64,000 bases of DNA from NCBI GenBank assembly GCA_002953655.1, contig CP025839.1:1488001-1552000 (forward strand), in the 5' to 3' direction. Both the position numbers and the translations under genes were made by a program. The notes beneath the pieces were generated by a model. It saw only the letters and a list, made by a program, of their open reading frames with translations, searched no databases and was not told where the DNA came from. Shown here in pieces: positions 1-64,000 of this stretch. Origin of the DNA: Latilactobacillus sakei (GTDB lineage Bacteria > Bacillota > Bacilli > Lactobacillales > Lactobacillaceae). Each line of letters begins with the position of its first letter. The stretch's first letter is position 1.

Positions 1-88
1 CAATAATTCTAGGTTCTGTTCCTTCAGGAAAAACAATCTTAAAATCATGACTCGTAATTTTTGCTTTCAAACTTTCAAATAAATCCAA
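1..88 (-). CDS. pta: Phosphate acetyltransferase, N-terminal fragment (cut by window edge)
   Basis: Only the first 29 codons are in the window; the gene continues past base 1. The peptide has the N-terminus typical of Firmicute phosphotransacetylase (DLFESLKAKI, then IVFPEGTEPRI). Pta interconverts acetyl-CoA and acetyl phosphate in the cytosol. I place the start at the TTG at 88-86, because a GGAGG ribosome site (98-102) lies 8-9 bases upstream; an in-frame ATG at 103 would place that ribosome site inside the gene. It follows ung on the same strand with a 90-bp gap that holds a candidate promoter. The identity rests on the short N-terminus and is probable rather than certain. Confidence 0.8.
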   Translation of the reverse strand, partial: MDLFESLKAKITSHDFKIVFPEGTEPRII

Positions 89-131
89 AATAGTAACCTC
101 CATAAAAGCGTTTTATTTATAATCTGATACA

Positions 132-160
132 ATCATACAACGTTTCTTATCGTCCGACAA
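132..160 (-). promoter_or_regulatory. Candidate promoter for pta
   Basis: Read on the minus strand there is TTGTCG (160-155), a 17-base spacer and TATGAT (137-132), followed by the pta ribosome site. The -35 box matches only partly. The gap is also bounded by a 12-bp direct repeat (107-118 and 173-184). Confidence 0.4.
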
Positions 161-178
161 GTCAATAATGAGAGCGTT

Positions 179-868
179 TTATTTTTGTTCAGAAACGTCT
201 TGTGGTAATTGCCAATTAATGGGCGTCATTGCCCACTGTTTTAACTGCTGATTTGTTTGTGAAAATGGTTTGGAACCAAAAAAGCCATGATAGGCTGCTA
301 GCGGACTTGGATGAACAGCCGTTAACACCACATTTTGACTTTCATCAATTAAGGCCCGTTTTGCCTTGGCCGCATTGCCCCATAAAATAAAGACCACATG
401 CCCGCGTTTTGATAAAGCCGCGATCGCCGCATCAGTTAGTTGTTCCCAACCTTGTTGGCGATGAGAATTAGCTTGACCAGCTCGGACAGTCAACACAGTA
501 TTCAATAGGAAAACACCTTGATCTGCCCAGGCCTTCAAATAGCCATGATTGACAGGGATAAATCCGACATCCGTTTGTAATTCCTTATAGATATTCTTCA
601 ATGACGGTGGCACTTTAACCCCTGGTAATACTGAAAAACTGCACCCGTGCGCTTGGTGGGGGCCGTGATAAGGGTCTTGGCCTAATATGACAACCTTCAC
701 CTGTTCAAATGGTGTCCACTCAAAAGCTTGAAAAATATGATGCATTTCCGGATAAACCACAGTCGTTGCGTATTCTTGTTTCAAGAATTGGTGCAACTGA
801 CCATAATAAGGTTTGGCAAATTCTGGTGCTAAGACAGTTTGCCAATCATTATGAATAATTGTTTTCAT
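179..868 (-). CDS. ung: Uracil-DNA glycosylase, family 1
   Basis: Removes uracil from DNA to start base-excision repair. The 229-residue protein has the full family-1 length. The water-activating motif GQDPYHGP is at residues 63-70 (catalytic Asp65), the uracil-pocket stretch LLNTVLTV is at 121-128, and the DNA-intercalation loop HPSPL is at 186-190. It starts at ATG 868, preceded by a GGTGA-type ribosome site. It lies immediately upstream of pta, and the two may be partly co-transcribed. Nothing looks broken. Confidence 0.97.
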
Positions 869-983
869 TTTTTCACCTCACCGATTAGTTTATCTTGTTT
901 TAACACAAGTTGCTAGAAGAATGTGCCCGCCCATGCTAAGATATAATTAAGTCTTTAAAAATACGTTTTCAGGAGGAATTGAT

Positions 984-1871
984 TTGATTTCACTTATCGC
1001 ATCTGACATGGACGGTACCCTTTTAAATGATAAAATGCAGGTTTCTGACGGTAACATCAACGCCATCAAAGCAGCTCAAGACGCTGGGATTGAATTCATC
1101 GTCGCTACCGGGCGCAGTCGCAACGAAGCACTGCCACTAATGGCTGAAGGTGGTATCAAACCAGCCTTAATCACTATGAATGGCGCTCAAGTTTTCGATC
1201 AATTGGGCAACGAAGTCATCAACATTCCAATTGAACCGGCTACTGTCGTGGCAGTTACGGATGAATTACGCGCTAGTGGTTACTACTTTGAATTGATGAC
1301 CACTGCTGGTAATTACTCTGACAGCCAAGTCAATCGGATCCAAAACGTGGCCGACTTATTAGTCGACCTTAATCCTGATACCAGTTATAAAATTGCCGTT
1401 GCCCTAGCTGCAGCGCGCCTAGAATTAATGAATATCAACTATGTCGATGATCATTATGCCGGCATTATTGCCGATCCAACCATCAAAATTGTTAAAATTA
1501 TTGCCTTTAGTACCAAAGGCCTCGCTGATCTAGAACCCGTGAAGGTTTTCTGTGAAGAACGCGGTGATTTAATTGTCACCTCTTCTTCAAGCAATAACAT
1601 CGAAATCAACCATATCAATGCACAAAAAGGGATTGCCCTTGCAGCCTATGCCAAAGAAAAAGGAATTCCAATGTCTGAAACAATGGCAATCGGTGATAAT
1701 CTCAATGATTATTCCATGATCGAAGCAGCTGGCATCGGGGTGGCAATGGCTAATGCGGTCCCAACAATTACCGACTTAGCCAATTATCATACTGCTAAGA
1801 ATACGCAGGATGGTGTTGCCCAAGCCATTTATCACGCGATTGATATTAACCAAGCATCTGAGAAGAAGTGA
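984..1871 (+). CDS. Cof-type HAD-IIB sugar-phosphate phosphatase
   Basis: A HAD hydrolase of the Cof/YidA group, which dephosphorylates small phosphorylated metabolites; the substrate cannot be read from sequence. The nucleophile motif DMDGT is at residues 8-12, ATGR is at 41-44, and the metal-binding loop GDNLND is at 237-242, with the C2 cap between them. Start is the TTG at 984, which has a strong AGGAGG 8 bases upstream; no ATG nearby fits. It is followed after 6 bp by the next gene, so the two are probably one operon. Confidence 0.93.
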   Translation: MISLIASDMDGTLLNDKMQVSDGNINAIKAAQDAGIEFIVATGRSRNEALPLMAEGGIKPALITMNGAQVFDQLGNEVINIPIEPATVVAVTDELRASGYYFELMTTAGNYSDSQVNRIQNVADLLVDLNPDTSYKIAVALAAARLELMNINYVDDHYAGIIADPTIKIVKIIAFSTKGLADLEPVKVFCEERGDLIVTSSSSNNIEINHINAQKGIALAAYAKEKGIPMSETMAIGDNLNDYSMIEAAGIGVAMANAVPTITDLANYHTAKNTQDGVAQAIYHAIDINQASEKK

Positions 1872-1877
1872 TGGGTT

Positions 1878-2396
1878 ATGCCTGATTTATACATTAAGCA
1901 TCAAGCAAGCGCCTTAAAAGGGGTTTCAACGATTATGGATGACCACCAACGGCCCCTGTTCTTACTCGTTGGTAATCGTGGCTTACGTCAAGATGGTTTT
2001 TCACTGTACCAACTATCAGGTGAATTACTCGGTGAAATCAAACAAAAATCACTTGGCTTTTCACCCAGTTTTGAACTATTCCAAGATGGCCAATCAATTG
2101 GCAGCCTCCAAAAAATTTGGGGCGTTTGGCGCGAATTCGTCTATGTCAAAAATCTTAATTGGCTAATTATGGGGGATTTAATTCAAAATCAATATCGCAT
2201 CATCTATCATACCCAGACCATTATGCAAACCAGCGTTATCTTGACCAGTGCCGGCCCAACTTTCAAATTAACGATTGCCAAAGAGGCTGATCAAGTCTCT
2301 TGTATCCTGATTGCGGCCGTTTTGAATCATTGGGTTTATACCCAACCAAAAGCCTTCATTCGTAAACTAGCCCCTAACACACTTCGCTTTAGTTAA
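1878..2396 (+). CDS. LURP-one/tubby-C-like domain protein (YxjI-like), tentative
   Basis: A 172-residue soluble protein rich in alternating beta strands and aromatics. The pattern (LLVGNRG, FSLYQLSGELLGEIKQKS, a WREFVYVKNLNWLIMGD stretch) resembles the LURP-one-related/tubby C-terminal family, whose bacterial members have no settled biochemical role. No signal peptide or membrane span is seen. It starts 6 bp after the HAD phosphatase and ends just before an intrinsic terminator, so it is the last gene of a two-gene unit. The family call is from fold-like pattern only. Confidence 0.6.
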   Translation: MPDLYIKHQASALKGVSTIMDDHQRPLFLLVGNRGLRQDGFSLYQLSGELLGEIKQKSLGFSPSFELFQDGQSIGSLQKIWGVWREFVYVKNLNWLIMGDLIQNQYRIIYHTQTIMQTSVILTSAGPTFKLTIAKEADQVSCILIAAVLNHWVYTQPKAFIRKLAPNTLRFS

Positions 2397-2403
2397 GTAC
2401 ATG

Positions 2404-2431
2404 AGCCACCGTCAAAAGCGGTGGCTTTTTT
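2404..2431 (+). terminator. Intrinsic terminator after the HAD/LURP-one unit
   Basis: An 8-bp perfect stem (AGCCACCG with CGGTGGCT), a 7-base loop and a six-base T run. Confidence 0.9.
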
Positions 2432-2524
2432 GCTGCCCAACGTTAAATTCATAAAAATTTGCGTCTCCTTTTTATAATTGGTATAGTTGAATATGTTATT
2501 TTTAAAATTAAAGGGGTCTTTACA

Positions 2525-3256
2525 ATGCCAACTGGCGTCATTATTAATTCATTATCCGTCTTATTCGGCGGTATTATCGGTGGTTTACTGGGTGATAAAC
2601 TATCCGCTAGATTTAAAACAGAGATCACTTTAATCTTCGGTGTTTGTTCAATGGGGATGGGCATCAATGCCATTGTCGTGATGCAAAATATGCCAGCCGT
2701 TATCCTCGCCATTGTTTTAGGAACCGGCATTGGTTTAGCCGTTCACTTTGGTCACTGGATTGATCGCGGCGCCATTTTAATGGAAAAGCCAATCTCCAAA
2801 TTATTCCCTGTTCGTAATACCACTTTAACCGATGCTGAATTTATTTCAGCCCTCGTCACCGTCATTGTTTTATTTTGTGCTGGCGGCACCGGTATCTATG
2901 GGACGCTTGATGCCGGTATGACCGGTAATAGCACCATCCTGATTTCCAAATCAGTGCTCGATTTCTTCACCGCTGCAATTTTTGCTTGCAACTTAGGCTA
3001 CGTCGTTTCGGCGATTGCTATCCCACAATTTATTATCTTCTATATTATTTTCTTACTCGCTAAATTAATCTTCCCATTAACCAATCCCAGCATGATTGCT
3101 GATTTCAAAGCCTGTGGTGGCTTTTTAATGCTCGCAACTGGTTTCCGCATGGTTAAAATTAAAGAGTTCCCGATTGCGGATATGATTCCGGCGATGATCC
3201 TCGTCATGCCACTTAGCTGGCTATGGACCACAGTGATTATGCCGTTGTTATCGTAA
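2525..3256 (+). CDS. DUF554 family membrane protein
   Basis: A 243-residue integral membrane protein with about six or seven hydrophobic segments. It has the N-terminus characteristic of DUF554/YdfK-like proteins (PTGVIINSLSVLFGGIIGGLLGD) and the conserved FCAGGTGIYG-like stretch mid-protein. The function of the family is not established; a transport role is only guessed in the literature. I chose ATG 2525 because an AAAGGGG ribosome site precedes it; the open frame extends 22 codons upstream without a ribosome site. It is monocistronic between two terminators. Confidence 0.85.
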   Translation: MPTGVIINSLSVLFGGIIGGLLGDKLSARFKTEITLIFGVCSMGMGINAIVVMQNMPAVILAIVLGTGIGLAVHFGHWIDRGAILMEKPISKLFPVRNTTLTDAEFISALVTVIVLFCAGGTGIYGTLDAGMTGNSTILISKSVLDFFTAAIFACNLGYVVSAIAIPQFIIFYIIFLLAKLIFPLTNPSMIADFKACGGFLMLATGFRMVKIKEFPIADMIPAMILVMPLSWLWTTVIMPLLS

Positions 3257-3274
3257 AATTAAGATTCAGTCACC

Positions 3275-3324
3275 AAACTAAAAAAACGTTATTAGCATTC
3301 GTGCTAATAACGTTTTTTAGTTTA
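3275..3324. terminator. Bidirectional terminator with TTCG loop
   Basis: A ~22-bp stem with a single bulge and a UUCG tetraloop (3298-3301). The A and T runs on the two sides let it serve both the DUF554 gene and the convergent minus-strand gene at 3329. Confidence 0.9.
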
Positions 3325-3328
3325 GTAG

Positions 3329-4189
3329 TCAATACGATACCGGATACTCGTACCGGCTTGGAATTAATTTATATGCTTCATTTGACTCATACAAATTACG
3401 AGACTGCTGGTTTTCTAACTCAATTTCATACAGACTACCCACTGGAAAATTCCGAATTATGTCTATGGGTAAATATTTCTGCATCATTGGTTCAGATAGT
3501 CCCTCATCGTCGGATTCAATCAAATCAGCGAGCATCCCCGTTGACATCTCTTTTACCGGAATATATTTTTTAATATAAAAATAAGTTCTACTATTCGTCT
3601 GTCGGCTTAGCCACTGGATTCTTTCTTTGAATGGTCTCGTTTTTAGCCACGGATAATGCTCCAAAAAACGACGCCAAAAAGCGAGTTCAGTTGAGTAAAA
3701 GCGAATCTCCCCGCCATTGGTCAAATCATTTATTTCTGTTCTATTGGCACTTCCCTCTAATAAACCACTCAGCATTTCAGAAACTGGTTGATTGAATTCT
3801 GAATATTCGTTGGACTTCTCCAAAAGCATTGTTTCATGTTTTGATAAGTCAACAATATTAGGGGTTGTCGAAGTGCCTCGAAATGAATACTCACTATTTC
3901 CTGACATTGATTTCATATATAGTCTGGTCAAAGCCTTTTTACGTTGCGCTTTCGTCAATTTAACGGTTACGTCAAAACCACCCGCTTCATCAGCAAACAT
4001 TCGATCATGCGTTATCTTAGGCGTTATCCCCAGCACGGTTCGATAATAGCGATCACCTGCCGCCACATATGGTCCGTAGCTTGCTTTTGGTACATGACAC
4101 ATCGTTAAAATCAGTACACCAAATAACAGCATGACGGTTAGGCAGCCAATTGAACAGCCCGTTGCACAGCTCATCGTTTTTCGCTTCAT
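3329..4189 (-). CDS. Membrane-anchored protein of unknown function
   Basis: I do not recognise this 286-residue protein. A short basic N-terminus with clustered cysteines (SCATGCSIGC, residues 7-16) leads into one hydrophobic segment (about 17-31, ending LILTMC). The rest is soluble and polar, with many Arg, Glu and Tyr, so it is probably N-terminally anchored with an extracytoplasmic body. LTMC is a poor lipobox because Met occupies the -1 position, so lipidation is doubtful. It sits alone between two terminators. Frame, length and a possible AAAT-spaced start support a real gene. Confidence 0.65.
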   Translation of the reverse strand: MKRKTMSCATGCSIGCLTVMLLFGVLILTMCHVPKASYGPYVAAGDRYYRTVLGITPKITHDRMFADEAGGFDVTVKLTKAQRKKALTRLYMKSMSGNSEYSFRGTSTTPNIVDLSKHETMLLEKSNEYSEFNQPVSEMLSGLLEGSANRTEINDLTNGGEIRFYSTELAFWRRFLEHYPWLKTRPFKERIQWLSRQTNSRTYFYIKKYIPVKEMSTGMLADLIESDDEGLSEPMMQKYLPIDIIRNFPVGSLYEIELENQQSRNLYESNEAYKLIPSRYEYPVSY

Positions 4190-4266
4190 TTCTAAATGAT
4201 CCCCCCAATTTTACCGTTCTATAGTTAACGCATTAAACCGCTTTTCCATTAGTATATCATGATTAA

Positions 4267-4310
4267 AGCAAAAGGCTCGGACAAACGTAAATTTGTCCGA
4301 GCCTTTTGCT
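4267..4310. terminator. Terminator hairpin, GGACAAA-core family
   Basis: A perfect 19-bp stem (4267-4285 with 4292-4310) and a 6-base loop. The inner part is the GGACAAA/TTTGTCC core shared with seven other hairpins in this window (11847, 22721, 25843, 35427, 46965, 55359, 63051); the outer part differs. It terminates the GNAT gene. Confidence 0.85.
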
Positions 4311-4321
4311 AAAATTTTAAA

Positions 4322-4885
4322 TTAAATTGCTTTGACCATATGTTCATAACGGTGATCGCCAATCATTAGCTCACCTTTTTTTACAAAACCCATGCGCTCA
4401 TATAATTTCTTAGCACCGGGATTTTGTAAATCGACGCTCAGACTAATCATCTTCTCGCCGCGTTGTTTCAAGTAATCAGGCAAGGCCTTCAAAAGAGCGG
4501 TCCCAACACCACGGCCTTGTGCGTGTTCAGCCACAGCTAGTGTGTCTAAATACCATTCACCAGGTTGGGCTTCTTTATCCGTGAAAAAGCGTGTTTCTTC
4601 AGGTAAGCCGATTTGTGGGAAAAGTGGTGCTAATGCATCATCAATGTGGGCTTCCTTTTCTTCCGGGAAACCGACGACAATCCCTAGTATTTCACCGTCT
4701 TCTTCATAAACAAGCGTATTAGCGTAACTATATCGGTATTCCGGCATTTTAAATGCTTGTTCTAAGATCTTAAATAAATTTTCGAGCGGTATCTCCTGAA
4801 AAAGTGGCATCTCCATTTCTTCAAAAACAATATTAATAATGGGTAAGACACTTTGTGCATCTTCAATTGTTGCTTGACGAATCAT
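4322..4885 (-). CDS. GNAT family N-acetyltransferase
   Basis: Transfers an acetyl group from acetyl-CoA to an unidentified amine. The 187-residue protein shows the acetyl-CoA pyrophosphate loop QGRGVG at residues 123-128, after the beta-strand YLDTLAV, and the C-terminal LYERMGF motif at 161-167. The N-terminal half (IRQATIEDAQSV) is typical of the RimI-like subgroup, but the substrate cannot be assigned. ATG 4885 is preceded by a GGAGG site. It is transcribed alone and ends at the terminator hairpin next to it. Confidence 0.92.
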   Translation of the reverse strand: MIRQATIEDAQSVLPIINIVFEEMEMPLFQEIPLENLFKILEQAFKMPEYRYSYANTLVYEEDGEILGIVVGFPEEKEAHIDDALAPLFPQIGLPEETRFFTDKEAQPGEWYLDTLAVAEHAQGRGVGTALLKALPDYLKQRGEKMISLSVDLQNPGAKKLYERMGFVKKGELMIGDHRYEHMVKAI

Positions 4886-4947
4886 TCAAAAACCTCCTTC
4901 AATATCCTTTAAGCATACGGGGGAATTCGCAAATCGTCAACTTTCAA

Positions 4948-5619
4948 CTAATCTAAATCTGCACGATAGTCGGCCATTTTCTTAGCAAACAACTCCCCAT
5001 TAGTCGGTGGCGTATAGGTCAACGCATTGGCGCCGGCTTCAATCGTGGTTAAAATAGTGTCTTCATCATGACCACTGGTTGCAATAATTGGAATCTGGGG
5101 GTACTTTTGGCGAATCGCTTTAATAATCGTGGGTGTTTTCGCCGCACCGCTCACATTAAGAATTGAAACCCCAGCTTCAATCTGGGCTGCATAGTTCTGC
5201 CGTTCAGAAACAACCGTCCCAACGATCGGCACATCCACTACCTTATTAATCATCCTAATCGTCTCAACAGGGGTTGGCGCATTAACCACCACCCCCATCG
5301 AGCCAGCTGCTTCTGCCAATAAGCCCATGTACGCTGAGCGACTACCCGCTGTCAGCCCACCACCAATCCCGTTTAAAACCGGAATGGTCGCCACATTACT
5401 GATCGCATTCATGACTGCCGGATGCGGCGTAAACGGATAGACGGCTAATACAGCATCCGCATTCGTATTATTGACAATCGCCACATCAGTCGTGAAGATT
5501 AACGTTTTAATTTTCTGGCCTAAAATTTTGATGCCCCCGACTTGGCGGGCTATGGCCGGTGGTCCCACAACACTTGTTTTAAGCGGCGTATAAATTTCCG
5601 GTACGAATTTTTCAGTCAT
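4948..5619 (-). CDS. TIM-barrel protein downstream of PdxR-like regulator
   Basis: A 223-residue protein with repeated beta-alpha units typical of a phosphate-binding TIM barrel: VLNGIGGGLTAG, VDVPIVGTVVSERQNYAAQIEAGVSILNVSGAAKTP, then IPIIATSGHDEDTILTTIEAGANALTYTP. The glycine-rich ends resemble phosphate loops of thiazole-synthase, indole-glycerol-phosphate-synthase or NAD(P)H-flavin-type barrels, but no single family is clear; homologues are often labelled only as hydrolase. Its start lies 3 bp after the MocR regulator stop, so the two are one operon. That context suggests, without proof, a role connected with vitamin B6 or PLP-related metabolites. Confidence 0.75.
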   Translation of the reverse strand: MTEKFVPEIYTPLKTSVVGPPAIARQVGGIKILGQKIKTLIFTTDVAIVNNTNADAVLAVYPFTPHPAVMNAISNVATIPVLNGIGGGLTAGSRSAYMGLLAEAAGSMGVVVNAPTPVETIRMINKVVDVPIVGTVVSERQNYAAQIEAGVSILNVSGAAKTPTIIKAIRQKYPQIPIIATSGHDEDTILTTIEAGANALTYTPPTNGELFAKKMADYRADLD

Positions 5620-5622
5620 TAA

Positions 5623-7050
5623 TTAACCCTCCTCATTTAAAAGTCGTTGTAAGCGCTGCGCCAATACCGTTAGTTGAGAAGCATTGAGCCGCGCAAAATT
5701 AATTCGAAATGCGGCCTGGTGTGCCCCAAATAACGTGCCTGGTGCCAATGCCACATGTGCTGCAATAAACGGCGCTAGTGCATACGGTTTAACTGCTCGG
5801 GTCCCCCAAATATAAAAGCCACCTTGCGCCACACTGAACTGCCAGTCAGGCAATGCGCGCGTCAAAACTTGTTGCGTCTGCAGCGCTCTTGTCTGTAGTT
5901 GTTGGCGCAATGCGACTAATTGTGTTTGAAAATGCGGCGCCTGAATTGCCAAGGTTGCCATCACTTGCGACATAATACTTGGGACTAAATCCATTTCCCG
6001 CTGCACACGGACCAATTGGTCGATGACTTGTGGCGTTGCGGCGACCCACCCGATTCGGGTACTGGCGCCCATAATCTTTGATAAAGAACTCATATAAATC
6101 ACGTTTTCGGGATCAAGTTGCTTTAGCGTTGGCAAGGCTGGCGTCGTTTCAAAACGTAACCAGCCAAAAACATCATCTTCAACAATCGGCACTTGATAAG
6201 TCTGGCAAAGCCGAATAACTGCCTGCCGTCGTTCTAAACTCATGACTTGCCCGGTTGGATTTTGATAATTGGGATTGAGTATCACTAATTTAATGCGATG
6301 CTTTACAATCAATTGCTCCAACGCAGCCAATTGAATGCCTTCTGTATCAAGAGGTGCCCCAAACGAGCGAATCCCTGTTGCTTCAAATAACGTCGCTTCG
6401 TGGAAAAAGGATGGCGATTCAACCGCCACTGCATCCCCCGGTACCAATAAGCCCTGTAACACTAGAAAGAGTGATTGTTGCGCACCCGCTGTCAGTAAAA
6501 GCTGGCCTTCAGGTAACACTAATTTTTGGTTCTCCTGATTTAACCGATTAATCGCCGTTAACAATGGCGCGTACCCCAGTCGCGTTTCCGCTTCTTGGGC
6601 CCGGTTAAAATCTTGCCACGTTAACGGTGGAAATTGAAATTGGGGCATCAAATCAGCTGGTAAGTCACTCGAATAAACATCAATTAAATCGGCGGGTTGC
6701 TGTGCAATCAAGTGTTGGAGTGCTTGGCGCTTGGCTTGCCCGACTTGAAAAGGTTGCGACGTTAAATACGTATGCCAATTAACACGATGCTGCACCTGTT
6801 GTTCACCGACTTGTTGGCTAACAAAGGTCCCACTCCCCACGCGCCGCACCAATATGCCATCAGTCGTCAGCTCGTCAAATGCTCGCGTCACAGTCGAGCG
6901 ATTCACCGCCAATTGTGTTGCTAACCACCGTTCTGCCGGTAATTGTTCGCCCGGCGATAATAACCCCTGCTCTAACAGGTTAATCACCATTTTTTTAATC
7001 GCTAAATATTTTGGTTTCTGTGCTGGTAAATAACGCGCCCAATCGATCAA
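5623..7050 (-). CDS. pdxR: MocR/PdxR-type GntR regulator with aminotransferase domain
   Basis: A fusion of a GntR winged helix (residues about 15-80, with AERWLATQLAVNRSTVTRAF as recognition region) and a class-I aminotransferase-like domain. That domain contains NPNYQNPTG (259-267), EDD (291-293) and SLSK with the PLP-binding Lys325. Known MocR proteins of this layout sense PLP and control vitamin B6 genes. I place the start at TTG 7050 (475 residues), because GAGAGGTGAGGA lies directly upstream; the open frame extends to 7173, into the divergent gene. It faces a pyridoxine-kinase-like gene across a palindromic operator, which strongly suggests B6 control. Confidence 0.88.
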   Translation of the reverse strand: MIDWARYLPAQKPKYLAIKKMVINLLEQGLLSPGEQLPAERWLATQLAVNRSTVTRAFDELTTDGILVRRVGSGTFVSQQVGEQQVQHRVNWHTYLTSQPFQVGQAKRQALQHLIAQQPADLIDVYSSDLPADLMPQFQFPPLTWQDFNRAQEAETRLGYAPLLTAINRLNQENQKLVLPEGQLLLTAGAQQSLFLVLQGLLVPGDAVAVESPSFFHEATLFEATGIRSFGAPLDTEGIQLAALEQLIVKHRIKLVILNPNYQNPTGQVMSLERRQAVIRLCQTYQVPIVEDDVFGWLRFETTPALPTLKQLDPENVIYMSSLSKIMGASTRIGWVAATPQVIDQLVRVQREMDLVPSIMSQVMATLAIQAPHFQTQLVALRQQLQTRALQTQQVLTRALPDWQFSVAQGGFYIWGTRAVKPYALAPFIAAHVALAPGTLFGAHQAAFRINFARLNASQLTVLAQRLQRLLNEEG

Positions 7051-7075
7051 GTCCTCACCTCTCTTTAAGTGTATA

Positions 7076-7107
7076 AATTGGCTGGTAAAAAAACAAGCCA
7101 ATTGGCT
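7076..7107. promoter_or_regulatory. Candidate PdxR operator between divergent genes
   Basis: A perfect 12-bp palindrome AGCCAATTGGCT lies at 7096-7107. Its half-site AATTGGCT is repeated at 7076-7083, in direct orientation 24 bp away. It sits in the 112-bp divergent gap. Direct-repeat plus palindrome arrangements are usual for MocR-type regulators. Confidence 0.55.
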
Positions 7108-7162
7108 CTTTTGTCCCATCACCCTATCCGTTAAGGTTAATATAACCAAAAGGAGGCGGCTT

Positions 7163-7957
7163 ATGTCAAACATTCTAACTATTGCTGGTTCTGATACATT
7201 GGGTGGCGGGGGCTTACAGGCGGATTTAAAAACCTTCGAAGCCTTCGGTCACTTCGGCGTCAGTGCCATGACCTGCCTCGCAACGGTCATGCCGGATCAA
7301 ACTTTTCAAATTCAGAATATCGAAACTAAAACGGTATTGGCCCAGATTGAAGCCATCTTACATTACGTCCCACTAACGACTGTCAAAATCGGCTTAATCA
7401 ACGATGCCACCACCCTTGAAAAAATTGGTCGTCTTTTACAAAAACAACCGCATTTGCAAATCATCACGGATCCTGTTTTGGCCTTCAAAGAAACCACTAA
7501 TCAATTACAACAACACTACCTAGCTAGTCTGCAGGCATTCTTATTACCGCAATCCCTAGTCGTGACCCCTAATCTGGTTGAAGCGCAATTACTAAGTGGC
7601 TTACCTCAGATTCAGACACGGGCAGAACTGGAACAAGCCGCAACGATTATCCAATCTCTCGGGCCACAACATGTCGTTATCAAGGGCGGACAACGATTCC
7701 CTGGTGATGACGCCATTGATTTGTTGCGCAGTGGTACAACTAACCACTACCTCAGCGCACCCCGCTTAACGAGCACAACTCGCAACGGTGCTGGCTGTAC
7801 CTTATCGGCCGCTATTACCGCTGAAATTGCAAGCGGACGTGATGTGTATCCGGCGGTTAAAGTGGCTAAACAATTCGTCTATCACGGGATTCAAAACGGC
7901 ATTCAACTGCGCCACGGCTTCGGTAATGTGCGCCAAGGAGGTTCATATGAATTTTAA
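7163..7957 (+). CDS. pdxK: Pyridoxine/hydroxymethylpyrimidine kinase family (PdxK/ThiD-like)
   Basis: A ribokinase-fold kinase of 264 residues that phosphorylates B6 vitamers or HMP. Visible motifs are GSDTLGGGGLQADLKTF (9-25), TPNLVEA (135-141), IKGG (173-176) and the anion-hole motif NGAGC (208-212). The short TRNGAGCT form and the PdxR-like neighbour favour pyridoxine kinase over the thiamine enzyme ThiD, but sequence alone cannot exclude HMP kinase. It starts at ATG 7163 with an AGGAGG site. It overlaps the next gene by 11 bp. Confidence 0.82.
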   Translation: MSNILTIAGSDTLGGGGLQADLKTFEAFGHFGVSAMTCLATVMPDQTFQIQNIETKTVLAQIEAILHYVPLTTVKIGLINDATTLEKIGRLLQKQPHLQIITDPVLAFKETTNQLQQHYLASLQAFLLPQSLVVTPNLVEAQLLSGLPQIQTRAELEQAATIIQSLGPQHVVIKGGQRFPGDDAIDLLRSGTTNHYLSAPRLTSTTRNGAGCTLSAAITAEIASGRDVYPAVKVAKQFVYHGIQNGIQLRHGFGNVRQGGSYEF

Positions 7958-8447
7958 ACAGCGTCAAATACCCGTTATTGCGATTCTAACGGCCCTCACC
8001 GTTTCTTTATCTATGTTATTCATCATTCCCGTCCCAGCAACTAAAGGCTTTGTCACGCTCTGTGAAGTGGGTATTTACACCACAGCGATTATTTTGAAGA
8101 ATCCCGGCGGTTTAGCAGTTGGTGCGTTAAGTGGTTTACTAATCGATTTATTATCAGGTTATCCTGAATGGTGCTTATTCTCTCTTATCATTCATGGTAC
8201 CCAAGGCTTTGTTGTAGCGTACCTCACCCGCAATGATGAACGGCCCAGACGCTTATTCATGCCACTGTTCTGCGGGAGCGTCATCATGGTCGTTGGTTAT
8301 TGTTTAGCCACGAGCTGGCTTTTCGGTTGGGCCGCAGGAATCGCCTCTATTTTGAGCAATATCGTCCAAAATGGCTTCGGTATTTTAGTCACAGTTCCCT
8401 TAGTCAAACAACTTTACCGGGTTCGTCCCCAACTTTTTAGTGAATAG
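7947..8447 (+). CDS. ECF transporter S component, probably for a B6 vitamer
   Basis: A 166-residue hydrophobic protein with about six membrane segments. It has the early alanine- and leucine-rich helix ([18 protein letters not shown]) typical of S components of energy-coupling-factor vitamin transporters. The start is ATG 7947, with AAGGAGG 6 bases upstream and inside the end of the kinase gene, so translation is probably coupled. Energising subunits (EcfA/A'/T) are not in the window and would be shared. Coupling to the kinase and the PdxR-like regulator suggests pyridoxine as substrate; thiamine precursors are the alternative. Confidence 0.8.
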
Positions 8448-8458
8448 GAGTTTTTTAT

Positions 8459-9010
8459 ATGTCAATTGATCTCAATCAAATTAAACAGGATTTAACCCAA
8501 ATTACCAACGACGTCTTAACGGCCGCCAACTTACGCCGTGGCGATATCTTCGTGCTCGGTTGTTCAACGAGTGAAGTGGTTGGCGGCCACATTGGCAAAG
8601 CCTCTAGCCGCGAAGTCGGTGCAACGATTATCGAAACCCTTTTAGGGATTCTCAAGCCGCTCGATATCCAATTAGCCGTCCAAGGTTGCGAACACATCAA
8701 TCGTAGTTTAGTAATGGAACGTTCCGTCGCTGAAGCACACAATTTCGAAATTGTCTCCGTTGTTCCCGCAATGCACGCTGGTGGGGCTTGTTCCGTCGCT
8801 GCCTTTGAACAATATAGCGATCCCGTTGAGGTGGAACATATCGTCGCCCATGCCGGCCTTGATATTGGGGATACGGCCATTGGCATGCACGTGAAGTTCG
8901 TGCAAGTTCCTGTGCGTCCTAGTCTCGATACACTAGGCGCCGCACACGTAACAGCCCTTCGTTCACGACCCAAATACGTCGGTGGCCCACGTGCTACTTA
9001 TGTCATATAA
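8459..9010 (+). CDS. DUF436 / YwlG family (TIGR01440) protein
   Basis: A 183-residue soluble protein of the conserved Firmicute family TIGR01440. The N-terminal helix is followed by [19 protein letters not shown] (about 32-50) and [16 protein letters not shown]. The function is unknown; conserved Cys and His residues hint at catalysis or metal binding. It begins 11 bp after the ECF gene with a TAGGAGTT site, completing a three-gene B6-type operon that ends at a strong terminator. Elsewhere this family often sits beside glyA/upp; the placement here with B6 genes is notable because GlyA is PLP-dependent. Confidence 0.88.
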
Positions 9011-9014
9011 GCAC

Positions 9015-9060
9015 ATCTAAAAAAAGGCATTCAGAAATTAATCTGAATGCCTTTTTAGAT
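9015..9060. terminator. Bidirectional terminator
   Basis: A long stem with core AGGCATTCAGA/TCTGAATGCCT, plus A and T runs on either side. It ends the B6-type operon (+) and, from the other side, the glmS transcript after its repeat array. Confidence 0.9.
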
Positions 9061-9061
9061 T

Positions 9062-9112
9062 TGCTACGTTATGTTAATGCTCAAAACCTGATTGAGTTTT
9101 AAAACCACTCTT
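9062..9112 (+). repeat. Palindromic 3'-UTR element, right half only
   Basis: Matches the right half of the ~120-bp element: GTTAATGCTCAAAA, then a variable arm, then ACCACTCTT. The left half is absent, possibly removed by, or fused to, the adjacent terminator. Confidence 0.7.
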
Positions 9113-9116
9113 ACTT

Positions 9117-9237
9117 GAAACGTGCCTTTAAAGCTAGATTTCTGCGCTTAACGACGATTGTCAAATCAGCGATTTCATCGCTAATTCACCACTCTATGTT
9201 AATGCTCAAAATCTGATCAAGCTTTAAAACCACTCTT
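9117..9237 (+). repeat. Palindromic 3'-UTR element, glmS copy 1
   Basis: A full unit running from AAACGTGC to CACTCTT. The outer arms TTTAAAGC and GCTTTAAA are exact reverse complements. The central arms GCGAT and ATCGC close the hairpin. TTCTGCGCTTA and AATGCTCA are the conserved blocks. Confidence 0.85.
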
Positions 9238-9243
9238 ACTTTT

Positions 9244-9363
9244 GAAACGTGCTTTTGATACCAACTTTCTGTGCTTTGCTACACTTGTCAAACCGGCGAA
9301 TCCTTCGCCAATTCGCCAAGTTAGGCAAATGCTCAAAAGTTACCCGGCAGCAAAACCACTCTT
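9244..9363 (+). repeat. Palindromic 3'-UTR element, glmS copy 2
   Basis: A full unit 127 bp from copy 1. The central arms GGCGAA and TTCGCC are perfect. The outer arms (TTTTG with CAAAA) pair only in part, the weakest of the set. Confidence 0.85.
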
Positions 9364-9369
9364 ATTTTT

Positions 9370-9489
9370 GAAACGTGCTTTTAAAACTAGCTTCCTCCGT
9401 TTAGCTACGTTAGTCAAATAACCGATTACATCAATTATTCGCCTAACTAGGCTATACTCAGAAGCTGATCAAGTTTTAAAACCACTCTT
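9370..9489 (+). repeat. Palindromic 3'-UTR element, glmS copy 3
   Basis: A full unit 126 bp from copy 2, with outer arms TTAAAACT and AGTTTTAA. Its last two bases overlap the glmS stop codon (9488-9490). Confidence 0.85.
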
Positions 9490-11302
9490 ATTCTACTGTG
9501 ACACTTTTGGCTAGGTTTCTTGGTTGGTCAACGTCATAGCCTCTTTGAAGACTTGCATAATAAGCAATCAATTGTCCTGGGATAATCCCTAATAATGGTG
9601 CTAATAGTGGATTGACATTTGGTAACACGACTTGGTCGCCAGCTTGTGCGTGGTCTTCGCTGACAATCGTTAACGTCTTAGCGCCACGTGCGCGAACTTC
9701 TTGTAAGTTGCCGCGTGTGTGATCAATCGTCTTAGCATCCGTTAAGAAGGCCATCACTGGTGTCCCTTCTTCAATCAAGGCAATTGTCCCATGTTTCAAT
9801 TCACCGGCAGCAAAACCTTCTGCTTGAATATATGAAATTTCTTTCAACTTCAAGGCGGCTTCTAAACTCAAAGCATAATCTTCGCCCCGACCGATGTAAA
9901 AGGCATTGCGCGTTGTCTTCAAGTACATCGTTGTATAATCTTCAATCGCTTGTTTTTCACTCAATAAGGTTTCCATCCCGGTTGCCACTAAAGCTAACTC
10001 ATGGTTAACGTCAAAATCTTGAGCAGCCTTGATAGCGGTATGGCGACCTAGCGCCACTGCTAAGAATAATTCAACCGCGATTTGCGCGGTGTAAGCCTTC
10101 GTTGAAGCGACCGCAATTTCAGGACCTGCATGCAGCAATAATGTATAATCCGCTTCTCGTGAGAGGGTTGAGCCCTGACTATTAGTGATTGTTAAACTTG
10201 GATAGCCTAATCGGTTCGTTTGAACCAATACTTGGCGACTATCAGCTGTTTCACCACTTTGGGTTAAGAAAATGAAGAATGGTTTCTTCGATAGAATTGG
10301 CATGTGATAACCAAATTCACTGGCCACATGGACTTCCACTGGTTTTTCAGCTAACTTTTCAAATAATGATTGGCCAATTAAACCAGCATGGTAACTGGTA
10401 CCGGCTGCCACAATATAAATCCGGTCTGCATCATCAATTGCCTTGAGAATCGCTGGGTCAATTTTCATTTGACCAGCATCATCCACGTATTCAGTTAACA
10501 AACGGCGCATGACTGCAGGTTGTTCGTCAACTTCTTTTAACATGTAATGCGGGTAAGCGCCTTTACCGGCTGCATTGGCATCCATGTCAACATGGTAACT
10601 ATCACGATGAATGAAAGTCCCGTCTAAATCTTCAATGTCCACCTTGTCTTTTTTAAGGGTGACCATTTCGCGGTCGTGAATTTCAATAAAGTCTTTGGTT
10701 TCGTTTAACATTGCTAAAGCATCTGAACAAACAACGTTGAAATCAGCACCGACACCAATTAATAATGGTGATTTATTCTTAGCCACGTATAACGTCTCGG
10801 GATCGTTCCGATCAATCATGACAAAGGCGTATGACCCTTCAATCAACGTTAATGCCTTGCGGAAAGCTTCCTTAGCTGATAATTGTTCTGTCTTGGCTAA
10901 ATAAGCGATTAATTGAACGGCCACTTCAGTATCTGTTTCACTTGCAAAGTTGACTTGGCTTAAATAAGTTGCCCGTAATTCAGCGTAGTTTGTTAAAACG
11001 CCGTTGTGAACCAAGTAGAAACGACCATCTTCTGAAACGTGTGGGTGCGCATTGGCTTGACTTGCAATACCATGCGTTGCCCAACGTGTATGACCAACAC
11101 CAATTGTCCCCTGTACTTCAGGACCAACGGCGGCTTTTAAAACACTAATTTTACCCGGTTCTTTAACCAAATAATCGCGACCCGTTTGACTATTAACATA
11201 AATCCCTGCTGAGTCATAACCCCGATAAGCTAATTTTTCTAAACCATTTAATAAAATTTCAGTTGTATCTTCTTTACCAATCACACCGACAATTCCACAC
11301 AT
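9488..11302 (-). CDS. glmS: Glutamine-fructose-6-phosphate aminotransferase (isomerizing)
   Basis: Makes glucosamine-6-phosphate from fructose-6-phosphate and glutamine, the first step to UDP-GlcNAc and the cell wall. It is 604 residues, the normal length. The N-terminal glutaminase starts MCGIVGVIG, where Cys2 becomes the nucleophile. Two SIS isomerase domains follow (about 285-420 and 455-590), and the C-terminus DQPRNLAKSVTVE is the family signature. No glmS ribozyme motif is visible upstream; instead GGTATA-type repeats suggest repressor control. GlmM, the next enzyme in the pathway, is encoded 0.9 kb further along. Confidence 0.98.
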   Translation of the reverse strand: MCGIVGVIGKEDTTEILLNGLEKLAYRGYDSAGIYVNSQTGRDYLVKEPGKISVLKAAVGPEVQGTIGVGHTRWATHGIASQANAHPHVSEDGRFYLVHNGVLTNYAELRATYLSQVNFASETDTEVAVQLIAYLAKTEQLSAKEAFRKALTLIEGSYAFVMIDRNDPETLYVAKNKSPLLIGVGADFNVVCSDALAMLNETKDFIEIHDREMVTLKKDKVDIEDLDGTFIHRDSYHVDMDANAAGKGAYPHYMLKEVDEQPAVMRRLLTEYVDDAGQMKIDPAILKAIDDADRIYIVAAGTSYHAGLIGQSLFEKLAEKPVEVHVASEFGYHMPILSKKPFFIFLTQSGETADSRQVLVQTNRLGYPSLTITNSQGSTLSREADYTLLLHAGPEIAVASTKAYTAQIAVELFLAVALGRHTAIKAAQDFDVNHELALVATGMETLLSEKQAIEDYTTMYLKTTRNAFYIGRGEDYALSLEAALKLKEISYIQAEGFAAGELKHGTIALIEEGTPVMAFLTDAKTIDHTRGNLQEVRARGAKTLTIVSEDHAQAGDQVVLPNVNPLLAPLLGIIPGQLIAYYASLQRGYDVDQPRNLAKSVTVE

Positions 11303-11343
11303 ATCAAATTCCTCTTTTTCTCTTTGGTTTTATTTTTAAATTT

Positions 11344-11391
11344 AATTGGTATAACACTTAAATATAATAACACCAACGTTTTTATTGTCAA
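11344..11391 (-). promoter_or_regulatory. glmS promoter with candidate repressor site
   Basis: On the minus strand, TTGACA (11391-11386), a 16-base spacer and TATTAT (11369-11364). Immediately downstream, at 11344-11353, is AATTGGTATA. Similar GGTATA sites lie at 11402-11407 and 11421-11430. GntR-family NagR regulators use GGTATA/GGTCTA-like boxes, so amino-sugar control is plausible but unproven. Confidence 0.6.
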
Positions 11392-11458
11392 TATTTTTAT
11401 CGGTATATATCAATACATATAATTGGTATAGTCCTGAATAAACCCCATTAAATTATGC

Positions 11459-11464
11459 TATACT
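11459..11464 (+). promoter_or_regulatory. Extended -10 box of the small membrane gene
   Basis: TGCTATACT gives a TATACT box with the TGN extension. No clear -35 box is seen. Confidence 0.45.
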
Positions 11465-11498
11465 AGACCTATTCGAAACTTAATCGGGAGTCTTGATC

Positions 11499-11834
11499 AT
11501 GAAAAAAGCCATTCTAATGCTTCGCCTTATTTCGCTAATCGGGTTACTAGTCGGGTTGGGTTTCATCTTGGTTGCCCCGCAGACCGTCGCCTTACATATC
11601 ACCGCTGATAACGTCGTTGATTCATCTGGTAGTCGCTTCATGTTGCTCCTCGAACCGCTCTTATTGATAATCGTCAATGAAGTCAGTATCTTCAGTATCA
11701 AACGCTATCGCCACAATTTTTCATTAACCGAAGCACCGATGATTCTTGTTAAAGAGTGGTATTACATCTCCGCTGCGATTGCCTTGTTGATTACTTTTAG
11801 TTTTGTGATGTATCAACAAATCAGTTGGCATTAA
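11499..11834 (+). CDS. Small membrane protein of unknown function
   Basis: A 111-residue protein with three predicted membrane segments (about 5-28, 48-66 and 88-106). A short loop with HITADNVVDSSGSRF sits between the first two. The pattern, with W-free helices and the HITADNVVDSSGSR motif, resembles the N-terminal part of DUF1648/SdpI-like proteins, but it is too short for a firm call. The start is ATG 11499 because GGGAG lies 8 bases upstream; a TTG two codons earlier is too close to that site. It is divergent from glmS and ends at a terminator. Confidence 0.7.
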   Translation: MKKAILMLRLISLIGLLVGLGFILVAPQTVALHITADNVVDSSGSRFMLLLEPLLLIIVNEVSIFSIKRYRHNFSLTEAPMILVKEWYYISAAIALLITFSFVMYQQISWH

Positions 11835-11846
11835 AATCATGGGCAC

Positions 11847-11892
11847 AAAAAAAGAGCGTCGGACAAAATTAATTTTGTCTTACGCTCTTTTT
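11847..11892. terminator. Terminator hairpin, GGACAAA-core family
   Basis: Stem AGAGCGT with ACGCTCT outside and GGACAAAA with TTTTGTC inside, with A and T runs on both sides. It serves the small membrane gene (+) and the glmM transcript (-) after its two palindromic elements. Confidence 0.85.
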
Positions 11893-11915
11893 GAATCGTC
11901 AAAATTTCATCGTTT

Positions 11916-12037
11916 AAACGTGCTTTTTTGTTGCAACAACTTCCGCTTAATCTAAAATTGCCAGTAATCCTAAAACCTTGGATTACTGGCAATTTGGTCT
12001 TAATGCTCAGTTGCTACCCGCAACTAAAAGCACTCTT
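11916..12037 (+). repeat. Palindromic 3'-UTR element, glmM copy 1 (variant centre)
   Basis: Outer arms TTTTGTTGC and GCAACTAAAA pair with one bulge. The usual centre is replaced by a longer hairpin, ATTGCCAGTAATCC (11957-11970) with GGATTACTGGCAAT (11979-11992). The conserved block TTAATGCTCAG is kept. Confidence 0.8.
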
Positions 12038-12042
12038 GATTT

Positions 12043-12160
12043 AAACATGCTTGTTGAAACTGACTTCTGCGCTTAACGATATTTGCCAAATCAGCGATTT
12101 TATCGCTAATTCGTCAAATTAGGTTAATGCTCAAAGTCAAACCGTTTCAAACGCACTCTT
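12043..12160 (+). repeat. Palindromic 3'-UTR element, glmM copy 2
   Basis: Outer arms TTGAAAC and GTTTCAA are perfect, as is the centre GCGATTTTATCGC. It ends 6 bp from the glmM stop codon. Confidence 0.85.
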
Positions 12161-12166
12161 TTTTAA

Positions 12167-13519
12167 TTATTCACCAATTTCAGATTGAACGACTGCGGCA
12201 ATTTGGTCCGCATATTGGTTAACCTTTTCTTCAGTAGCGGCTTCACACATGACACGTAATAGTGGTTCTGTCCCACTAGGACGGACCAAGACGCGGCCAT
12301 CACCGTTCATTTCTTTTTCAACAGTATCAATGGCAGCTTGGATCTTATCATTTGTTAACCAAGCATCCTTGTCCTTAACTGTTAAGTTAACTAATTTTTG
12401 GGGGTAAGTTTGAACTGGGGCTGCCAATTCTGATAACTTCTTACCGGTTTGTTTCATGACATTCATCAATTGAATCCCAGTTAACATCCCGTCCCCAGTG
12501 TTATGGTAATCGAAGATAATGATATGGCCAGATTGTTCGCCACCTAAGTTAAAACCTTTTTCGCGCATTTCTTCAACAACGTGGCGATCACCAACGTCTG
12601 TTTGGGCCGATTTCATCCCGTTAGCTTCAATTGCTTTATACAAGCCGATGTTACTCATCACGGTTGTAACAATTGTATCTTGTTTCAAACGGCCTTTTTC
12701 AGAAAGATAGTGACCCAAAATAAACATGATCTTGTCGCCATCAATAATGTTCCCTAATTCATCAACTGCGATACACCGATCACCATCACCATCAAAAGCT
12801 AAGCCCATATCAGCGCCTGATTCTAAGACCTTTTTAACAAGGTTTTCAGGATGGGTTGAACCCACACCATCATTGATATTTAAGCCATTTGGATGGGTCG
12901 CAGTGGTTGTAAAATCAGTTTCTAAATCAGCAAAGACCCGGCTAATCAAACCGCTTGTTGAGCCGTTAGCGCCATCAACAGCCACTTTTAAGCCTTCTAA
13001 ATCATCAGGAATTGTATGTTCCAAGAATTGTGTATATTTCAAAGCACCTTCTGGATATTCTTCAACAGTCCCAAGGCCTTCACCTTCTGGACGTGGTAAT
13101 GTATCTTCTGGTGCATCTAAAATAGCTTCAATTTCTTCTTCCGTGGCATCAGGTAATTTATAACCATCAGCTCCGAAGAATTTAATCCCATTATAAATAG
13201 CAGGATTATGTGATGCCGAAATCATGATACCGGCACTTGCTTCTTGAACCTTAATTAAATAAGCAACTGCTGGGGTTGTGATGACGCCTAATGATAGGAC
13301 TTCAATCCCGACTGACAATAAGCCAGAAATTAAAGATTGTTCCAACATTTGTCCTGAAATCCGTGTATCGCGAGCAACTAACACTTTAGGCCGTTGGTTT
13401 TTATCAGCGTGTTTGGTTAAAACGTAGCCGCCAGCGCGACCTAATTTAAATGCCATTTCTGGGCTTAATTCTAGATTAGCAACGCCACGTACACCGTCAG
13501 TTCCAAAATATTTTGTCAT
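12167..13519 (-). CDS. glmM: Phosphoglucosamine mutase
   Basis: Converts glucosamine-6-phosphate to glucosamine-1-phosphate for UDP-GlcNAc. The 450-residue protein carries the active-site ISASHNP (100-106, phosphoserine 103), the metal loop FDGDGDR (about 240-246) and the phosphate-binding [11 protein letters not shown] near the C-terminus. It is the third gene of cdaA-cdaR-glmM, the standard Firmicute arrangement in which GlmM binds and modulates the c-di-AMP synthase CdaA. It starts at ATG 13519 with a GGAG site, 34 bp after cdaR. Confidence 0.98.
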
Positions 13520-13553
13520 GTCTAATTATCTCCATTCCATCTTCTTAAACGTT

Positions 13554-14702
13554 TTATGATTCGTTCGTATTTGCTGTACTGCTTGAGCTATCACTACTGC
13601 TACTTGACTCACTGCTTTGCTCATTATCAGTCGTCTGGCTCTCGCTTGTCGTACTACTGCTACTACTTTGCACTTGGCTTTGACTCATTGAAGTCGTTGA
13701 CTCTGATGAAGACTGCGTTGTTGTTTCCGTACGACTAGTCGTCATCCCAGTTGGTGCCGTCACCTTAATATTGACCTTCACCTGTTTAGGATGACTGTCA
13801 TAGACCCCACTTGGGAGCGTCAAAGTCACCGTGCGTGTCGTATCTTTAGTGATGTCCGTCATATCGACCGTTAGTGGTAAGTCTGTTAAGGTTGCCAAAG
13901 TTTGCTTCTTCCCGTACACCGTTACCTGTTCTGTTTCTGAACTCAACGTGTACTGGTAGCCGCTCTTTTCACCTGTTTTTTGTAAACTCAGTGGGACCGT
14001 CTTTTTATTCATTTGAACGGCAATCTTAATATTAACCGTTTGAGGTGAAATTAAAACATTTACCGTCTTACCATTACGATCAACCGCTTGTAGAAGCGTT
14101 TCTTCGTTAATATCATTTTTGGTCCCTTTATCAGGATCAATTGTCGCTACCACTCGCGCCACTGAATTAACAGCTGCCTTGGCACCACTGACTTGCACGA
14201 CATCTTGACTAATCTTAGGATTGCCAATACTATAGCCAGTCGCCAAATTTTCTTCCTTGACGTTAACTTGTACTGGGAATTCCTTAGTCAATTTATGCTC
14301 GATTTTAACCTTAATGGTAGCTGGTTCAATCTTCACTTTGATGTCTTTGTTAATCCCGGTTTGGGTTAATTTAACCGTATGCGTCCCAGCACCTAACTTC
14401 GTTAAATCGCCAATCACTCGGAAATTCAACGTATTGACAGCCGATGTAATCAACGCATTAGGACCTGACAAGGTTACTTTTACTTTTTGAGGGTAACCGG
14501 TAATAAAATATTTATCGGTATCCGCGTTAATTTGCAATGGGACCTTCACAGTTTCACTGCGGGTTGCTAGCATTTGTGTGTTGTTATTATTAATTTGGCG
14601 CGTGGTATTAATTTTATCAACATTAACGTAGCTAAAAAGGAGTAACGATAAGAAAAGCGCTAATATCCGGTACAACCAAGGCCCTTCTATAAAGTTTTTC
14701 AT
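13554..14702 (-). CDS. cdaR: CdaA regulator, YbbR-repeat protein
   Basis: A membrane-anchored extracellular regulator of the c-di-AMP synthase CdaA. It has one N-terminal transmembrane helix (about 9-26) and then tandem YbbR beta domains (about 45-320, with repeated VKVPLQI, VQVNV and VPLSLQKTG starts). The C-terminal ~60 residues are a Ser/Thr/Gln-rich low-complexity tail that is probably disordered or wall-spanning. It starts directly at the end of cdaA, with a 1-bp overlap, so translation is coupled. The length is usual for lactobacilli. Confidence 0.95.
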   Translation of the reverse strand: MKNFIEGPWLYRILALFLSLLLFSYVNVDKINTTRQINNNNTQMLATRSETVKVPLQINADTDKYFITGYPQKVKVTLSGPNALITSAVNTLNFRVIGDLTKLGAGTHTVKLTQTGINKDIKVKIEPATIKVKIEHKLTKEFPVQVNVKEENLATGYSIGNPKISQDVVQVSGAKAAVNSVARVVATIDPDKGTKNDINEETLLQAVDRNGKTVNVLISPQTVNIKIAVQMNKKTVPLSLQKTGEKSGYQYTLSSETEQVTVYGKKQTLATLTDLPLTVDMTDITKDTTRTVTLTLPSGVYDSHPKQVKVNIKVTAPTGMTTSRTETTTQSSSESTTSMSQSQVQSSSSSTTSESQTTDNEQSSESSSSSDSSSSTANTNES

Positions 14703-15541
14703 TATTTATGGCCTCCTTTTTTGAAGCCGTCAACGAATTCTTGCAATAGGCTCACCTTATCTTCTTCTTGCGTAATTAAGTGTGAGTTTAAGTATTTCAA
14801 GTAATCTTCCCGCGTTAAGTCGCGCATCAATTCGTTATTCTTGGTTAACGTGACCCCGCCGGTTTCTTCAGAAACAACGATCGTCAACGCGTCGGTTACT
14901 TCACTAATTCCGACAGCCGCACGATGCCGTGTCCCCAGTTCCTTAGGAATTAGGTTACTTTCTGACAGTGGTAAGTAAGCCGCCGCAACGGCAATCTTAT
15001 CCTCGCGAATAATAACGGCCCCATCGTGCAGTGGCGTGTTGGGAATAAAGATATTAATCAGTAATTCCCCTGTCACATCAGCATCTAGATCAATCCCAGT
15101 TTCAATATAATCTTCTAAACCGGTATTCATCTGAATGGTAATCAATGCCCCAATGCGCCGCTTTGACATGTACTGAATCGCCTTGTCTAAGGCTTTAATC
15201 AAGTTGTTTTCTTTTTCAAGCTTAGGATTATTGCCCCGCATCAATAGCGAACCGCGCCCGATATGTTCCAAGCCACGACGAATTTCTGGTTGGAAGATGA
15301 CGATTAACGCAATCACAATCCAACTGATAAATTGATCCATGATGTACGACACGGTTCTTAGGCCAAGGTACCAACTGACAATCTTGATGATGGCGATGAC
15401 CATGATGCCTTTGAAAAGCTGCACAGCTTTCGTGCCCCGAATCAACATGATTAATTTATAAATAAAATACCAGACCACAATGATATCCAAAATATTGGCT
15501 AACATGCGCCAGGTTAACAATTGTGCCCAATCAACTGACAT
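14702..15541 (-). CDS. cdaA: Diadenylate cyclase (c-di-AMP synthase)
   Basis: Makes c-di-AMP from two ATP at the membrane; c-di-AMP controls potassium and osmolyte uptake and wall homeostasis. The 279-residue protein has three N-terminal membrane helices (about 10-90) and a DAC domain with the catalytic motifs LHDGAVII and GTRHRAA. The start is ATG 15541, preceded by GGAGGT; an in-frame ATG at 15553 would overlap that site. It heads the cdaA-cdaR-glmM operon, linking c-di-AMP signalling to wall precursor supply. Confidence 0.97.
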   Translation of the reverse strand: MSVDWAQLLTWRMLANILDIIVVWYFIYKLIMLIRGTKAVQLFKGIMVIAIIKIVSWYLGLRTVSYIMDQFISWIVIALIVIFQPEIRRGLEHIGRGSLLMRGNNPKLEKENNLIKALDKAIQYMSKRRIGALITIQMNTGLEDYIETGIDLDADVTGELLINIFIPNTPLHDGAVIIREDKIAVAAAYLPLSESNLIPKELGTRHRAAVGISEVTDALTIVVSEETGGVTLTKNNELMRDLTREDYLKYLNSHLITQEEDKVSLLQEFVDGFKKGGHK

Positions 15542-15613
15542 GGTGACCTCCATTCAAAAAATTTCTTTTTCCATTATACCATGAAGCCTTTTTGTTTGCT
15601 GATAGCTTCACAA

Positions 15614-16681
15614 TTAATGTTGCATCTTAAATTCTAGGAATAAATCGTTGTATAGACCAACCATCTCAGGTGATAAGTCGCTATAAACTTGTAGTTTATT
15701 GAGCACTTTTTGACTTGGGTAATAGGCTGGATTATTCCGGATTGCTGCCGGCAATAATGCTTTAGCTGGCATGTTTGGTGTTGAATAGCCAATGTATTCC
15801 GCGTTTTGAGCCGCATTTTTAGGCGCTAACATGAAGTTTAAAAAGGCATAAGCTGCCTTAGTGTGTTTAGCCGTCTTGGGAATCACGAGGTTATCAAACC
15901 AAACGTTACTCCCTTCTTCTGGGATCACATAGTGCAGATGTTTATTGTTGGCTAACATTTCAGCTGCTTCACCGGACCAAGTCACGGCAACACTCGCTTC
16001 ATTTTGAACCATGTACATCTTAATTTCATCGGCAACAATCGCCTTAACATTAGGTGCCATCTGATCAAGGCGGGCCTTAGCAGCTTTTAACGCCACTGGA
16101 TTAGTACTATTGACAGATTGGCCGTTTTCAATTAAGCCCACCGCCATCATATCCCGCGCACTATCAACAACCATGATTTTACCGCGATATTTTGCCTGCC
16201 ATAAATCAGACCAATGGGTTAAGGGCCGATCGGTCAATTGATCATTATAGATAATACCTAACGTGCCCCAGAAATAAGGGAGTGAGTATTTATTGCCCGG
16301 GTCAAATGGTTGATTCAAATAAGGTTTGCCGATATTTTGATAACCAGTTAAGCGTGAATGATCGATTGGTTTCAAAAGATTGGCCTTCCGCATTTTTTCA
16401 ATCATGTATTCACTCGGAACCGCCAAATCGTAAGCCGTCCCACCTTGTTTAATCTTAGTGTACATCGCTTCATTGCTATCAAAAGTTTCAACTGAAACGT
16501 GATAACCGGTTTGCTTTTCAAATTTCTTAATCAATGATGGATCAATATAATCGCCCCAATTATAGAGGGTTAATGTATTATTTTTTGTGTAACCTTGCGA
16601 TTTTTGTAGCTGAACCGTCCCGAACCAAAGGGCTGCACAGACGACGAGGATTGCTAACGTTAATCGTCCTAATTTATTCAT
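15614..16681 (-). CDS. potD: Spermidine/putrescine ABC transporter, substrate-binding protein
   Basis: The extracytoplasmic polyamine receptor of PotABCD. The 355-residue protein has an uncleaved or cleaved N-terminal signal helix (about 6-22), followed by the PotD signature LTLYNWGDYIDPSLIKKFEKQTG and WSGEAAEML late in the chain. No clear lipobox cysteine follows the helix (VVCAALWFG is early), so anchoring may be by the helix itself. Its start overlaps the potC stop by 4 bp. It is the last gene of the operon. Confidence 0.95.
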   Translation of the reverse strand: MNKLGRLTLAILVVCAALWFGTVQLQKSQGYTKNNTLTLYNWGDYIDPSLIKKFEKQTGYHVSVETFDSNEAMYTKIKQGGTAYDLAVPSEYMIEKMRKANLLKPIDHSRLTGYQNIGKPYLNQPFDPGNKYSLPYFWGTLGIIYNDQLTDRPLTHWSDLWQAKYRGKIMVVDSARDMMAVGLIENGQSVNSTNPVALKAAKARLDQMAPNVKAIVADEIKMYMVQNEASVAVTWSGEAAEMLANNKHLHYVIPEEGSNVWFDNLVIPKTAKHTKAAYAFLNFMLAPKNAAQNAEYIGYSTPNMPAKALLPAAIRNNPAYYPSQKVLNKLQVYSDLSPEMVGLYNDLFLEFKMQH

Positions 16682-17502
16682 TTAACTGGCGCCCCCATTT
16701 TCTGCTTCCGTTTTGCTTTATGCGCTTGATTGCGTTGGTTTAATAAGTAATAACCGCCCACTAATAATAGTGAGAAGACAAACATCAAGGCTGATAGCGC
16801 GTTAATTTCTAAACTAATCCCCTGTCGAGCCCGTGAATAGATTTCAACAGACAACGTTTCAAAGCCGTTGCCAGTAACGAAAAAGGTGACCGCAAAATCA
16901 TCAAGTGAATAGGTAAAAGCCATGAAAAAGCCGGCAAAAATACCTGAGCTAATATACGGTAAAATCACCTTGCTGAGCACTTGCCAATCAGTCGCACCTA
17001 AATCACGCGCCGCATCAACTAATGCAGGTCGCATTTCGTTTAATTTAGGTAAAACCATCAAGACCACGATTGGAATTGAGAAGGCAATATGGCTCAGTAA
17101 GACTGACCCAAACCCTAATCCTAACCCCAAGAATGTGAAGAAAATCAAGAAGCTGGCCCCAATAATAACATCGGGGGAAACCATCAAAATATTATTTAAA
17201 GATAAAATAATATTTCTTAAACGACGTTGCTTGGTGGAATAAATTCCCAACGCCCCAAAGGTCCCGATAATCGTGGCACATAGTGATGATAAAATCGCGA
17301 TTAATAGTGTTTCTAGGACAATTTCAATCATCCGTGTATCCGCAAATAAATCTTGGTAATTTTGCCAAGTGAACGATTTAAAGCCGTTCATATTGTCGCC
17401 GCTACTGAAGGAATAGAAAATCAGATAAAAAATCGGTGCGTACAACAAAATGAAGACGACAATTAACCAAACATGTTGCCATTTAATCTTAGCTTGTTTC
17501 AT
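16678..17502 (-). CDS. potC: Spermidine/putrescine ABC transporter permease PotC
   Basis: An inner-membrane permease of 274 residues with six hydrophobic helices. The cytoplasmic EAA loop AARDLGATDWQVLSKVILPYISSGIFAG, at about residues 165-192, docks onto PotA. PotC is told from PotB by its position next to potD and by its shorter, YAPIFYLIFYSFS-type N-terminus. It overlaps potB by 4 bp and potD by 4 bp. Confidence 0.95.
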   Translation of the reverse strand: MKQAKIKWQHVWLIVVFILLYAPIFYLIFYSFSSGDNMNGFKSFTWQNYQDLFADTRMIEIVLETLLIAILSSLCATIIGTFGALGIYSTKQRRLRNIILSLNNILMVSPDVIIGASFLIFFTFLGLGLGFGSVLLSHIAFSIPIVVLMVLPKLNEMRPALVDAARDLGATDWQVLSKVILPYISSGIFAGFFMAFTYSLDDFAVTFFVTGNGFETLSVEIYSRARQGISLEINALSALMFVFSLLLVGGYYLLNQRNQAHKAKRKQKMGAPVK

Positions 17503-18314
17503 TTCATCGCCACCTTCTTCTTCGTCTTCTTTTCACCCGTTAACATCATGATAAGGCCCATTGCAACAATCAAGACAACCCCGATTGTCGAACCCATGCC
17601 CCAATTCATCGTCGTTAGGAAATGCTCTTCAATCGCGGTCCCCAAAGTAATCACTCGGTTGCCCCCGATTAAACGCGTCAACATGAATAATGATAGTGAT
17701 GGGATAAAGATCGCTTGGACCCCCGCTTTAACACCGGCCATCGTTAAAGGTAAAACGACTTTTGTAAAGGTCTGCCAATTGCTAGCCCCTAAATCGCGAC
17801 TCGCATTCACTAAAGAAGGGTTTAATTCTTCCAAACTATTGAAAATCGGTAAAATCATAAATGGAATTTCAATATAGGTTGCCACCACCAAGAAACTAAA
17901 GTTGGTGAATAAAATCTGTTGTGGCCCGATACCAAACCACCCTAAGAAATGGTTGATGGCGCCATCTTGACTGAAAATCCCGATAAAGGCGTATGCTTTT
18001 AACAAGAGATTAATCCAAGTCGGTAAAATAATGAGTAATAACCACAATTGCTTATGTTTAGTTTGATGGAGCCAATAAGCGGTTGGATAGCTGATTAACA
18101 ACGTGATTAACGTAATCAAAAAAGCATACCAGAGCGAATTAAGCGTCATCTTTAAATAAGTACCCGATTCAAAATAAGTGACGTAGTTTTGGAGCGTCAC
18201 ATGGTTATTAATATCAAAGAAGGACTGATAAACGATTAAAGCGACCGGCGCTAGCACAAATAACAAAAGCCATAGCGCGTATGGTAAATAATAAATTAAT
18301 TGTTTTTTCCGCAT
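17499..18314 (-). CDS. potB: Spermidine/putrescine ABC transporter permease PotB
   Basis: A partner permease of 271 residues with six membrane helices. The EAA loop ASRDLGASNWQTFTKVVLPLTMAGVKAG is at about 169-196. It lies 8 bp after potA and overlaps potC by 4 bp, so the four pot genes form one tightly coupled transcript in the order A-B-C-D. Confidence 0.95.
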   Translation of the reverse strand: MRKKQLIYYLPYALWLLLFVLAPVALIVYQSFFDINNHVTLQNYVTYFESGTYLKMTLNSLWYAFLITLITLLISYPTAYWLHQTKHKQLWLLLIILPTWINLLLKAYAFIGIFSQDGAINHFLGWFGIGPQQILFTNFSFLVVATYIEIPFMILPIFNSLEELNPSLVNASRDLGASNWQTFTKVVLPLTMAGVKAGVQAIFIPSLSLFMLTRLIGGNRVITLGTAIEEHFLTTMNWGMGSTIGVVLIVAMGLIMMLTGEKKTKKKVAMK

Positions 18315-18322
18315 AAGCCGCC

Positions 18323-19420
18323 TTAATCCTCCTCTTCATAACTTTCAAGACGCGCGTCAAAATCTTCTTCAGATTCGCCAAAGCGCATGACGTGGACATC
18401 TTCTGGTTCGAAGAACAGGCCAACTTGTTGACCGTCTTTAGCTGGATTAGTCGAATGAATTAACCACCGGTTATGATCGTCATCATAGGCAGTAATTTCA
18501 TAATAATCTCCCCGGAATAATTGCGTATCAACAGTCACAACTAATTGCCCTTGGTTGACGGCCACGATATCCAAATCTTCAGGGCGCAACACAATTTCAA
18601 CGGCTTCATTAGGTTTCATCCCCGCATCAGCACATTCAAAAACTTTACCCACCATTTCGACTTGATAATCAGCAACCATTTTCCCGGGCAATATATTGCT
18701 TTCCCCAATAAAATCTGCGACAAAGTGGTTAATTGGTTCATCGTAAATATCAACGGGTGTCCCGCTTTGAAGGACTTTCCCCTCATTCATAACGAAGATT
18801 TCATCACTCATTGCAAGTGCTTCTTCTTGATCATGCGTCACAAACAAGAAGGTAATCCCTAAGCGTTGTTGGAGATCACGTAATTCATATTGCATTGCTT
18901 TTCTTAGTTTCATGTCTAACGCTGATAACGGTTCGTCTAACAGGAGGACTTTAGGCTCGTTGGCTAAAGCACGGGCAATTGCCACCCGTTGTTGTTGCCC
19001 ACCTGACAGTTCACTAATTTCGCGGTGTTCATAGCCCCCTAAACGCACAAGTTTCAGTGCTTCAATCACCTTTTTTTCAACGTCGTTTTTGTTAACTTTA
19101 CGTAAATTCAACCCAAAGGCAACATTATCAAAAACATTCAGATGGGGAAATAATGCGTAATCCTGAAAAACAGTGTTAACCTGTCGTTTATTAGCCGGCA
19201 AATCATTCATCCGTTTTCCTTCAAATAAAACATCCCCAGAAGAGGCGTTTGTAAAGCCGGCAATAATTCTCAGAATTGTTGTCTTACCACAGCCTGAGGG
19301 CCCCAATAAGGTATAAAACTTACCTTTTTCTAGTGCCATATCAATTCCTTTTAGGATTTGATTATCGTCATACTTCTTGATGACGTTTTTGAATTCCACC
19401 ATTGGTTGCTGCATTTTCAT
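18323..19420 (-). CDS. potA: Spermidine/putrescine ABC transporter ATPase
   Basis: The ATP-hydrolysing subunit of polyamine import. In 365 residues it has Walker [10 protein letters not shown] (40-48), the Q-loop VFQDYALF, signature LSGGQ (138-142), Walker B LLLDEP (159-164) and a C-terminal TOBE regulatory domain (about 280-350). It ends in an acidic tail. Two ATGs (first codon and third codon) could serve; GAGGGG fits the third slightly better in spacing. It is the first gene of the operon, with a strong promoter 60 bp upstream. Confidence 0.96.
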
Positions 19421-19478
19421 AATCCCCTCTACATACTATTATAAATAATGGCTTGATAAGTTAATAAATATCCCTTCA

Positions 19479-19507
19479 ATTATACCGTTTCCGACCTAGT
19501 ATGCCAA
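19479..19507 (-). promoter_or_regulatory. potABCD promoter
   Basis: On the minus strand TTGGCA (19507-19502), a 17-base spacer and TATAAT (19484-19479). It is close to consensus. Confidence 0.75.
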
Positions 19508-19569
19508 TTCAAACCTTGTTTTGTTGTATAATGAAGCTAACTAAACTATCGGAAATGAGGTTTTATATT

Positions 19570-20565
19570 ATGGTCGCTTATCAAGCTTTGGTTCTAACGC
19601 ACGACAATGAAACTGTTACTGCCCAGTATGCAACAAAATTGACACCTGATTTACCCAAAGAAGGCGTCTTGATCAAAGTTGCCTATTCAGACATCAATTA
19701 TAAAGACCGCCTCACGATGAACGCTAAAAGTGGCGTTCTTAAAAACTATCCCGCAACACCCGGTGTTGATTTTGTTGGGACCGTAGTCACTTCAGACAAT
19801 CCTTTTTTTGAAGCAGGAGAATGTGTCTTATGTACAGGCTACGGGACTGGTATTAGCATCGACGGCGGTTATGCCCAATATGTCAAGGTCCCTAGCGAAT
19901 GGCTCTTGAAGTGTCCAATTGAACTGACACCCCAAGAAACAATGCAACTAGGCACGGCCGGATTTACAGCCGCCATTGCCCTCACTAAGATTCTTAAACA
20001 ACCCTTTACAAGAGAGCACGACACACCGCTCCTGATCACAGGCGCAACTGGTGGTGTGGGTAGCTATGCGCTCACAATGTTAGCACAACTTGGTTTCACC
20101 AATATCACCGCTACGACTCGTGATCTCAGCCAAGCTGATTACTTAACCCAACTAGGTGCCAACCAAGTGATTGCAACCGATGACCTCTTAAACGCCCCGC
20201 TCAAACCATTGGCCCATCAATCCTATACTGGTGTAATCGACACACTCGGTGGTGATGTCTTAGCACATATTCTCCCTTACATGGCCCAAGGTGGCTTAGT
20301 CGCCGCTTGTGGCAATGCTGCAGGCTTTAAGCTAGCCACAACAGTCTTCCCGTTCATTCTACGGGGCGTGACCCTCGTTGGCATCGATTCAGTGAACTAT
20401 CCTCGTAAGGATCGCAAGGAAATTTGGCAACTATTAGCGACTAATTTCAAGCCTCAAATATGGCCCCAAATTCGAACAATTGCTTTTTCAGAACTAGCAA
20501 CCGAACTAGACACGCCAATTAAACAAACTGGACGCGTCGTGGTTAAAATCGATACTGAACATTAA
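19570..20565 (+). CDS. YhdH/YhfP family quinone/acryloyl-CoA reductase
   Basis: A medium-chain NADPH-dependent reductase of 331 residues in the acrylyl-CoA reductase-like group. The N-terminal GroES-like domain carries YSDINYKDRLTMN, and the Rossmann loop GATGGVGSYA lies near residue 157. No zinc-binding cysteine set is seen, as usual for this family. The physiological substrate is unknown. The start is ATG 19570, chosen for its GAGG site and the family N-terminus; the open frame reaches 19501 without support. It is divergent from potA and ends at a terminator. Confidence 0.9.
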   Translation: MVAYQALVLTHDNETVTAQYATKLTPDLPKEGVLIKVAYSDINYKDRLTMNAKSGVLKNYPATPGVDFVGTVVTSDNPFFEAGECVLCTGYGTGISIDGGYAQYVKVPSEWLLKCPIELTPQETMQLGTAGFTAAIALTKILKQPFTREHDTPLLITGATGGVGSYALTMLAQLGFTNITATTRDLSQADYLTQLGANQVIATDDLLNAPLKPLAHQSYTGVIDTLGGDVLAHILPYMAQGGLVAACGNAAGFKLATTVFPFILRGVTLVGIDSVNYPRKDRKEIWQLLATNFKPQIWPQIRTIAFSELATELDTPIKQTGRVVVKIDTEH

Positions 20566-20615
20566 AAAAAGTGATTCTACCATTCCATAACGGATGAGTA
20601 GAATCACTTTTTTAA
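20565..20615. terminator. Bidirectional terminator between reductase and csbD
   Basis: Stem AAGTGATTCTAC with GTAGAATCACTT, a larger imperfect loop, and A and T runs on both sides. The two convergent genes share it. Confidence 0.85.
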
Positions 20616-20621
20616 TTAGAC

Positions 20622-20840
20622 TTATTTATCCATTTTTTCTTTCACATCATCGATAACATCGTTTGTCTTTTCAGCGACTTTATCTTTGGCTTCTGCTAAT
20701 TTTTCTTTGGCTTTACCCATCATACCCTTAGCATTACCTTTAGCTTCAGTTTCTTTATCGCCTGTTGCCTTACCGGCTGTTTCTTGAACTTTACCAGTAA
20801 CTTGATCCTTCATGCCGTCTAACTTCTCTTTATTTGTCAT
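20622..20840 (-). CDS. CsbD-like stress protein
   Basis: A 72-residue, highly charged Lys/Ala/Glu-rich protein. It contains the CsbD repeat pattern (KLDGMKDQVTGKVQETAGKATGDKETEAKG), predicted helical and very soluble. CsbD-family proteins are induced by general stress in Firmicutes; the molecular role is unknown. It starts at ATG 20840 after an AAGGAGT site and has its own promoter and terminator. Confidence 0.92.
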   Translation of the reverse strand: MTNKEKLDGMKDQVTGKVQETAGKATGDKETEAKGNAKGMMGKAKEKLAEAKDKVAEKTNDVIDDVKEKMDK

Positions 20841-20862
20841 TTAAAACACTCCTTACTGATTT

Positions 20863-20892
20863 AGTATATCTTTATGGTAACGAATTACTCAA
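20863..20892 (-). promoter_or_regulatory. csbD-like gene promoter
   Basis: TTGAGT (20892-20887), an 18-base spacer and TATACT (20868-20863) on the minus strand. It fits the housekeeping sigma factor. Confidence 0.6.
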
Positions 20893-20915
20893 CCATTCGT
20901 CAAAGTTTATGATTA

Positions 20916-21584
20916 TCATTTGTCGGTTAACTGTCCATCGCGCATGATGTAGACTTGATCGGTATACGCCAAAACCCGTTCGTCATGGGAGACCATCACA
21001 ATTGTCTGACCTGTTTTTTTAGTGATTGCCGATAACTGCTCTGCTACTTGAATCGCCCGTTTGCTATCTAAACTAGCAGTCGGTTCATCCGCAAAAATTA
21101 AATCGGGCTGTCCATAAAGGGCACGGGCAATCGCAACACGTTGACGTTGCCCCCCAGATAAACTAGCTGGATATTGACGCTGTTGCTCTAACACACCTAG
21201 TTCCTTCAAAAGGTCTTCTGCCTTATTCGGACTTGGCGTTTGTCGTAAACGATCGACCAATTCAAATTGTTCACTGACCGTTAAAAAGGAAACGAGGTTT
21301 GAACTTTGTAAGATAAAACCAAAATCGTTAAATCGTAAGGCCGACCGTTCCTTTTCTGTTAAGTGCCCAATTTCTCGATCCTTAAAATAAAGCTGCCCAT
21401 CACTAGGGCTTTGCAGGCTCCCCATAATCGTTAATAAGGTCGTTTTCCCCGAACCCGAAGGCCCAGTCAATCCAATAAATTGGCCTTTTTCAATCGTTAA
21501 ATCGATTTGATTGAGGGCCGTCATTTGCTGGTCACCGCTACCAAATCGTTTTGTAATTTTCTCTAAGCGCATTAAACTCATCAT
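20916..21584 (-). CDS. ABC transporter ATPase (MacB/LolD-like)
   Basis: A 222-residue ATPase with Walker A GPSGSGKTT (about 40-48), signature [15 protein letters not shown] (about 142-156), Walker B LIFADEPTA and the H-loop MVSHD. This type powers FtsX-fold exporters of antimicrobial peptides or lipids rather than importers. Its start overlaps the stop of the permease gene (TAATG), so the two are translationally coupled. The substrate cannot be told from sequence. Confidence 0.93.
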   Translation of the reverse strand: MMSLMRLEKITKRFGSGDQQMTALNQIDLTIEKGQFIGLTGPSGSGKTTLLTIMGSLQSPSDGQLYFKDREIGHLTEKERSALRFNDFGFILQSSNLVSFLTVSEQFELVDRLRQTPSPNKAEDLLKELGVLEQQRQYPASLSGGQRQRVAIARALYGQPDLIFADEPTASLDSKRAIQVAEQLSAITKKTGQTIVMVSHDERVLAYTDQVYIMRDGQLTDK

Positions 21585-22651
21585 TAAGCCCCTCCAATCG
21601 CATCTAACGGATCAATTTTTAAAATCCGCCAAATTGAAAATAGTGCGCCGATGACTGTCATCACCAATAACACGGCTGAAAAGGCGCCAATTAACAAACT
21701 ATTATTGGCATACGGCACACTAACCGGTAATACCAAGGTGGTTAGTAAGTTACCAATCAGGCCAGCGCCCACACCAATCAACCCTAGGAAGAGTGATTGC
21801 CATATCAAACTTGAAACTAACTGGCCACCGGATATCCCTTGGGTTCGCATCACACCATAAACCGTCGTTTTTTCAATGGTAATAATATACATAAAAATAC
21901 CCACGATAAAAGCGACGATGATTAACAAGGCCCCAATCATCAGTGCGAATGTTTTTACTTGTGGGCCATAGCCTGGAATATTATCAATTAATTGTTTAAT
22001 CGTTAAATTGGTTAGCTGGTCATCTTTTTTAATAGCTGCACCATCTCTTAAAACAACGGCATTAACCTGATCACTAGCAGCTGGGCCATAACGCATCTGT
22101 CTAAAATCTTTTAAACTTAAATATGTTACTGGTTGTGTATTATACCGATGATCAGTCGTCAATCCGACGACTTTATATTTTTCTGAACGCCCATTTAATT
22201 GAATTTCTTGATTGATTTTAATGTCTTGCAGACTATCATCTACCACTACTTCACGAGTTGCTTTAGGTAAGCGACCCTTTGTTAGCGTTGGTTTTAAAAA
22301 GGCATCAAAGTCAACACCAAAAACGCTCGTATTTTGCTTCTTTACTTTGGCGCTGCTAACAACCCCCATCATTTGCCCTAAATAAGCTCGATCCTTCTTA
22401 GCACCTTTAATCGTCGGTAAAGACTGCGCTTGTAACTCAGAAGCTGCCAAGTTTTTATTAGCATACTGGCTCATAACGATTCGCTCTGCATCCCAGTGGT
22501 CAATTGCTGAACGGTTATTGTTGGCTAAACCATAAGCCAAACCCGTTAAAAAATAAATCAGGTAAGCAATTAAAAAAATGGTAAAAATAATTAATGAATA
22601 CCGTAATTTGGCGTGTTTCATTTCTTTAATAGCTAAATACAAATCACTCAT
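21584..22651 (-). CDS. FtsX-like ABC transporter permease
   Basis: A 355-residue permease with one N-terminal helix (about 18-40), a large extracytoplasmic domain (about 45-230) and three C-terminal helices (about 235-345). This is the MacB/FtsX mechanotransmission topology. The C-terminal ILKIDPLDAI is typical. It pairs with the ATPase encoded directly after it. No sensor kinase partner lies adjacent, although LiaFSR is 1 kb upstream. Confidence 0.92.
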   Translation of the reverse strand: MSDLYLAIKEMKHAKLRYSLIIFTIFLIAYLIYFLTGLAYGLANNNRSAIDHWDAERIVMSQYANKNLAASELQAQSLPTIKGAKKDRAYLGQMMGVVSSAKVKKQNTSVFGVDFDAFLKPTLTKGRLPKATREVVVDDSLQDIKINQEIQLNGRSEKYKVVGLTTDHRYNTQPVTYLSLKDFRQMRYGPAASDQVNAVVLRDGAAIKKDDQLTNLTIKQLIDNIPGYGPQVKTFALMIGALLIIVAFIVGIFMYIITIEKTTVYGVMRTQGISGGQLVSSLIWQSLFLGLIGVGAGLIGNLLTTLVLPVSVPYANNSLLIGAFSAVLLVMTVIGALFSIWRILKIDPLDAIGGA

Positions 22652-22720
22652 CCTTTCTTAAAGCCTATTTCCAAAATACCACATTCGTCAAAAATCTAGT
22701 ATTTATCTGCTTTCAATATA

Positions 22721-22763
22721 AAAAAGGGGTGGAACAAAATTAACTTTTGTCCCACCCCTTTTT
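22721..22763. terminator. Terminator hairpin, GGACAAA-core family
   Basis: Outer stem AAGGGGTGG with CCACCCCTT and inner ACAAAA with TTTTGT. It ends the HesB-like/LiaFSR transcript on the minus strand. Confidence 0.85.
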
Positions 22764-22819
22764 AGGCTCCAAATATTGATAGCTTAAATCTGTTCTATAA
22801 GGCGTTGTCCCTTGCGTGC
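22764..22819 (+). repeat. Decayed palindromic 3'-UTR element
   Basis: Keeps the spacer CCAAATATTGATAG and the block TCTGTTCTATAAGG seen beside intact copies (compare 55409-55442), plus a short CGTGC. The centre and right half are lost. Confidence 0.5.
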
Positions 22820-23119
22820 TTAGTGCTTGGGAAATGTATATTTAGGTTCATCTAATTGATCATCATAATCAATCTGTAAGTCATAATCAGCAAAAAACCA
22901 AGCATCAGAGTCACTGGCAAAATAAGTAATCCCGTCTTTTTCAACTTGACCAATTGGTTGACTAACTTCTGCGCGTTCCATCCCTAATGAGAACCCATCA
23001 TGCACGGCCGTTTGACCATATACTTTACCGAAAAAGCGCACGGCTTCCCCTGGTTTTAAAGCGAGTTCTTCTTGAAACCAATGACTTGCTGCATCTGTAA
23101 CTGTAATTTGCATCTTCAT
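22820..23119 (-). CDS. HesB/IscA-like (YneR-type) protein without cysteines
   Basis: A 99-residue protein with the iron-sulfur assembly fold pattern: ITVTDAASHWFQEEL, AVRFFGKVYG, FSLGMERAEV, then YFASDSDAWFF. It has no cysteine at all, so it cannot ligate a cluster as canonical IscA/SufA do. Such cysteine-free members are common in lactobacilli and their role is unknown. It begins 20 bp after liaR, suggesting co-transcription with the LiaFSR genes. Confidence 0.85.
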   Translation of the reverse strand: MKMQITVTDAASHWFQEELALKPGEAVRFFGKVYGQTAVHDGFSLGMERAEVSQPIGQVEKDGITYFASDSDAWFFADYDLQIDYDDQLDEPKYTFPKH

Positions 23120-23138
23120 AACCTCCCAAATTTTTAAA

Positions 23139-23771
23139 CTAATCCGCTAATTGGTGCTTAATGGCATAAATCGCGGCCTGCGTACGGTCGTCGACTTGTA
23201 ACTTCGCTAAGATGTTAGAAACATGCGTCTTAACTGTTTTGAGTGTGATGAATAATTCATCAGCAATCTCTTGATTACTCCGGCCTTTGGCAATCAAGCC
23301 TAGGACTTCTCGTTCACGATTGGTTAAATCTTCGTACAACTTCGTTTCTGCCTGATGGGTCATACGGTTCATCATCTTATTTGTGACTTCAGGCTCTAAA
23401 ACTGATTGGCCCGCAGTTGTCTTCCGAATCGTATTGGCAATTTCTTCAGCTGTTGACGTTTTTAATATGTAACTTGCTGCACCAGCCTCGATTGCTGGAT
23501 AGACTTTTTCATCATCAATAAAGCTGGTTAGAATAATAATCTTGGCTTGGGGCCAAGCCTTCAAAATCGTTTTAGTCGCTTCAATCCCATCCATTTCGGG
23601 CATGACTAAATCCATTAAAATCGCATCTGGCCGTAACGCCAAGGCTTTTTCAACGCCTTCTTGGCCGTTAACGGCTTGATCGACCACTTCTAAATCGTCT
23701 TGCACCCCTAAATAGGTTGAAATGCCCAACCGAACCATCTCATGGTCATCTACAATCAATACTTTTATCAC
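23139..23771 (-). CDS. liaR: LiaR-type response regulator (NarL family)
   Basis: The cytoplasmic transcription factor of a cell-envelope-stress system. The receiver domain has acidic DD (8-9) and phospho-acceptor Asp54 (ILMDLVMP). The LuxR-type HTH near residues 145-205 contains [22 protein letters not shown]. It starts one base after liaS and is the third gene of liaF-liaS-liaR. Homology to LiaR/VraR is inferred from this three-gene set. Confidence 0.93.
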
Positions 23772-23772
23772 T

Positions 23773-24837
23773 TTAATTTCGCTCCTTCAAAAGTGGTACT
23801 CTAATTTCAACACTCGTGCCTTGATTAGGTAAACTAATAATCTTAGCCGTTCCGCCCACCGATTGGGCGCGCTCTGTAATATTATTCAAACCGTAACTGC
23901 CAGCCTTTTGAGCGACCTTTTGATCAAAACCTTGACCATCGTCCATCACTTTCAATAAGACACTGGGGCCGATTTTTTTCAGATAAACTTCAATCTCTTG
24001 AGCCTTAGCATGTCGCAAGGTGTTCGATAATAGTTCTTGGACAATTCTAAAAAGATTGTCCTCAATTCCACTTGGTAGAGTGACATTATCAATATCCCAA
24101 GTAATTTCCACTGCAATTTTAGTCTTCAATTCATTTAACAACTGAATAATCCCATCGCGTAAACTCTTACCCTCTAGCGTGACTGGCCGTAGATGTAACA
24201 ATAAGGCCCGCATTTCTGACTGTGCATCATTCAAGACCCGCTCAACCGTCGTTAATGATTGTAGCAATTGTGGATTATCCGCCTGTTTTTGGGCTACTTC
24301 ACTCAAAGCCGATAGCATCATCGTCGCTGCAAATAATTGCTGACTGACAGAATCGTGTAGCTCGCGAGCCAAGCGGTGCCGCTCTTGGGCCAAAATTTCT
24401 TCCTTTGTCTCACCCGCAATCACAGGTGGCCGATCACTATAACTTTGGATGTCCCTTTGTAAGCGTATCATTTTTTGCCGTAATTGTTCAACTGTTTGTT
24501 CGATTGTCATTGCAAAATGATCATTATCGGCATTAATTTGCTTAAAGACCGGCGATTCATACTGACCGGAAACTAAATATTGTAATTGACTCTCTGTATG
24601 TGACACTTGTTGTCTCAAAACGAGATAAAAAATACTGGTCACAACCGTCGCCACAATCAAAGCTGCCACAATAATATAGGCGATTAAGGGCACATAGAAA
24701 AAGCGAACGGTTGCCAGACTCAGTAACCACTGATCCTGTTGAATGCTATAGAAATACGCAAAAAATAACGCCACTGAAAACAGAAGCGTCAACAATCCAG
24801 TACTAATAAACACAAAACTGCGCGCAAGTTTACTCAT
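23773..24837 (-). CDS. liaS: LiaS-type sensor histidine kinase
   Basis: A membrane sensor of 354 residues with two helices (about 10-30 and 48-74) and almost no extracellular loop, the intramembrane-sensing layout. A HAMP-like linker is followed by a HisKA_3 domain with phospho-acceptor His161 in [13 protein letters not shown]. The HATPase has DDGQGFD and [12 protein letters not shown]. It overlaps liaF by 4 bp. It responds to wall-active antibiotics in relatives. Confidence 0.94.
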
Positions 24838-25592
24838 ACGAGAATCACCTCAAGGTCACCAACCACTACGTTTGTAATGATTTTCAGATGGCGACTTTCT
24901 TCATCATAATTGGTACTATACAACTGAAGTGACTCATTTTTCAAGTGATATTGTTGTTCATCAATTGTGACAGTGCCTAACATCGCCGAGTGGTCTAAAT
25001 AAACCCCGGTGCCAACTGGCACTAAAATCCGCGTTTTACCAAATCCCTTACGAATAACGATATGGTTATCATCCTTTGGCAAAATCGTACTGCCCAAATC
25101 GATAATCGTATCACCGGCTAAAACAGCAAAATTAATGTCATCCCATTCAAAAATGTTCGTACCGATTGTTTGATGACCAAACCAATTATGCCGAGTCACG
25201 GTCGCTTGTTTTGGCTTGGGGGCAGTCGTGTTGATTGGCATGAAGTTCTTTTTGCGCCAAGGGGCATTTTCAAATAAGTTATTCAAATTACGATTATTAA
25301 AATGACTCGCATGACTATGATTAATCGCTAAAAAGACAATTGCAACAATCAACATCAGCCATAATGAAAAATTAATCAACAATGGGACTGCAAATGCGAC
25401 ACTACTCATCATCGTTAACAACGTCGTCCAAAAACCCCGTTTATTAGCCATTCGACGTTTATTGGCCCAGACTAACCCGAGAATCCCGAGAATGATAAAC
25501 ACTAAATAAGGCGGATACGTAATAATCTGCCAAATAAAGGTCCCAAAAATGATTGCTTCTACGATTAAAAAAATCCGCCAGAAAAACGGCAT
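24834..25592 (-). CDS. liaF: LiaF-type membrane regulator
   Basis: Inhibits LiaS in the absence of envelope stress. The 252-residue protein has four N-terminal hydrophobic segments (about 5-95) and a C-terminal cytoplasmic beta-repeat domain. That domain includes VLAGDTIIDLGSTILPKDDNHIVIRKGFGKTRILVPVG, typical of the LiaF C-terminal domain. The start is ATG 25592, because GAGAGGAG precedes it; an in-frame TTG six codons earlier would overlap that site. It is the first gene of liaFSR. Confidence 0.92.
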   Translation of the reverse strand: MPFFWRIFLIVEAIIFGTFIWQIITYPPYLVFIILGILGLVWANKRRMANKRGFWTTLLTMMSSVAFAVPLLINFSLWLMLIVAIVFLAINHSHASHFNNRNLNNLFENAPWRKKNFMPINTTAPKPKQATVTRHNWFGHQTIGTNIFEWDDINFAVLAGDTIIDLGSTILPKDDNHIVIRKGFGKTRILVPVGTGVYLDHSAMLGTVTIDEQQYHLKNESLQLYSTNYDEESRHLKIITNVVVGDLEVILV

Positions 25593-25622
25593 AATTTGGT
25601 CTCCTCTCAACTCTTTAAAATC

Positions 25623-25651
25623 ATTATACTAGCTTAATCATTAAACGCCAA
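25623..25651 (-). promoter_or_regulatory. liaFSR promoter
   Basis: TTGGCG (25651-25646), a 17-base spacer and TATAAT (25628-25623) on the minus strand. Confidence 0.7.
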
Positions 25652-25677
25652 TCAGTCTAGGGGCTGATTAACATAAA

Positions 25678-25794
25678 AAGAGTGCGTTGTCAGTGGTTAG
25701 CTTTTGAGCATTTGCAGAACTTAGCGAATTGGTGATGCAATCACCGGTTTGATAAGTTTAGCAAAGCACAGAAAGTTACTGACAAAAGCACGTT
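25678..25794 (-). repeat. Palindromic 3'-UTR element, inverted copy upstream of liaF
   Basis: Runs on the minus strand from AACGTGC to GCACTCTTT, opposite to all copies that abut stop codons. Outer arms GTCAGT and ACTGAC and centre GGTGAT and ATCACC are perfect. Read in reverse it is almost identical to the copy at 35491-35608. Confidence 0.85.
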
Positions 25795-25799
25795 AAAAA

Positions 25800-25840
25800 A
25801 AGAGTGCGTTTGAAACGCTTTGACTATAAAAGTTCAGCTA
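25800..25840 (-). repeat. Palindromic 3'-UTR element fragment
   Basis: An inverted partial copy with AGAGTGCGTTTGAAACG, matching the right end and outer arm of the glmM copy 2, then AGTTCAGCTAAC. Confidence 0.5.
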
Positions 25841-25842
25841 AC

Positions 25843-25885
25843 AAAAAAAGGACCAGGACAAATTAATTTTGTCCTGGTCCTTTTT
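25843..25885. terminator. Terminator hairpin, GGACAAA-core family
   Basis: A perfect stem GGACCAGGACAAA with TTTGTCCTGGTCC (13+ bp) and T runs on both strands. It terminates greA. Confidence 0.9.
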
Positions 25886-25902
25886 ACTAGTAGACTATTT
25901 TT

Positions 25903-25926
25903 GAAACGTGCTTAATGACGCACTCT
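25903..25926 (+). repeat. Miniature palindromic element next to greA stop
   Basis: Only the two termini remain: GAAACGTGC and GACGCACTCTA, almost back to back. This looks like an internal deletion of the ~120-bp unit. Confidence 0.55.
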
Positions 25927-25930
25927 ACTA

Positions 25931-26404
25931 TTATTTAACTTCCGTAATGGTTACGTGCATGTCGCCGCCTGGTGTTTGAACGACGACTTTGTCCCCCACA
26001 TGTTTGCCAACTAGTGCTTGGGCAATTGGTGAGTCATTTGAAATCTTACCGTTAAATGGATCAGATTCTGCAGCACCGACGATTTGATAAGTTTCTTCTT
26101 CACCGTCTTCATCATCTGTGAAGCTCACTGTTTTACCAACTGCAATTTCATCAATAGCGATACTATCAACATCAATCACTTCAGCAAAACGAAGCATATT
26201 TTCAACTTCAACGATTCGTGTTTCAAGTGAGCTTTGTTCATCCTTAGCAGATTCGTATTCAGAGTTTTCTGATAAATCACCAAAACTACGTGCAATCTTA
26301 ATCCGATCGATTACTTCTGGTCGTTTAACCATTTTTAAGTTTTCAAGTTCTTTAGCTAGGCTTTCTTTACCTTCTGCAGTCATTGGGAATTTTTTTTGTG
26401 CCAT
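25931..26404 (-). CDS. greA: Transcription elongation factor GreA
   Basis: Rescues backtracked RNA polymerase by stimulating transcript cleavage in the secondary channel. The 157-residue protein has an N-terminal coiled coil (about 8-78, with the acidic tip [16 protein letters not shown] at about 40-55) and a C-terminal FKBP-like domain ending [14 protein letters not shown] use ATG 26404, 6 bases after GAGGTG; the in-frame GTG at 26413 lies inside that site. It lies 24 bp after udk on the same strand. Confidence 0.97.
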
Positions 26405-26428
26405 TGTAGTCACCTCATTATTTAATTA

Positions 26429-27064
26429 TTAATCATTCATATTTAGAATGGATTGAATCTTCGTTACCAAGAGATCAATCGCAACCCGATTATTACCGCC
26501 TTCGGGTACGATTAAATCTGCATAGCGTTTTGTGGGTTCAATAAATTCATGGAACATAGGTTTAACTGTTTTGAGATATTGCATCACAATATCGTCAAAT
26601 GAACGTCCCCGACTCTCCATATCACGACTCATTCGTCTCAATAAACGAATATCGTCATCTGTATCAACGTAAACTTTGATATCCATCAAATCGCGTAAAC
26701 GGGCATCTGCTAATACCAAAATACCTTCCAAGATAATCACATCTTGTGGTTCCACATGGACAACTTCATCTGTCCGGTTATGGATTTTATAATCATAGAC
26801 AGGTTGTTCAATTGATTGATGATTTTTCAACATCGTTGCTTGTTCAATCAACAAATCAGTATCAAATGCATCTGGATGATCATAGTTAGTTTCTTGGCGT
26901 TCTTCAAAAGAACCATCTTGATGTTTATAGTACGCATCCTGTGGTAATAACATCACCGAATGGTTTGCAAATTTTTGCGCGATTGCCTGGCTAACAGTGG
27001 TTTTGCCACTACCTGAACCACCAGTTACGCCGATAATTATGGGTGCTTTTTTTTGACTCGTCAT
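26429..27064 (-). CDS. udk: Uridine kinase
   Basis: Phosphorylates uridine and cytidine for pyrimidine salvage. The 211-residue P-loop kinase has Walker [13 protein letters not shown] (about 13-24), the substrate segment [28 protein letters not shown] (about 41-68), [23 protein letters not shown] and a C-terminal VPEGGNN. It starts at ATG 27064 behind a GGAGCG site. The mltG-udk-greA gene order is standard in lactobacilli. Confidence 0.96.
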
Positions 27065-27101
27065 TAGACGCTCCTTTTTCTCAACTTCTTTTTGGACAGA
27101 C

Positions 27102-27131
27102 AGAAGTCGACCCCACTTGAGGTCGACTTCT
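27102..27131 (-). other. Stable hairpin between mltG and udk
   Basis: A perfect 11-bp stem, AGAAGTCGACC with GGTCGACTTCT, and an 8-base loop. No T run follows directly on the minus strand, so it looks like a weak terminator, processing or stability element rather than a full stop. Confidence 0.6.
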
Positions 27132-27142
27132 ATGATACATTA

Positions 27143-28294
27143 CTAATCTTCGATCGAGCTCGTTGTGTCTGTATGTTGCTCGAAAGTCTTCGAGTAATAA
27201 ACCTTACCCGTCTTCAAGTTAGCCACAAAGTAGAGATAACCTTGATCACGATCAGCTGGGTTTAAGACCGCCGTTATAGATTGTAAACTTGGCGAGTTAA
27301 ATGGTCCTGGCCCATAACCTGAGTGAACATAGAGGTTATAAGGTGAGTCGACTTTAGTATCTTTATTATAGAGATGTGTCTTATGCGTATTCAATGCGTA
27401 CATTACCGAAATATCTGATTGGATTGGCATATCAATGTCTAAACGGTTGAAGAAGACCCCCGCAATCTTTTGACGATCGCTTGCAGTAACCCCTTCACGT
27501 TCAACTAATGAGGCCAACGTTAATGTTTGTTGAACAGATAATTTCTTGTTCTTCATTGTTGCATAATATGGTTGTAAGTTTTGATCAGTTGTTTTCACCA
27601 TTTCAGTAATCAATTCTTTCAACGTGCTATCTTTATAGACTTCATACGTTGCTGGGAAGAGATAACCTTCTAAGTGATAACGAACATCCTTCTTAGCCAT
27701 CGTTGATGATAAAAGTTGTGGGTATTTCTTCTCGAGGCTTGCCAAGAACTTCTTATCTTGAACTTGCTTCATGAAAGCAGCTTTCGAGAATTTCGTCTCT
27801 TTGCCGACTGCGGTTGCAATCTGTTCGAGGGTAACCCCTTCTTTAACTAAGACCTTACCTTTAGCATCCCGTGGGCGCGTTGGGGTCCCTTCTTTTTGAA
27901 GGTTGGCAATAATCTTATCTAAGCTCATTGATTGTTTCAAAACATGATAACCTGCTTGGAAATCGGTAAAGTTATGCGTCTTCACATAATAATTAAAGAC
28001 CGATGCGTTCCGAATGAGTCGCTTATCTTGTAAGATAGCGGCAATTTCCTTGTTGGTTGATCCGTTAGGAATTTGAACCGTAATTTCTTGTTTGGCATTT
28101 GTATTATAAGGTTTCAGCGATGATTGCACAAAGCGATACCCCATAAAACCAATAATAATGACTAAGGCTATCAGGATACTGATAATCCAATAGACAATTT
28201 TATTAGCCGCTTTTTTTTCAGCCCGTCGTTCAGCGTATTGCCGTTCTTCAGCCGTTTTTTGATTAACTGGCTCCTTTTGATCAGCATTCTTCAA
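27143..28294 (-). CDS. mltG: Endolytic murein transglycosylase (YceG-like)
   Basis: Cleaves nascent peptidoglycan strands at the outer membrane face and limits glycan length. A charged cytoplasmic N-terminus (Lys/Glu/Arg-rich, about 1-35) is followed by one membrane helix (about 36-58), a LysM-like segment and the YceG catalytic domain. That domain holds the Glu-bearing motif SLVEREGVTASDRQKIAGVFFNRL and SPYNLYVHSGYGPGPFNSPS. The start is TTG 28294, with TAGGAGG 8 bases upstream; the ATG at 28327 lacks a site. It has 383 residues. Confidence 0.94.
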   Translation of the reverse strand: MKNADQKEPVNQKTAEERQYAERRAEKKAANKIVYWIISILIALVIIIGFMGYRFVQSSLKPYNTNAKQEITVQIPNGSTNKEIAAILQDKRLIRNASVFNYYVKTHNFTDFQAGYHVLKQSMSLDKIIANLQKEGTPTRPRDAKGKVLVKEGVTLEQIATAVGKETKFSKAAFMKQVQDKKFLASLEKKYPQLLSSTMAKKDVRYHLEGYLFPATYEVYKDSTLKELITEMVKTTDQNLQPYYATMKNKKLSVQQTLTLASLVEREGVTASDRQKIAGVFFNRLDIDMPIQSDISVMYALNTHKTHLYNKDTKVDSPYNLYVHSGYGPGPFNSPSLQSITAVLNPADRDQGYLYFVANLKTGKVYYSKTFEQHTDTTSSIED

Positions 28295-28379
28295 AGGATG
28301 ACCTCCTAATTGCTCTTTTAAATACAATCCTTAAAACATTATACCAAATTATTTAAAAATTGCATTAACGATTCGTAGA

Positions 28380-30800
28380 TTAACGGACTTTCGCTTGGAA
28401 AGTTGCGACTAAGTGGGCCACAACTTTTTCAAAAGCGGCGTTAACTTCTTCTTCTGTTAAAGTAGCGTCCTCATTGAGATATGTCAATGTATAAGCCATT
28501 GATTTCTCACCGGCTTCAATATGACTACCCGCATAAACGTCGAATAATGATACTGAAACAAGGTAGCGGCCGCCTTTTTCTTTAATCGCGTTGACCAAAT
28601 CAGCATTGGTGATTGCTTCAGGTACTTGCAAGGCAATATCCCGTGTCACTTCTGGGAACTTAGGCGCTGGTTTAGCAATGATTGTTTGCCGTTGTAATTC
28701 TAAAATTTTAGCCAAATCTAATTCAAAAATATAAGTTTCTTTTAAATGTGTGGCTTTCGCAATTTTAGGATGAATTTGGCCCACAATCCCGACGAAGGTT
28801 TCACCGACATAAATAGCGGCAGTCCGACCTGGATGCATTTCTGGATAAGCATCAGTTGCTTGGTAGGCCACTGCTGCTTGCAAGTTATAGCTAGCCATCA
28901 AGGTATCAACGACACCCTTGATGGTATAGAAATCAACGGGTGCTGCCGCTTCTTGCCATGATTTCACTTGACGATTACCGCTCATTAAACCAGCAACGTA
29001 TTCGACTTCATTGGGACGCACTTGATCAGCGTGTTGTAAAAAGACCCGGCCTTGTTCGTACAATGCTAAGTCCGTTTGTTTCCGTGCCACGTTGTAGGCC
29101 GCATCATCAAGTAGGCCAGTAACGAGATTCATCCGTAAATAAGCATGATCTTGGGTCATTGGCCAATCAAGAACGGTTGCTGTTTGTTTAGCAGCCAAGG
29201 TAAATTGACCCGCTTTTTCTTCGGTTGTCAAAGCATAGCTAATCGCTTGCGTTAACCCAGCACCTTCAAGTGTATGCCGTGTTCGGCGAAGCGCCTTTTG
29301 TTCGGTTGTCAAAGCACCAGTTGTCATGTCACCAGTTGGCAAGGTACTTGGTAAATTATCGTAACCGTATAAACGCGCGATTTCTTCAATGACGTCTGCT
29401 TGGATTTCAATATCCCAACGACGGGCAGGAATTGTCACCGTCAATTGGTCAGCATTATTAGCCACTTCAAAACCAAACCGTTCAAGTAAATCAATCATCG
29501 TTTGAACACTCATGTCAGTGCCTAATACACGGTTGACCCGTGCTGAATCGAGTTGAATCACTTTAGGTTGTGGGGCCAAGTTTGTTGGGCTCACGACCCC
29601 CGCAGTCACTTGACCAGCACCTAATTCAGCCATCATAGCGGCAGCGGCATCTAAAGCCACTTGAACGTCAGCGACATTCACACCTTTTTCAAAACGTGAT
29701 GAGGCATCTGAACGTAAGTTATGGCGTTGCGCCGTCTTGCGAACCGCGGTTGGGGCAAAAATAGCAGCTTCGATAATCACATTTTTAGTATTAGCCGTAA
29801 TTTCTGAATTGAAACCACCCATGACCCCCGCTAATGCGATTGGTTGGTTACCATCTGTGATGACAATATCTTCATTGGTTAAATCATGTTCTGCTTCATC
29901 AAGGGTCGTTAATTTTTCACCTGTTTTAGCTAAACGAACTTCAATTTGCTTATGATCGCCAGTTAAAGTATCGGCATCAAAAGCGTGTAATGGTTGACCA
30001 TACGTTAGCATCATGTAGTTTGTCACATCAACAAGGTTATTGATGGGGCGAATACCAGCATTCCAAAGACGAGTTTGTAACCACAATGGACTTGGTTGGA
30101 CCGTCACGTTTTGTAACATCCGGAGGTGATAACTAGGCGCTAACTGTTCATCAGCCACTTGTGCACTGAGTTGATCTTTTGTTTGAACATCACTTTCTGA
30201 AATAGCTACGTCTTCAAAATGAGGTGTCAATGATTCAATCGCTGCTACTTCATGAGCCACCCCGTGAATTCCAAGCGCATCGGCTCGGTTAGCCGTTAAA
30301 TCAAGATCGATAATGTAATCAGTCATCCCAAGTGCTTCATAAACGTCAGTCCCCGGTGCAATTGCTTCTGGGAAAACAAAGATCCCATCGACATATTCTT
30401 TAGGCACAACGCTATCGGCAAAACCAATTTCTTGTAGGCCACAGATCATGCCCATTGAAACAACGCCGCGCATCTTGCCTTTTTTAATCTTCACGTTATC
30501 TGCAATTCGTGAGTTAGGTAAGGCCACAATCACATATTGCCCAGCGGCCACATTAGGCGCACCACAGACAATTTGGAAGGGCTCTTCTTCACCAACATCA
30601 ACTTCACAAACATGTAAATGATCTGAATCAGGATGTGGTTCGCAACTTAAAACGTGTCCCACAACAATTTTTTTCAAGCCCGCACTCATTTGCGCAACAT
30701 CTGCGACTTCAATCCCTGTCCGGGTAATTTTTTCTGCGAGTGCTTCTGGCGCTGTTGTTAAATCTAAATAGTCTTTTAACCAGTTATAAGATACTTTCAT
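28380..30800 (-). CDS. pheT: Phenylalanyl-tRNA synthetase beta subunit
   Basis: The large subunit of the alpha2-beta2 PheRS. In 806 residues it has an EMAP-like tRNA-binding domain (about 40-150, GHVLSCEPHPDSDHLHVCEVD), the B3/B4 editing domain, B5 (PARRWDIEIQADVIEEIARLYGYDNLPST) and a C-terminal anticodon-binding FDX-ACB domain (about 712-806). It begins 3 bp after pheS and is controlled by the same T-box leader. Nothing is missing. Confidence 0.98.
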   Translation of the reverse strand: MKVSYNWLKDYLDLTTAPEALAEKITRTGIEVADVAQMSAGLKKIVVGHVLSCEPHPDSDHLHVCEVDVGEEEPFQIVCGAPNVAAGQYVIVALPNSRIADNVKIKKGKMRGVVSMGMICGLQEIGFADSVVPKEYVDGIFVFPEAIAPGTDVYEALGMTDYIIDLDLTANRADALGIHGVAHEVAAIESLTPHFEDVAISESDVQTKDQLSAQVADEQLAPSYHLRMLQNVTVQPSPLWLQTRLWNAGIRPINNLVDVTNYMMLTYGQPLHAFDADTLTGDHKQIEVRLAKTGEKLTTLDEAEHDLTNEDIVITDGNQPIALAGVMGGFNSEITANTKNVIIEAAIFAPTAVRKTAQRHNLRSDASSRFEKGVNVADVQVALDAAAAMMAELGAGQVTAGVVSPTNLAPQPKVIQLDSARVNRVLGTDMSVQTMIDLLERFGFEVANNADQLTVTIPARRWDIEIQADVIEEIARLYGYDNLPSTLPTGDMTTGALTTEQKALRRTRHTLEGAGLTQAISYALTTEEKAGQFTLAAKQTATVLDWPMTQDHAYLRMNLVTGLLDDAAYNVARKQTDLALYEQGRVFLQHADQVRPNEVEYVAGLMSGNRQVKSWQEAAAPVDFYTIKGVVDTLMASYNLQAAVAYQATDAYPEMHPGRTAAIYVGETFVGIVGQIHPKIAKATHLKETYIFELDLAKILELQRQTIIAKPAPKFPEVTRDIALQVPEAITNADLVNAIKEKGGRYLVSVSLFDVYAGSHIEAGEKSMAYTLTYLNEDATLTEEEVNAAFEKVVAHLVATFQAKVR

Positions 30801-30803
30801 TGC

Positions 30804-31850
30804 TTAAACCTCCTGTGTGAATTGATTTAAGAATCGGACATCGTTTAAATAGAAGTTCCGAATATCATCCACACCATATTTCAACATTGCAAACCGATCG
30901 ATTCCAAGTCCAAAAGCAAAACCACCGTAAACTTCTGGATCAACACCGCCGGCTTTTAAAACGTTTGGATGCGTCATCCCTGCACCCAAGACTTCAATCC
31001 AACCAGTTTGTTTGCAGACACTGCAGCCTTCGCCATTACAACGGAAACATGAGATATCGACTTCGACAGAAGGTTCCGTGAATGGGAAGTAACTTGGCCG
31101 GAAACGTAAATCACGATCTTCACCAAAAATATGGTGGATTGTGTATTCTAAGGTCCCTTTTAAGTCAGCCATCGTAATGTTCTTATCAATCACTTGGCCT
31201 TCCATTTGGTAGAATTGATGTGAATGCGTGGCGTCATCGGTATCACGACGGTAAACACGACCGGGGCTAATCATCTTGATGGGGCCATTAGCAAAGTCGT
31301 GGCTTTCAAGATCGCGTGCTTCGTTAGGTGACATATGGGTCCGCATCAACGTGTCTTTTGTGATGTAGAAGGTATCTTGCATATCCCGTGCCGGATGATC
31401 AGCAGGCATGTTTAACATTTCAAAGTTGTGTTTTTCATCTTCCACTTCAAACCCGGCAACGACTTGATAGCCCATCCCGATGAATAAATCTTCTAAATCA
31501 TCAATCACTTGGGTTAAAACATGCGGTGTGCCCTTTTTAACAGGTTGTCCTGGTAAAGTGACGTCGATTGTTTCGTGCGCTAATTGAGCAGCTTCTTTTT
31601 TAGCTTCTAATTCTGCTTTGCGCGCTTCAATTGCTTGGGCTAAATCACTCTTAATTTCGTTAGCAAAAGCCCCTACTTTAGGCCGTTCTTCGTTACTTAA
31701 GTCCCGCATACCACGCAAGACCTCCGTAATTGGCCCTTTCTTGCCAAGTACTTCTACTCGAATCTGATTCAATGCATCTAAATCAACAACTTTTTGGATA
31801 TCTTGCAAACTCTTTTGTTGCAAGTGTTCCAACTGTTCCTTCAATGACAT
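30804..31850 (-). CDS. pheS: Phenylalanyl-tRNA synthetase alpha subunit
   Basis: The catalytic subunit of PheRS, 348 residues. An N-terminal coiled coil (about 1-85) binds tRNA. The class II core contains motif 2 ([24 protein letters not shown]) and motif 3 ([17 protein letters not shown]). A Cys-rich insertion, [21 protein letters not shown], is the usual bacterial form. The ribosome site AAGGAGGAAA precedes ATG 31850, directly after the T-box terminator. Confidence 0.98.
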
Positions 31851-31876
31851 TTGATTTCCTCCTTATTTTTGCCAAC

Positions 31877-32090
31877 AAAAAAAGCCCCGTCCTCAAAAGG
31901 GACGAAGCTTCGCGGTACCACCCTAGTTTATGACCTAGTCATACACTCAAGTTTGCATAACGGGCAATACCGGACTCAACGGTCAACTCTGAAAGTGAAC
32001 TTCACCTAAACTCAACTGAATAACTTACAGTCTATGATTATTCTCCCTGAAAGTTGGTTGTTAGGTTACTCTTTTTCATCTTTGTCTATA
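31877..32090 (-). promoter_or_regulatory. T-box leader (tRNA-Phe sensing) for pheST
   Basis: The conserved antiterminator sequence GGGTGGTACCGCG lies at 31923-31911, followed by a terminator (31908-31877) with a GC-rich stem and seven T. In stem I the specifier UUC at 31999-31997, followed by A, is a phenylalanine codon. Uncharged tRNA-Phe would switch on pheST. A candidate promoter TTGAAT-17-TTATAG lies just upstream, inside the end of the HxlR intergenic gap. Confidence 0.93.
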
Positions 32091-32125
32091 AACTTTATTT
32101 TAGCGTAAATTCAATGATTAAGCAA

Positions 32126-32482
32126 CTAGTCGTTCGTATCGCACCATTGGTCAGACCAATTATGGACCGCATCCATAACAGGTGCTAGCGATTCGCCTTT
32201 TTCAGTTAGTTGATATTCAATCAACGATGAATCAGCACTCGTTATGCGAGCAACGATGCCCGCTTGCTCTAATTCTTTCAAGCGTTCAACTAACACACGA
32301 TCACTGCACTTGGGCACACTATGAACCAAATGCTTGAAGCGCTGTGCGCCCCCTTCTAATAATACATCAATGATCAGACCATTCCACTTCTTGCCTAAAA
32401 TTGAGAATGTTTTTTCAAATTTAGGACAGAGTTGGAAGGTCTCTTGACAGTCAGAATTAGCATTTTCTTTTACAATACTCAT
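32126..32482 (-). CDS. HxlR family transcriptional regulator
   Basis: A 118-residue winged-helix protein. The early Cys (CPKFEKTFSILGKKW, about 18-32) and the sequence LVERLKELEQAGIVAR are typical of HxlR/YodB regulators, several of which sense quinones or aldehydes through that Cys. No obvious target is adjacent: the neighbours are an HD hydrolase and pheST, so it may act elsewhere. Two ATGs are adjacent (32485 and 32482); the second is better spaced from GAGGTGA. Confidence 0.9.
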   Translation of the reverse strand: MSIVKENANSDCQETFQLCPKFEKTFSILGKKWNGLIIDVLLEGGAQRFKHLVHSVPKCSDRVLVERLKELEQAGIVARITSADSSLIEYQLTEKGESLAPVMDAVHNWSDQWCDTND

Positions 32483-32520
32483 CATTACTCACCTCACACT
32501 TATTATTAATAAGTGTACTC

Positions 32521-32545
32521 AAAAAGGTTGCAAAAAGCAACCTTG
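32521..32545 (-). terminator. Terminator after the HD-domain gene
   Basis: Perfect 8-bp stem AAGGTTGC with GCAACCTT, a 5-base loop and a short T run on the minus strand. Confidence 0.75.
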
Positions 32546-32561
32546 AGGATTGGGGCATCTT

Positions 32562-33074
32562 TTATTTGTTGGTTTGTGTGGCCGCTGATTGATGGCGTAC
32601 TTTTTGTTTGAATTTTGACCACAGTGGCGAACAAAATTCAGTAATCGCACAATAATCATCAACTAATGAAACGATATAACTCTCACGATATTTAGGATGG
32701 CTGACAGTTGCGCCCCACATATGTTTAACAATAATATCTTTTTCCATTGGTGACAATTCAGTTAACTTCTCAGCGTTCCGAAGAGCAATCCGTGGGTGCA
32801 CATAAGCATGGGTCCCCAGATCAAACTTCGTATCGCGCCAATCGTAATAGAACAAATCATGTAATAAGCCTGCGCGGGCAACTGAGCGGACGTTAAGATG
32901 CCATTTCTTGGCAAGCTCGTAGCTTCGATAAGAAACACTGAGTGAATGTTCTAAACGATCCGAATGATGATGCTGTGTGTAATTTGCTAATTTTTGAACT
33001 TCTTCTTTTTCTAACAAATCGGCGATCAGTGCCATATAATCTGCATCTTGATACCACTTAGCTGTTGCGTTCAT
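32562..33074 (-). CDS. HD domain phosphohydrolase
   Basis: A 170-residue soluble protein. The metal-binding HD pattern is visible: His in HSLSVSYRSYELAKKW, then GLLHDLFYYD (about 68-77) and a late HMWG/D arrangement. The family hydrolyses phosphate esters, often of nucleotides; the substrate is unknown. It is close in size to the uncharacterised HD proteins of lactobacilli next to TrmH-type methyltransferases. It starts at ATG 33074 and has its own terminator. Confidence 0.88.
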   Translation of the reverse strand: MNATAKWYQDADYMALIADLLEKEEVQKLANYTQHHHSDRLEHSLSVSYRSYELAKKWHLNVRSVARAGLLHDLFYYDWRDTKFDLGTHAYVHPRIALRNAEKLTELSPMEKDIIVKHMWGATVSHPKYRESYIVSLVDDYCAITEFCSPLWSKFKQKVRHQSAATQTNK

Positions 33075-33193
33075 TCAAAGACTCCTGACTGATTTAAATT
33101 CAAATTCAAATTCTGCCACAAGAATAACAGCTTTTTGATTAAAAAAGAAGTCATTTGCTTCAAAAAAAACGCTTCATTAAGAAAACTTAAGAA

Positions 33194-33955
33194 TTAGCCT
33201 TCAATCAATTTAAACATTAAAATCCCGGCAGCAACTGCAACGTTTAATGATTCTGCATTCCCAGGAATTGGAATGTAAAGGTTTTGGGTCGTAGCTGCTA
33301 AGACATCTTTGGCAACACCGTTTCCTTCATTACCTAAAATCAAAGCCATATCGGCGGTCTTAGGCACATCTTGATAACTGATGGCTTCGGGGTTTAATTC
33401 TGTTCCATATACCGGTACGTCTTGTGAGTTGAATTTCTTCATCCAGTCCATTAAGTTACCTTGATAGATTGGTAAATGGAAGTGACTGCCTTGCATTGAC
33501 CGCAATAATTTAGGATTGTATAGATCAACACTCCCATTCCCTAAAACCACACCGGCAAAGCCAGCAGCATCTGCAGTCCGAATCATCGTGCCGATATTAC
33601 CAGGATCTTGAACGGCGTCTAATAATAAGTAACGACCCGTTAATTTTTCAGGCATTGGTGTTTCTGACATTTCAACAACGGCAAAAATCCCTTGTGGCGC
33701 TTTTGTTTCGCTAAGGTGTTGGGCTACTTCCGGTGCGATTTCAAAAGTATCATCATATAAACCACGTAAGGCGCGTTCATCAACGTATTTTTCGGTGGCA
33801 AAGACTTGGCGAATCACTGCTTTATTTTGGATGGCTTCTTGCACTAAATGCCAGCCTTCTAATAAATAAGTATTTTCTTTACGTTGGTTTTTCTTGACGG
33901 TTAATTTCTTAGCCGCTTTAATCTTAGTATTTTGGTTCGATTGAATGTATTCCAT
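33194..33955 (-). CDS. TrmH/SpoU family RNA 2'-O-methyltransferase
   Basis: A SPOUT-class enzyme that 2'-O-methylates rRNA or tRNA with S-adenosylmethionine. In 253 residues, a substrate-binding N-terminal domain (about 1-95) precedes the trefoil-knot domain. The motifs are DPGNIGTMIRTADAAGF, MALILGNEGNGV and IPIPGNAESLNVAVAAGILMF. It belongs to the TsnR/RlmB-like branch and the exact nucleotide cannot be assigned. It is upstream of and divergent from acylphosphatase, an arrangement common in Lactobacillales. Confidence 0.93.
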   Translation of the reverse strand: MEYIQSNQNTKIKAAKKLTVKKNQRKENTYLLEGWHLVQEAIQNKAVIRQVFATEKYVDERALRGLYDDTFEIAPEVAQHLSETKAPQGIFAVVEMSETPMPEKLTGRYLLLDAVQDPGNIGTMIRTADAAGFAGVVLGNGSVDLYNPKLLRSMQGSHFHLPIYQGNLMDWMKKFNSQDVPVYGTELNPEAISYQDVPKTADMALILGNEGNGVAKDVLAATTQNLYIPIPGNAESLNVAVAAGILMFKLIEG

Positions 33956-34084
33956 GTTGTGCTCCAGTCTATTTAGTACTTTCTATTATACGCGACTTGG
34001 CCTGTAAATTCTATGGGGCCAACGCCTTGCTTTTTAATCGCCAAATCACCGCCAAGCGATTACAATGGACTAGAGGTGATTAAT

Positions 34085-34363
34085 ATGCAAAAAGCAGTCC
34101 AATTAGATGTATTTGGCCGGGTTCAAGGTGTCGGCTTCCGCTGGACAACTAAACTGGTGGCCGATCGATTAGGGATTACTGGCACCGTCTCTAACCAACC
34201 CGATGGTTCTGTCAAAATTATCGCAATGGGCCCCGATGCCATTTTGGAACAGTTCATTGGCGCCGTTAAAGCGTCTCCGACCCCTAGTGGGCGCGTTGAT
34301 CGTGTTGTTCAAACACCCTTGCAAGATGTGTCAGCGTGTCATAAATTTTCAGTTGTCGGTTGA
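34085..34363 (+). CDS. acyP: Acylphosphatase
   Basis: Hydrolyses acyl phosphates such as acetyl phosphate. The 92-residue protein has the catalytic Arg19 in VQGVGFRW and the conserved Asn in GTVSNQPDGSV, both required for activity. The start is ATG 34085, with GAGGTGA 8 bases upstream; the open frame extends earlier without a site. It is followed 62 bp later by yidC. Confidence 0.95.
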   Translation: MQKAVQLDVFGRVQGVGFRWTTKLVADRLGITGTVSNQPDGSVKIIAMGPDAILEQFIGAVKASPTPSGRVDRVVQTPLQDVSACHKFSVVG

Positions 34364-34425
34364 AAAACGTTGCCCCTTACAGTATAGTTACACTTATTGA
34401 AACTTATCTTGAAAGGGCTAAATTT

Positions 34426-35415
34426 ATGAAAAATTCAAAACGCTTCGCAACACTTGCGATGCTAGCAATGACCGTTACATTATTTCTATCCGGCTGTATG
34501 CCACAAAAAATGAGTAGCCATCCTAAAGTCCCAACTGGCTTCATCTATGGTTCATCCTATAAATACATCGCCGTCCCATTACAACATATTATGGAACGCA
34601 TCGCTGATTTCTTCGGCGGCATCAATGGTTACGGCTGGGCGATCATCATCATCACCTTCGTGGTGCGGATGATTTTACTCCCATTAATGCTTAACCAATC
34701 AAATAAAATGACTGCGCAACAAGAAAAAACGCGTCGTTTGAAACCACAATTAGATATCGTTCAAGCACAACAAAAGGTTGCCACAACACCTGAAGAAAAA
34801 GCCGAATTAAGCCAATTAATGATGAAGGTTTATAAGGAAAATGATTCAAGTATGATGCCTAGCCTTGGCTGTTTAACCTTATTAATTCAATTACCAATCT
34901 TCTCTGGTTTATACCAAGCGATTCAATACTCACCCGAAATTTCAAGTAGTCATTTCTTCGGGATTGGCTTAGGTCAACCCAATATCATTATCACCATTAT
35001 TGCGACCCTCTTTTACGTTGGTCAAAGCGCCCTCTCACTAGTTGGGATGCCCGCTGAACAAAAGAAACAAATGCAAACAACCGTCCTTATGAGTCCTGCG
35101 ATTACATTCTTCATTTCGTTATTCGCACCAGCTGGGTTAGCACTTTACTTCCTTGCCGGCGGGATGATTATGATTATTCAACAAATGATCACAACCTTCA
35201 TCATCATGCCCCGTGTTAAAAAACGTATTGATCAAGAAATCAAAGAAAAACCAATCGTCACAGTCGTCACAAAAGACATGTTCACCAAAAAAGCAGCTGC
35301 TAAAGCAACTGAAACACCTGTAACACCAGAAACCACGCACACCAATAAGGCAACGACGCCTTCTGAAACAGGCAAACGTAACTCAGGCAAACAACGCCAC
35401 AAACCACAAGCATAA
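34426..35415 (+). CDS. yidC: Membrane protein insertase YidC2 (OxaA-type lipoprotein)
   Basis: Inserts proteins into the cytoplasmic membrane with or without Sec. In 329 residues it has a lipoprotein signal with lipobox LSGC (Cys24) and five membrane segments of the 60KD_IMP domain (about 60-270), including GYGWAIIIITFVVRMILLPL and a hydrophilic groove. A long Lys/Thr-rich C-terminal tail binds ribosomes, which marks the YidC2 class. ATG 34426 follows GAAAGGG. Together with rnpA-linked YidC1 elsewhere, Firmicutes usually carry two copies. Confidence 0.95.
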   Translation: MKNSKRFATLAMLAMTVTLFLSGCMPQKMSSHPKVPTGFIYGSSYKYIAVPLQHIMERIADFFGGINGYGWAIIIITFVVRMILLPLMLNQSNKMTAQQEKTRRLKPQLDIVQAQQKVATTPEEKAELSQLMMKVYKENDSSMMPSLGCLTLLIQLPIFSGLYQAIQYSPEISSSHFFGIGLGQPNIIITIIATLFYVGQSALSLVGMPAEQKKQMQTTVLMSPAITFFISLFAPAGLALYFLAGGMIMIIQQMITTFIIMPRVKKRIDQEIKEKPIVTVVTKDMFTKKAAAKATETPVTPETTHTNKATTPSETGKRNSGKQRHKPQA

Positions 35416-35426
35416 TTAGAAATACT

Positions 35427-35469
35427 AAAAGAGGCTCAGACAAAATAATTTTGTCTGAGCCTCTTTTTG
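35427..35469. terminator. Terminator hairpin, GGACAAA-core family
   Basis: A perfect stem of about 19 bp, AAAGAGGCTCAGACAAAAT with its complement, and T runs on both sides. It ends yidC and, after the repeat elements, the two-component operon. Confidence 0.92.
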
Positions 35470-35490
35470 ATATCCGAATATTGATGGTTT

Positions 35491-35608
35491 AAACGTGCTT
35501 TTGTCAGTAACTTTCTGTGCTTTGCTAAACTTATCAAACCGGTGATTTTATCACCAATTCGCCAAGTTCTGCAAGTGCTCAAAAGCTAACCACTGACAAC
35601 ACACTCTT
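35491..35608 (+). repeat. Palindromic 3'-UTR element, kinase copy 1
   Basis: A full unit with outer arms GTCAGT and ACTGAC and centre GGTGAT and ATCACC. The blocks CTTTCTGTGCTTTGCTA and GTGCTCAAAAG are conserved. It is the near-twin of the inverted copy at 25678-25794. Confidence 0.88.
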
Positions 35609-35614
35609 TTTGTT

Positions 35615-35678
35615 AATCGTGCTTTTTCGGGCATATTGTTGCAGTTAGCTACAAAATAACCGCCTGAAACGCACTCTT
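35615..35678 (+). repeat. Palindromic 3'-UTR element, kinase copy 2 (shortened)
   Basis: A 64-bp version with both termini and outer arms TTTCGGGC and GCCTGAAA (one G-U pair), with the centre deleted. It ends four bases from the kinase stop codon. Confidence 0.7.
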
Positions 35679-35681
35679 TTT

Positions 35682-37187
35682 TTAATCAGTATCTTCTTCT
35701 GGTGCGGCCTTTGTTTCTCTAACGAGTGGTAATTCAATCCGGAAGACCGACCCATGTCCGACACTACTTTCAAGTGAGACATTACCATCGTAGCCTTCAA
35801 CTAATTGTTGGGCAATGGCTAATCCTAACCCATTACCGCCTTTTTCCCGACTCCGAGCCTTATCAACCCGGTAGAACCGGTGGAAAACCTTTTTCTTATC
35901 TTCTTCCGAAATCCCTTCACCAAAATCTTGGACAGCAACTTGCGCATAACGTTCATCGTTAGCCACCGCGATATGAATTTCCTTGCGCGTCGTTGAATAT
36001 TTAATCGCGTTATCCAATAGAATAATCATGATTTGCTCAAGGTGGTTCCGGTTAATATTGACTAAAGCTTGACCATGCAAATCATCATCTAAAATAAACG
36101 TAAATTCAGGATAGAGCATCTCAAAATTATGATAATTTTGTAAAACGACTTTCCCAACATCCGTCACCTCAGTAGTGCCTTGTGTCACCGCCTGATCAGC
36201 CCGCGTTAAATCTAACATCTCTTGAATCAAGTTCTTCATCCGTAAAATTTCTTGCAAAGAAGCTGCTAAAGATTCCGACAAGACTTCCGGATCATCTTTG
36301 CCCCACCGATTCAATAATTGGAGGTGACCTTCAATGATCGCAACCGGGGTCCGTAATTCATGCGAGACATCGCTCACAAATTGATCTTGTTGTTCAAAGT
36401 AATGCTGAATCCGATTTAACATTTCATTAAACGCAATGACCAGGTCCGAAAGTTCATCTTGACTCCGCCTAGTTTCCGGAATCCGCACATTCGAATTTGG
36501 TTCAACATTAATAGCTTCAATCGTCTGCTTCATTGCCTCAATCGGCTGCAAGAAACGATTGGCTAATAAGTAACCAATTACAGCACTAAACAACATTGCA
36601 AATAACACAACAACCACCAGAACGATCCGCAATTCCAGCATCGCATGATTATAATCCCTTAGATTATTAGTCACTTCAACATAACCGATGGTGCGATTCG
36701 TGTTAGCAGTCTTAATGGGGCGAATCCCGATTAAATGAATCTTCCCAAAAATATGCTCCCGCTTTAAGACATCGGTGTCTTGCTTTGGAAAAGAGGTGGC
36801 TCGACCACGTGAGGCGAATAACCCTTGCCGATTTTGATCGTAAACTTTAACCGTCGTATCCTGCTGTGCCAAACGCATTAAAACCGAATCTTGATAAATT
36901 GCTTTAGAATCTCTAGGGGCTGGATCTAATTGTTCAGCAACAAATTCTGATGTTAGCGTCTTTTCCGGGCGCCCCAAACGTTGTTGGATGACAGTCACTG
37001 TATCGTGAACATTATCGACTTCCTTATGCAATAAAATGTTCGAAATACTACTGAAAATCACAATTGAAAAAATCGCAAAGGTGATAAAAATGGCCAACCC
37101 AACTGCAGCTGCCCATTTCACCTTTAACGATATTTTACGACCCTTATTATTATTTTCACTGGGTGTCTCTAAGTCATTTGTTATCAC
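35682..37187 (-). CDS. Sensor histidine kinase, ArlS/CsrS-like
   Basis: A 501-residue membrane kinase with two transmembrane helices (about 24-52 and 185-210) enclosing an extracellular sensor of about 135 residues. HAMP is at about 211-265, the HisKA domain has phospho-acceptor His in [12 protein letters not shown], and HATPase has [16 protein letters not shown]. It overlaps its response regulator by 4 bp, so they are one operon. Domain layout and partner resemble ArlRS of staphylococci and CsrRS/CovRS of streptococci; the signal is unknown. Confidence 0.93.
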
Positions 37188-37870
37188 GAGCGCATCACAT
37201 ATCCAGTTCCCCGAACGGTTTGAATATAGCTTTGTTCGCCCGTTCGATCGATTTTATTCCGCAAATAACGAATATAAACATCGACCACGTTTGTTTCAAC
37301 GTCGGAATCATAACCCCAGACCTTGCTTAACAAGACATCCCGCGCTAAGACCACGTTAACGTTTTCCATTAAGGTTAATAGTAATTCGTATTCACGTTTC
37401 GTTAATTCAATAATATCATCGCCACGGCGAACGATACGATTTTCTTTTTCGACTGTTAAATCGCGATAAGTCACCGTTGTTTGTTTGGCAGCATTATGTT
37501 CACCCTCAATATCAATCCGGCGTAATAAAGCGCGTAGCCGGGCTAAAAGTTCTTCAATCGCAAATGGCTTAACGATATAATCGTCAGCACCATGATCAAG
37601 CCCTGATACCCGATCAATAACGGAATCGCGCGCTGTCATCATGATAATCGGTGTATTTTTAACTTGTCGAACCCGTCGGCAAACTTCTAACCCATTTAAT
37701 TCAGGTAACATTAGATCCAATAAAATTGAATCCCAGTCTTCGTTTAAAGCAGCTTCTAAACCAGTACGCCCATTGAAATGTACTTCGGTCTCATAGCCTT
37801 CGTGCTTTAATTCAAGCTCAACAAACCGGGCTAAATTTTTCTCATCTTCAATAATTAATATGCGACTCAT
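37184..37870 (-). CDS. OmpR-family response regulator, ArlR/CsrR-like
   Basis: A 228-residue DNA-binding regulator. The receiver domain has acidic EDE (8-10), phospho-acceptor Asp52 ([11 protein letters not shown]) and the switch Lys in IVKPF. The C-terminal winged helix (about 130-228) has [31 protein letters not shown]. Close similarity of the receiver to CovR/ArlR suggests a global virulence/wall-type regulator in relatives; in this organism the targets are unknown. It starts at ATG 37870. Confidence 0.94.
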
Positions 37871-38070
37871 TTAGTCACTCCCTAAAAAAGAAATTTAATG
37901 TCCACGCTGAACGTTCTTCGTAGATAAGAATTCTCTAAGAATCAACTCGTCAGTAGTAGCCACTTACTCATTCATTTTAGCATAGTTCCTCATAAATAAC
38001 TAACAAATCTCGCTGCAAAGCACGTCCCCCTGATTATTTAAGCACCACAATAACGCAATTGGTAACGCCT

Positions 38071-38112
38071 CAAAAAAATCCAGACGAAAATGAGGCTTTC
38101 GTCTGGATTCTT
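38071..38112 (-). terminator. Terminator after gnd
   Basis: A 12-bp stem ATCCAGACGAAA with TTTCGTCTGGAT, a 7-base loop and a seven-base T run on the minus strand. Confidence 0.9.
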
Positions 38113-38128
38113 TAGATTCGATTAAAAA

Positions 38129-39550
38129 TTATTGTTCTTTGTACCATGTATAATGGAAGATACCTTCGCGGTCTGTCCGTTCGTAAGTATGAGCACCAAA
38201 GTAATCGCGTTGTGCTTGGATTAAGTTAGCTGGCAATACTTCTGAACGATATGAATCAAAGTATGTGATAGCAGCGGTTAAACCAGGAGCAGGCACACCT
38301 TGTTGGATTGCCAATGCCGCAATATCCCGAACAGCACCTTGATACTTCTTCGTAATATCTAAGAAGTAATCATCCAATAATAAGTTATTTAAGTCAGCTT
38401 TCTTATCAAAAGCATCCGTAATCTTTTGTAAGAAACGGGCACGAATGATACAGCCGGCACGCCAGATTTTAGCGATTTCGCCGTAGTTTAATGACCAGTC
38501 ATATTGATCTGAAGCCACCCGCATTTGTTCGAAACCTTGTGCGTAACTCATGATCTTACTGAAATAAAGTGCTTGACGAATTTTTTCGATCAATTCTTTC
38601 TTGTCTTCAGTTAACTTAGCAACTGTTGGGGCAGGTAAAATCTTGCTTGCAGCTACCCGTTCGTCCTTCATTGCTGAGATATAACGGGCGTAAACTGATT
38701 CTGTAATCAATGATTGTGGCACACCCAATTCAAGGGCGCTTTGTGAACTCCACTTACCAGTCCCTTTGTTACCAGCAGCATCTAAAATAACGTCTACGAT
38801 TGGCTTGTCTGTGCCTAAATCGTCTTTACGGGTCAAGATGTCAGCTGTGATTTCCATCAAGTAACTGTCTAATTCGCCGTGGTTCCATTCTTTGAAGACA
38901 TCAGCGATTTCTTCAACAGATAAACCAACAACGTTTCTTAACAAGTTATAACTTTCTGAGATTAACTCCATGTCGCCATATTCAATCCCATTGTGGACCA
39001 TTTTGACATAGTGACCAGCACCGTTAGGGCCGATGTATGTGACACATGGTTGGCCGTCTTCAGCTTTAGCTGACATTTGTTCCAAAATAGGGGCCACTAA
39101 ATCATAAGCTTCTTTTTGGCCACCTGGCATCATTGAAGGACCTTCTAAGGCACCTAATTCGCCACCGGAAACACCCATACCAATAAAGTTAATCCCTGAT
39201 TTGTCTAATTCGGCATTGCGCCGAATTGTATCGCCGAAGAAGGTGTTCCCACCATCAATTAAAATATCACCTTTATCTAATAAAGGTAATAATTCGTTGA
39301 TGACGGCATCTGTACCAGCACCAGCTTTAACCATCAAGATAATCCGACGTGGTTTTTCTAATGATTTAACGAAGTCTTCGATTGTGTAACTTGCGACTAA
39401 TTTCTTTTCACTATGATCTTGCATCACAGCTTCTGTCTTAGCACCAGTCCGGTTATAAATGGCAACTGTATAACCGCGGCTTTCAATATTCAATGCTAAG
39501 TTCTTGCCCATAACTGCCATCCCGATAACACCGATTTGTGGTTGACTCAT
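38129..39550 (-). CDS. gnd: 6-phosphogluconate dehydrogenase, decarboxylating
   Basis: Oxidises 6-phosphogluconate to ribulose-5-phosphate, with NADP as cofactor in most bacteria. In 473 residues it has the Rossmann loop [21 protein letters not shown] (about 7-27) and the substrate motif [20 protein letters not shown]. Catalytic Lys lies in [15 protein letters not shown] and the C-terminus is [15 protein letters not shown] purine-rich AGGAGG precedes ATG 39550. It is monocistronic, with its own terminator. Confidence 0.97.
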
Positions 39551-39697
39551 GTAAAAGGCCTCCTAATAAGTTCTAATTTAATGGTGTATTATCTTCTCAA
39601 ATTGCTTAATACACTTACTCTGATTATGTTAGCAGAATTGTTCACTAAAGAAAAGCATTTTAATCCATTTGGGCCGGTCCATTTTATAAATAAGTGC

Positions 39698-39726
39698 AAA
39701 AAAAGACGCCCGTCTTAATCGGCGTC
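39698..39726 (-). terminator. Terminator overlapping the yceD stop codon
   Basis: On the minus strand GACGCC, loop GATTAAGACG, GGCGTC, then seven T. The left arm is made of the last codons of the DUF177 gene and the TAA stop lies in the loop. Confidence 0.8.
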
Positions 39727-40275
39727 GTTTTCTTGTGCTTCTAACAATGCTTTGAGCTTAGCTAATTCTGGATTAGGTGCCTCGGCCTCTTCTGCTTGTT
39801 GCTTCGCGTATTCTTCTTCAGAGATTACTGACCAAGCTTGACCAGTTGGCATCACATCTTCATTTTCTTCTTCCGGTGTCAAAATATGACTGGGAATGTG
39901 CAATAGGATATGATCTTCAACCGCCACTTGCATATCTAACATTTCACCTTCTAATGGGAATAACATGTCCTCATCAGGGAAACGTGATAATTCTTCATCC
40001 GTTGGGTCCACATAAATTTCAGTGAACGTAAAATCAAGTGGGAGGGCCACTGGATTCAAGCTTCGGGTTGATGGCACCGTTAATTGCCCAACCACGTGTA
40101 AGTCAGCAATGATGGCCCGGCGATCAACGGTTAATTGACCACTGATGACAAACGGCGTGGCTGCCAAAACATCATTTTCTCTTTCGTGGAGTTGCTTTTC
40201 TAAATCAACTGTTTCTTCAAAAGCAAGCGGGTGTTCACGATGCTTTTGTAATGCTTGTACTGACCATTTTAACAA
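39715..40275 (-). CDS. yceD: YceD/DUF177 family protein
   Basis: A 186-residue acidic protein of the DUF177 family, usually encoded just before rpmF and linked genetically to 23S rRNA maturation and ribosome assembly. An N-terminal helix (MLKWSVQALQKH) is followed by the VVGQLTVPSTRSL-type core. The family Cys pair is absent. It is the last gene of the conserved ribosome/NAD cluster and overlaps the tmcAL stop by 7 bp. rpmF is not found here. Confidence 0.88.
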   Translation of the reverse strand: MLKWSVQALQKHREHPLAFEETVDLEKQLHERENDVLAATPFVISGQLTVDRRAIIADLHVVGQLTVPSTRSLNPVALPLDFTFTEIYVDPTDEELSRFPDEDMLFPLEGEMLDMQVAVEDHILLHIPSHILTPEEENEDVMPTGQAWSVISEEEYAKQQAEEAEAPNPELAKLKALLEAQENDAD

Positions 40276-41444
40276 TGCGCTTCATCCTTTCCATGATAAA
40301 AAATCGGTTGTCTGGCAAAGTTTTGCGACTGCCAGCCAAATTGTTCACGCAAGCGATCGACACGGACTTCTAAGCCCAATAAACCAGTTTCGGCCCCCAT
40401 TTTGGCGGAAACCTTACTGATAATGGGAAGCTCAGTCGTCTTCTTCAACTGGTGTAAGTGTTGCTGCCCAATCTCGTTAAAGCCCAACAAACGAATATAG
40501 GGCCGTTGAAGTCCCTGTTGAATATCCGCTGGTTGAATGTTTAATAAAACATATAGGCAAACCCGTTGAAGTCGGGCATACGTGTATCGTTTTGTTTTTA
40601 GAGCTTGTAATAACTCGGTGTAACTATTGGCTTTATGAATCACCTTTTTGAAACGGTATTCCAAACCTTCTGACATCTGGTAGACCTGCCGTAATTGTGC
40701 CAGCGACAGACTCTCGATGCGGTATTTTAAGAGTGGCCATAGTTGGTCTTCTGTAAGAAGCGTACTATCCGCTAAGGCTGCTAGCGTTCCGGCTGGTACA
40801 ACGTGTTGTAAGGCTGCTAAAGCGGTGCCTTGCGTCACAACCTGGCGAATCGCACTCGCACTTGCGTACGGTGCCGTTGAAATGGTCTGATCACCATGTT
40901 GTGCTTGTTCTCGCTTGATAGCCAATAAGTTTAATGGTTGCGCTAGCCGTGCATTAGCGACGGCGTAACTAATCCCTAATAGATGGTTTGGTTGATCAAT
41001 CTGCAAGGATAACTGTTCCTGATAGAACTCGTTCAGCTGTGTTGCGTACGTTTTTTGATAGTCAACAAAAGCAGCAGATTGCTCAGGTAAGTCGATAATC
41101 TGCTGCCCCGCTTGTTGATAATCAAATGTCGGTTGTTCACTGCCAAAGGCAATCGTCTGACAGCCAAGCGCTGCTAGCAGTTGCACCGCCCCCGTGGCAA
41201 AACGATCTGCTGGTTGCACCGCACTCACAAATGGCAATTCGACCACCATATCCGCCCCATTTTGCAACGCTAATTCAGCCCGCGTCCACTTGTCCAAAAG
41301 CGCTGCTTGCCCGCGCTGAACGTAATTCCCGCTCATGCAGACAATCACTAAATCCGCTTGGGATTGCTGGCGCGCTTGTTGAAGTTGATAGATATGCCCA
41401 TTATGTAGCGGATTGTACTCCGCAATAATTCCTGTAATTCTCAT
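40269..41444 (-). CDS. tmcAL: tRNA(Met) cytidine acetate ligase
   Basis: Makes N4-acetylcytidine at the wobble base of elongator tRNA-Met, using acetate and ATP; formerly YlbM. In 391 residues it has the HIGH-like nucleotidyltransferase motif AEYNPLHNGH at 9-18 and SGNYVQRG at about 38-45. A helical C-terminal domain (about 220-391) follows. It starts at ATG 41444, 8 bp after the methyltransferase stop. Confidence 0.93.
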   Translation of the reverse strand: MRITGIIAEYNPLHNGHIYQLQQARQQSQADLVIVCMSGNYVQRGQAALLDKWTRAELALQNGADMVVELPFVSAVQPADRFATGAVQLLAALGCQTIAFGSEQPTFDYQQAGQQIIDLPEQSAAFVDYQKTYATQLNEFYQEQLSLQIDQPNHLLGISYAVANARLAQPLNLLAIKREQAQHGDQTISTAPYASASAIRQVVTQGTALAALQHVVPAGTLAALADSTLLTEDQLWPLLKYRIESLSLAQLRQVYQMSEGLEYRFKKVIHKANSYTELLQALKTKRYTYARLQRVCLYVLLNIQPADIQQGLQRPYIRLLGFNEIGQQHLHQLKKTTELPIISKVSAKMGAETGLLGLEVRVDRLREQFGWQSQNFARQPIFYHGKDEAHC

Positions 41445-41452
41445 CCTAACCT

Positions 41453-42184
41453 CTATTTAACCGCGCTGAAGAACCAACGAACACTGTCATCTTGAACCGC
41501 TTCTTGGCCAAAATCAGCGCTGACTTTAATTTGTTTAAAGCCGACCGTTTCTAAAGCCGCTACAAAGTCGGCCATTGGATACGTCCGTTCATGATGTAAT
41601 TCGTTTAATTCTTGGTAACCACCAAGTTGTTCGTCCCAAACGAAGAAGGTTAAATCATGTTCAACTGAATGCGGCACTTCGCCTTCATAACTCGTCCACA
41701 TAAAGGCCGTCTCTTCGGTTCGGTCATTATACATGAAACCGGGGAATAAAACGTCCATTTGATAGAGTGAATGCGCATCAAATAGGAATTGACCGCCCTC
41801 TGCCAGTTGTTGATAAACCTGTTTAAAGACTTGTTGGACCTGATCCAAATCTTGCATGTAGCAGATTGAATCGTCAAAACAAGTGATCGCATCAAATGTG
41901 CCCACCTCGCTAAGGTCTAACATGTCGCCTTGCAATAATGGAAAACTCACGCCGGCTTCAGTCGCTTTTTCAGACGCAATAGTCAACATTTCGGTTGAAA
42001 GGTCCAAGCCAACAACGTCCAACCCGGCTTGTTTTAAAAGGATGGCTAAATCCCCAGCCCCACAAGCGAGCTCTAAAACGCGGTGTTGATTTTGCAACGT
42101 TTGTAATGTGTAATCGCGCCATTGGCCATATAATTCATGATCCATTAAGCGGTCATAGACCGTTGCGAAACTTTGGTAAATCAT
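41453..42184 (-). CDS. Class I SAM-dependent methyltransferase
   Basis: A 243-residue methyltransferase. Motif I VLELACGAGDLAILL is at about 33-47, followed by VVGLDLSTEML and the acidic motif DAITCFDDSICYM. The substrate is unknown; homologues sit in this position throughout Lactobacillales and Bacilli. I place the start at ATG 42184, which overlaps the rsfS stop as ATGA; the frame extends five codons earlier without need. Confidence 0.9.
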   Translation of the reverse strand: MIYQSFATVYDRLMDHELYGQWRDYTLQTLQNQHRVLELACGAGDLAILLKQAGLDVVGLDLSTEMLTIASEKATEAGVSFPLLQGDMLDLSEVGTFDAITCFDDSICYMQDLDQVQQVFKQVYQQLAEGGQFLFDAHSLYQMDVLFPGFMYNDRTEETAFMWTSYEGEVPHSVEHDLTFFVWDEQLGGYQELNELHHERTYPMADFVAALETVGFKQIKVSADFGQEAVQDDSVRWFFSAVK

Positions 42185-42540
42185 TCTTCTGTTAACCATT
42201 CTGAAACATCAACCATTGGTGCTTCATCCCATAGTTTTTCAAGGTTGTATAATGCACGTTCTTCTGGCATGAAGACGTTGATGACGAGGTCGCCAAAATC
42301 CATTAAGATCCAACGTGAACCTTTTTTACCTTCAATTTTCTTAACCATTAAACCAGCTTCTTCTTCAGCATCTTCAATAGCGTCCACAATGGCATCTAAT
42401 TGACGTTCTGAAGAACCAGTCATCATCACGAAATAATCAGCTAATAAACTGATCCCTTCCATGTTTAATGCCACAATATCTTCTGCTCTTTTACCGTCTG
42501 CTGCTTTAACAGCAATTTTTAATAAGTCTAAACTTTTCAC
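42181..42540 (-). CDS. rsfS: Ribosome silencing factor RsfS
   Basis: Binds ribosomal protein L14 and blocks subunit joining under starvation. The 119-residue protein has DIVALNMEGISLLADYFVMMTGSSERQLDAIVDAIED (about 20-56) and WILMDFGDLVINVFMPEERALYNLEKLW, the full RsfS/Iojap signature. It lies 12 bp after yqeK and overlaps the methyltransferase by 4 bp. Confidence 0.96.
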   Translation of the reverse strand: MKSLDLLKIAVKAADGKRAEDIVALNMEGISLLADYFVMMTGSSERQLDAIVDAIEDAEEEAGLMVKKIEGKKGSRWILMDFGDLVINVFMPEERALYNLEKLWDEAPMVDVSEWLTEE

Positions 42541-42552
42541 TAATGTTCTCCT

Positions 42553-43155
42553 TTAATGGGCTTGAGTTGGCACCCAAGCATTGTATGTGTCAATTGTTTT
42601 AGGATAAATCTTCTTTTGCCCTTCAATTAAAAAGGTCAACGTATTTAAAATTTCAAACCGTACGCCAGCCGCTAAATCAGCAAAGGCAGTTTCCCGCGCT
42701 TGCACTACACCTGGAAAATCACGGCCCGGTTCGATGAAGTCAGCGACAAATAAGATTTGGTCGATAACTGTCATCTCTGGAGCACCAATGGTGTGGCGAC
42801 GCACCGCGTTTAAAATGGTTTCGTCGTGAATGCCTAAATCGCGTTCGATGAAGTAAGCACCAACAACACCGTGCCAAATTGCATTACCGTATTGTAACAA
42901 TTCCGGATCAAAGCCAGCTTCATGAATCGCTTCAATAAAGACTTCATCTGGTAATTGCTTGGCATAATCATGCACCAAACCAGCAATCGCTGCCCGTTCA
43001 ACATCGGCATGATTAAGCTCAGCGAGCTTAATCGCAGTCTCTTCAACGCGTAAACAATGTTGAAACCGGCTCTCAGATAGATTGGCAGCCACTTTTTGCG
43101 CTAGTTCTGCGCGTGTATACGGCACAATATTTTCTTGGTAAGTAAAATCACTCAC
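42553..43155 (-). CDS. yqeK: YqeK-type HD hydrolase (Ap4A/NAD-linked)
   Basis: A 200-residue HD-domain enzyme. Family members split diadenosine tetraphosphate (Ap4A) into ADP. It has the conserved His in FQHCLRVEETAIKLAELN, the HD pair GLVHDYAKQ and HGVVGAYFIERDLGI. I choose GTG 43155, spaced 7 bases from GAAGAAGGG and overlapping the nadD stop by 8 bp. A longer ATG start at 43176 would lie inside nadD. Confidence 0.93.
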   Translation of the reverse strand: MSDFTYQENIVPYTRAELAQKVAANLSESRFQHCLRVEETAIKLAELNHADVERAAIAGLVHDYAKQLPDEVFIEAIHEAGFDPELLQYGNAIWHGVVGAYFIERDLGIHDETILNAVRRHTIGAPEMTVIDQILFVADFIEPGRDFPGVVQARETAFADLAAGVRFEILNTLTFLIEGQKKIYPKTIDTYNAWVPTQAH

Positions 43156-43795
43156 GGTATAACCCTTCTTCCTCAATATAATCCGCTACTTTAGTCGGTA
43201 CCAAGTAGCGAATTGAACAACCCTGTTGCACCTTATTGCGAATCTGAGTTGAACTAATATCGACAAGTGGTGCATCAACCCACAACACGGGATAAGGCGT
43301 CTGGCGACTGTAGCCTGTGCGTTGAATACCGACAAACTGCACAAGTTGCACTAAATCATCAATCCGGTGCCAAGTCGGTAAATAATCAACCATATCGCCA
43401 CCAATGATAAAATAAAAATCCGTATTGGGGTATTGTTTCTTTAACGCTACAATCGTGTCATACGTATAACTGACACCACCGCGTTCGATTTCAACCATTG
43501 ATAATTCAAAAAGTGGATTATCAGCAATCGCCCGTTTGACCATTTCAACACGATGTTTAGCGGGTAACGTTTTTTTGGTATCGACATGTGGCGGGGTCGC
43601 ATCCGGCATGAATAAAACTTTATCCAACCCTAATTGCGTCCCCACTTGTTCAGCCATGATTAGATGACCTAAATGTGGTGGATTAAAGGTCCCCCCCATG
43701 ATGCCGACTTGTTGTCGTTGTTTATCTTCGACAACTAAGACAGACGGTTTTGACTCTGATACACCGTGCACTTTTTTTAATGTTGCATTTTGCAT
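43148..43795 (-). CDS. nadD: Nicotinate-nucleotide adenylyltransferase
   Basis: Forms deamido-NAD from nicotinate mononucleotide and ATP. In 215 residues, the core begins GIMGGTFNPPHLGHLIMAEQ (about 32-51) with the HxGH motif, and ends with ISSTQIRNKV before the C-terminus. The first ~30 residues before the core are longer than in most NadD proteins. It is 16 bp after yhbY, in the usual cluster. Confidence 0.95.
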   Translation of the reverse strand: MQNATLKKVHGVSESKPSVLVVEDKQRQQVGIMGGTFNPPHLGHLIMAEQVGTQLGLDKVLFMPDATPPHVDTKKTLPAKHRVEMVKRAIADNPLFELSMVEIERGGVSYTYDTIVALKKQYPNTDFYFIIGGDMVDYLPTWHRIDDLVQLVQFVGIQRTGYSRQTPYPVLWVDAPLVDISSTQIRNKVQQGCSIRYLVPTKVADYIEEEGLYRE

Positions 43796-43810
43796 CTCAT
43801 CACCGCCTTA

Positions 43811-44128
43811 TTAACGTCCGAGCTTGGTAACAATCGTTGAAATTTTTTGGTATTTTTCTTTACGTGATGCCTTATAAATGACTAATGTGCGGCCAATTTT
43901 TTGGGCAATTTCAATCCGATTATCGTGTTGCTTCAAGAAGTTGGCTAATTCATCAACCGTTACCTCTGTTGTTTGCAATAAATTAATCTTGATTAATTCT
44001 CGTTTTTCGATAGCTTCTTCGATTTGTTCAAAATAAGCTTCTGACAAACCATTCTTACCTAATTGGAATAATGGTTTTGTTGTTTGCGCTAATCCTCTAA
44101 GATAGTGCTTTTGTTTACCTGTTAACAC
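43811..44128 (-). CDS. yhbY: YhbY/CRM-domain RNA-binding protein
   Basis: A 105-residue single CRM-domain protein that binds pre-50S ribosomal particles. The GNK-type loop is FQLGKNGLSEAY (about 22-33), preceded by LTGKQKHYLRGLAQTT and followed by LIKINLLQ. It lies between yqeH and nadD in the standard order. Confidence 0.94.
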   Translation of the reverse strand: MLTGKQKHYLRGLAQTTKPLFQLGKNGLSEAYFEQIEEAIEKRELIKINLLQTTEVTVDELANFLKQHDNRIEIAQKIGRTLVIYKASRKEKYQKISTIVTKLGR

Positions 44129-44150
44129 GCGCGTTACTCCCTTCGCTAAC

Positions 44151-45287
44151 CTAAATAAGTGCTTTTCTGATCATCACTGAAACGCCTTTTGGTGCATAAC
44201 CGGCGACAACCACGTTTTCTGGTAATGTAATCCAGCCTAAACCGGCGAAGACTAAATCACTCTTTTCTTTTGTTGAAAATTCATAACGTTGTAAGTCTGG
44301 AAAATCTGCTAAGTCTTCTGGATGAGGTGGCTGTAATAAATCACCTAACTGTCTAACATAGAAATTATCCGCATTTTCTAATTTTGTTCTATGGATGTAA
44401 AGTTCATTATCAAAGTAACCAACAAAACCGTGGCGGGGCCCTTGAAGATAATCAAAACGTGCCAAGCCGCCTAAGAACAATGTTTGTTGTTCATTTAATT
44501 GATAAACTTTAGGCTTAATTTGCTTTTGAGGGGCAATTAAGCGCAGATCCTTATCGTGTAAGTAATGCGCCATTTGTTGCGCATGAATAATCCCTGGCGT
44601 GTCAATTAAAGCATGGTCATCTTCGTATAATGGAATATCGATCCGATCCAATGTTGTTCCTGGGAATTGTGACGTCGTAATCACATCGTTATCCAAAATT
44701 CCAGTCTGTTTGATGATGCGATTAATTAAGGTTGATTTACCAACGTTAGTTACCCCCACCACATAGACGTCGCGCCCTTTTCGTTCCCGTTCGATGACTG
44801 CTAGTAAGTCATCGACTGAGTTCCCTTTTTTAGCGCTGACCAACATCGTTTCAATTGGATGTAAGCCATGTTCCTTTGCTTCTTTTTGAATCCAATTGAT
44901 AACGCGATTAGGATTGAGGGCAGTTGGTAAGATATCGACCTTATTACCGACTAAGATTACTGGGTTATCACCGATAAACCGGTGTAATCCAGGAATCAAG
45001 CTCCCGTTAAAGTCAAAGATATCCACAACGTTAACAATTAAAGCATCACTATCACCGATTTGGTTGAGTAATGCTAAAAAGTCATCATCGTTTAACTTGA
45101 TATCACTGATTTCATTATAGTGGCGTAATCTGAAACAGCGTTGGCAATAAAGCTGCCCCGTTTCCAACCCTTTTTTTAGGGCTGAATTAGGAGTATAGCC
45201 TAGTGCTTCCTTATCAGTCGTTTGAATCTGAGCACCGCAACCAATACAAAATAGTGCTTCTTCAGTCTGTTGTTGTTCTTCAGTCAT
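44151..45287 (-). CDS. yqeH: Ribosome biogenesis GTPase YqeH
   Basis: A circularly permuted GTPase needed for 30S assembly. It has 378 residues. The N-terminal zinc finger is CIGCG...CQRC (about 14-50). The G4 motif NKVD precedes G1 GVTNVGKST and G3 DTPG in the permuted order. A C-terminal treble-clef domain follows. It overlaps yqeG by 8 bp. Confidence 0.96.
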   Translation of the reverse strand: MTEEQQQTEEALFCIGCGAQIQTTDKEALGYTPNSALKKGLETGQLYCQRCFRLRHYNEISDIKLNDDDFLALLNQIGDSDALIVNVVDIFDFNGSLIPGLHRFIGDNPVILVGNKVDILPTALNPNRVINWIQKEAKEHGLHPIETMLVSAKKGNSVDDLLAVIERERKGRDVYVVGVTNVGKSTLINRIIKQTGILDNDVITTSQFPGTTLDRIDIPLYEDDHALIDTPGIIHAQQMAHYLHDKDLRLIAPQKQIKPKVYQLNEQQTLFLGGLARFDYLQGPRHGFVGYFDNELYIHRTKLENADNFYVRQLGDLLQPPHPEDLADFPDLQRYEFSTKEKSDLVFAGLGWITLPENVVVAGYAPKGVSVMIRKALI

Positions 45288-45810
45288 TTAAATCCTCCCG
45301 CCAAGTTAAATCTGCGTGTTTTTTTAGTAGTTGTTGCATAATATATTTTTCAAAAAAACGATTAATAGAAGTATTCCAAGCGTCACTATCAATAATCGGT
45401 TTCACTAGAATTGTCCGGACACCGGCAACGTTACCCGCGTGCATATCGGTAATCAATTGATCCCCAACCATGACCACTTCGTGACGTGATAGACCGAGTT
45501 GCTTCTTAGCTTTCACAATCCCCGTTGCCAATGGTTTATTGGCTCTGGCGATAAAAGGTAATTGTAATTCGGCCAATGCGCGTTGGACCCGTTGCTGATT
45601 ATTATTTGAAACCACCATAACCGTAATCTCAGCGGCTTGCATTTGCGCTAACCATTCTTTGAGTTGCGGTGTGCCGTTCGGATTATTCCAAGCAATTAAG
45701 GTGTTATCAAGATCCGTTAAAACGGCTTTAATGCCTTGTGCCTTGAGTTGTTCTGGTGTTAAATCGTAGATTGCATTAACCATCCAAGTTGGCTTAAAAT
45801 TCTTTAGCAT
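45280..45810 (-). CDS. yqeG: YqeG-type HAD-IIIA phosphatase
   Basis: A 176-residue HAD phosphatase. The nucleophile motif is DLDNTL (about 33-38). Motif II lies in VMVVSNNN and motif III-IV in MVGDQLITDMHAGN. Known homologues dephosphorylate sugar or phosphatidylglycerol phosphates; the substrate here is not known. It opens the cluster yqeG-yqeH-yhbY-nadD-yqeK-rsfS and shares a divergent promoter region with the gene at 46007. Confidence 0.93.
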   Translation of the reverse strand: MLKNFKPTWMVNAIYDLTPEQLKAQGIKAVLTDLDNTLIAWNNPNGTPQLKEWLAQMQAAEITVMVVSNNNQQRVQRALAELQLPFIARANKPLATGIVKAKKQLGLSRHEVVMVGDQLITDMHAGNVAGVRTILVKPIIDSDAWNTSINRFFEKYIMQQLLKKHADLTWREDLND

Positions 45811-46006
45811 GCATTTGTCTCCTTTAATCTAGTCACTGATTAATTATAGGTTATTTAGCAGTAAATTGCACCTTTACGAGGTTAATTATTTGTCCATTCT
45901 AATTACCCTTCGAATTTTTAATGATTTTCCTCACAATCTAAGTCAAACTAATCGACATTTAAGCGCTTTTCTGGTACGTTTAAAGAAATTGAAAGGATGT
46001 GTTGTT

Positions 46007-46942
46007 ATGGAAAAATTTGGGTTTAATCATTTTGGCGGACCAGATGTTTTTGAAACATTGAACCAGTCACAGCCAGTGCCAAAGGCAAATCAAGTCCTGA
46101 TCAAAGTACTTGCGTTTGGGCTTAACCCTTACGATGTTGCCCTTAGAACCGGTTCACAACAAACAGTACGTCCTTTACCAATGCCCATCGTCCCTGGGAC
46201 AGATGTGGTTGGTGAAATTGTGATGCTTGGCGCAGAAGTCAGCGATTATCGCATTGGCGAACTGGTTATTAATCATCGCCCACTCGGCGGTTACAGCGAA
46301 TTTGTCACAGCTTCAACCAGTAAAATTATCCGTAAACCAGCCAGTCTCAGCATTGCTGAAGCTGCTGGTCTCGCAAGTGCCGGTATTACCGCTTATAATA
46401 CGTTAATGCACTTTACGAACTTTAAACATGGTGACACAATTGCTATCATGGGCGCTAGCGGTGCTGTTGGTAGTTTACTTACCCAACTCAGCTTAGCTGC
46501 TCATTTAAACGTCATTGCCATTGCCCACAGTTCAAACCTTGATTATTTACGATCATTCGGCGTTCAAGAAACAATCGCCTATGATCAACCAGGCGATTTA
46601 AGTCATTTTAAACAAACAGCCAAGATTGCTGTCAATCTCAGTCGCGATCCAAAATCGACTGAATTATTGAATGAACTTGTCCAACCGGATGGTTTCTTTA
46701 CAAGTACAACTATCCTGCCAAGTGAAGCAGAACAAGTGGCTGGTGTCACTTATCAATCTGTCTATCCTCGCCGTGACTATCCTGATTTAACCGCGCTACA
46801 AGATTTAAGTGAGCTCGTTGATCAAGGGCTATTGCACGTCACAGTCCTTGAAGAATTACCATTCACACTTGAAGGGGTTATCGAAGGTCATCAACTATTA
46901 GAAAGTCACCATGCACCAGGTAAAATCATCGTTTCTCATTAA
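46007..46942 (+). CDS. Zinc-free medium-chain NADPH:quinone reductase
   Basis: A 311-residue quinone oxidoreductase-like enzyme that reduces quinones or enones with NADPH. The GroES-like domain (about 5-115) has LAFGLNPYDVALRTG-type motifs and the Rossmann domain has GASGAVGSLLTQLS (about 146-160). No catalytic zinc ligands are seen. The start is ATG 46007, after AAAGGATG; the frame extends to 45866 but lacks support. It is convergent with rplT and shares a terminator. Confidence 0.9.
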   Translation: MEKFGFNHFGGPDVFETLNQSQPVPKANQVLIKVLAFGLNPYDVALRTGSQQTVRPLPMPIVPGTDVVGEIVMLGAEVSDYRIGELVINHRPLGGYSEFVTASTSKIIRKPASLSIAEAAGLASAGITAYNTLMHFTNFKHGDTIAIMGASGAVGSLLTQLSLAAHLNVIAIAHSSNLDYLRSFGVQETIAYDQPGDLSHFKQTAKIAVNLSRDPKSTELLNELVQPDGFFTSTTILPSEAEQVAGVTYQSVYPRRDYPDLTALQDLSELVDQGLLHVTVLEELPFTLEGVIEGHQLLESHHAPGKIIVSH

Positions 46943-46964
46943 AAATAATGCAATTTATAAAGAA

Positions 46965-47006
46965 AGAGTCTCGAACAAAACGAAGTTTTGTCCCAGACTC
47001 TTTTTT
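46965..47006. terminator. Terminator hairpin, GGACAAA-core family
   Basis: Stem AGAGTCT with AGACTCT outside and ACAAAAC with GTTTTGT inside, with A and T runs on both strands. It stops both the quinone reductase gene and the infC operon. Confidence 0.88.
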
Positions 47007-47017
47007 GGTCTTATTAA

Positions 47018-47377
47018 TTATTTGTTTAATGCAGCTTTAGCAGCTTCAACAACTGATGTGAATGCAGCAGCGTCGTTAACAGCTAAGTCAGCTAACATCT
47101 TACGGTTCATGTCGATTTCAGCGACTCTTAAACCGTGCATTAATTGGCTGTATGACATGTCGTTCATACGAGCAGCAGCGTTAATACGAGCAATCCATAA
47201 CTTACGGAAGTCACGTTTACGTTGACGACGATCACGGAATGCATAACGGTATGAAACCATTACTTGAGTATTTGCTGATTTGAATAATAAATGTTTAGCG
47301 CCGCGATAACCCTTGGCTAATTTTAAAATCTTTTTACGACGTTTGCGCGTCACTGTTCCACCTTTAACACGTGGCAT
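47018..47377 (-). CDS. rplT: 50S ribosomal protein L20
   Basis: A 119-residue rRNA-binding protein needed early in 50S assembly. It starts [26 protein letters not shown] and contains [23 protein letters not shown] use ATG 47377 with an AAGGAGG site; the frame extends eight codons earlier without support. L20 likely represses this operon by binding the leader at 48222-48420. Confidence 0.98.
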
Positions 47378-47461
47378 AAGAATTTCCTCCTTGAATAACA
47401 AACAACGTCAAAGCGTTGTTGTAGTGATCTAATTTTTACTTGAATCCGAAAATGCTATGGC

Positions 47462-47662
47462 TTATTTAAGGCCTGATAACATTTGACGGATACGTCTCAT
47501 ATCGCTATTTGAAACCATTCCAGATTTTCTTAATTGACGACGTTGTTTCTTAGTCTTACCGTGGAAACGGTGACTTGTGTAGGCGTGGCTGCGTTTTAGG
47601 CCGCCATTACCTGTACGTTTAAAACGTTTTGCTGAAGCACGGTGTGTCTTAAATTTTGGCAT
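47462..47662 (-). CDS. rpmI: 50S ribosomal protein L35
   Basis: A 66-residue, very basic protein beginning [18 protein letters not shown], with [23 protein letters not shown]; full family length. It is the middle gene of infC-rpmI-rplT and has a perfect AGGAGG site. Confidence 0.98.
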
Positions 47663-47695
47663 GATATTTCCTCCTAATAAATCAGAAACAGATTT

Positions 47696-48214
47696 TTATT
47701 TTTGGTCCTTAAGCGGTTCTAACATTAAGAACATGCTACGGCCATCCATTTTAGGACGTGCTGTAACTTTAGCGATGTCCTCTGTTTCTTTAGCAAGTCT
47801 TTCTAATACACGTTGACCAATTTCTTTATGCGTAATTGCTCGACCTTTAAAACGAATAGAAGCTTTTACTTTATCGCCTTTGCTAAGGAATTTACGCGCA
47901 TTGTTCAACTTTGTATTAAAGTCATTTTGTTCAATTGTGGGACTAAGACGAACCTCTTTGAGGCTAATGGTTTTCTGCTTCTTACGAGCATCACGTTGTT
48001 TCTTTTGAAGCTCGAAACGGTACTTACCATAGTCCATAATACGAGCAACGGGTGGTTTTGCGTTTGGTGAAACCAAGACAACATCCATATTAGCTTGTTC
48101 AGCTAAGGCAATTGCGTCCTGTGTACTCTTGATACCAAGTTGTTCGCCATCTTGAGCAATCAAACGTAATTCTCGTGCACGAATACCATCGTTAACCATC
48201 AAATCTTTTGCTAT
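47696..48214 (-). CDS. infC: Translation initiation factor IF-3, with an ATA start
   Basis: Binds the 30S subunit and checks the start codon. Its 172 residues include an N-terminal domain ([15 protein letters not shown]) and a C-terminal domain ([26 protein letters not shown]). The best start is ATA 48214, placed 4 bases after GGAGGTGAAG and giving [10 protein letters not shown], which matches the usual IF-3 N-terminus. The later TTG 48202 and ATG 48199 have no ribosome site. IF-3 rejects non-canonical starts, so this allows self-control of its own synthesis. Confidence 0.93.
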
Positions 48215-48221
48215 GACTCTT

Positions 48222-48398
48222 CACCTCCATGAAATTTAGAGAGAAAATGCAGCTAAGCACCAAAAAACGGCCCTTTCAACAGAAAGGCCCGCTATTCGAT
48301 AACTTAATTCGTCCGAATTAGAAACTATCAGCCCAGAGACATCAAGTGTCTACTAAGGCGAGAAGCGGGAACTTCTGCTTTATTTCTCAACGAAAATA
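48222..48398 (-). promoter_or_regulatory. L20-type leader with terminator upstream of infC
   Basis: A ~180-base leader before infC. It contains GCAGAAGTTCCCGCTTCTCGC (48380-48360), resembling the L20 leader of Firmicutes, and a terminator stem GGGCCTTTC with GAAAGGGCC followed by six T (48262-48292). L20 binding is expected to favour termination. A match to the Rfam L20_leader model was not tested. Confidence 0.75.
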
Positions 48399-48427
48399 AG
48401 TATACTCGGTTTAAGTTTTAAAGTCAA
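48399..48427 (-). promoter_or_regulatory. infC-rpmI-rplT promoter
   Basis: TTGACT (48427-48422), a 17-base spacer and TATACT (48404-48399) on the minus strand. Confidence 0.8.
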
Positions 48428-48452
48428 GGTAATCCCAAGCGATTTTCAGAAA

Positions 48453-49559
48453 TTAATTACCGTAGTGATTATCTACTAGCTGCGTTGCTTTCACTTCATC
48501 TATGTTATGCGTACCAGCAAGTTGCATCACTAATTCTAATTCCTTTTGTAAATATTCAAAGACGTTCTTAACACCGATACTACCACCTAATGCTAAACCA
48601 TAGATTACAGGCCGGCCAATTGCAACAATGTCAGCCCCTTCTGCTAGAGCCTTAAAGACATGTTGACCACGGCGAACACCACTATCAAAGACAATTGGGA
48701 CCCGTTTATTAACAGCTTTAGCAACCACATGTAATGAATCAAAAGCTGCTGGTCCACCATCTAATTGGCGTCCCCCATGATTTGAGACCCAAATACCTTT
48801 AGCACCGGCTTGAAGGGCAATTTCAACATCTTCAGCAGTTTGGATTCCTTTAACGAAGACTGGTAAATGTGTGTATTCGGAAATAAAGGCAACATCCTTA
48901 GGATTCAAACGTTGCTTAGCTGATTTGTAAACAGCATCCATTGTTTGACCCACACCTGTTTGATAGGCTTCAACAATTGGCAAACCAACTGGAAAAGTAA
49001 AATGATTGCGCTTATCTGTTTCACGATTACCACCAACTGTCGCATCAGCCGTTAAGACAATTGCTTTCACATTATGAGCCATTGCTTCGTCTAATATTTT
49101 GCGGTTGATATCATTATCTTTGCTCATATAGAGTTGGAACCATTGTGGTGCGCCATCAGCTGCGGTTGCCATATCATCGATACTTGCTGAGGCAAATGAA
49201 CTCATCGTTAAAAGTGAGCCATATTCCGCCACCCCTTTAGCAGTTGCCACTTCGCCTTGCGTATTAACTAACTTATGTGCGGCAACGGGTGCCATGATGA
49301 TTGGCGCTGTTAAATGATCCCCAAAAATTTCGGTTGATGTATCTGGATTTTCAATATCTTGTAAGACGCGTGGTGCGATATATTTATGATTAAATGCTGT
49401 GATATTTTCATTAATGGTATAGAGGTCACCTGCACCACTATAGATATAACCAAAACCGCCCTTAGGGACAACTTTACCAGCGGCTTCCTCTAATTCATAG
49501 AGATTGATAATATCCAATGCTTCTTCTGCAGAACCTGCCATATATTTTTCAGTTGCCAT
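48453..49559 (-). CDS. lctO: Lactate oxidase (FMN alpha-hydroxy-acid oxidase)
   Basis: Oxidises L-lactate to pyruvate with O2, producing H2O2. In 368 residues the FMN-binding TIM barrel has the catalytic His and Arg in SNHGGRQLDGGPAAFDS (about 265-281). Early motifs include GGFGYIYSGAGDLYT and MSKDNDINRKILDEA. The closest known relatives are lactate oxidases of Aerococcus and lactobacilli. A cre site in the promoter indicates catabolite repression. Other 2-hydroxy acids cannot be excluded as substrates. Confidence 0.92.
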   Translation of the reverse strand: MATEKYMAGSAEEALDIINLYELEEAAGKVVPKGGFGYIYSGAGDLYTINENITAFNHKYIAPRVLQDIENPDTSTEIFGDHLTAPIIMAPVAAHKLVNTQGEVATAKGVAEYGSLLTMSSFASASIDDMATAADGAPQWFQLYMSKDNDINRKILDEAMAHNVKAIVLTADATVGGNRETDKRNHFTFPVGLPIVEAYQTGVGQTMDAVYKSAKQRLNPKDVAFISEYTHLPVFVKGIQTAEDVEIALQAGAKGIWVSNHGGRQLDGGPAAFDSLHVVAKAVNKRVPIVFDSGVRRGQHVFKALAEGADIVAIGRPVIYGLALGGSIGVKNVFEYLQKELELVMQLAGTHNIDEVKATQLVDNHYGN

Positions 49560-49586
49560 AATAAAACCCCCATTAATTGTTATTTA

Positions 49587-49600
49587 TGAAATCGTTTACA
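49587..49600 (-). promoter_or_regulatory. cre site (CcpA operator) at lctO
   Basis: TGTAAACGATTTCA on the minus strand (TGAAATCGTTTACA on the plus) is a full match to the catabolite-response consensus. It lies just downstream of the lctO -10 box, where CcpA binding represses. Confidence 0.8.
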
Positions 49601-49606
49601 TTTATT

Positions 49607-49634
49607 ATTATACCGCTTTTTTGATTGTGTACAA
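49607..49634 (-). promoter_or_regulatory. lctO promoter
   Basis: TTGTAC, a 16-base spacer and TATAAT on the minus strand, directly upstream of the cre site. Confidence 0.7.
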
Positions 49635-49645
49635 CTAAAATACAT

Positions 49646-49692
49646 AAAAAAAGCGCGTTAAATCAAAATAAATTTGATTTAACGCGCTTTTA
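49646..49692 (-). terminator. Terminator after thrS repeat array
   Basis: Stem AAGCGCGTTAAATCAAA with TTTGATTTAACGCGCTT (17 bp), 6-base loop, T run on the minus strand. It has the same place as the GGACAAA-core hairpins but a different core. Confidence 0.9.
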
Positions 49693-49765
49693 GCATTTAT
49701 CACCAATAACTGACCGGTATTACTGTACACAAATCTCAGAAGTTACCCGCTTTGAACGCACTCTT
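49693..49765 (+). repeat. Palindromic 3'-UTR element, thrS, right half
   Basis: Begins in the centre (ATTTATCACCAAT, as at 35543-35556) and ends CTCAGAAGTTACCCGCTTTGAACGCACTCTT. Its last ~30 bases repeat in the next unit. Confidence 0.7.
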
Positions 49766-49769
49766 TTTT

Positions 49770-49888
49770 GAAACGTGCTTTTCAAAGCAACTTCCTGCGT
49801 TTAGCACTGTTAGCCAAATAATCGACCTGATCGATTATCCGTCTAACTATGCTAATCCTCAGAAGTTACCCGCTTTGAACGCACTCTT
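49770..49888 (+). repeat. Palindromic 3'-UTR element, thrS copy 1
   Basis: Nearly perfect inverted repeat: outer arms TCAAAGC and GCTTTGA, then TTAGCA with TGCTAA, GTTAG with CTAAC, and centre ATAATCGA with TCGATTAT. It best shows that the element is one long hairpin. Confidence 0.9.
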
Positions 49889-49892
49889 TTTT

Positions 49893-50011
49893 GAAACGTG
49901 CTTTTACAACTTGATTCCTGCGCTTTGCGTCACCTATCAAATAAGCGGTAAATACCGCTTATTCGCTAGGCTGTGCAAATGCTCAGAATCAACCAGTTGT
50001 AACGCACTCTT
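49893..50011 (+). repeat. Palindromic 3'-UTR element, thrS copy 2
   Basis: A unit 123 bp from copy 1, with different outer arms (ACAACT and AGTTGT) and centre (AAGCGGTA with TACCGCTT), both perfectly complementary. Its last base is the first base of the thrS stop codon. Confidence 0.9.
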
Positions 50012-51981
50012 TATAGATTAATCTGCTTTGCGTGTTGTTTGCCATCTCGGCTGTAGTTACCGACTTCTGCAACAATTGCATTGATGAACATGTCTGAAGC
50101 TTCTTCGGCAGCATTTTCTTCGCCGTATTTACGGACAGAAACGGTTGCTTGTGCAAGTTCTTGATCCCCAACAACTAATGTGTATGGAATCTTGCTTGTT
50201 TGAGCTTCACGAATCTTATAACCCATTTTTTCGTTACGATCATCGATCCGAACCCGTAAACCGTGTTTAATCATTTCATCTTTAATGTTTTTAGCATAGT
50301 CATAGTGAAGATCATTCTTAACTGGAATGATCACAGCTTGTGTTGGTGCTAACCATGTTGGGAAAGCGCCTTTGTAAATTTCTGTTAAGTAAGCTGTGAA
50401 ACGTTCCATTGTTGATACTAAACCACGGTGAATCATAACTGGCCGATGCATTTCGCCATCTTCACCAACATAATGTAGGTCAAAACGTTCTGGCAACATA
50501 AAGTCTAATTGGATTGTTGAAAGTGTTTCTTCATTCCCCATAGCCGTCTTTGTTTGAACGTCTAATTTAGGACCGTAGAAAGCAGCTTCACCTTCAGCTT
50601 CGACATAGTCTAGGCCAAGATCATCCATGGCACCCTTCAACATTGCTTGTGCCTTATTCCACATTTCATCATCATCGAAGTATTTTTCTGTGTTAGCAGG
50701 ATCACGATAACTTAAACGGAATGTGTAATCATTGATGTTAAAGTCTGAGTAAACTTCGATCATCAATTTTAAGATTGATTTGAATTCATTTTGAATTTGA
50801 TCTGGACGAACGAATGTGTGACCATCATTTAAAGTCATTTCACGCACCCGTTGTAACCCTGAAAGCGCACCTGATTTTTCATAACGGTGCATCATACCAA
50901 GTTCAGCTAAACGAATTGGTAATTCACGGTATGAACGTGGATGATGTTTGTAAACTTGGATATGTGATGGACAGTTCATTGGCCGTAATTCAAGCATTTC
51001 GCCATCGCCCATGTCCATTGGTGGGAACATGTCTTCACGATAGTGATCCCAGTGTCCTGATTGTTTGTACAAGTCTAAGTTCGCCAAGATTGGTGTGTAA
51101 ACATGTTCGTAACCATTAGCAACTTCCTTGTCAATAATGTAACGTTCGATTGAACGACGAATTGTCGCACCATTTGGTAACCAGTAAGGAAGGCCAGCAC
51201 CGACTTTAGGGTCAACGAAGAATAAGTCTAATTGATTACCAATAACACGGTGATCACGTTCCTTAGCTTCTTGACGACGTTTCAAATCAGCATCAAGTTC
51301 TTCTTGTTTAGGATAAGCTGTTCCGTAAATCCGTTGTAACATTTGGTTACTTGATTTACCTTGCCAATAAGCACCAGCAACTGATAATAATTCGAAGAAT
51401 TTAACGTCACTAACTTTACCTAACATTGGTGCTAAGCTAAAGTCTGAGTAATCACCTAATTGGTAAACTAAAACGTGATCAGCTTCAACTTCGTCTAATA
51501 AAGCAAGTTTATAAGTTTGGCCGGCAAATAATTGCTTAGCGTCATCTTTTGAAACATTGACCCGTGAAATTGCTGCCCCTGATTGGATTAATTTAGCCAT
51601 TTCTGATTTAATTTCTGGTAAATCTGTCACAGCAACTTGGCCAGCCTCGTTATCTGTATCATAGTAGAAACCATCTTCGGTTGCCATGACTTCACCAAAT
51701 TGCATTTCTGGATAGTGTTGACTTAAAGTAGCAGCTAATACGAAGGCTGCAGTATGCCAAGTGGCAGTGAGGTTAACCGCTTGATCATCTTTAGTGATGA
51801 TTTCGATTGCCCCGTCTTCCAAAAGTGGTTGTTGTAAATCAACCACTTCACCGTTAAATTTGCCGGCGATTGCCTTTTTTGCCAAGCTCGTACTGATTGA
51901 TTTTGCAACATCTAGTAAACTGGTTGCTTGCTCAAATGTTTTTTGAGCACCATCTGGAAAAGTTAATTGAATTTCTGCCAT
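50011..51981 (-). CDS. thrS: Threonyl-tRNA synthetase
   Basis: Charges tRNA-Thr. In 656 residues it has an N-terminal TGS domain (1-60), a SAD-type editing domain (about 65-225, with metal His residues) and the class II core. The core has motif 2 [27 protein letters not shown], zinc-ligand MNCPSH and motif 3 [17 protein letters not shown]-terminal anticodon-binding domain follows. A T-box leader controls it. The stop codon overlaps a palindromic repeat. Confidence 0.98.
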
Positions 51982-52017
51982 GCTTGAACACTCCTTCTTA
52001 TTTTTGTAATCAACAAT

Positions 52018-52260
52018 AAAAAAAGTCCCTGAGACACATACAAATATGCACCTCAGGGACGAATTGATTTCGCGGTTCCACCCAGATTGAGAATCAGATG
52101 ATGATTCTCCAACTTTAAGCGTCTTTAACGGAAACGACCCGACTAACTTAAGCCTCTAGAAAGTGGTCAATTAAATGTCCTTATGAAAAACTTTCAGTTA
52201 TGTTTTTCTCCCTGATCAATCTCGCCATTTAAAAGGTATCTTTCATCGTTGATTGACTCT
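52018..52260 (-). promoter_or_regulatory. T-box leader (tRNA-Thr sensing) for thrS
   Basis: The antiterminator sequence GGGTGGAACCGCG is at 52083-52071. The terminator (52060-52018) has stem GTCCCTGAG with CTCAGGGAC and seven T. The specifier in stem I is ACC at 52167-52165, a threonine codon followed by A, in the same context (ACTTTC) as the pheS specifier. Confidence 0.93.
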
Positions 52261-52289
52261 ATTAAAACACTTAATCCGACTTTACGCAA
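52261..52289 (-). promoter_or_regulatory. Candidate thrS promoter
   Basis: TTGCGT (52289-52284), a 17-base spacer and TTTAAT (52266-52261) on the minus strand, directly before the T-box leader. Confidence 0.5.
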
Positions 52290-52292
52290 GCC

Positions 52293-53219
52293 CTAATTTG
52301 ATTGTAAGCGTCTATTTTGACCACTGACTTCAACCTCACGGGCTAAATAACGCACGCGTTGCATAATTCGGCCGGCCTTCACCGGCTCCTCATCGCCACG
52401 CTGGCTGGTTGTCAAATGTTTCTCCAGTTCGTTCATCGTAAAATTAGAACTGAAGAAAGTGGCTAATTGTTCTTGCATCCGGTATTGCAAAATAATGCCT
52501 AATACTTCATCCCGTACCCAAGCGCTCAGTGCATCCGCACCAATATCGTCAATCATTAGAATTGGTGCTTTTTTGATTTGGTTGACCTTTTCGAGGACGT
52601 TATTTTGACCAATCGCATTTTTCATCTCAACTGCAAAGGTTGGAAAATGGATTAACGTTGTTTCAAAGCCTTGCAGTGCTAACTCATTAGCGATTGCGCC
52701 TAGTAAATAAGTCTTACCAACACCAAACTGGCCGCTTAAATATAAGCCTTGATGAAAATCGGTGGGCGCTTGCCGATAAGCTTCAACAAACTTCAACGCT
52801 TCAATCAGCGGTACTTGGCGCTCACTCGCATCATAGTGCGCAAGGCTCGCTTCAACAATGTCTTTAGGCATGTTAATCGATTTTACACGCGCTTTTAATT
52901 CGGCTTGTGCGCGTTTTTGTACTAAGTCCGCTGTTGGTTCGTAACTGACATCGATAAAGTGGTTACTCAACACCAATTTAGGGGCGTAGCCAGGGGCCAA
53001 CGTTGTTTCACCGTTTAAAATTTTCTTTTTTTCATTGACGTATTCATAGATCTTAGCGGCACTGCGCGCCACGGTTTCTTGTGATAGGGCGGCCTGATTA
53101 GCCTGAATAAAGGCCTGCACATCAGGATCTTGTAAGGCTTCTTCAACTAATTTATTAAAACGCTGATTCAGGCGTTGCCGGTTCATATAGTCGGTTAAAT
53201 CTTTGCCCATATTTTCCAT
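52293..53219 (-). CDS. dnaI: Primosomal protein DnaI (helicase loader)
   Basis: An AAA+ ATPase that loads the replicative helicase DnaC onto DNA. In 308 residues, an N-terminal helicase-binding domain (about 1-130) precedes Walker A SGQFGVGKT (about 167-175) and Walker B ILMIDDIG. The arginine-rich sensor region is near SNFTMNELEKHLT. It abuts dnaB with a 1-bp overlap, the standard dnaB-dnaI pair. Confidence 0.96.
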   Translation of the reverse strand: MENMGKDLTDYMNRQRLNQRFNKLVEEALQDPDVQAFIQANQAALSQETVARSAAKIYEYVNEKKKILNGETTLAPGYAPKLVLSNHFIDVSYEPTADLVQKRAQAELKARVKSINMPKDIVEASLAHYDASERQVPLIEALKFVEAYRQAPTDFHQGLYLSGQFGVGKTYLLGAIANELALQGFETTLIHFPTFAVEMKNAIGQNNVLEKVNQIKKAPILMIDDIGADALSAWVRDEVLGIILQYRMQEQLATFFSSNFTMNELEKHLTTSQRGDEEPVKAGRIMQRVRYLAREVEVSGQNRRLQSN

Positions 53220-54598
53220 TATGATTCCCGCCCTTCACGGATTTTCTTGAGTAATTGATCGATCTCTTGCTGATCGGCCTTACTTGATGTGGTTGGTGGC
53301 GCTTGATAATCAGACTTAGCCCACTTCGGTACAGTCTCTTGTTTAGTCTTGGCTTGATAACGTGATTGTCGTTTAGTTTGCTTTGTTTCTTGTTTGGTTT
53401 GGAAATCACGAATTTGTAAAATGGCGTCAGCTGGGGTCTTAACACCTTGTTGCGCCCATTGGTTGGCAATCCGATCCAATAAGGCTTGTGTTAAGCCCTC
53501 ATACTGGCTAATAATATAAACGACTAAAATATTTAAAACATCGTTGTTGAAAATATAACGATTTTGCAAATCCCGTAATGCGCGAATCTCATTTTTGGCC
53601 ACAAAGCCATGATTTTTCTGCTTGAGATATTCTAAGTAATCAATTGGCAAATACTGCTGACTTTCAGTTAACCACTGCATCTCTTTTTCGTTAAAACCCG
53701 CTTTTTGCCATTCTTTTTGGAGGGTCTCGAGTGGCTTCTTAGCTGGTTGTTCGCTGTTATTTTGAACGTTATGCCGGCGCGTATAGTTATTCAAAACATT
53801 CTGTTCCAATGCATCCATATTAACCCGACTATCAGCCACATCCATGGTGAGGCCGATTAAGCGCCCTAATTCCATTTCGTCTAAGCCGTAGAAGTAGTGT
53901 AAATTAAATAACCGTTGCTCATTACGTAGAATTTCATCCGTATCAATTTGGTGCTGTGCAACCACTTCTTGTAATAAGGCCCAATCAAAGGTCCGCAACT
54001 CAACTGGCGTAAAACTTGGATTTTGCGCCTTTTTTTGTTGGTACGTACTTTGGGCTTCAGCAACTGCGGTAGGGGTCGTTGTTAAATGATCATTTTGCAC
54101 GTGGAAGACCGTCAAAAAGTTCTTTGTGACCTCTTCGTATTCCTTAGAGCGCACTGGTTGTAATTTAAAGTGTTCTCTCAATTCAATAAAGCGCTTCTCA
54201 CCGACTGACTCGTATAAAATGACACTTAACAAATCATCATTGAAGAAAATATGGGGCTGCATCGGTGCGTATAATTCATACACCAGATTACGACCCGTAT
54301 TATTATTCTTCTGATAAGTCCGCATTAAGCCCAATGCTTCCAGTTTATTGCGTGCCTCATAGAAAGCCGGCAAATCAACCCCGAGTAAATTCAACAAAGT
54401 AGCATGGGTTTGGAAAGTCGTTTGGCTTTTAGCTTGTGTTGATTGGCTCCATAACAAAAGATAGAGACTGTACGCGACAGCCCCCATCAGTGGTTGATAT
54501 AAATAGGTGACGACTGTTTGATCAAAATCGCTCAAATAGTTAGCTTTTGTCACCATAAACCCATCTTTAGGACTTAAATAATCAAATGCATCTGACAT
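53219..54598 (-). CDS. dnaB: Primosomal replication protein DnaB (DnaD-fold)
   Basis: The Firmicute replication-initiation protein that helps DnaD and DnaI load the helicase; it is not the E. coli DnaB helicase. In 459 residues it has an N-terminal winged-helix domain (about 15-130), two DnaD-like domains and a Lys/Gln-rich C-terminal tail. It sits 17 bp after nrdR, as in most Bacilli. Confidence 0.95.
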   Translation of the reverse strand: MSDAFDYLSPKDGFMVTKANYLSDFDQTVVTYLYQPLMGAVAYSLYLLLWSQSTQAKSQTTFQTHATLLNLLGVDLPAFYEARNKLEALGLMRTYQKNNNTGRNLVYELYAPMQPHIFFNDDLLSVILYESVGEKRFIELREHFKLQPVRSKEYEEVTKNFLTVFHVQNDHLTTTPTAVAEAQSTYQQKKAQNPSFTPVELRTFDWALLQEVVAQHQIDTDEILRNEQRLFNLHYFYGLDEMELGRLIGLTMDVADSRVNMDALEQNVLNNYTRRHNVQNNSEQPAKKPLETLQKEWQKAGFNEKEMQWLTESQQYLPIDYLEYLKQKNHGFVAKNEIRALRDLQNRYIFNNDVLNILVVYIISQYEGLTQALLDRIANQWAQQGVKTPADAILQIRDFQTKQETKQTKRQSRYQAKTKQETVPKWAKSDYQAPPTTSSKADQQEIDQLLKKIREGRES

Positions 54599-54615
54599 CC
54601 ACTAACTCCTTTCGA

Positions 54616-55089
54616 CTAATCTTGGTCTTTAGCCTTTTCTTTTTTCATCATTTCTTGTAATTCCGCCATGAAGACGTTCATGTCTTTAAATTGACGGTAG
54701 ACACTAGCAAACCGAATATAAGCAATCTCGTCAACACCTGGTAAGACAGCCATGACGTATTCGCCGACAGCTTGTGACGACACTTCATTTTCGCCTAACG
54801 CGCGAATTTTATTTTCAACTTCATCAACAATTTCAGTCATTTGTTCCATCGTAACCGGCCGCTTTTCAGCAGCCCGAATTAAACCACGTAATAATTTATC
54901 GCGGTTAAACTCTTCACGCGTTCCATTTTTCTTAATGACTAATAACGGTGTTTGCTCCACTCTTTCAAAAGTTGTAAACCGGAATTGACAATTTTCGCAT
55001 TCGCGACGCCGCCGAATAACGCGTCCTTCATCTGTTGGTCGACTATCAATTACCCGTGAACTATTTTGATGGCAATGTGGACATAGCAT
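54616..55089 (-). CDS. nrdR: Transcriptional repressor NrdR
   Basis: Represses ribonucleotide reductase genes by sensing dATP/ATP. The 157-residue protein has a zinc ribbon with CPHC (about 3-6) and CENC (about 31-34), and an ATP-cone domain (about 49-139) starting [17 protein letters not shown]. It is the first gene of nrdR-dnaB-dnaI. Confidence 0.97.
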
Positions 55090-55184
55090 AAAGACACCTT
55101 CTTATCTTTTAATTTAAGGAATATTAATTATATTTTACTATTCTAAACAGACAGTATAACAATATTATAACATGACATGCAACA

Positions 55185-55302
55185 GAGTGGTCTACCAACT
55201 GGGTTGATTCTGAGGATTAGCAGGGTTAGGCGAATAACCGATGCAGTCGGTTGTTTGGCTAACATCGCTAACCGCAGAAATCAAGTTGGCAGAGCACGTT
55301 TC
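55185..55302 (-). repeat. Palindromic 3'-UTR element, inverted copy upstream of nrdR
   Basis: Runs on the minus strand. Outer arms CCAACT and AGTTGG pair; centre AACCGA with TCGGTT and GTTAGGCGAATAA with its imperfect partner are recognisable. It lies in the opposite direction to the coaE copy across the terminator. Confidence 0.75.
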
Positions 55303-55350
55303 AGATTGATTTCGCACCGGGTTACTTTTGCGCATTTACGGAGTGGTGTG
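55303..55350 (-). repeat. Palindromic 3'-UTR element fragment, inverted
   Basis: A tandem partial unit after the inverted copy: CGCACCGGGTTACTTTTGCGCATTTACG and a terminal GAGTGGTGTG. The centre is lost. Confidence 0.5.
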
Positions 55351-55358
55351 AATAGACC

Positions 55359-55404
55359 AAAAAAGGAGCTGGGACAAAAGTAATTTTGTCTTCAGCTCCT
55401 TTTC
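55359..55404. terminator. Terminator hairpin, GGACAAA-core family
   Basis: Outer stem GGAGCTG with CAGCTCC, inner GGACAAAA with TTTTGTC, T runs on both sides. It ends the polA-mutM-coaE transcript. Confidence 0.88.
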
Positions 55405-55426
55405 GATATCCGAATATTGATGGTAT

Positions 55427-55543
55427 AAACGTGTTCTATAAGTCATATCCTTCCGGTTAACCTTGAATGGCAAACGATTGCTTGCAGCAATCATTCGCCA
55501 TGCTGTGTTAATCCTCAGGACATCCCGACTTATGGCACACTCC
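55427..55543 (+). repeat. Palindromic 3'-UTR element overlapping coaE
   Basis: A full unit with outer arms ATAAGT and ACTTAT and centre GATTGCTTGCAGCAATC. Its right half is coding: bases 55508-55543 are the last 11 codons and stop of coaE. Confidence 0.88.
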
Positions 55544-56122
55544 TGCCAAAACTGCCTTTAATTGGGCTTCCAATTGAGCCAGTGAACCTTGGTTATCAAT
55601 CACAAAATCTGCTCTGTCGCGTTTTTCAGTCAATGATGCTTGACTGTTAATCCGTTTCAAAGCATCTTCGCGACTTAATTGATTCCGCGCCATCAATCGC
55701 GCTAATTGCTTTTCAACTGGTAAATAAACGACCATCACTCCGTCGCAAACCGTTTCGTAGTGCTGTTCATACAACAACGGTAAATCCAAAATAACTAGCG
55801 GTTCTTGATGCGCTTTAGCTGCGGCCATCTCGGCCATAATCGTTTCCCGAATGACCGGTGCGGTAATCGCGTTGAGTTGCGCCAAGGCAGCTTGATTACC
55901 AAAGACCAACTTACCCAAAGCTGCTCGATCAACTTGGCCGTTTTGCACAAGTTGCTCGCCAAAAGTGGCTCGAATTTGTGCTTGCACCCTTTGATTATTC
56001 GCCAACACTTGGTGTGCGATTTGATCCCCGTCAATAATCGGCAAGCCTTGTTGGGCCATCATTTGCGCCACTGTTGTTTTTCCGGTAGCAATGCCACCCG
56101 TTAAGCCTAAGAAATAAGTCAT
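55508..56122 (-). CDS. coaE: Dephospho-CoA kinase
   Basis: Last step of CoA synthesis. The 204-residue P-loop kinase has Walker A GLTGGIATGKTT (7-18), DGDQIAHQVL (about 32-41) and NRDRADFVIDNQG-type lid residues near 165. The C-terminal ~11 residues (GVCHKSGCPED) come from a palindromic repeat and are unlike the rest. It overlaps mutM by 4 bp. Start ATG 56122. Confidence 0.95.
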   Translation of the reverse strand: MTYFLGLTGGIATGKTTVAQMMAQQGLPIIDGDQIAHQVLANNQRVQAQIRATFGEQLVQNGQVDRAALGKLVFGNQAALAQLNAITAPVIRETIMAEMAAAKAHQEPLVILDLPLLYEQHYETVCDGVMVVYLPVEKQLARLMARNQLSREDALKRINSQASLTEKRDRADFVIDNQGSLAQLEAQLKAVLAGVCHKSGCPED

Positions 56123-56958
56123 TGTTTTGCATCCCTTTTAAGCTGACACTTTGGACAAAAATGCGTCCCCCGCTGTGCCACTTTAATCTTCTCGATTGGT
56201 GTGCCACACCGCTCACAAGGGACCCCTTTTTTGCCATAAACATGCAGCATTTCTTGGAAGGCACCCGCATGACCGGTCGCGTTCAAGAATGTGTTAACCG
56301 TCGTCCCACCATGATTAATCGCTAGTTCTAATTCGGCGATAATCTCATCATGAAGACGATCCGTTTCAGCACGCGTCAACACATTGGCTGGTGTTTCGGG
56401 ATGAATCTGGCTCAACCACAGCGTTTCATCGACATAAATATTACCTAGACCGGTCACAACCTTTTGATCTAATAGCAATGGCTTAATGGCTTTGTGATGC
56501 TTTTGTAACCGTTGATAGAAGTCCGCCTTCAAAAAAGTCGTCGGTGTTGGTTCCGGCCCTAGGTCCTTCAACCCCGCTACCGTATTCTCCTGACCGGTTT
56601 CAATCAACTGCATTCGCCCAAACTTCCGCGTATCTAAGTAGCGCATTTGTTGCCCATCCGTGAATTCAAAAATCACGTGCGTATGTTTGGTAATTGGCAC
56701 ATTCTTAGCAACCACTTCATACTTACCTTCCATTCGCAGATGACTGACAACCGTCAGCTGTTCTCCGAAACGAATCAACAAATATTTACCCCGCCGATCA
56801 ACAGCAGTAATTTTTTGGCCCACTAATCCGGCAGTAAAGACTTCATCTGGGTTAACAATGATTTTCGACCAGCGAATATCAATTGCTGCAACCGTTTTGC
56901 CAACCGCTAAGGTTTCAAGTCCCCGGCGGACATTTTCAACTTCTGGTAATTCAGGCAT
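56119..56958 (-). CDS. mutM: Formamidopyrimidine-DNA glycosylase
   Basis: Removes oxidised purines such as 8-oxoguanine and cleaves the abasic site. In 279 residues the N-terminal catalytic PELPEVE (Pro2, Glu3) is present. Lys57-59 lies in GRRGKYLLIRF, and the C-terminal zinc finger CERCGTP...CPKC (about 251-274) is complete. It lies 11 bp after polA and overlaps coaE by 4 bp. Confidence 0.97.
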   Translation of the reverse strand: MPELPEVENVRRGLETLAVGKTVAAIDIRWSKIIVNPDEVFTAGLVGQKITAVDRRGKYLLIRFGEQLTVVSHLRMEGKYEVVAKNVPITKHTHVIFEFTDGQQMRYLDTRKFGRMQLIETGQENTVAGLKDLGPEPTPTTFLKADFYQRLQKHHKAIKPLLLDQKVVTGLGNIYVDETLWLSQIHPETPANVLTRAETDRLHDEIIAELELAINHGGTTVNTFLNATGHAGAFQEMLHVYGKKGVPCERCGTPIEKIKVAQRGTHFCPKCQLKRDAKQ

Positions 56959-56969
56959 TTTCCGTCACC

Positions 56970-59630
56970 TTATTTCTTAATATCGTACCAAGTGGGGCCA
57001 AAACCACTTTCAACTTTCAATGGCACCGCTAATTTAACGGCTGAGTCCATCACACTTGGGACCAATTTTTGTAAGATTGGTATTTCTTCAGTTGGTGCTT
57101 CAAAAATCAATTCATCGTGTACTTGTAGTAACATTCTGGCTTGTAAGTTCGCCTTTTTCAATTCTTGTTGCATTAAAATCATCGCCACTTTAATAATATC
57201 CGCAGCACTACCTTGGATTGGCGTGTTCATCGCTGTCCGTTCTGCAAAAGAACGAAGGTTAAAGTTTTTAGCGTGAATATCTGGTAAATAACGACGCCGG
57301 TGGAAAAGCGTTTCGACATAGCCTTCTTCACGCGCTTTTTTTACAATATCCACCATGAATTGTTGGACACCTGGATATTGTTCGAAATAAGCGTCGATAA
57401 AGCGTTTGGCTTCTTGCCGCGAAATGCCGATATTTTGAGATAACCCATAATCGCTAATCCCGTAGACAATCCCAAAATTCGTAGCCTTGGCTTGGCGTCG
57501 CATATCGGGTGTCACTTCATCAGCACTGTCTAACCCAAAGATCTTCATCGCTGTATTCGCGTGAATATCCCGATCTTCCTTGAAAGCTTCTTGCATATTG
57601 GCATCTCCTGAAATATGTGCCAATACCCGTAATTCGATTTGTGAGTAATCAGAAGCAAACATTTGCCAATCTGGGTGACTTGGAACAAAAGCTTGGCGAA
57701 TCTTGCGACCTTCTGCCAAACGAACTGGAATATTTTGTAGGTTAGGATCAACTGACGATAGACGACCGGTTTGCGTCAAGGTTTGTAAATAACGCGTATG
57801 GACTTTGTTATCTTGATGAATTGATTTCAATAGTCCTTCAACATAGGTTGATTGAATCTTGGCGATTTGGCGATAATCCAAAATGGTTTGAACAATCGGT
57901 GCATCCTGCCGTAATTGTTCAAGCACATCAACAGCGGTTGAATAGCCTGTCTTCGTTTTCTTAATGACTGGTAAGCCCATTTTTTCAAATAAAATGACCC
58001 CCAGTTGCTTAGGTGAGTTAATGTTGAAGGTTTCGCCAGCTTCCGCGTAAACTTTTTCTTCCAAAATCTTCAAGGTTTGGCTGAATTCTGAGCCCATTTG
58101 TTGGAGGCGACTGGCATCGACCCGAATCCCGGTTATTTCCATCTGTGCCAATACAAGGGCCAATGGTAATTCCATATCAGTAAAGAGATCGAATTGTTGA
58201 TGTTCCTTCAATTGTTCTTCAAGTTGTGGTTGTAAATGATAAATGGCCGCCGCTTTTTGAACAAGATGTTGATACAACAAGGCGGGTTCAGTTGGGACAG
58301 CCCGTTTGGCACCTTTCCCATAAACGGCCTCGTCGGTTTGCACATTTTGATACTCGTGTAAATTAGCAACCGTTCCTAAATCATTACTATTATTCGTCGT
58401 CTTCAGTAAATAAGAAGCCAATAATAAATCAAAATCAACGCCCGCTAAATGCACCCCTAATCGATTAGCTGCCACTTGTGTCCGTTTGACATCAAAGACC
58501 GCTTTAGGATAGCTAGCATCTTCCAACCAATCCTTCAATACTGGTTCCGCTAGTAGCGCAACATCATCACTGACATACCAATGATCTGGTGCACCGATGT
58601 AAAAACCAATTAAATCGGCAGTATGGTAATTATCGGTTAACATTTCAACCCCGAAGGCAACCGGTGTTTTAATCGCTTGAACCGTTTCTAAATTATCCAA
58701 CGTCAAAACGGTATATTGATAGTTTTCTGCCGGTTCAGCCACTTCGGGGGTCACGTTTAGCTGCTTTAAAAAGTTTTGAAAGTTCATCGCTTGGTAAAAA
58801 GCAATCAACATATCAATATTGGGGCCTTCATACGTGATGTCCGCTAACTGTGTTTCAATGGGGGCATCGCGTAAAATCGTCGCCAATTTTTTACTCATGA
58901 AGGCTTGATCACGATCTTCAATTAAATGTTCCTTCATCTTGCTCTTTTTCATTGCATCAACATTTTCGTAGACGCCTTCAATACTCCCAAATTCTGTTAA
59001 GAGTTTCAGGGCCGTCTTCTCGCCGACCTTTGTGACACCCGGATAATTATCGGAAGTGTCGCCCATCAAACCTTTTAAGTCTACGATTTGACTAGGTGCT
59101 AAGCCTAATTTTTCTTTGACGTGTGCTGGCGTGTAGGCTTCTGTATCGTTGACACCTTTGACCGTGATGTTGACAGTCGTTTTGTCCGTCGTTAACTGCG
59201 TTAAATCGCGATCTCCCGTTACAATATTGACGACAAAGCCGTCTTGTTCTGCTTGGCAGGCTAACGTCCCGATAATATCATCAGCTTCATAGTTCGCTAA
59301 TTCAGCCGTCTGAATACCATAAGCGTGCAATAGTTCCTTGATATATGGAAACTGTTCTGTCAATTCTGGTGGTGTCTTAGAACGCCCACCCTTATAATCG
59401 GCAAATTGTGCCGTTCTAAAAGTTGTTTTGCCCGCATCAAAGGCCACTAAAACATGTGTTGGTTCAAATCGTTTCAAGATAATATCGAGCATATTTTTAA
59501 ACGCATAAATGGCGTTGGTATGTAACCCATCTTGATTGGTAAAACTATCTAACACTTGGTGCATCGCGTAAAAAGCCCGGAATGCAACACTATTACCATC
59601 AATTAATAATAAACTTTTTTGAGAACCCAT
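56970..59630 (-). CDS. polA: DNA polymerase I
   Basis: Repairs DNA and removes Okazaki primers. In 886 residues it has an N-terminal 5'-3' exonuclease (about 1-295), a middle 3'-5'-exo-like domain (about 310-480) and the polymerase. The polymerase carries motif A FASDYSQIELRVLAHISG, motif B RRQAKATNFGIVYG and motif C LLQVHDEL. The middle domain lacks clear DxE proofreading residues, as in most Gram-positive PolA. It heads polA-mutM-coaE. Confidence 0.97.
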   Translation of the reverse strand: MGSQKSLLLIDGNSVAFRAFYAMHQVLDSFTNQDGLHTNAIYAFKNMLDIILKRFEPTHVLVAFDAGKTTFRTAQFADYKGGRSKTPPELTEQFPYIKELLHAYGIQTAELANYEADDIIGTLACQAEQDGFVVNIVTGDRDLTQLTTDKTTVNITVKGVNDTEAYTPAHVKEKLGLAPSQIVDLKGLMGDTSDNYPGVTKVGEKTALKLLTEFGSIEGVYENVDAMKKSKMKEHLIEDRDQAFMSKKLATILRDAPIETQLADITYEGPNIDMLIAFYQAMNFQNFLKQLNVTPEVAEPAENYQYTVLTLDNLETVQAIKTPVAFGVEMLTDNYHTADLIGFYIGAPDHWYVSDDVALLAEPVLKDWLEDASYPKAVFDVKRTQVAANRLGVHLAGVDFDLLLASYLLKTTNNSNDLGTVANLHEYQNVQTDEAVYGKGAKRAVPTEPALLYQHLVQKAAAIYHLQPQLEEQLKEHQQFDLFTDMELPLALVLAQMEITGIRVDASRLQQMGSEFSQTLKILEEKVYAEAGETFNINSPKQLGVILFEKMGLPVIKKTKTGYSTAVDVLEQLRQDAPIVQTILDYRQIAKIQSTYVEGLLKSIHQDNKVHTRYLQTLTQTGRLSSVDPNLQNIPVRLAEGRKIRQAFVPSHPDWQMFASDYSQIELRVLAHISGDANMQEAFKEDRDIHANTAMKIFGLDSADEVTPDMRRQAKATNFGIVYGISDYGLSQNIGISRQEAKRFIDAYFEQYPGVQQFMVDIVKKAREEGYVETLFHRRRYLPDIHAKNFNLRSFAERTAMNTPIQGSAADIIKVAMILMQQELKKANLQARMLLQVHDELIFEAPTEEIPILQKLVPSVMDSAVKLAVPLKVESGFGPTWYDIKK

Positions 59631-59708
59631 CGTGTTCCTCCTAAATTCGTAAAGTCGCTTCCTCTATTCTAACAAAGAAAAGCAAGAGCGGATACTGATT
59701 TGACCGTA

Positions 59709-59750
59709 CAAAAAAAGGAATCTGGTAAAAAAGTTACCAAGATTCCTTTA
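59709..59750 (-). terminator. Terminator after the MarR gene
   Basis: Stem GGAATCT-GGTAA with TTACC-AAGATTCC, one bulge, and a T run on the minus strand. Confidence 0.85.
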
Positions 59751-59752
59751 CT

Positions 59753-60244
59753 TTATTTTGCTTCTGGCCGATTAAGGTTCATTGACACCATTCGTTCAAA
59801 GATTTCTTTACTTTGACCGATAGTAGCATCAACTTTATCCTTGCCCACTTCGTTTTTAAGATCGTTGTATAGATCTAAATAGTAGTAAAGCAAGTGATTG
59901 TAAACTTGTAATCCTTTTTCAGTTAAATGTACCCGACGAATCCGTTGATCTTTTTCATCTGATTGTTCAGCGATAAAAGCCATCTTTCGTAATGAACGAC
60001 ATTGGCGTGAAATTGCAGAACGACTAACTTGCATCTTATCTGCTAAAGCACTATTAGTTGTTTCGTTATTGTTATTCTTAATCTCGTGCATCACTAAGAA
60101 TTGATCAAATGATAATCCATATTTTTGACTTTCTCGGTTCATCGATTCGCTCAAATTATTGATGAGCCAACGATATAATCCTGCGAATTCCATAAAATCG
60201 GACCATGAATCACCGATTAGGTCGGACTTATTAGTTGCATCCAT
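59753..60244 (-). CDS. MarR family transcriptional regulator
   Basis: A 163-residue winged-helix repressor. The DNA-binding core is TNSALADKMQVSRSAISRQCRSLRKMAFI (about 60-90) and a basic wing EKDQRIRRVHLTEKG follows. Start ATG 60244 has a clear AGGAGG; the frame reaches 60280 but the earlier ATG has no site. It is followed on the same strand only by its own terminator. A ~30-bp sequence upstream (60441-60472) is repeated before the gene at 60713-61606, so that gene may be a target. Confidence 0.88.
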   Translation of the reverse strand: MDATNKSDLIGDSWSDFMEFAGLYRWLINNLSESMNRESQKYGLSFDQFLVMHEIKNNNNETTNSALADKMQVSRSAISRQCRSLRKMAFIAEQSDEKDQRIRRVHLTEKGLQVYNHLLYYYLDLYNDLKNEVGKDKVDATIGQSKEIFERMVSMNLNRPEAK

Positions 60245-60712
60245 GTTTTTCCTCCTATATGTCACTGCCTCGCCACTCATCCATAACTAAGACGACTTAC
60301 CACAATCTGTTCACTTACTTTAAATAAATAAAAATAAAGTAATCAAAACATAATTTATTCATCTTATACTATGAATTCAGTTGATTAAGCAACATTCCTT
60401 TAATTAAACTTCAACTCACTATGACTTAAAGCGTTATAAACAGTTTATAGTATTAAAAACTATATTTCAACCAACTTCCCTCAACTTAATAAAAAGATTA
60501 GTGTCGTTGACTATTTTGAACATTATTCACTTTAATATTTAGCAACAATATCAATATTTTTATAATTATTAATAATTGCGTCAAAAATTCATATCTGATT
60601 TGATATATTTTAAGCCAGTTCCTTGTTCAATAGCGGGTTAATAACCCATACTGGTTATCTTCTAACAACTAAATATAATATTAATATTTTTATTTTAACC
60701 ATTAATAACTAA
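60245..60712. other. AT-rich intergenic region between MarR and an orphan gene
   Basis: A 468-bp stretch without a coding frame I can support. It is strongly AT-rich with many AATATT runs. It holds the shared motif at 60441-60472 and a palindrome GGGTTATTAACCC (60636-60648) inside a larger CCAGT/ACTGG stem. It contains none of the palindromic 3'-UTR elements. Confidence 0.6.
60441..60472 (-). promoter_or_regulatory. Motif repeated upstream of MarR gene and orphan gene
   Basis: On the minus strand TTGAAATATAGTTTTTAATA then CTATAAACTG. It is almost identical to 61653-61682. It contains TTGAAA and TATAAA with a 15-base spacer, so it could be a promoter, an operator or both. Confidence 0.5.
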
Positions 60713-61606
60713 CTAGACTTCATTAGGAAGCGTCACAGTAAAAGCAAGAACCTGATGGGTCAAATCCCACAAATTAACTGTAATCGATTGGGGGATAAGG
60801 CCATCAGTATCATAGTGACAGCTAGCTTCATATTTGAATTCGGTTTCAGCTTGCTTTTTACTCAAAATAATTCGTGTGGCTAATTGTTCAAAATCGTCTA
60901 ACGAATAATGCGTCCCTACTGGTTCCCCTGGCACTTGAACATTATTTAGGACCAAGCGATAATGGTTATTTTGATAAATGCTATACAATTGATTTACCCG
61001 TGCTTGATTATTCATCATCAAGTAATTCATTTGGGGGCGATCACCATGATTCAAATGTGCTGTACCAGTAAATAATAACCCATCAATATTATCGCCTTCT
61101 GAAAGCGTAAAACGAAAAGGCAACAAATGTGTGCGATGATACAAATTAATTTTTTGTCCAGCTACCTTTACATAGTCGTGGCTCACTAAATCATAACCTG
61201 GCGTATAAGCCCGTTTACGCTGTTCATCACTGCGCTTAACGATACCGGTTTGAACCATTGCTTGCCGAGCCCTTAACATGCCGGTCGTCAGAAGCGCAAT
61301 GGCCCCAATAGGTCGTCCTTGTGGCATTTCAGCGACCAATACATCACCAAGGACACCAGGTTTATCTAATTGATTCATGGTCTGTTCAAAATGAACTGCT
61401 GTTATGTAGCGATACTTGACTTGCGCGCTATCCAAAAGTGCTTGGTTCTGGCTAGTATCATCCACTTCATCCTGGCCACTGTGATGGCGTACAAATTGGT
61501 ATAGTGCATAACCTAACCAAATGACGGCCGCAGCCTCCATTAAGGGTTGCTGCCACCATTTCCCAAGGTTATACAAAAGCAGCATTCCTAAATATTTTTT
61601 CATCAA
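60713..61606 (-). CDS. Protein of unknown function with N-terminal membrane segment
   Basis: I do not recognise this 297-residue protein. It has one or two N-terminal hydrophobic segments (about 5-15 and 24-40), then a soluble domain. Distinct stretches include GRPIGAIALLTTGMLRARQAMVQTG and YLMMNNQARVNQLYSIYQNNHYRL. The soluble part is rich in beta-type hydrophobics and has no catalytic motif I can name. It begins MMKKYLG with a weak ribosome site. It is flanked by AT-rich DNA and an upstream motif shared with the MarR gene. Confidence 0.65.
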   Translation of the reverse strand: MMKKYLGMLLLYNLGKWWQQPLMEAAAVIWLGYALYQFVRHHSGQDEVDDTSQNQALLDSAQVKYRYITAVHFEQTMNQLDKPGVLGDVLVAEMPQGRPIGAIALLTTGMLRARQAMVQTGIVKRSDEQRKRAYTPGYDLVSHDYVKVAGQKINLYHRTHLLPFRFTLSEGDNIDGLLFTGTAHLNHGDRPQMNYLMMNNQARVNQLYSIYQNNHYRLVLNNVQVPGEPVGTHYSLDDFEQLATRIILSKKQAETEFKYEASCHYDTDGLIPQSITVNLWDLTHQVLAFTVTLPNEV

Positions 61607-61652
61607 CTATCCTTTTAAACGAGATTATAAGCCTTAAAATAAATCATAATGA

Positions 61653-61682
61653 AGCATATACCAGTTTATAGTATTAAAGAAC
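61653..61682 (-). promoter_or_regulatory. Second copy of MarR-region motif, upstream of orphan gene
   Basis: TTGAAACATGTTCTTTAATA then CTATAAACTGG on the minus strand, 47 bp before the start of the orphan gene. It differs from 60441-60472 at about four positions. Confidence 0.5.
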
Positions 61683-61762
61683 ATGTTTCAACAGACATAT
61701 TATTAAATTAAGTAAAATTTTGCTAAATAGACTATTAATGAGCTGAAATGCCCTTTTTTTAC

Positions 61763-61790
61763 TAAAAAAACAGCCCTAACTAGGCTGCTT
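61763..61790 (-). terminator. Terminator after the 3D-domain gene
   Basis: Stem AGCAGCC or CAGCC with GGCTG, 7-base loop and a seven-base T run on the minus strand. Confidence 0.85.
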
Positions 61791-61795
61791 TAAAT

Positions 61796-62857
61796 TTATT
61801 TAATAATCGTAATTGCAATATGACGCCGTCCCCAACTGACGCATTGGGCAACACTTGGGAAGTGAACATCAATAATGTGGCCCTTAATGGCACCACCCGT
61901 ATCACCTGCAATTGCATAACCATAGCCCGGCACCAAAACAAGCGAATTTAACGGAATAACTTTTGGATCAACAGCAATACAATTAGGGTTTTTCACCAAA
62001 TCAATGCCCGTTGCGCCGTAGCGACTTAAGCCTGGTTCTGCCGTTGAATAAGCCGTCGCTTGCACTTCAATTGTCTGTCCGGGCTTTCCTTTGGCAGCAG
62101 CAGCTAGCGCGGCTTGTTGTTGATTATTGACTGCTGATAATTTTTGGTTAGCAGCTTTAGCGGCAGCCTCATTTTTCGCCTTAGCAGCGGCTTTAGCTTG
62201 TTCTTCAGCTTCTCGTTTTTGTTCTTCAATCTTCTTTTTACTAATATCAGCAAGTTGTTTTTGACTCTGGCTCAAGTCTTTTTTCATCTGATCGACTTGC
62301 TTTTGTAAATCAGCCGTTTGCTGGTCTAAATCCTTTTTTTGTTTGTCTAAAGCGGCCTTACTTTCTTCTAAGTGTTTTTGAATCGTCACCATTTTCTGAT
62401 AACTAGTTGCTAAATCAGTCATATTTTGATTATCCGCATCTTGTAGAATCGTCAAAGTGTAGACGCGACTAAATAGATCACTCAATGAATCAGCCGATAA
62501 TAAAGTATTTAAGACATCCCGATTATCTTCTGATTTTTGTAATGCCTGCAAGTGGGCCTTGGCATAATCTTTTCGTTCCGCCAATTCCTTTTTTTGAGCC
62601 GCTAAAATCGTTTCGGCCTTATTAATATGTTCTTCATTTTCTGTAATTTTCGTTTTTAATTGATCAACTTCTTGATATTTAGTATTCACTTTGGTTAACG
62701 TACTTTGAATTTTACCGTTGATCGTATCGATACTTTTTTGTGTTTGATCTTCTTGTTGTTTTAATTCACTAAGACTGGCAGCGCCGACTGGTCCTGCTGT
62801 CGTCACAATAATCATCAGCCCTGTCAAAATCATTAAACCAATTTTCTTGAATTGCAT
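61796..62857 (-). CDS. Secreted coiled-coil protein with C-terminal 3D domain
   Basis: A 353-residue exported wall-active protein. The signal peptide (about 1-26) ends near VGAAS. A long coiled coil (about 28-240) is PcsB/CwlO-like, with Lys/Gln/Asp repeats. The C-terminal 3D domain (about 265-353) holds the three conserved Asp in LVKNPNCIAVDP, AIAGDTGGAIKG and IDVHFPS. 3D domains cleave murein glycan in lytic transglycosylase-like proteins; the coiled coil probably regulates it through FtsEX-like partners. Function inferred. Confidence 0.9.
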   Translation of the reverse strand: MQFKKIGLMILTGLMIIVTTAGPVGAASLSELKQQEDQTQKSIDTINGKIQSTLTKVNTKYQEVDQLKTKITENEEHINKAETILAAQKKELAERKDYAKAHLQALQKSEDNRDVLNTLLSADSLSDLFSRVYTLTILQDADNQNMTDLATSYQKMVTIQKHLEESKAALDKQKKDLDQQTADLQKQVDQMKKDLSQSQKQLADISKKKIEEQKREAEEQAKAAAKAKNEAAAKAANQKLSAVNNQQQAALAAAAKGKPGQTIEVQATAYSTAEPGLSRYGATGIDLVKNPNCIAVDPKVIPLNSLVLVPGYGYAIAGDTGGAIKGHIIDVHFPSVAQCVSWGRRHIAITIIK

Positions 62858-63050
62858 CTTGCTTAAGCCCCCCTACGTTATCGCTATCCCAGATTAATTA
62901 TACAGAATAACGATGGTTAATGCTATTACGTTTTAGTATTAACTATTACAAATTTCTCGTCAAGAAAATAAAGGTGTCTGTTTAGTTCACTTCAACCCCC
63001 TATAGTAATGATTACAGCGTAATCCTTCAAGTTTTTTTACAACACTAACT

Positions 63051-63086
63051 AAAAAAGAGGTCGGACAATATCGTCCGACCTCTTTT
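63051..63086. terminator. Terminator hairpin, GGACAAA-core family (short core)
   Basis: Stem AGAGGTCGGAC with GTCCGACCTCT (11 bp), a 6-base loop and T runs on both strands. The core is cut to GGACAA. It ends rnr-smpB. Confidence 0.9.
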
Positions 63087-63088
63087 AA

Positions 63089-63559
63089 TTAACGTTTTCG
63101 TAGTGCTCTTGCCATTTCACGATCTTGTTCCTTACGCTTGAGTGTTTCTCGTTTATCGTATTCCCGTTTCCCTTCACCAACGCCGATTAAGACCTTAGCA
63201 AAACCGTGTTTTAAATAAACCCGTAACGGAACAATTGTAATCCCTTTGTCCTTGGTCAAAGCACCAATTTTAGCAATTTCTTTCTTGTGTAACAATAATT
63301 TTCGGTTACGCAATGGATCATGGTTAAATTGGTTACCTTGTTCATAAGGACTGATGTGGACATTTTCCAGATAAGCTTCGCCCTTGCGAACGCGCGCAAA
63401 CCCATCACGCAAACTAATTTTTCCCTTACGCACCGATTTAATCTCGGTCCCGGTTAAAACTAATCCTGCTTCAAATGTCTCCAGGATATTGTAATCATGC
63501 CCAGCTTTTTTGTTTTGAGCGATTAAGTTAGCTGGTTTTTGTGGATGTTTTTTTGCCAT
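63089..63559 (-). CDS. smpB: SsrA-binding protein SmpB
   Basis: Binds tmRNA and drives rescue of stalled ribosomes. The 156-residue protein has the OB-fold signature [39 protein letters not shown] and the C-terminal basic tail ending [10 protein letters not shown]. It lies 8 bp after rnr, the usual rnr-smpB pair. No tmRNA gene is seen nearby in the window. Confidence 0.98.
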
Positions 63560-63567
63560 TCAATCAC

Positions 63568-64000
63568 CTACTTTTTAAAAGTACGTTTTTGTGAGTCCTT
63601 TTTAGCCACTGGTCGTCTTGGATGACTGTTTTTCTTTTGGTCACCACGTCGTTGACCGCCTTTTTCATGGTCTCTTGGGCGAGTTGGGCGCTTAGGTCTT
63701 GCTTCTATCTTACTCAAAATTTCAGCAGAAGCCAAGGGAACTTCCTCGCTTGCTAATAATTCGAAGTCTACAGAATGTGCGTCTAAGTCAACATTAGCGA
63801 CTTTAACCCGTACTGGTTGGCCAATTCGGAACATTTTATGGGTTCTTTCACCCACTAAAGCCAATTGACTTTCAACGAAGCTATAGTAATCATCTTTCAT
63901 TTGAGAGATGTGTACAAGCCCTTCAACCGTACTTGGTAAGGCGATAAACATCCCGAAGCTTGTCACAGAACTAATAACAGCATCATATTCATTACCAACC
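63568..64000 (-). CDS. rnr: Ribonuclease R, C-terminal part (cut by window edge)
   Basis: The last 143 codons of RNase R, a processive 3'-5' exoribonuclease. The visible part is the S1 RNA-binding domain (GNEYDAVISSVTSFGMFIALPSTVEGLVHISQM) and a basic Arg/Lys/Gly-rich tail (KRPTRPRDHEKGGQRRGDQKK) that binds structured RNA. The catalytic core lies beyond base 64000. It is followed 8 bp later by smpB. Confidence 0.93.
   Translation of the reverse strand, partial: VGNEYDAVISSVTSFGMFIALPSTVEGLVHISQMKDDYYSFVESQLALVGERTHKMFRIGQPVRVKVANVDLDAHSVDFELLASEEVPLASAEILSKIEARPKRPTRPRDHEKGGQRRGDQKKNSHPRRPVAKKDSQKRTFKK

Follow-up and report, generated by a model that had tools for sequence, protein, structure and literature searches.

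Results

The 3' end of the kinase gene and related modules in the window

The window analysed here is a 64,000-nucleotide stretch of Latilactobacillus sakei DNA, which belongs to a host genome of 2,103,571 bases (G000) and was compared with, among others, the genome of a sister species (G005). At the starting locus the gene of an ArlS-type histidine kinase converges with one that encodes a 60KD_IMP protein (Pfam), and the 3' side of the kinase gene is made up as follows:

35682..35684, minus strand: ArlS-type histidine kinase stop codon, with the first hairpin unit directly 3'
about 35612..35678, minus strand: short (collapsed) hairpin unit, first of two; its ends, AAGAGTGCG...AAAGCACGATT, were read directly
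35488..35614, minus strand: full 127-nt hairpin element; 114.5 bits with covariance model R1, sense RNA fold z -5.1
35469..35485, minus strand: spacer ATCAATATTCGGATATC (17 nt)
35427..35468, minus strand: GACAAAA-core terminator hairpin and T tract, between the convergent genes

The earlier note had read a module of stop codon, element, spacer and terminator here, and this order stands on the minus strand from 35684 to 35427, with a short unit and a full unit in the place of the element, followed by the spacer and the GACAAAA-core terminator. Model R1, which was built from the window copies, gave no report for the short unit at 35612-35678. A mini-hairpin within the spacer itself (ATAT-TCGG-ATAT) was ruled out by variants that break the pairing. 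At a lax threshold Rfam returned miRNA, sRNA, antitoxin and similar entries for 35400-35700, all of them below their gathering scores, so that no family fits.

Related features occur elsewhere in the window:

9115..9495, minus strand: three head-to-tail hairpin units and a partial fourth, directly behind the stop of a SIS/glutamine-amidotransferase gene
11847..11892, minus strand: GACAAAA-core terminator of the glmM-like composite
11910..12043, minus strand: hairpin unit 2, 3' of the glmM-like gene, then a divergent spacer
12040..12166, minus strand: hairpin unit 1, 3' of the glmM-like gene
22719..22763, minus strand: GGGACAAAA-core terminator of a decayed copy
22765..22818, minus strand: decayed right part of the element, with spacer CTATCAATATTTGGAGCC
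25672..25798, plus strand: hairpin unit beyond a core terminator, pointing at that terminator
25900..25927, minus strand: collapsed mini-element 3' of a greA-like gene; the syntenic G005 unit is full length
49768..50017, minus strand: two hairpin units and a partial third, 3' of a class II aminoacyl-tRNA synthetase gene
55177..55304, plus strand: hairpin element on the opposite side of the coaE terminator, facing it
55360..55403, minus strand: GACAAAA-core terminator of the coaE composite, hairpin and T tract read directly
55405..55421, minus strand: spacer, an exact copy of that at the kinase site
55424..55550, minus strand: full hairpin element that extends into the end of coaE, where its left end encodes the CoaE C-terminus

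Recurrence of the arrangement behind three further genes had also been claimed. Behind coaE the claim is borne out by the identical 17-mer at 55421-55405, in the same order as at the kinase, and behind glmM the spacer does differ, the gene that precedes the copies at 12.1 kb having phosphoglucomutase domains, as glmM should. There is indeed a decayed copy at 22820-22719, with the right part of the element, CTATCAATATTTGGAGCC and a terminator, but the name 'HesB-like' for the gene before it found no confirmation, since no Pfam family matched the 99-aa reading frame. A stable hairpin followed by a T tract, the mark of an intrinsic terminator, is present at 35468-35427 and at 55403-55360. Some arrays are closed by partial left half-units that run into the terminator (9112-9054 and 49765-49700, minus strand). 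Terminators faced by elements on both sides lie at 25.67-25.93 and 55.18-55.55 kb of the window and at 785.5, 1558.3 and 1848.7 kb of G000.

A large family of hairpins with a conserved fold

The element is an imperfect hairpin of roughly 117-127 nt, to which a longer form of about 184 nt adds the spacer and an intrinsic terminator. The sense RNA folds of nine copies in the window have z-scores from -4.9 to -9.3. In the host genome R1 found at least 142 matches at E values up to 1, and at least 140 after overlap removal, a lower bound in that the best 150 of 1,224 candidates were scored; 137 copies had E values of 0.001 or better and three of the 140 had values above 0.01. The copies form 85 clusters, 52 of a single unit and 33 of two to five units, the arrays usually running head to tail with a period of about 125 nt. 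Their density per 200 kb of G000 is uneven, with one copy in 1.2-1.4 Mb and 31 and 28 in the next two bins. Rfam 15 at its gathering scores gave no match for the element in the 64-kb window; its only matches there were a T-box leader and an L20 leader (31895-32091 and 48255-48386, minus strand).

Among 96 aligned copies, standard pairs fill 92.6% of 4,337 pair cells, compared with 69.9% after shuffling, and at 42 of 46 base pairs both sides have changed in a compensatory way; pairing fell to 34-43% when one arm was shifted by 1-3 columns. Counted in an alignment that had been fitted to model R1, G-U cells numbered 438 and A-C cells 79. When pairs with 20% or more G-U were removed the counts were 152 and 75 over the 40 pairs that were left, and in the apical helix they were 57 and 12. 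A DNA hairpin that is blind to strand is expected to hold G-U and A-C in about equal numbers, and the excess of G-U therefore points to selection on the sense transcript: it is the sense RNA of the element on which selection seems to act.

Most first units lie on stop codons

Genes were taken as reading frames called by a simple script, a sense frame being one of at least 80 codons. On this basis 120 of the 140 units are in the sense orientation relative to the gene on their 5' side, and 20 units in 15 clusters are antisense to it, among them four of the 17 composites whose parts are correlated below (813428, 1696104, 1725034, 1848665). The antisense units count against a pure 3'-UTR role, because such a role does not need them. 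A sense frame ends near 75 of the 91 first units (16 have none), and the end of the stop codon, measured against the AGTG motif of the element, falls at -2 to +11 in 59 of the 75, which places a hairpin within 15 nt of the upstream stop in these cases; it lies further inside the element in three, at 13-60 nt in one and beyond 60 nt in 12. Eleven stops are at -2, and each is a TAG in which a T is joined by the AG of the element itself. Of the 68 clusters that run in one orientation behind a sense gene, 59 begin at most 11 nt from the stop, against 13.8 under uniform intergenic placement (100,000 simulations, maximum 27). Other genomes of the family behave similarly: at 28 loci with a sense frame the stop is at -3 to 12 in 19, at 13-60 in one, beyond that in six and further inside in two.

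Filled and empty versions of the same site show that the native end of the frame can be kept. The 6PGD gene at 38.13 kb of the window ends CAA TAA without an element in G000 and CAA TAG, followed by AGTGCG, with an element in genome G001; the gene at 9.5 kb ends GAA TAA without an element in G001 and GAA TAA GAGTGG with one in G000. Unlike these two, coaE takes its last codons from the element, whose left end (55508-55550, minus strand) encodes the C-terminus GVCHKSGCPED of CoaE in G000; CoaE of G001 ends CHNK.

A selfish, MITE-like repeat that inserts anywhere, and of which the insertions after stop codons alone escape selection, could also leave copies behind genes, its RNA fold being a by-product of the DNA hairpin used in transposition. 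The copy number, the arrays, the decay and collapse of copies and the existence of antisense copies all sit well with such a repeat, and the BOX, RUP and SPRITE repeats of Streptococcus are treated as parasitic in the account of PMC3049150. A neutral safe zone would, however, extend over 13-60 nt as well, where one of the 75 first units lies, and the surplus of G-U over A-C pairs points to the transcribed strand; nor was a target duplication found at the sites inspected. We consider this explanation a doubtful one, although it retains some weight.

Linkage of hairpin, spacer and terminator

The earlier note had proposed a search of the genome for the spacer and its neighbours. Run genome-wide, the search placed the spacer at eight sites with at most two mismatches, and the reversed pattern at none. 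A core terminator follows directly 3' in seven of the eight and a hairpin directly precedes in six of those seven, so the proposed association holds at these places, but one site (L007) has neither neighbour. The seven spacers that bear a terminator are preceded by a full element in five cases, by a shortened hairpin at L004 and by a remnant alone at L008. In the window itself there are two spacer matches with up to three mismatches, where 0.24 are expected. Spacer matches of at least 12 in 17 bases were found for 13 of the 91 array-terminal units (0.69 expected), always at offset 2, and each of the 13 is followed by a core terminator, compared with 18 of the 78 other array-terminal units. Those 78, which fall below 12 of 17, are the majority, and most array-terminal units are accordingly without the spacer. 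Four further units combine a core terminator with a weak spacer at the same offset, the 9-10 matching bases of 17 being at chance level by score.

As its 3' part the long form carries one of the GACAAA-core intrinsic terminators of the same genome, and these are a common part and not the unit: of the at least 40 distinct core terminators listed, 16 have an element match within 150 nt (0.8 expected) and 24 have none. Collapsed remnants are seen at a few of the terminators without a match (355632, 389715, 124189). The association of hairpin and terminator is strong but not exclusive.

An element that targets existing intrinsic terminators, inserting into the A-tract that begins at the stop codon in these compact genomes, would bring the two together with the terminator as its target and not as a part of the unit. 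A word is repeated in the A-tract to the left of the element and in that at the terminator of some composites (AAAAAACG at 1721734, AAATAAG at 1848665), overall weakly above chance (p 0.043); elements point at one terminator from both sides at 25.8 and 55.3 kb of the window; and at the 22.8-kb site G005 has only CAATTGATGTT, its terminator being present without a hairpin. These facts suit a terminator target. Such a target is harder to square with the same asymmetric terminator accompanying its element at different loci, with the absence of any A-tract between the stop and the units that abut it, or with some hairpin-only units that, judged by eye, lack a terminator and lead straight to a start codon with its ribosome-binding site (for example 955361, 1860351 and 2042724). 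We hold it to be unlikely.

The composite as a discrete form

With the coaE composite as query, BLAST returned 17 full composites including the query, eight in G000 and nine in G005, which are 72-96% identical to it. The ends of the matches fall into three classes: full composites, hairpin only and right part only. The full matches, about 184 nt long, span from the left end of the hairpin to the end of the terminator or nearly so, which gives the composite fixed ends. Different genes are followed by similar composites. Those at 1543424 and 1558617 of G000 are alike at 92% in the element, 100% in the spacer and 94% in the terminator, and those at 813428 and 1725034 at 94%, 100% and 89%, respectively; in G005 a similar composite lies at 811868, behind a gene other than coaE.

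The first bases of the spacer are also seen further afield. Among 34 loci, the best matches only, from seven genera and 11 further genomes of the family, C-N-A follows directly after the hairpin in 29 where about two are expected, and the start of the spacer for this reason is part of the element beyond these two species. The same loci often show a second hairpin downstream, but the downstream stretch folds at z -2 or lower in only 16 of the 34. At five loci of genome G124 (L047, L216, L222, L228 and L234) the downstream hairpin and the outer arm of the element share a word resembling ACATAA/TTATGTC, and from these letters they look as though one had been derived from the other.

The claim that element and terminator travelled or evolved as one unit is upheld in part. 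There is a discrete composite with fixed ends, and similar copies of it stand behind unrelated genes, but the similarities of element and terminator are not significantly correlated over 17 composites (rho 0.15, p 0.10), and hairpins have been swapped, collapsed or lost while spacer and terminator persisted. The correlations of element with spacer (0.13, p 0.12) and of spacer with terminator (0.03, p 0.42) are likewise not significant; these 17 include four copies with chance-level spacers (9-10 of 17), which were admitted because they have the offset and the core terminator. The values do not support strict joint inheritance of element and terminator. In the pair 1523488/1793781 the elements are 94% alike and the terminators 74%.

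Turnover and distribution

The kinase site of G005 carries another hairpin, but its spacer and terminator are orthologous to those of G000, and visual inspection showed no element at either the kinase or the coaE site of genomes G001, G002 and G004. The compared blocks of G000 and G005 are 84-99% identical. Where the flanks are syntenic, 27 of 29 G005 clusters and 26 of 27 G000 clusters match the model in the other species; five G005 clusters have no orthologous flank in the compared stretches. No recent insertion is seen between the two species, since the three exceptions retain a partial or remnant-like piece. In the alignments inspected, the difference between G000 and G005 arrays is one of whole units, and some hairpins have collapsed. 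No clear target-site duplication was found at the filled and empty, and the longer and shorter, pairs inspected; an ATTAAA at 45.8 kb of the window in G001, considered as such a duplication, is indistinguishable from the ordinary right end of the element. As in MITEs, closely similar copies occupy non-orthologous loci. MITEs also have terminal inverted repeats and target-site duplications; the ends of the element pair with each other imperfectly.

A regulatory RNA of the 3' UTR that had evolved in the host, and that was inherited vertically and duplicated by ordinary recombination without being mobile, would account for the strong covariation, for the mostly sense orientation, for a position at stop codons that recurs in other genera and for the clusters that G000 and G005 have in common. 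It does not lead one to expect similar composites behind different genes in two species, or sites that are filled in one of G001 and G000 and empty in the other, in both directions, and we think it quite improbable.

R1 matched 133 of 301 sampled genomes of the family Lactobacillaceae, in 21 of 40 genera; named carriers are Latilactobacillus fuchuensis, Lapidilactobacillus bayanensis and Paucilactobacillus nenjiangensis. All six genomes of the genus carry the element, two of them with 21-22 copies and three with counts that are lower bounds (the best 150 candidates having been scored). In a sample of the order 25 of 295 genomes matched, nine of them outside the family and weakly; long hairpins are present at 14 loci from these nine, the interior being similar in several, and five of the loci have a stop codon at the left end. 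In a sample of the class, searched with strict filters that lose weak matches, two of 299 genomes matched, both within the order. Matches to the junction pattern in Bacteroidales contain no model match. Outside the lactobacilli, the array-junction pattern is matched exactly three times in tandem in Firmicutes bacterium ZOR0006 (locus L125, JTLC01000021.1, positions 91-407; R1 E value 0.07), which may represent a distant relative or chance.

Discussion

The module behind the kinase is the terminator-carrying form of a large and apparently undescribed family of RNA-like hairpin repeats that, in lactobacilli, sit mostly on the stop codons of genes. In the literature searched we recognised no paper that describes the repeat in lactobacilli, although an earlier description is possible in the subscription journals, most of which lay outside our coverage. 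The module, the family, its fold, its seat at stop codons, the dispersed composites and the turnover of units were all observed. The reading we favour, to which we give a probability of about 0.55, is that of a mobile repeat, similar to REP or BOX, that acts as a hairpin of the 3' UTR; its mobility, transcription and effect are the parts we infer. The element would spread, or would have spread, as a non-autonomous mobile repeat, a proposal that draws on the copy number, the similar copies behind unrelated genes, the empty sites in relatives and the differences of whole units between arrays. Lying mostly on or behind a stop codon in the sense orientation, it would make up the first part of the transcribed 3' UTR and act there as an RNA hairpin; in its long form it would terminate the transcript as well. 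By analogy with the REP hairpins near stop codons in E. coli, a likely consequence would be an effect on the upstream message, through ribosome release or through decay or processing at the 3' end.

A more specific proposal concerns the way in which the repeat comes to lie where it does. It might home to stop codons, inserting at T^AA or TA^A so that its own first bases restore the stop, with the full form replacing the 3' UTR of the host gene, and its targeting may be coupled to the transcript or to the termination of translation. We put this forward tentatively and think it unlikely in just this form.

If the favoured reading of a mobile 3'-UTR hairpin is true, some 85 gene ends in 2.1 Mb, or roughly one gene in 25 on an assumed number of about 2,000 genes, share a structured sequence that Rfam 15, run on the window copies, did not recognise. 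The reading would explain a recurrent part of lactobacillus transcripts and would offer, outside E. coli, a natural test set of what stop-codon hairpins do to ribosome release and mRNA decay, and it raises the question of how a repeat reaches stop codons so precisely.

Enterobacterial REPs are palindromes of 20-40 nt with a conserved head and are accompanied by a linked RAYT transposase in the genome; the BOX elements of Streptococcus are composed of boxA, boxB and boxC modules. Like the REP and BIME sequences of enterobacteria, the repeat described here consists of small imperfect palindromes present in many copies 3' of genes. It differs from REP in that its unit of 117-127 nt, typically about 127 nt, exceeds the 20-40 nt range, in stems that vary between copies and yet remain paired, in the stop-codon seat of most first units and in its terminator-bearing long form. 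In E. coli 446 of 4,072 REPs lie within 15 nt of a stop codon (PMC12306157), and REPs less than 16 nt from the stop are described as downregulating translation or stalling ribosomes (PMC12306157, citing its reference 17); on that account the REP hairpins near stop codons of E. coli are the closest functional parallel (PMC12306157).

Within the same order, Efa-1 of Enterococcus faecalis is listed at 163 nt in a table of PMC2267715 and by its description there is a stem-loop repeat family; it is possibly related to the weak R1 matches in other families of the order. Closest in kind are the BOX, RUP and SPRITE repeats of Streptococcus pneumoniae (PMC3049150), also of the same order, which are small and interspersed, are structured when transcribed and are described as overrepresented between convergent genes, SPRITE being terminator-like with AAAA/TTTT ends and enriched near the 3' ends of genes. 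As they are described in that source, the pneumococcal repeats are confined to the pneumococcus and its near relatives and are given no fixed place at the stop codon (PMC3049150), whereas the element reported here is found in 21 of the 40 sampled genera of its own family.
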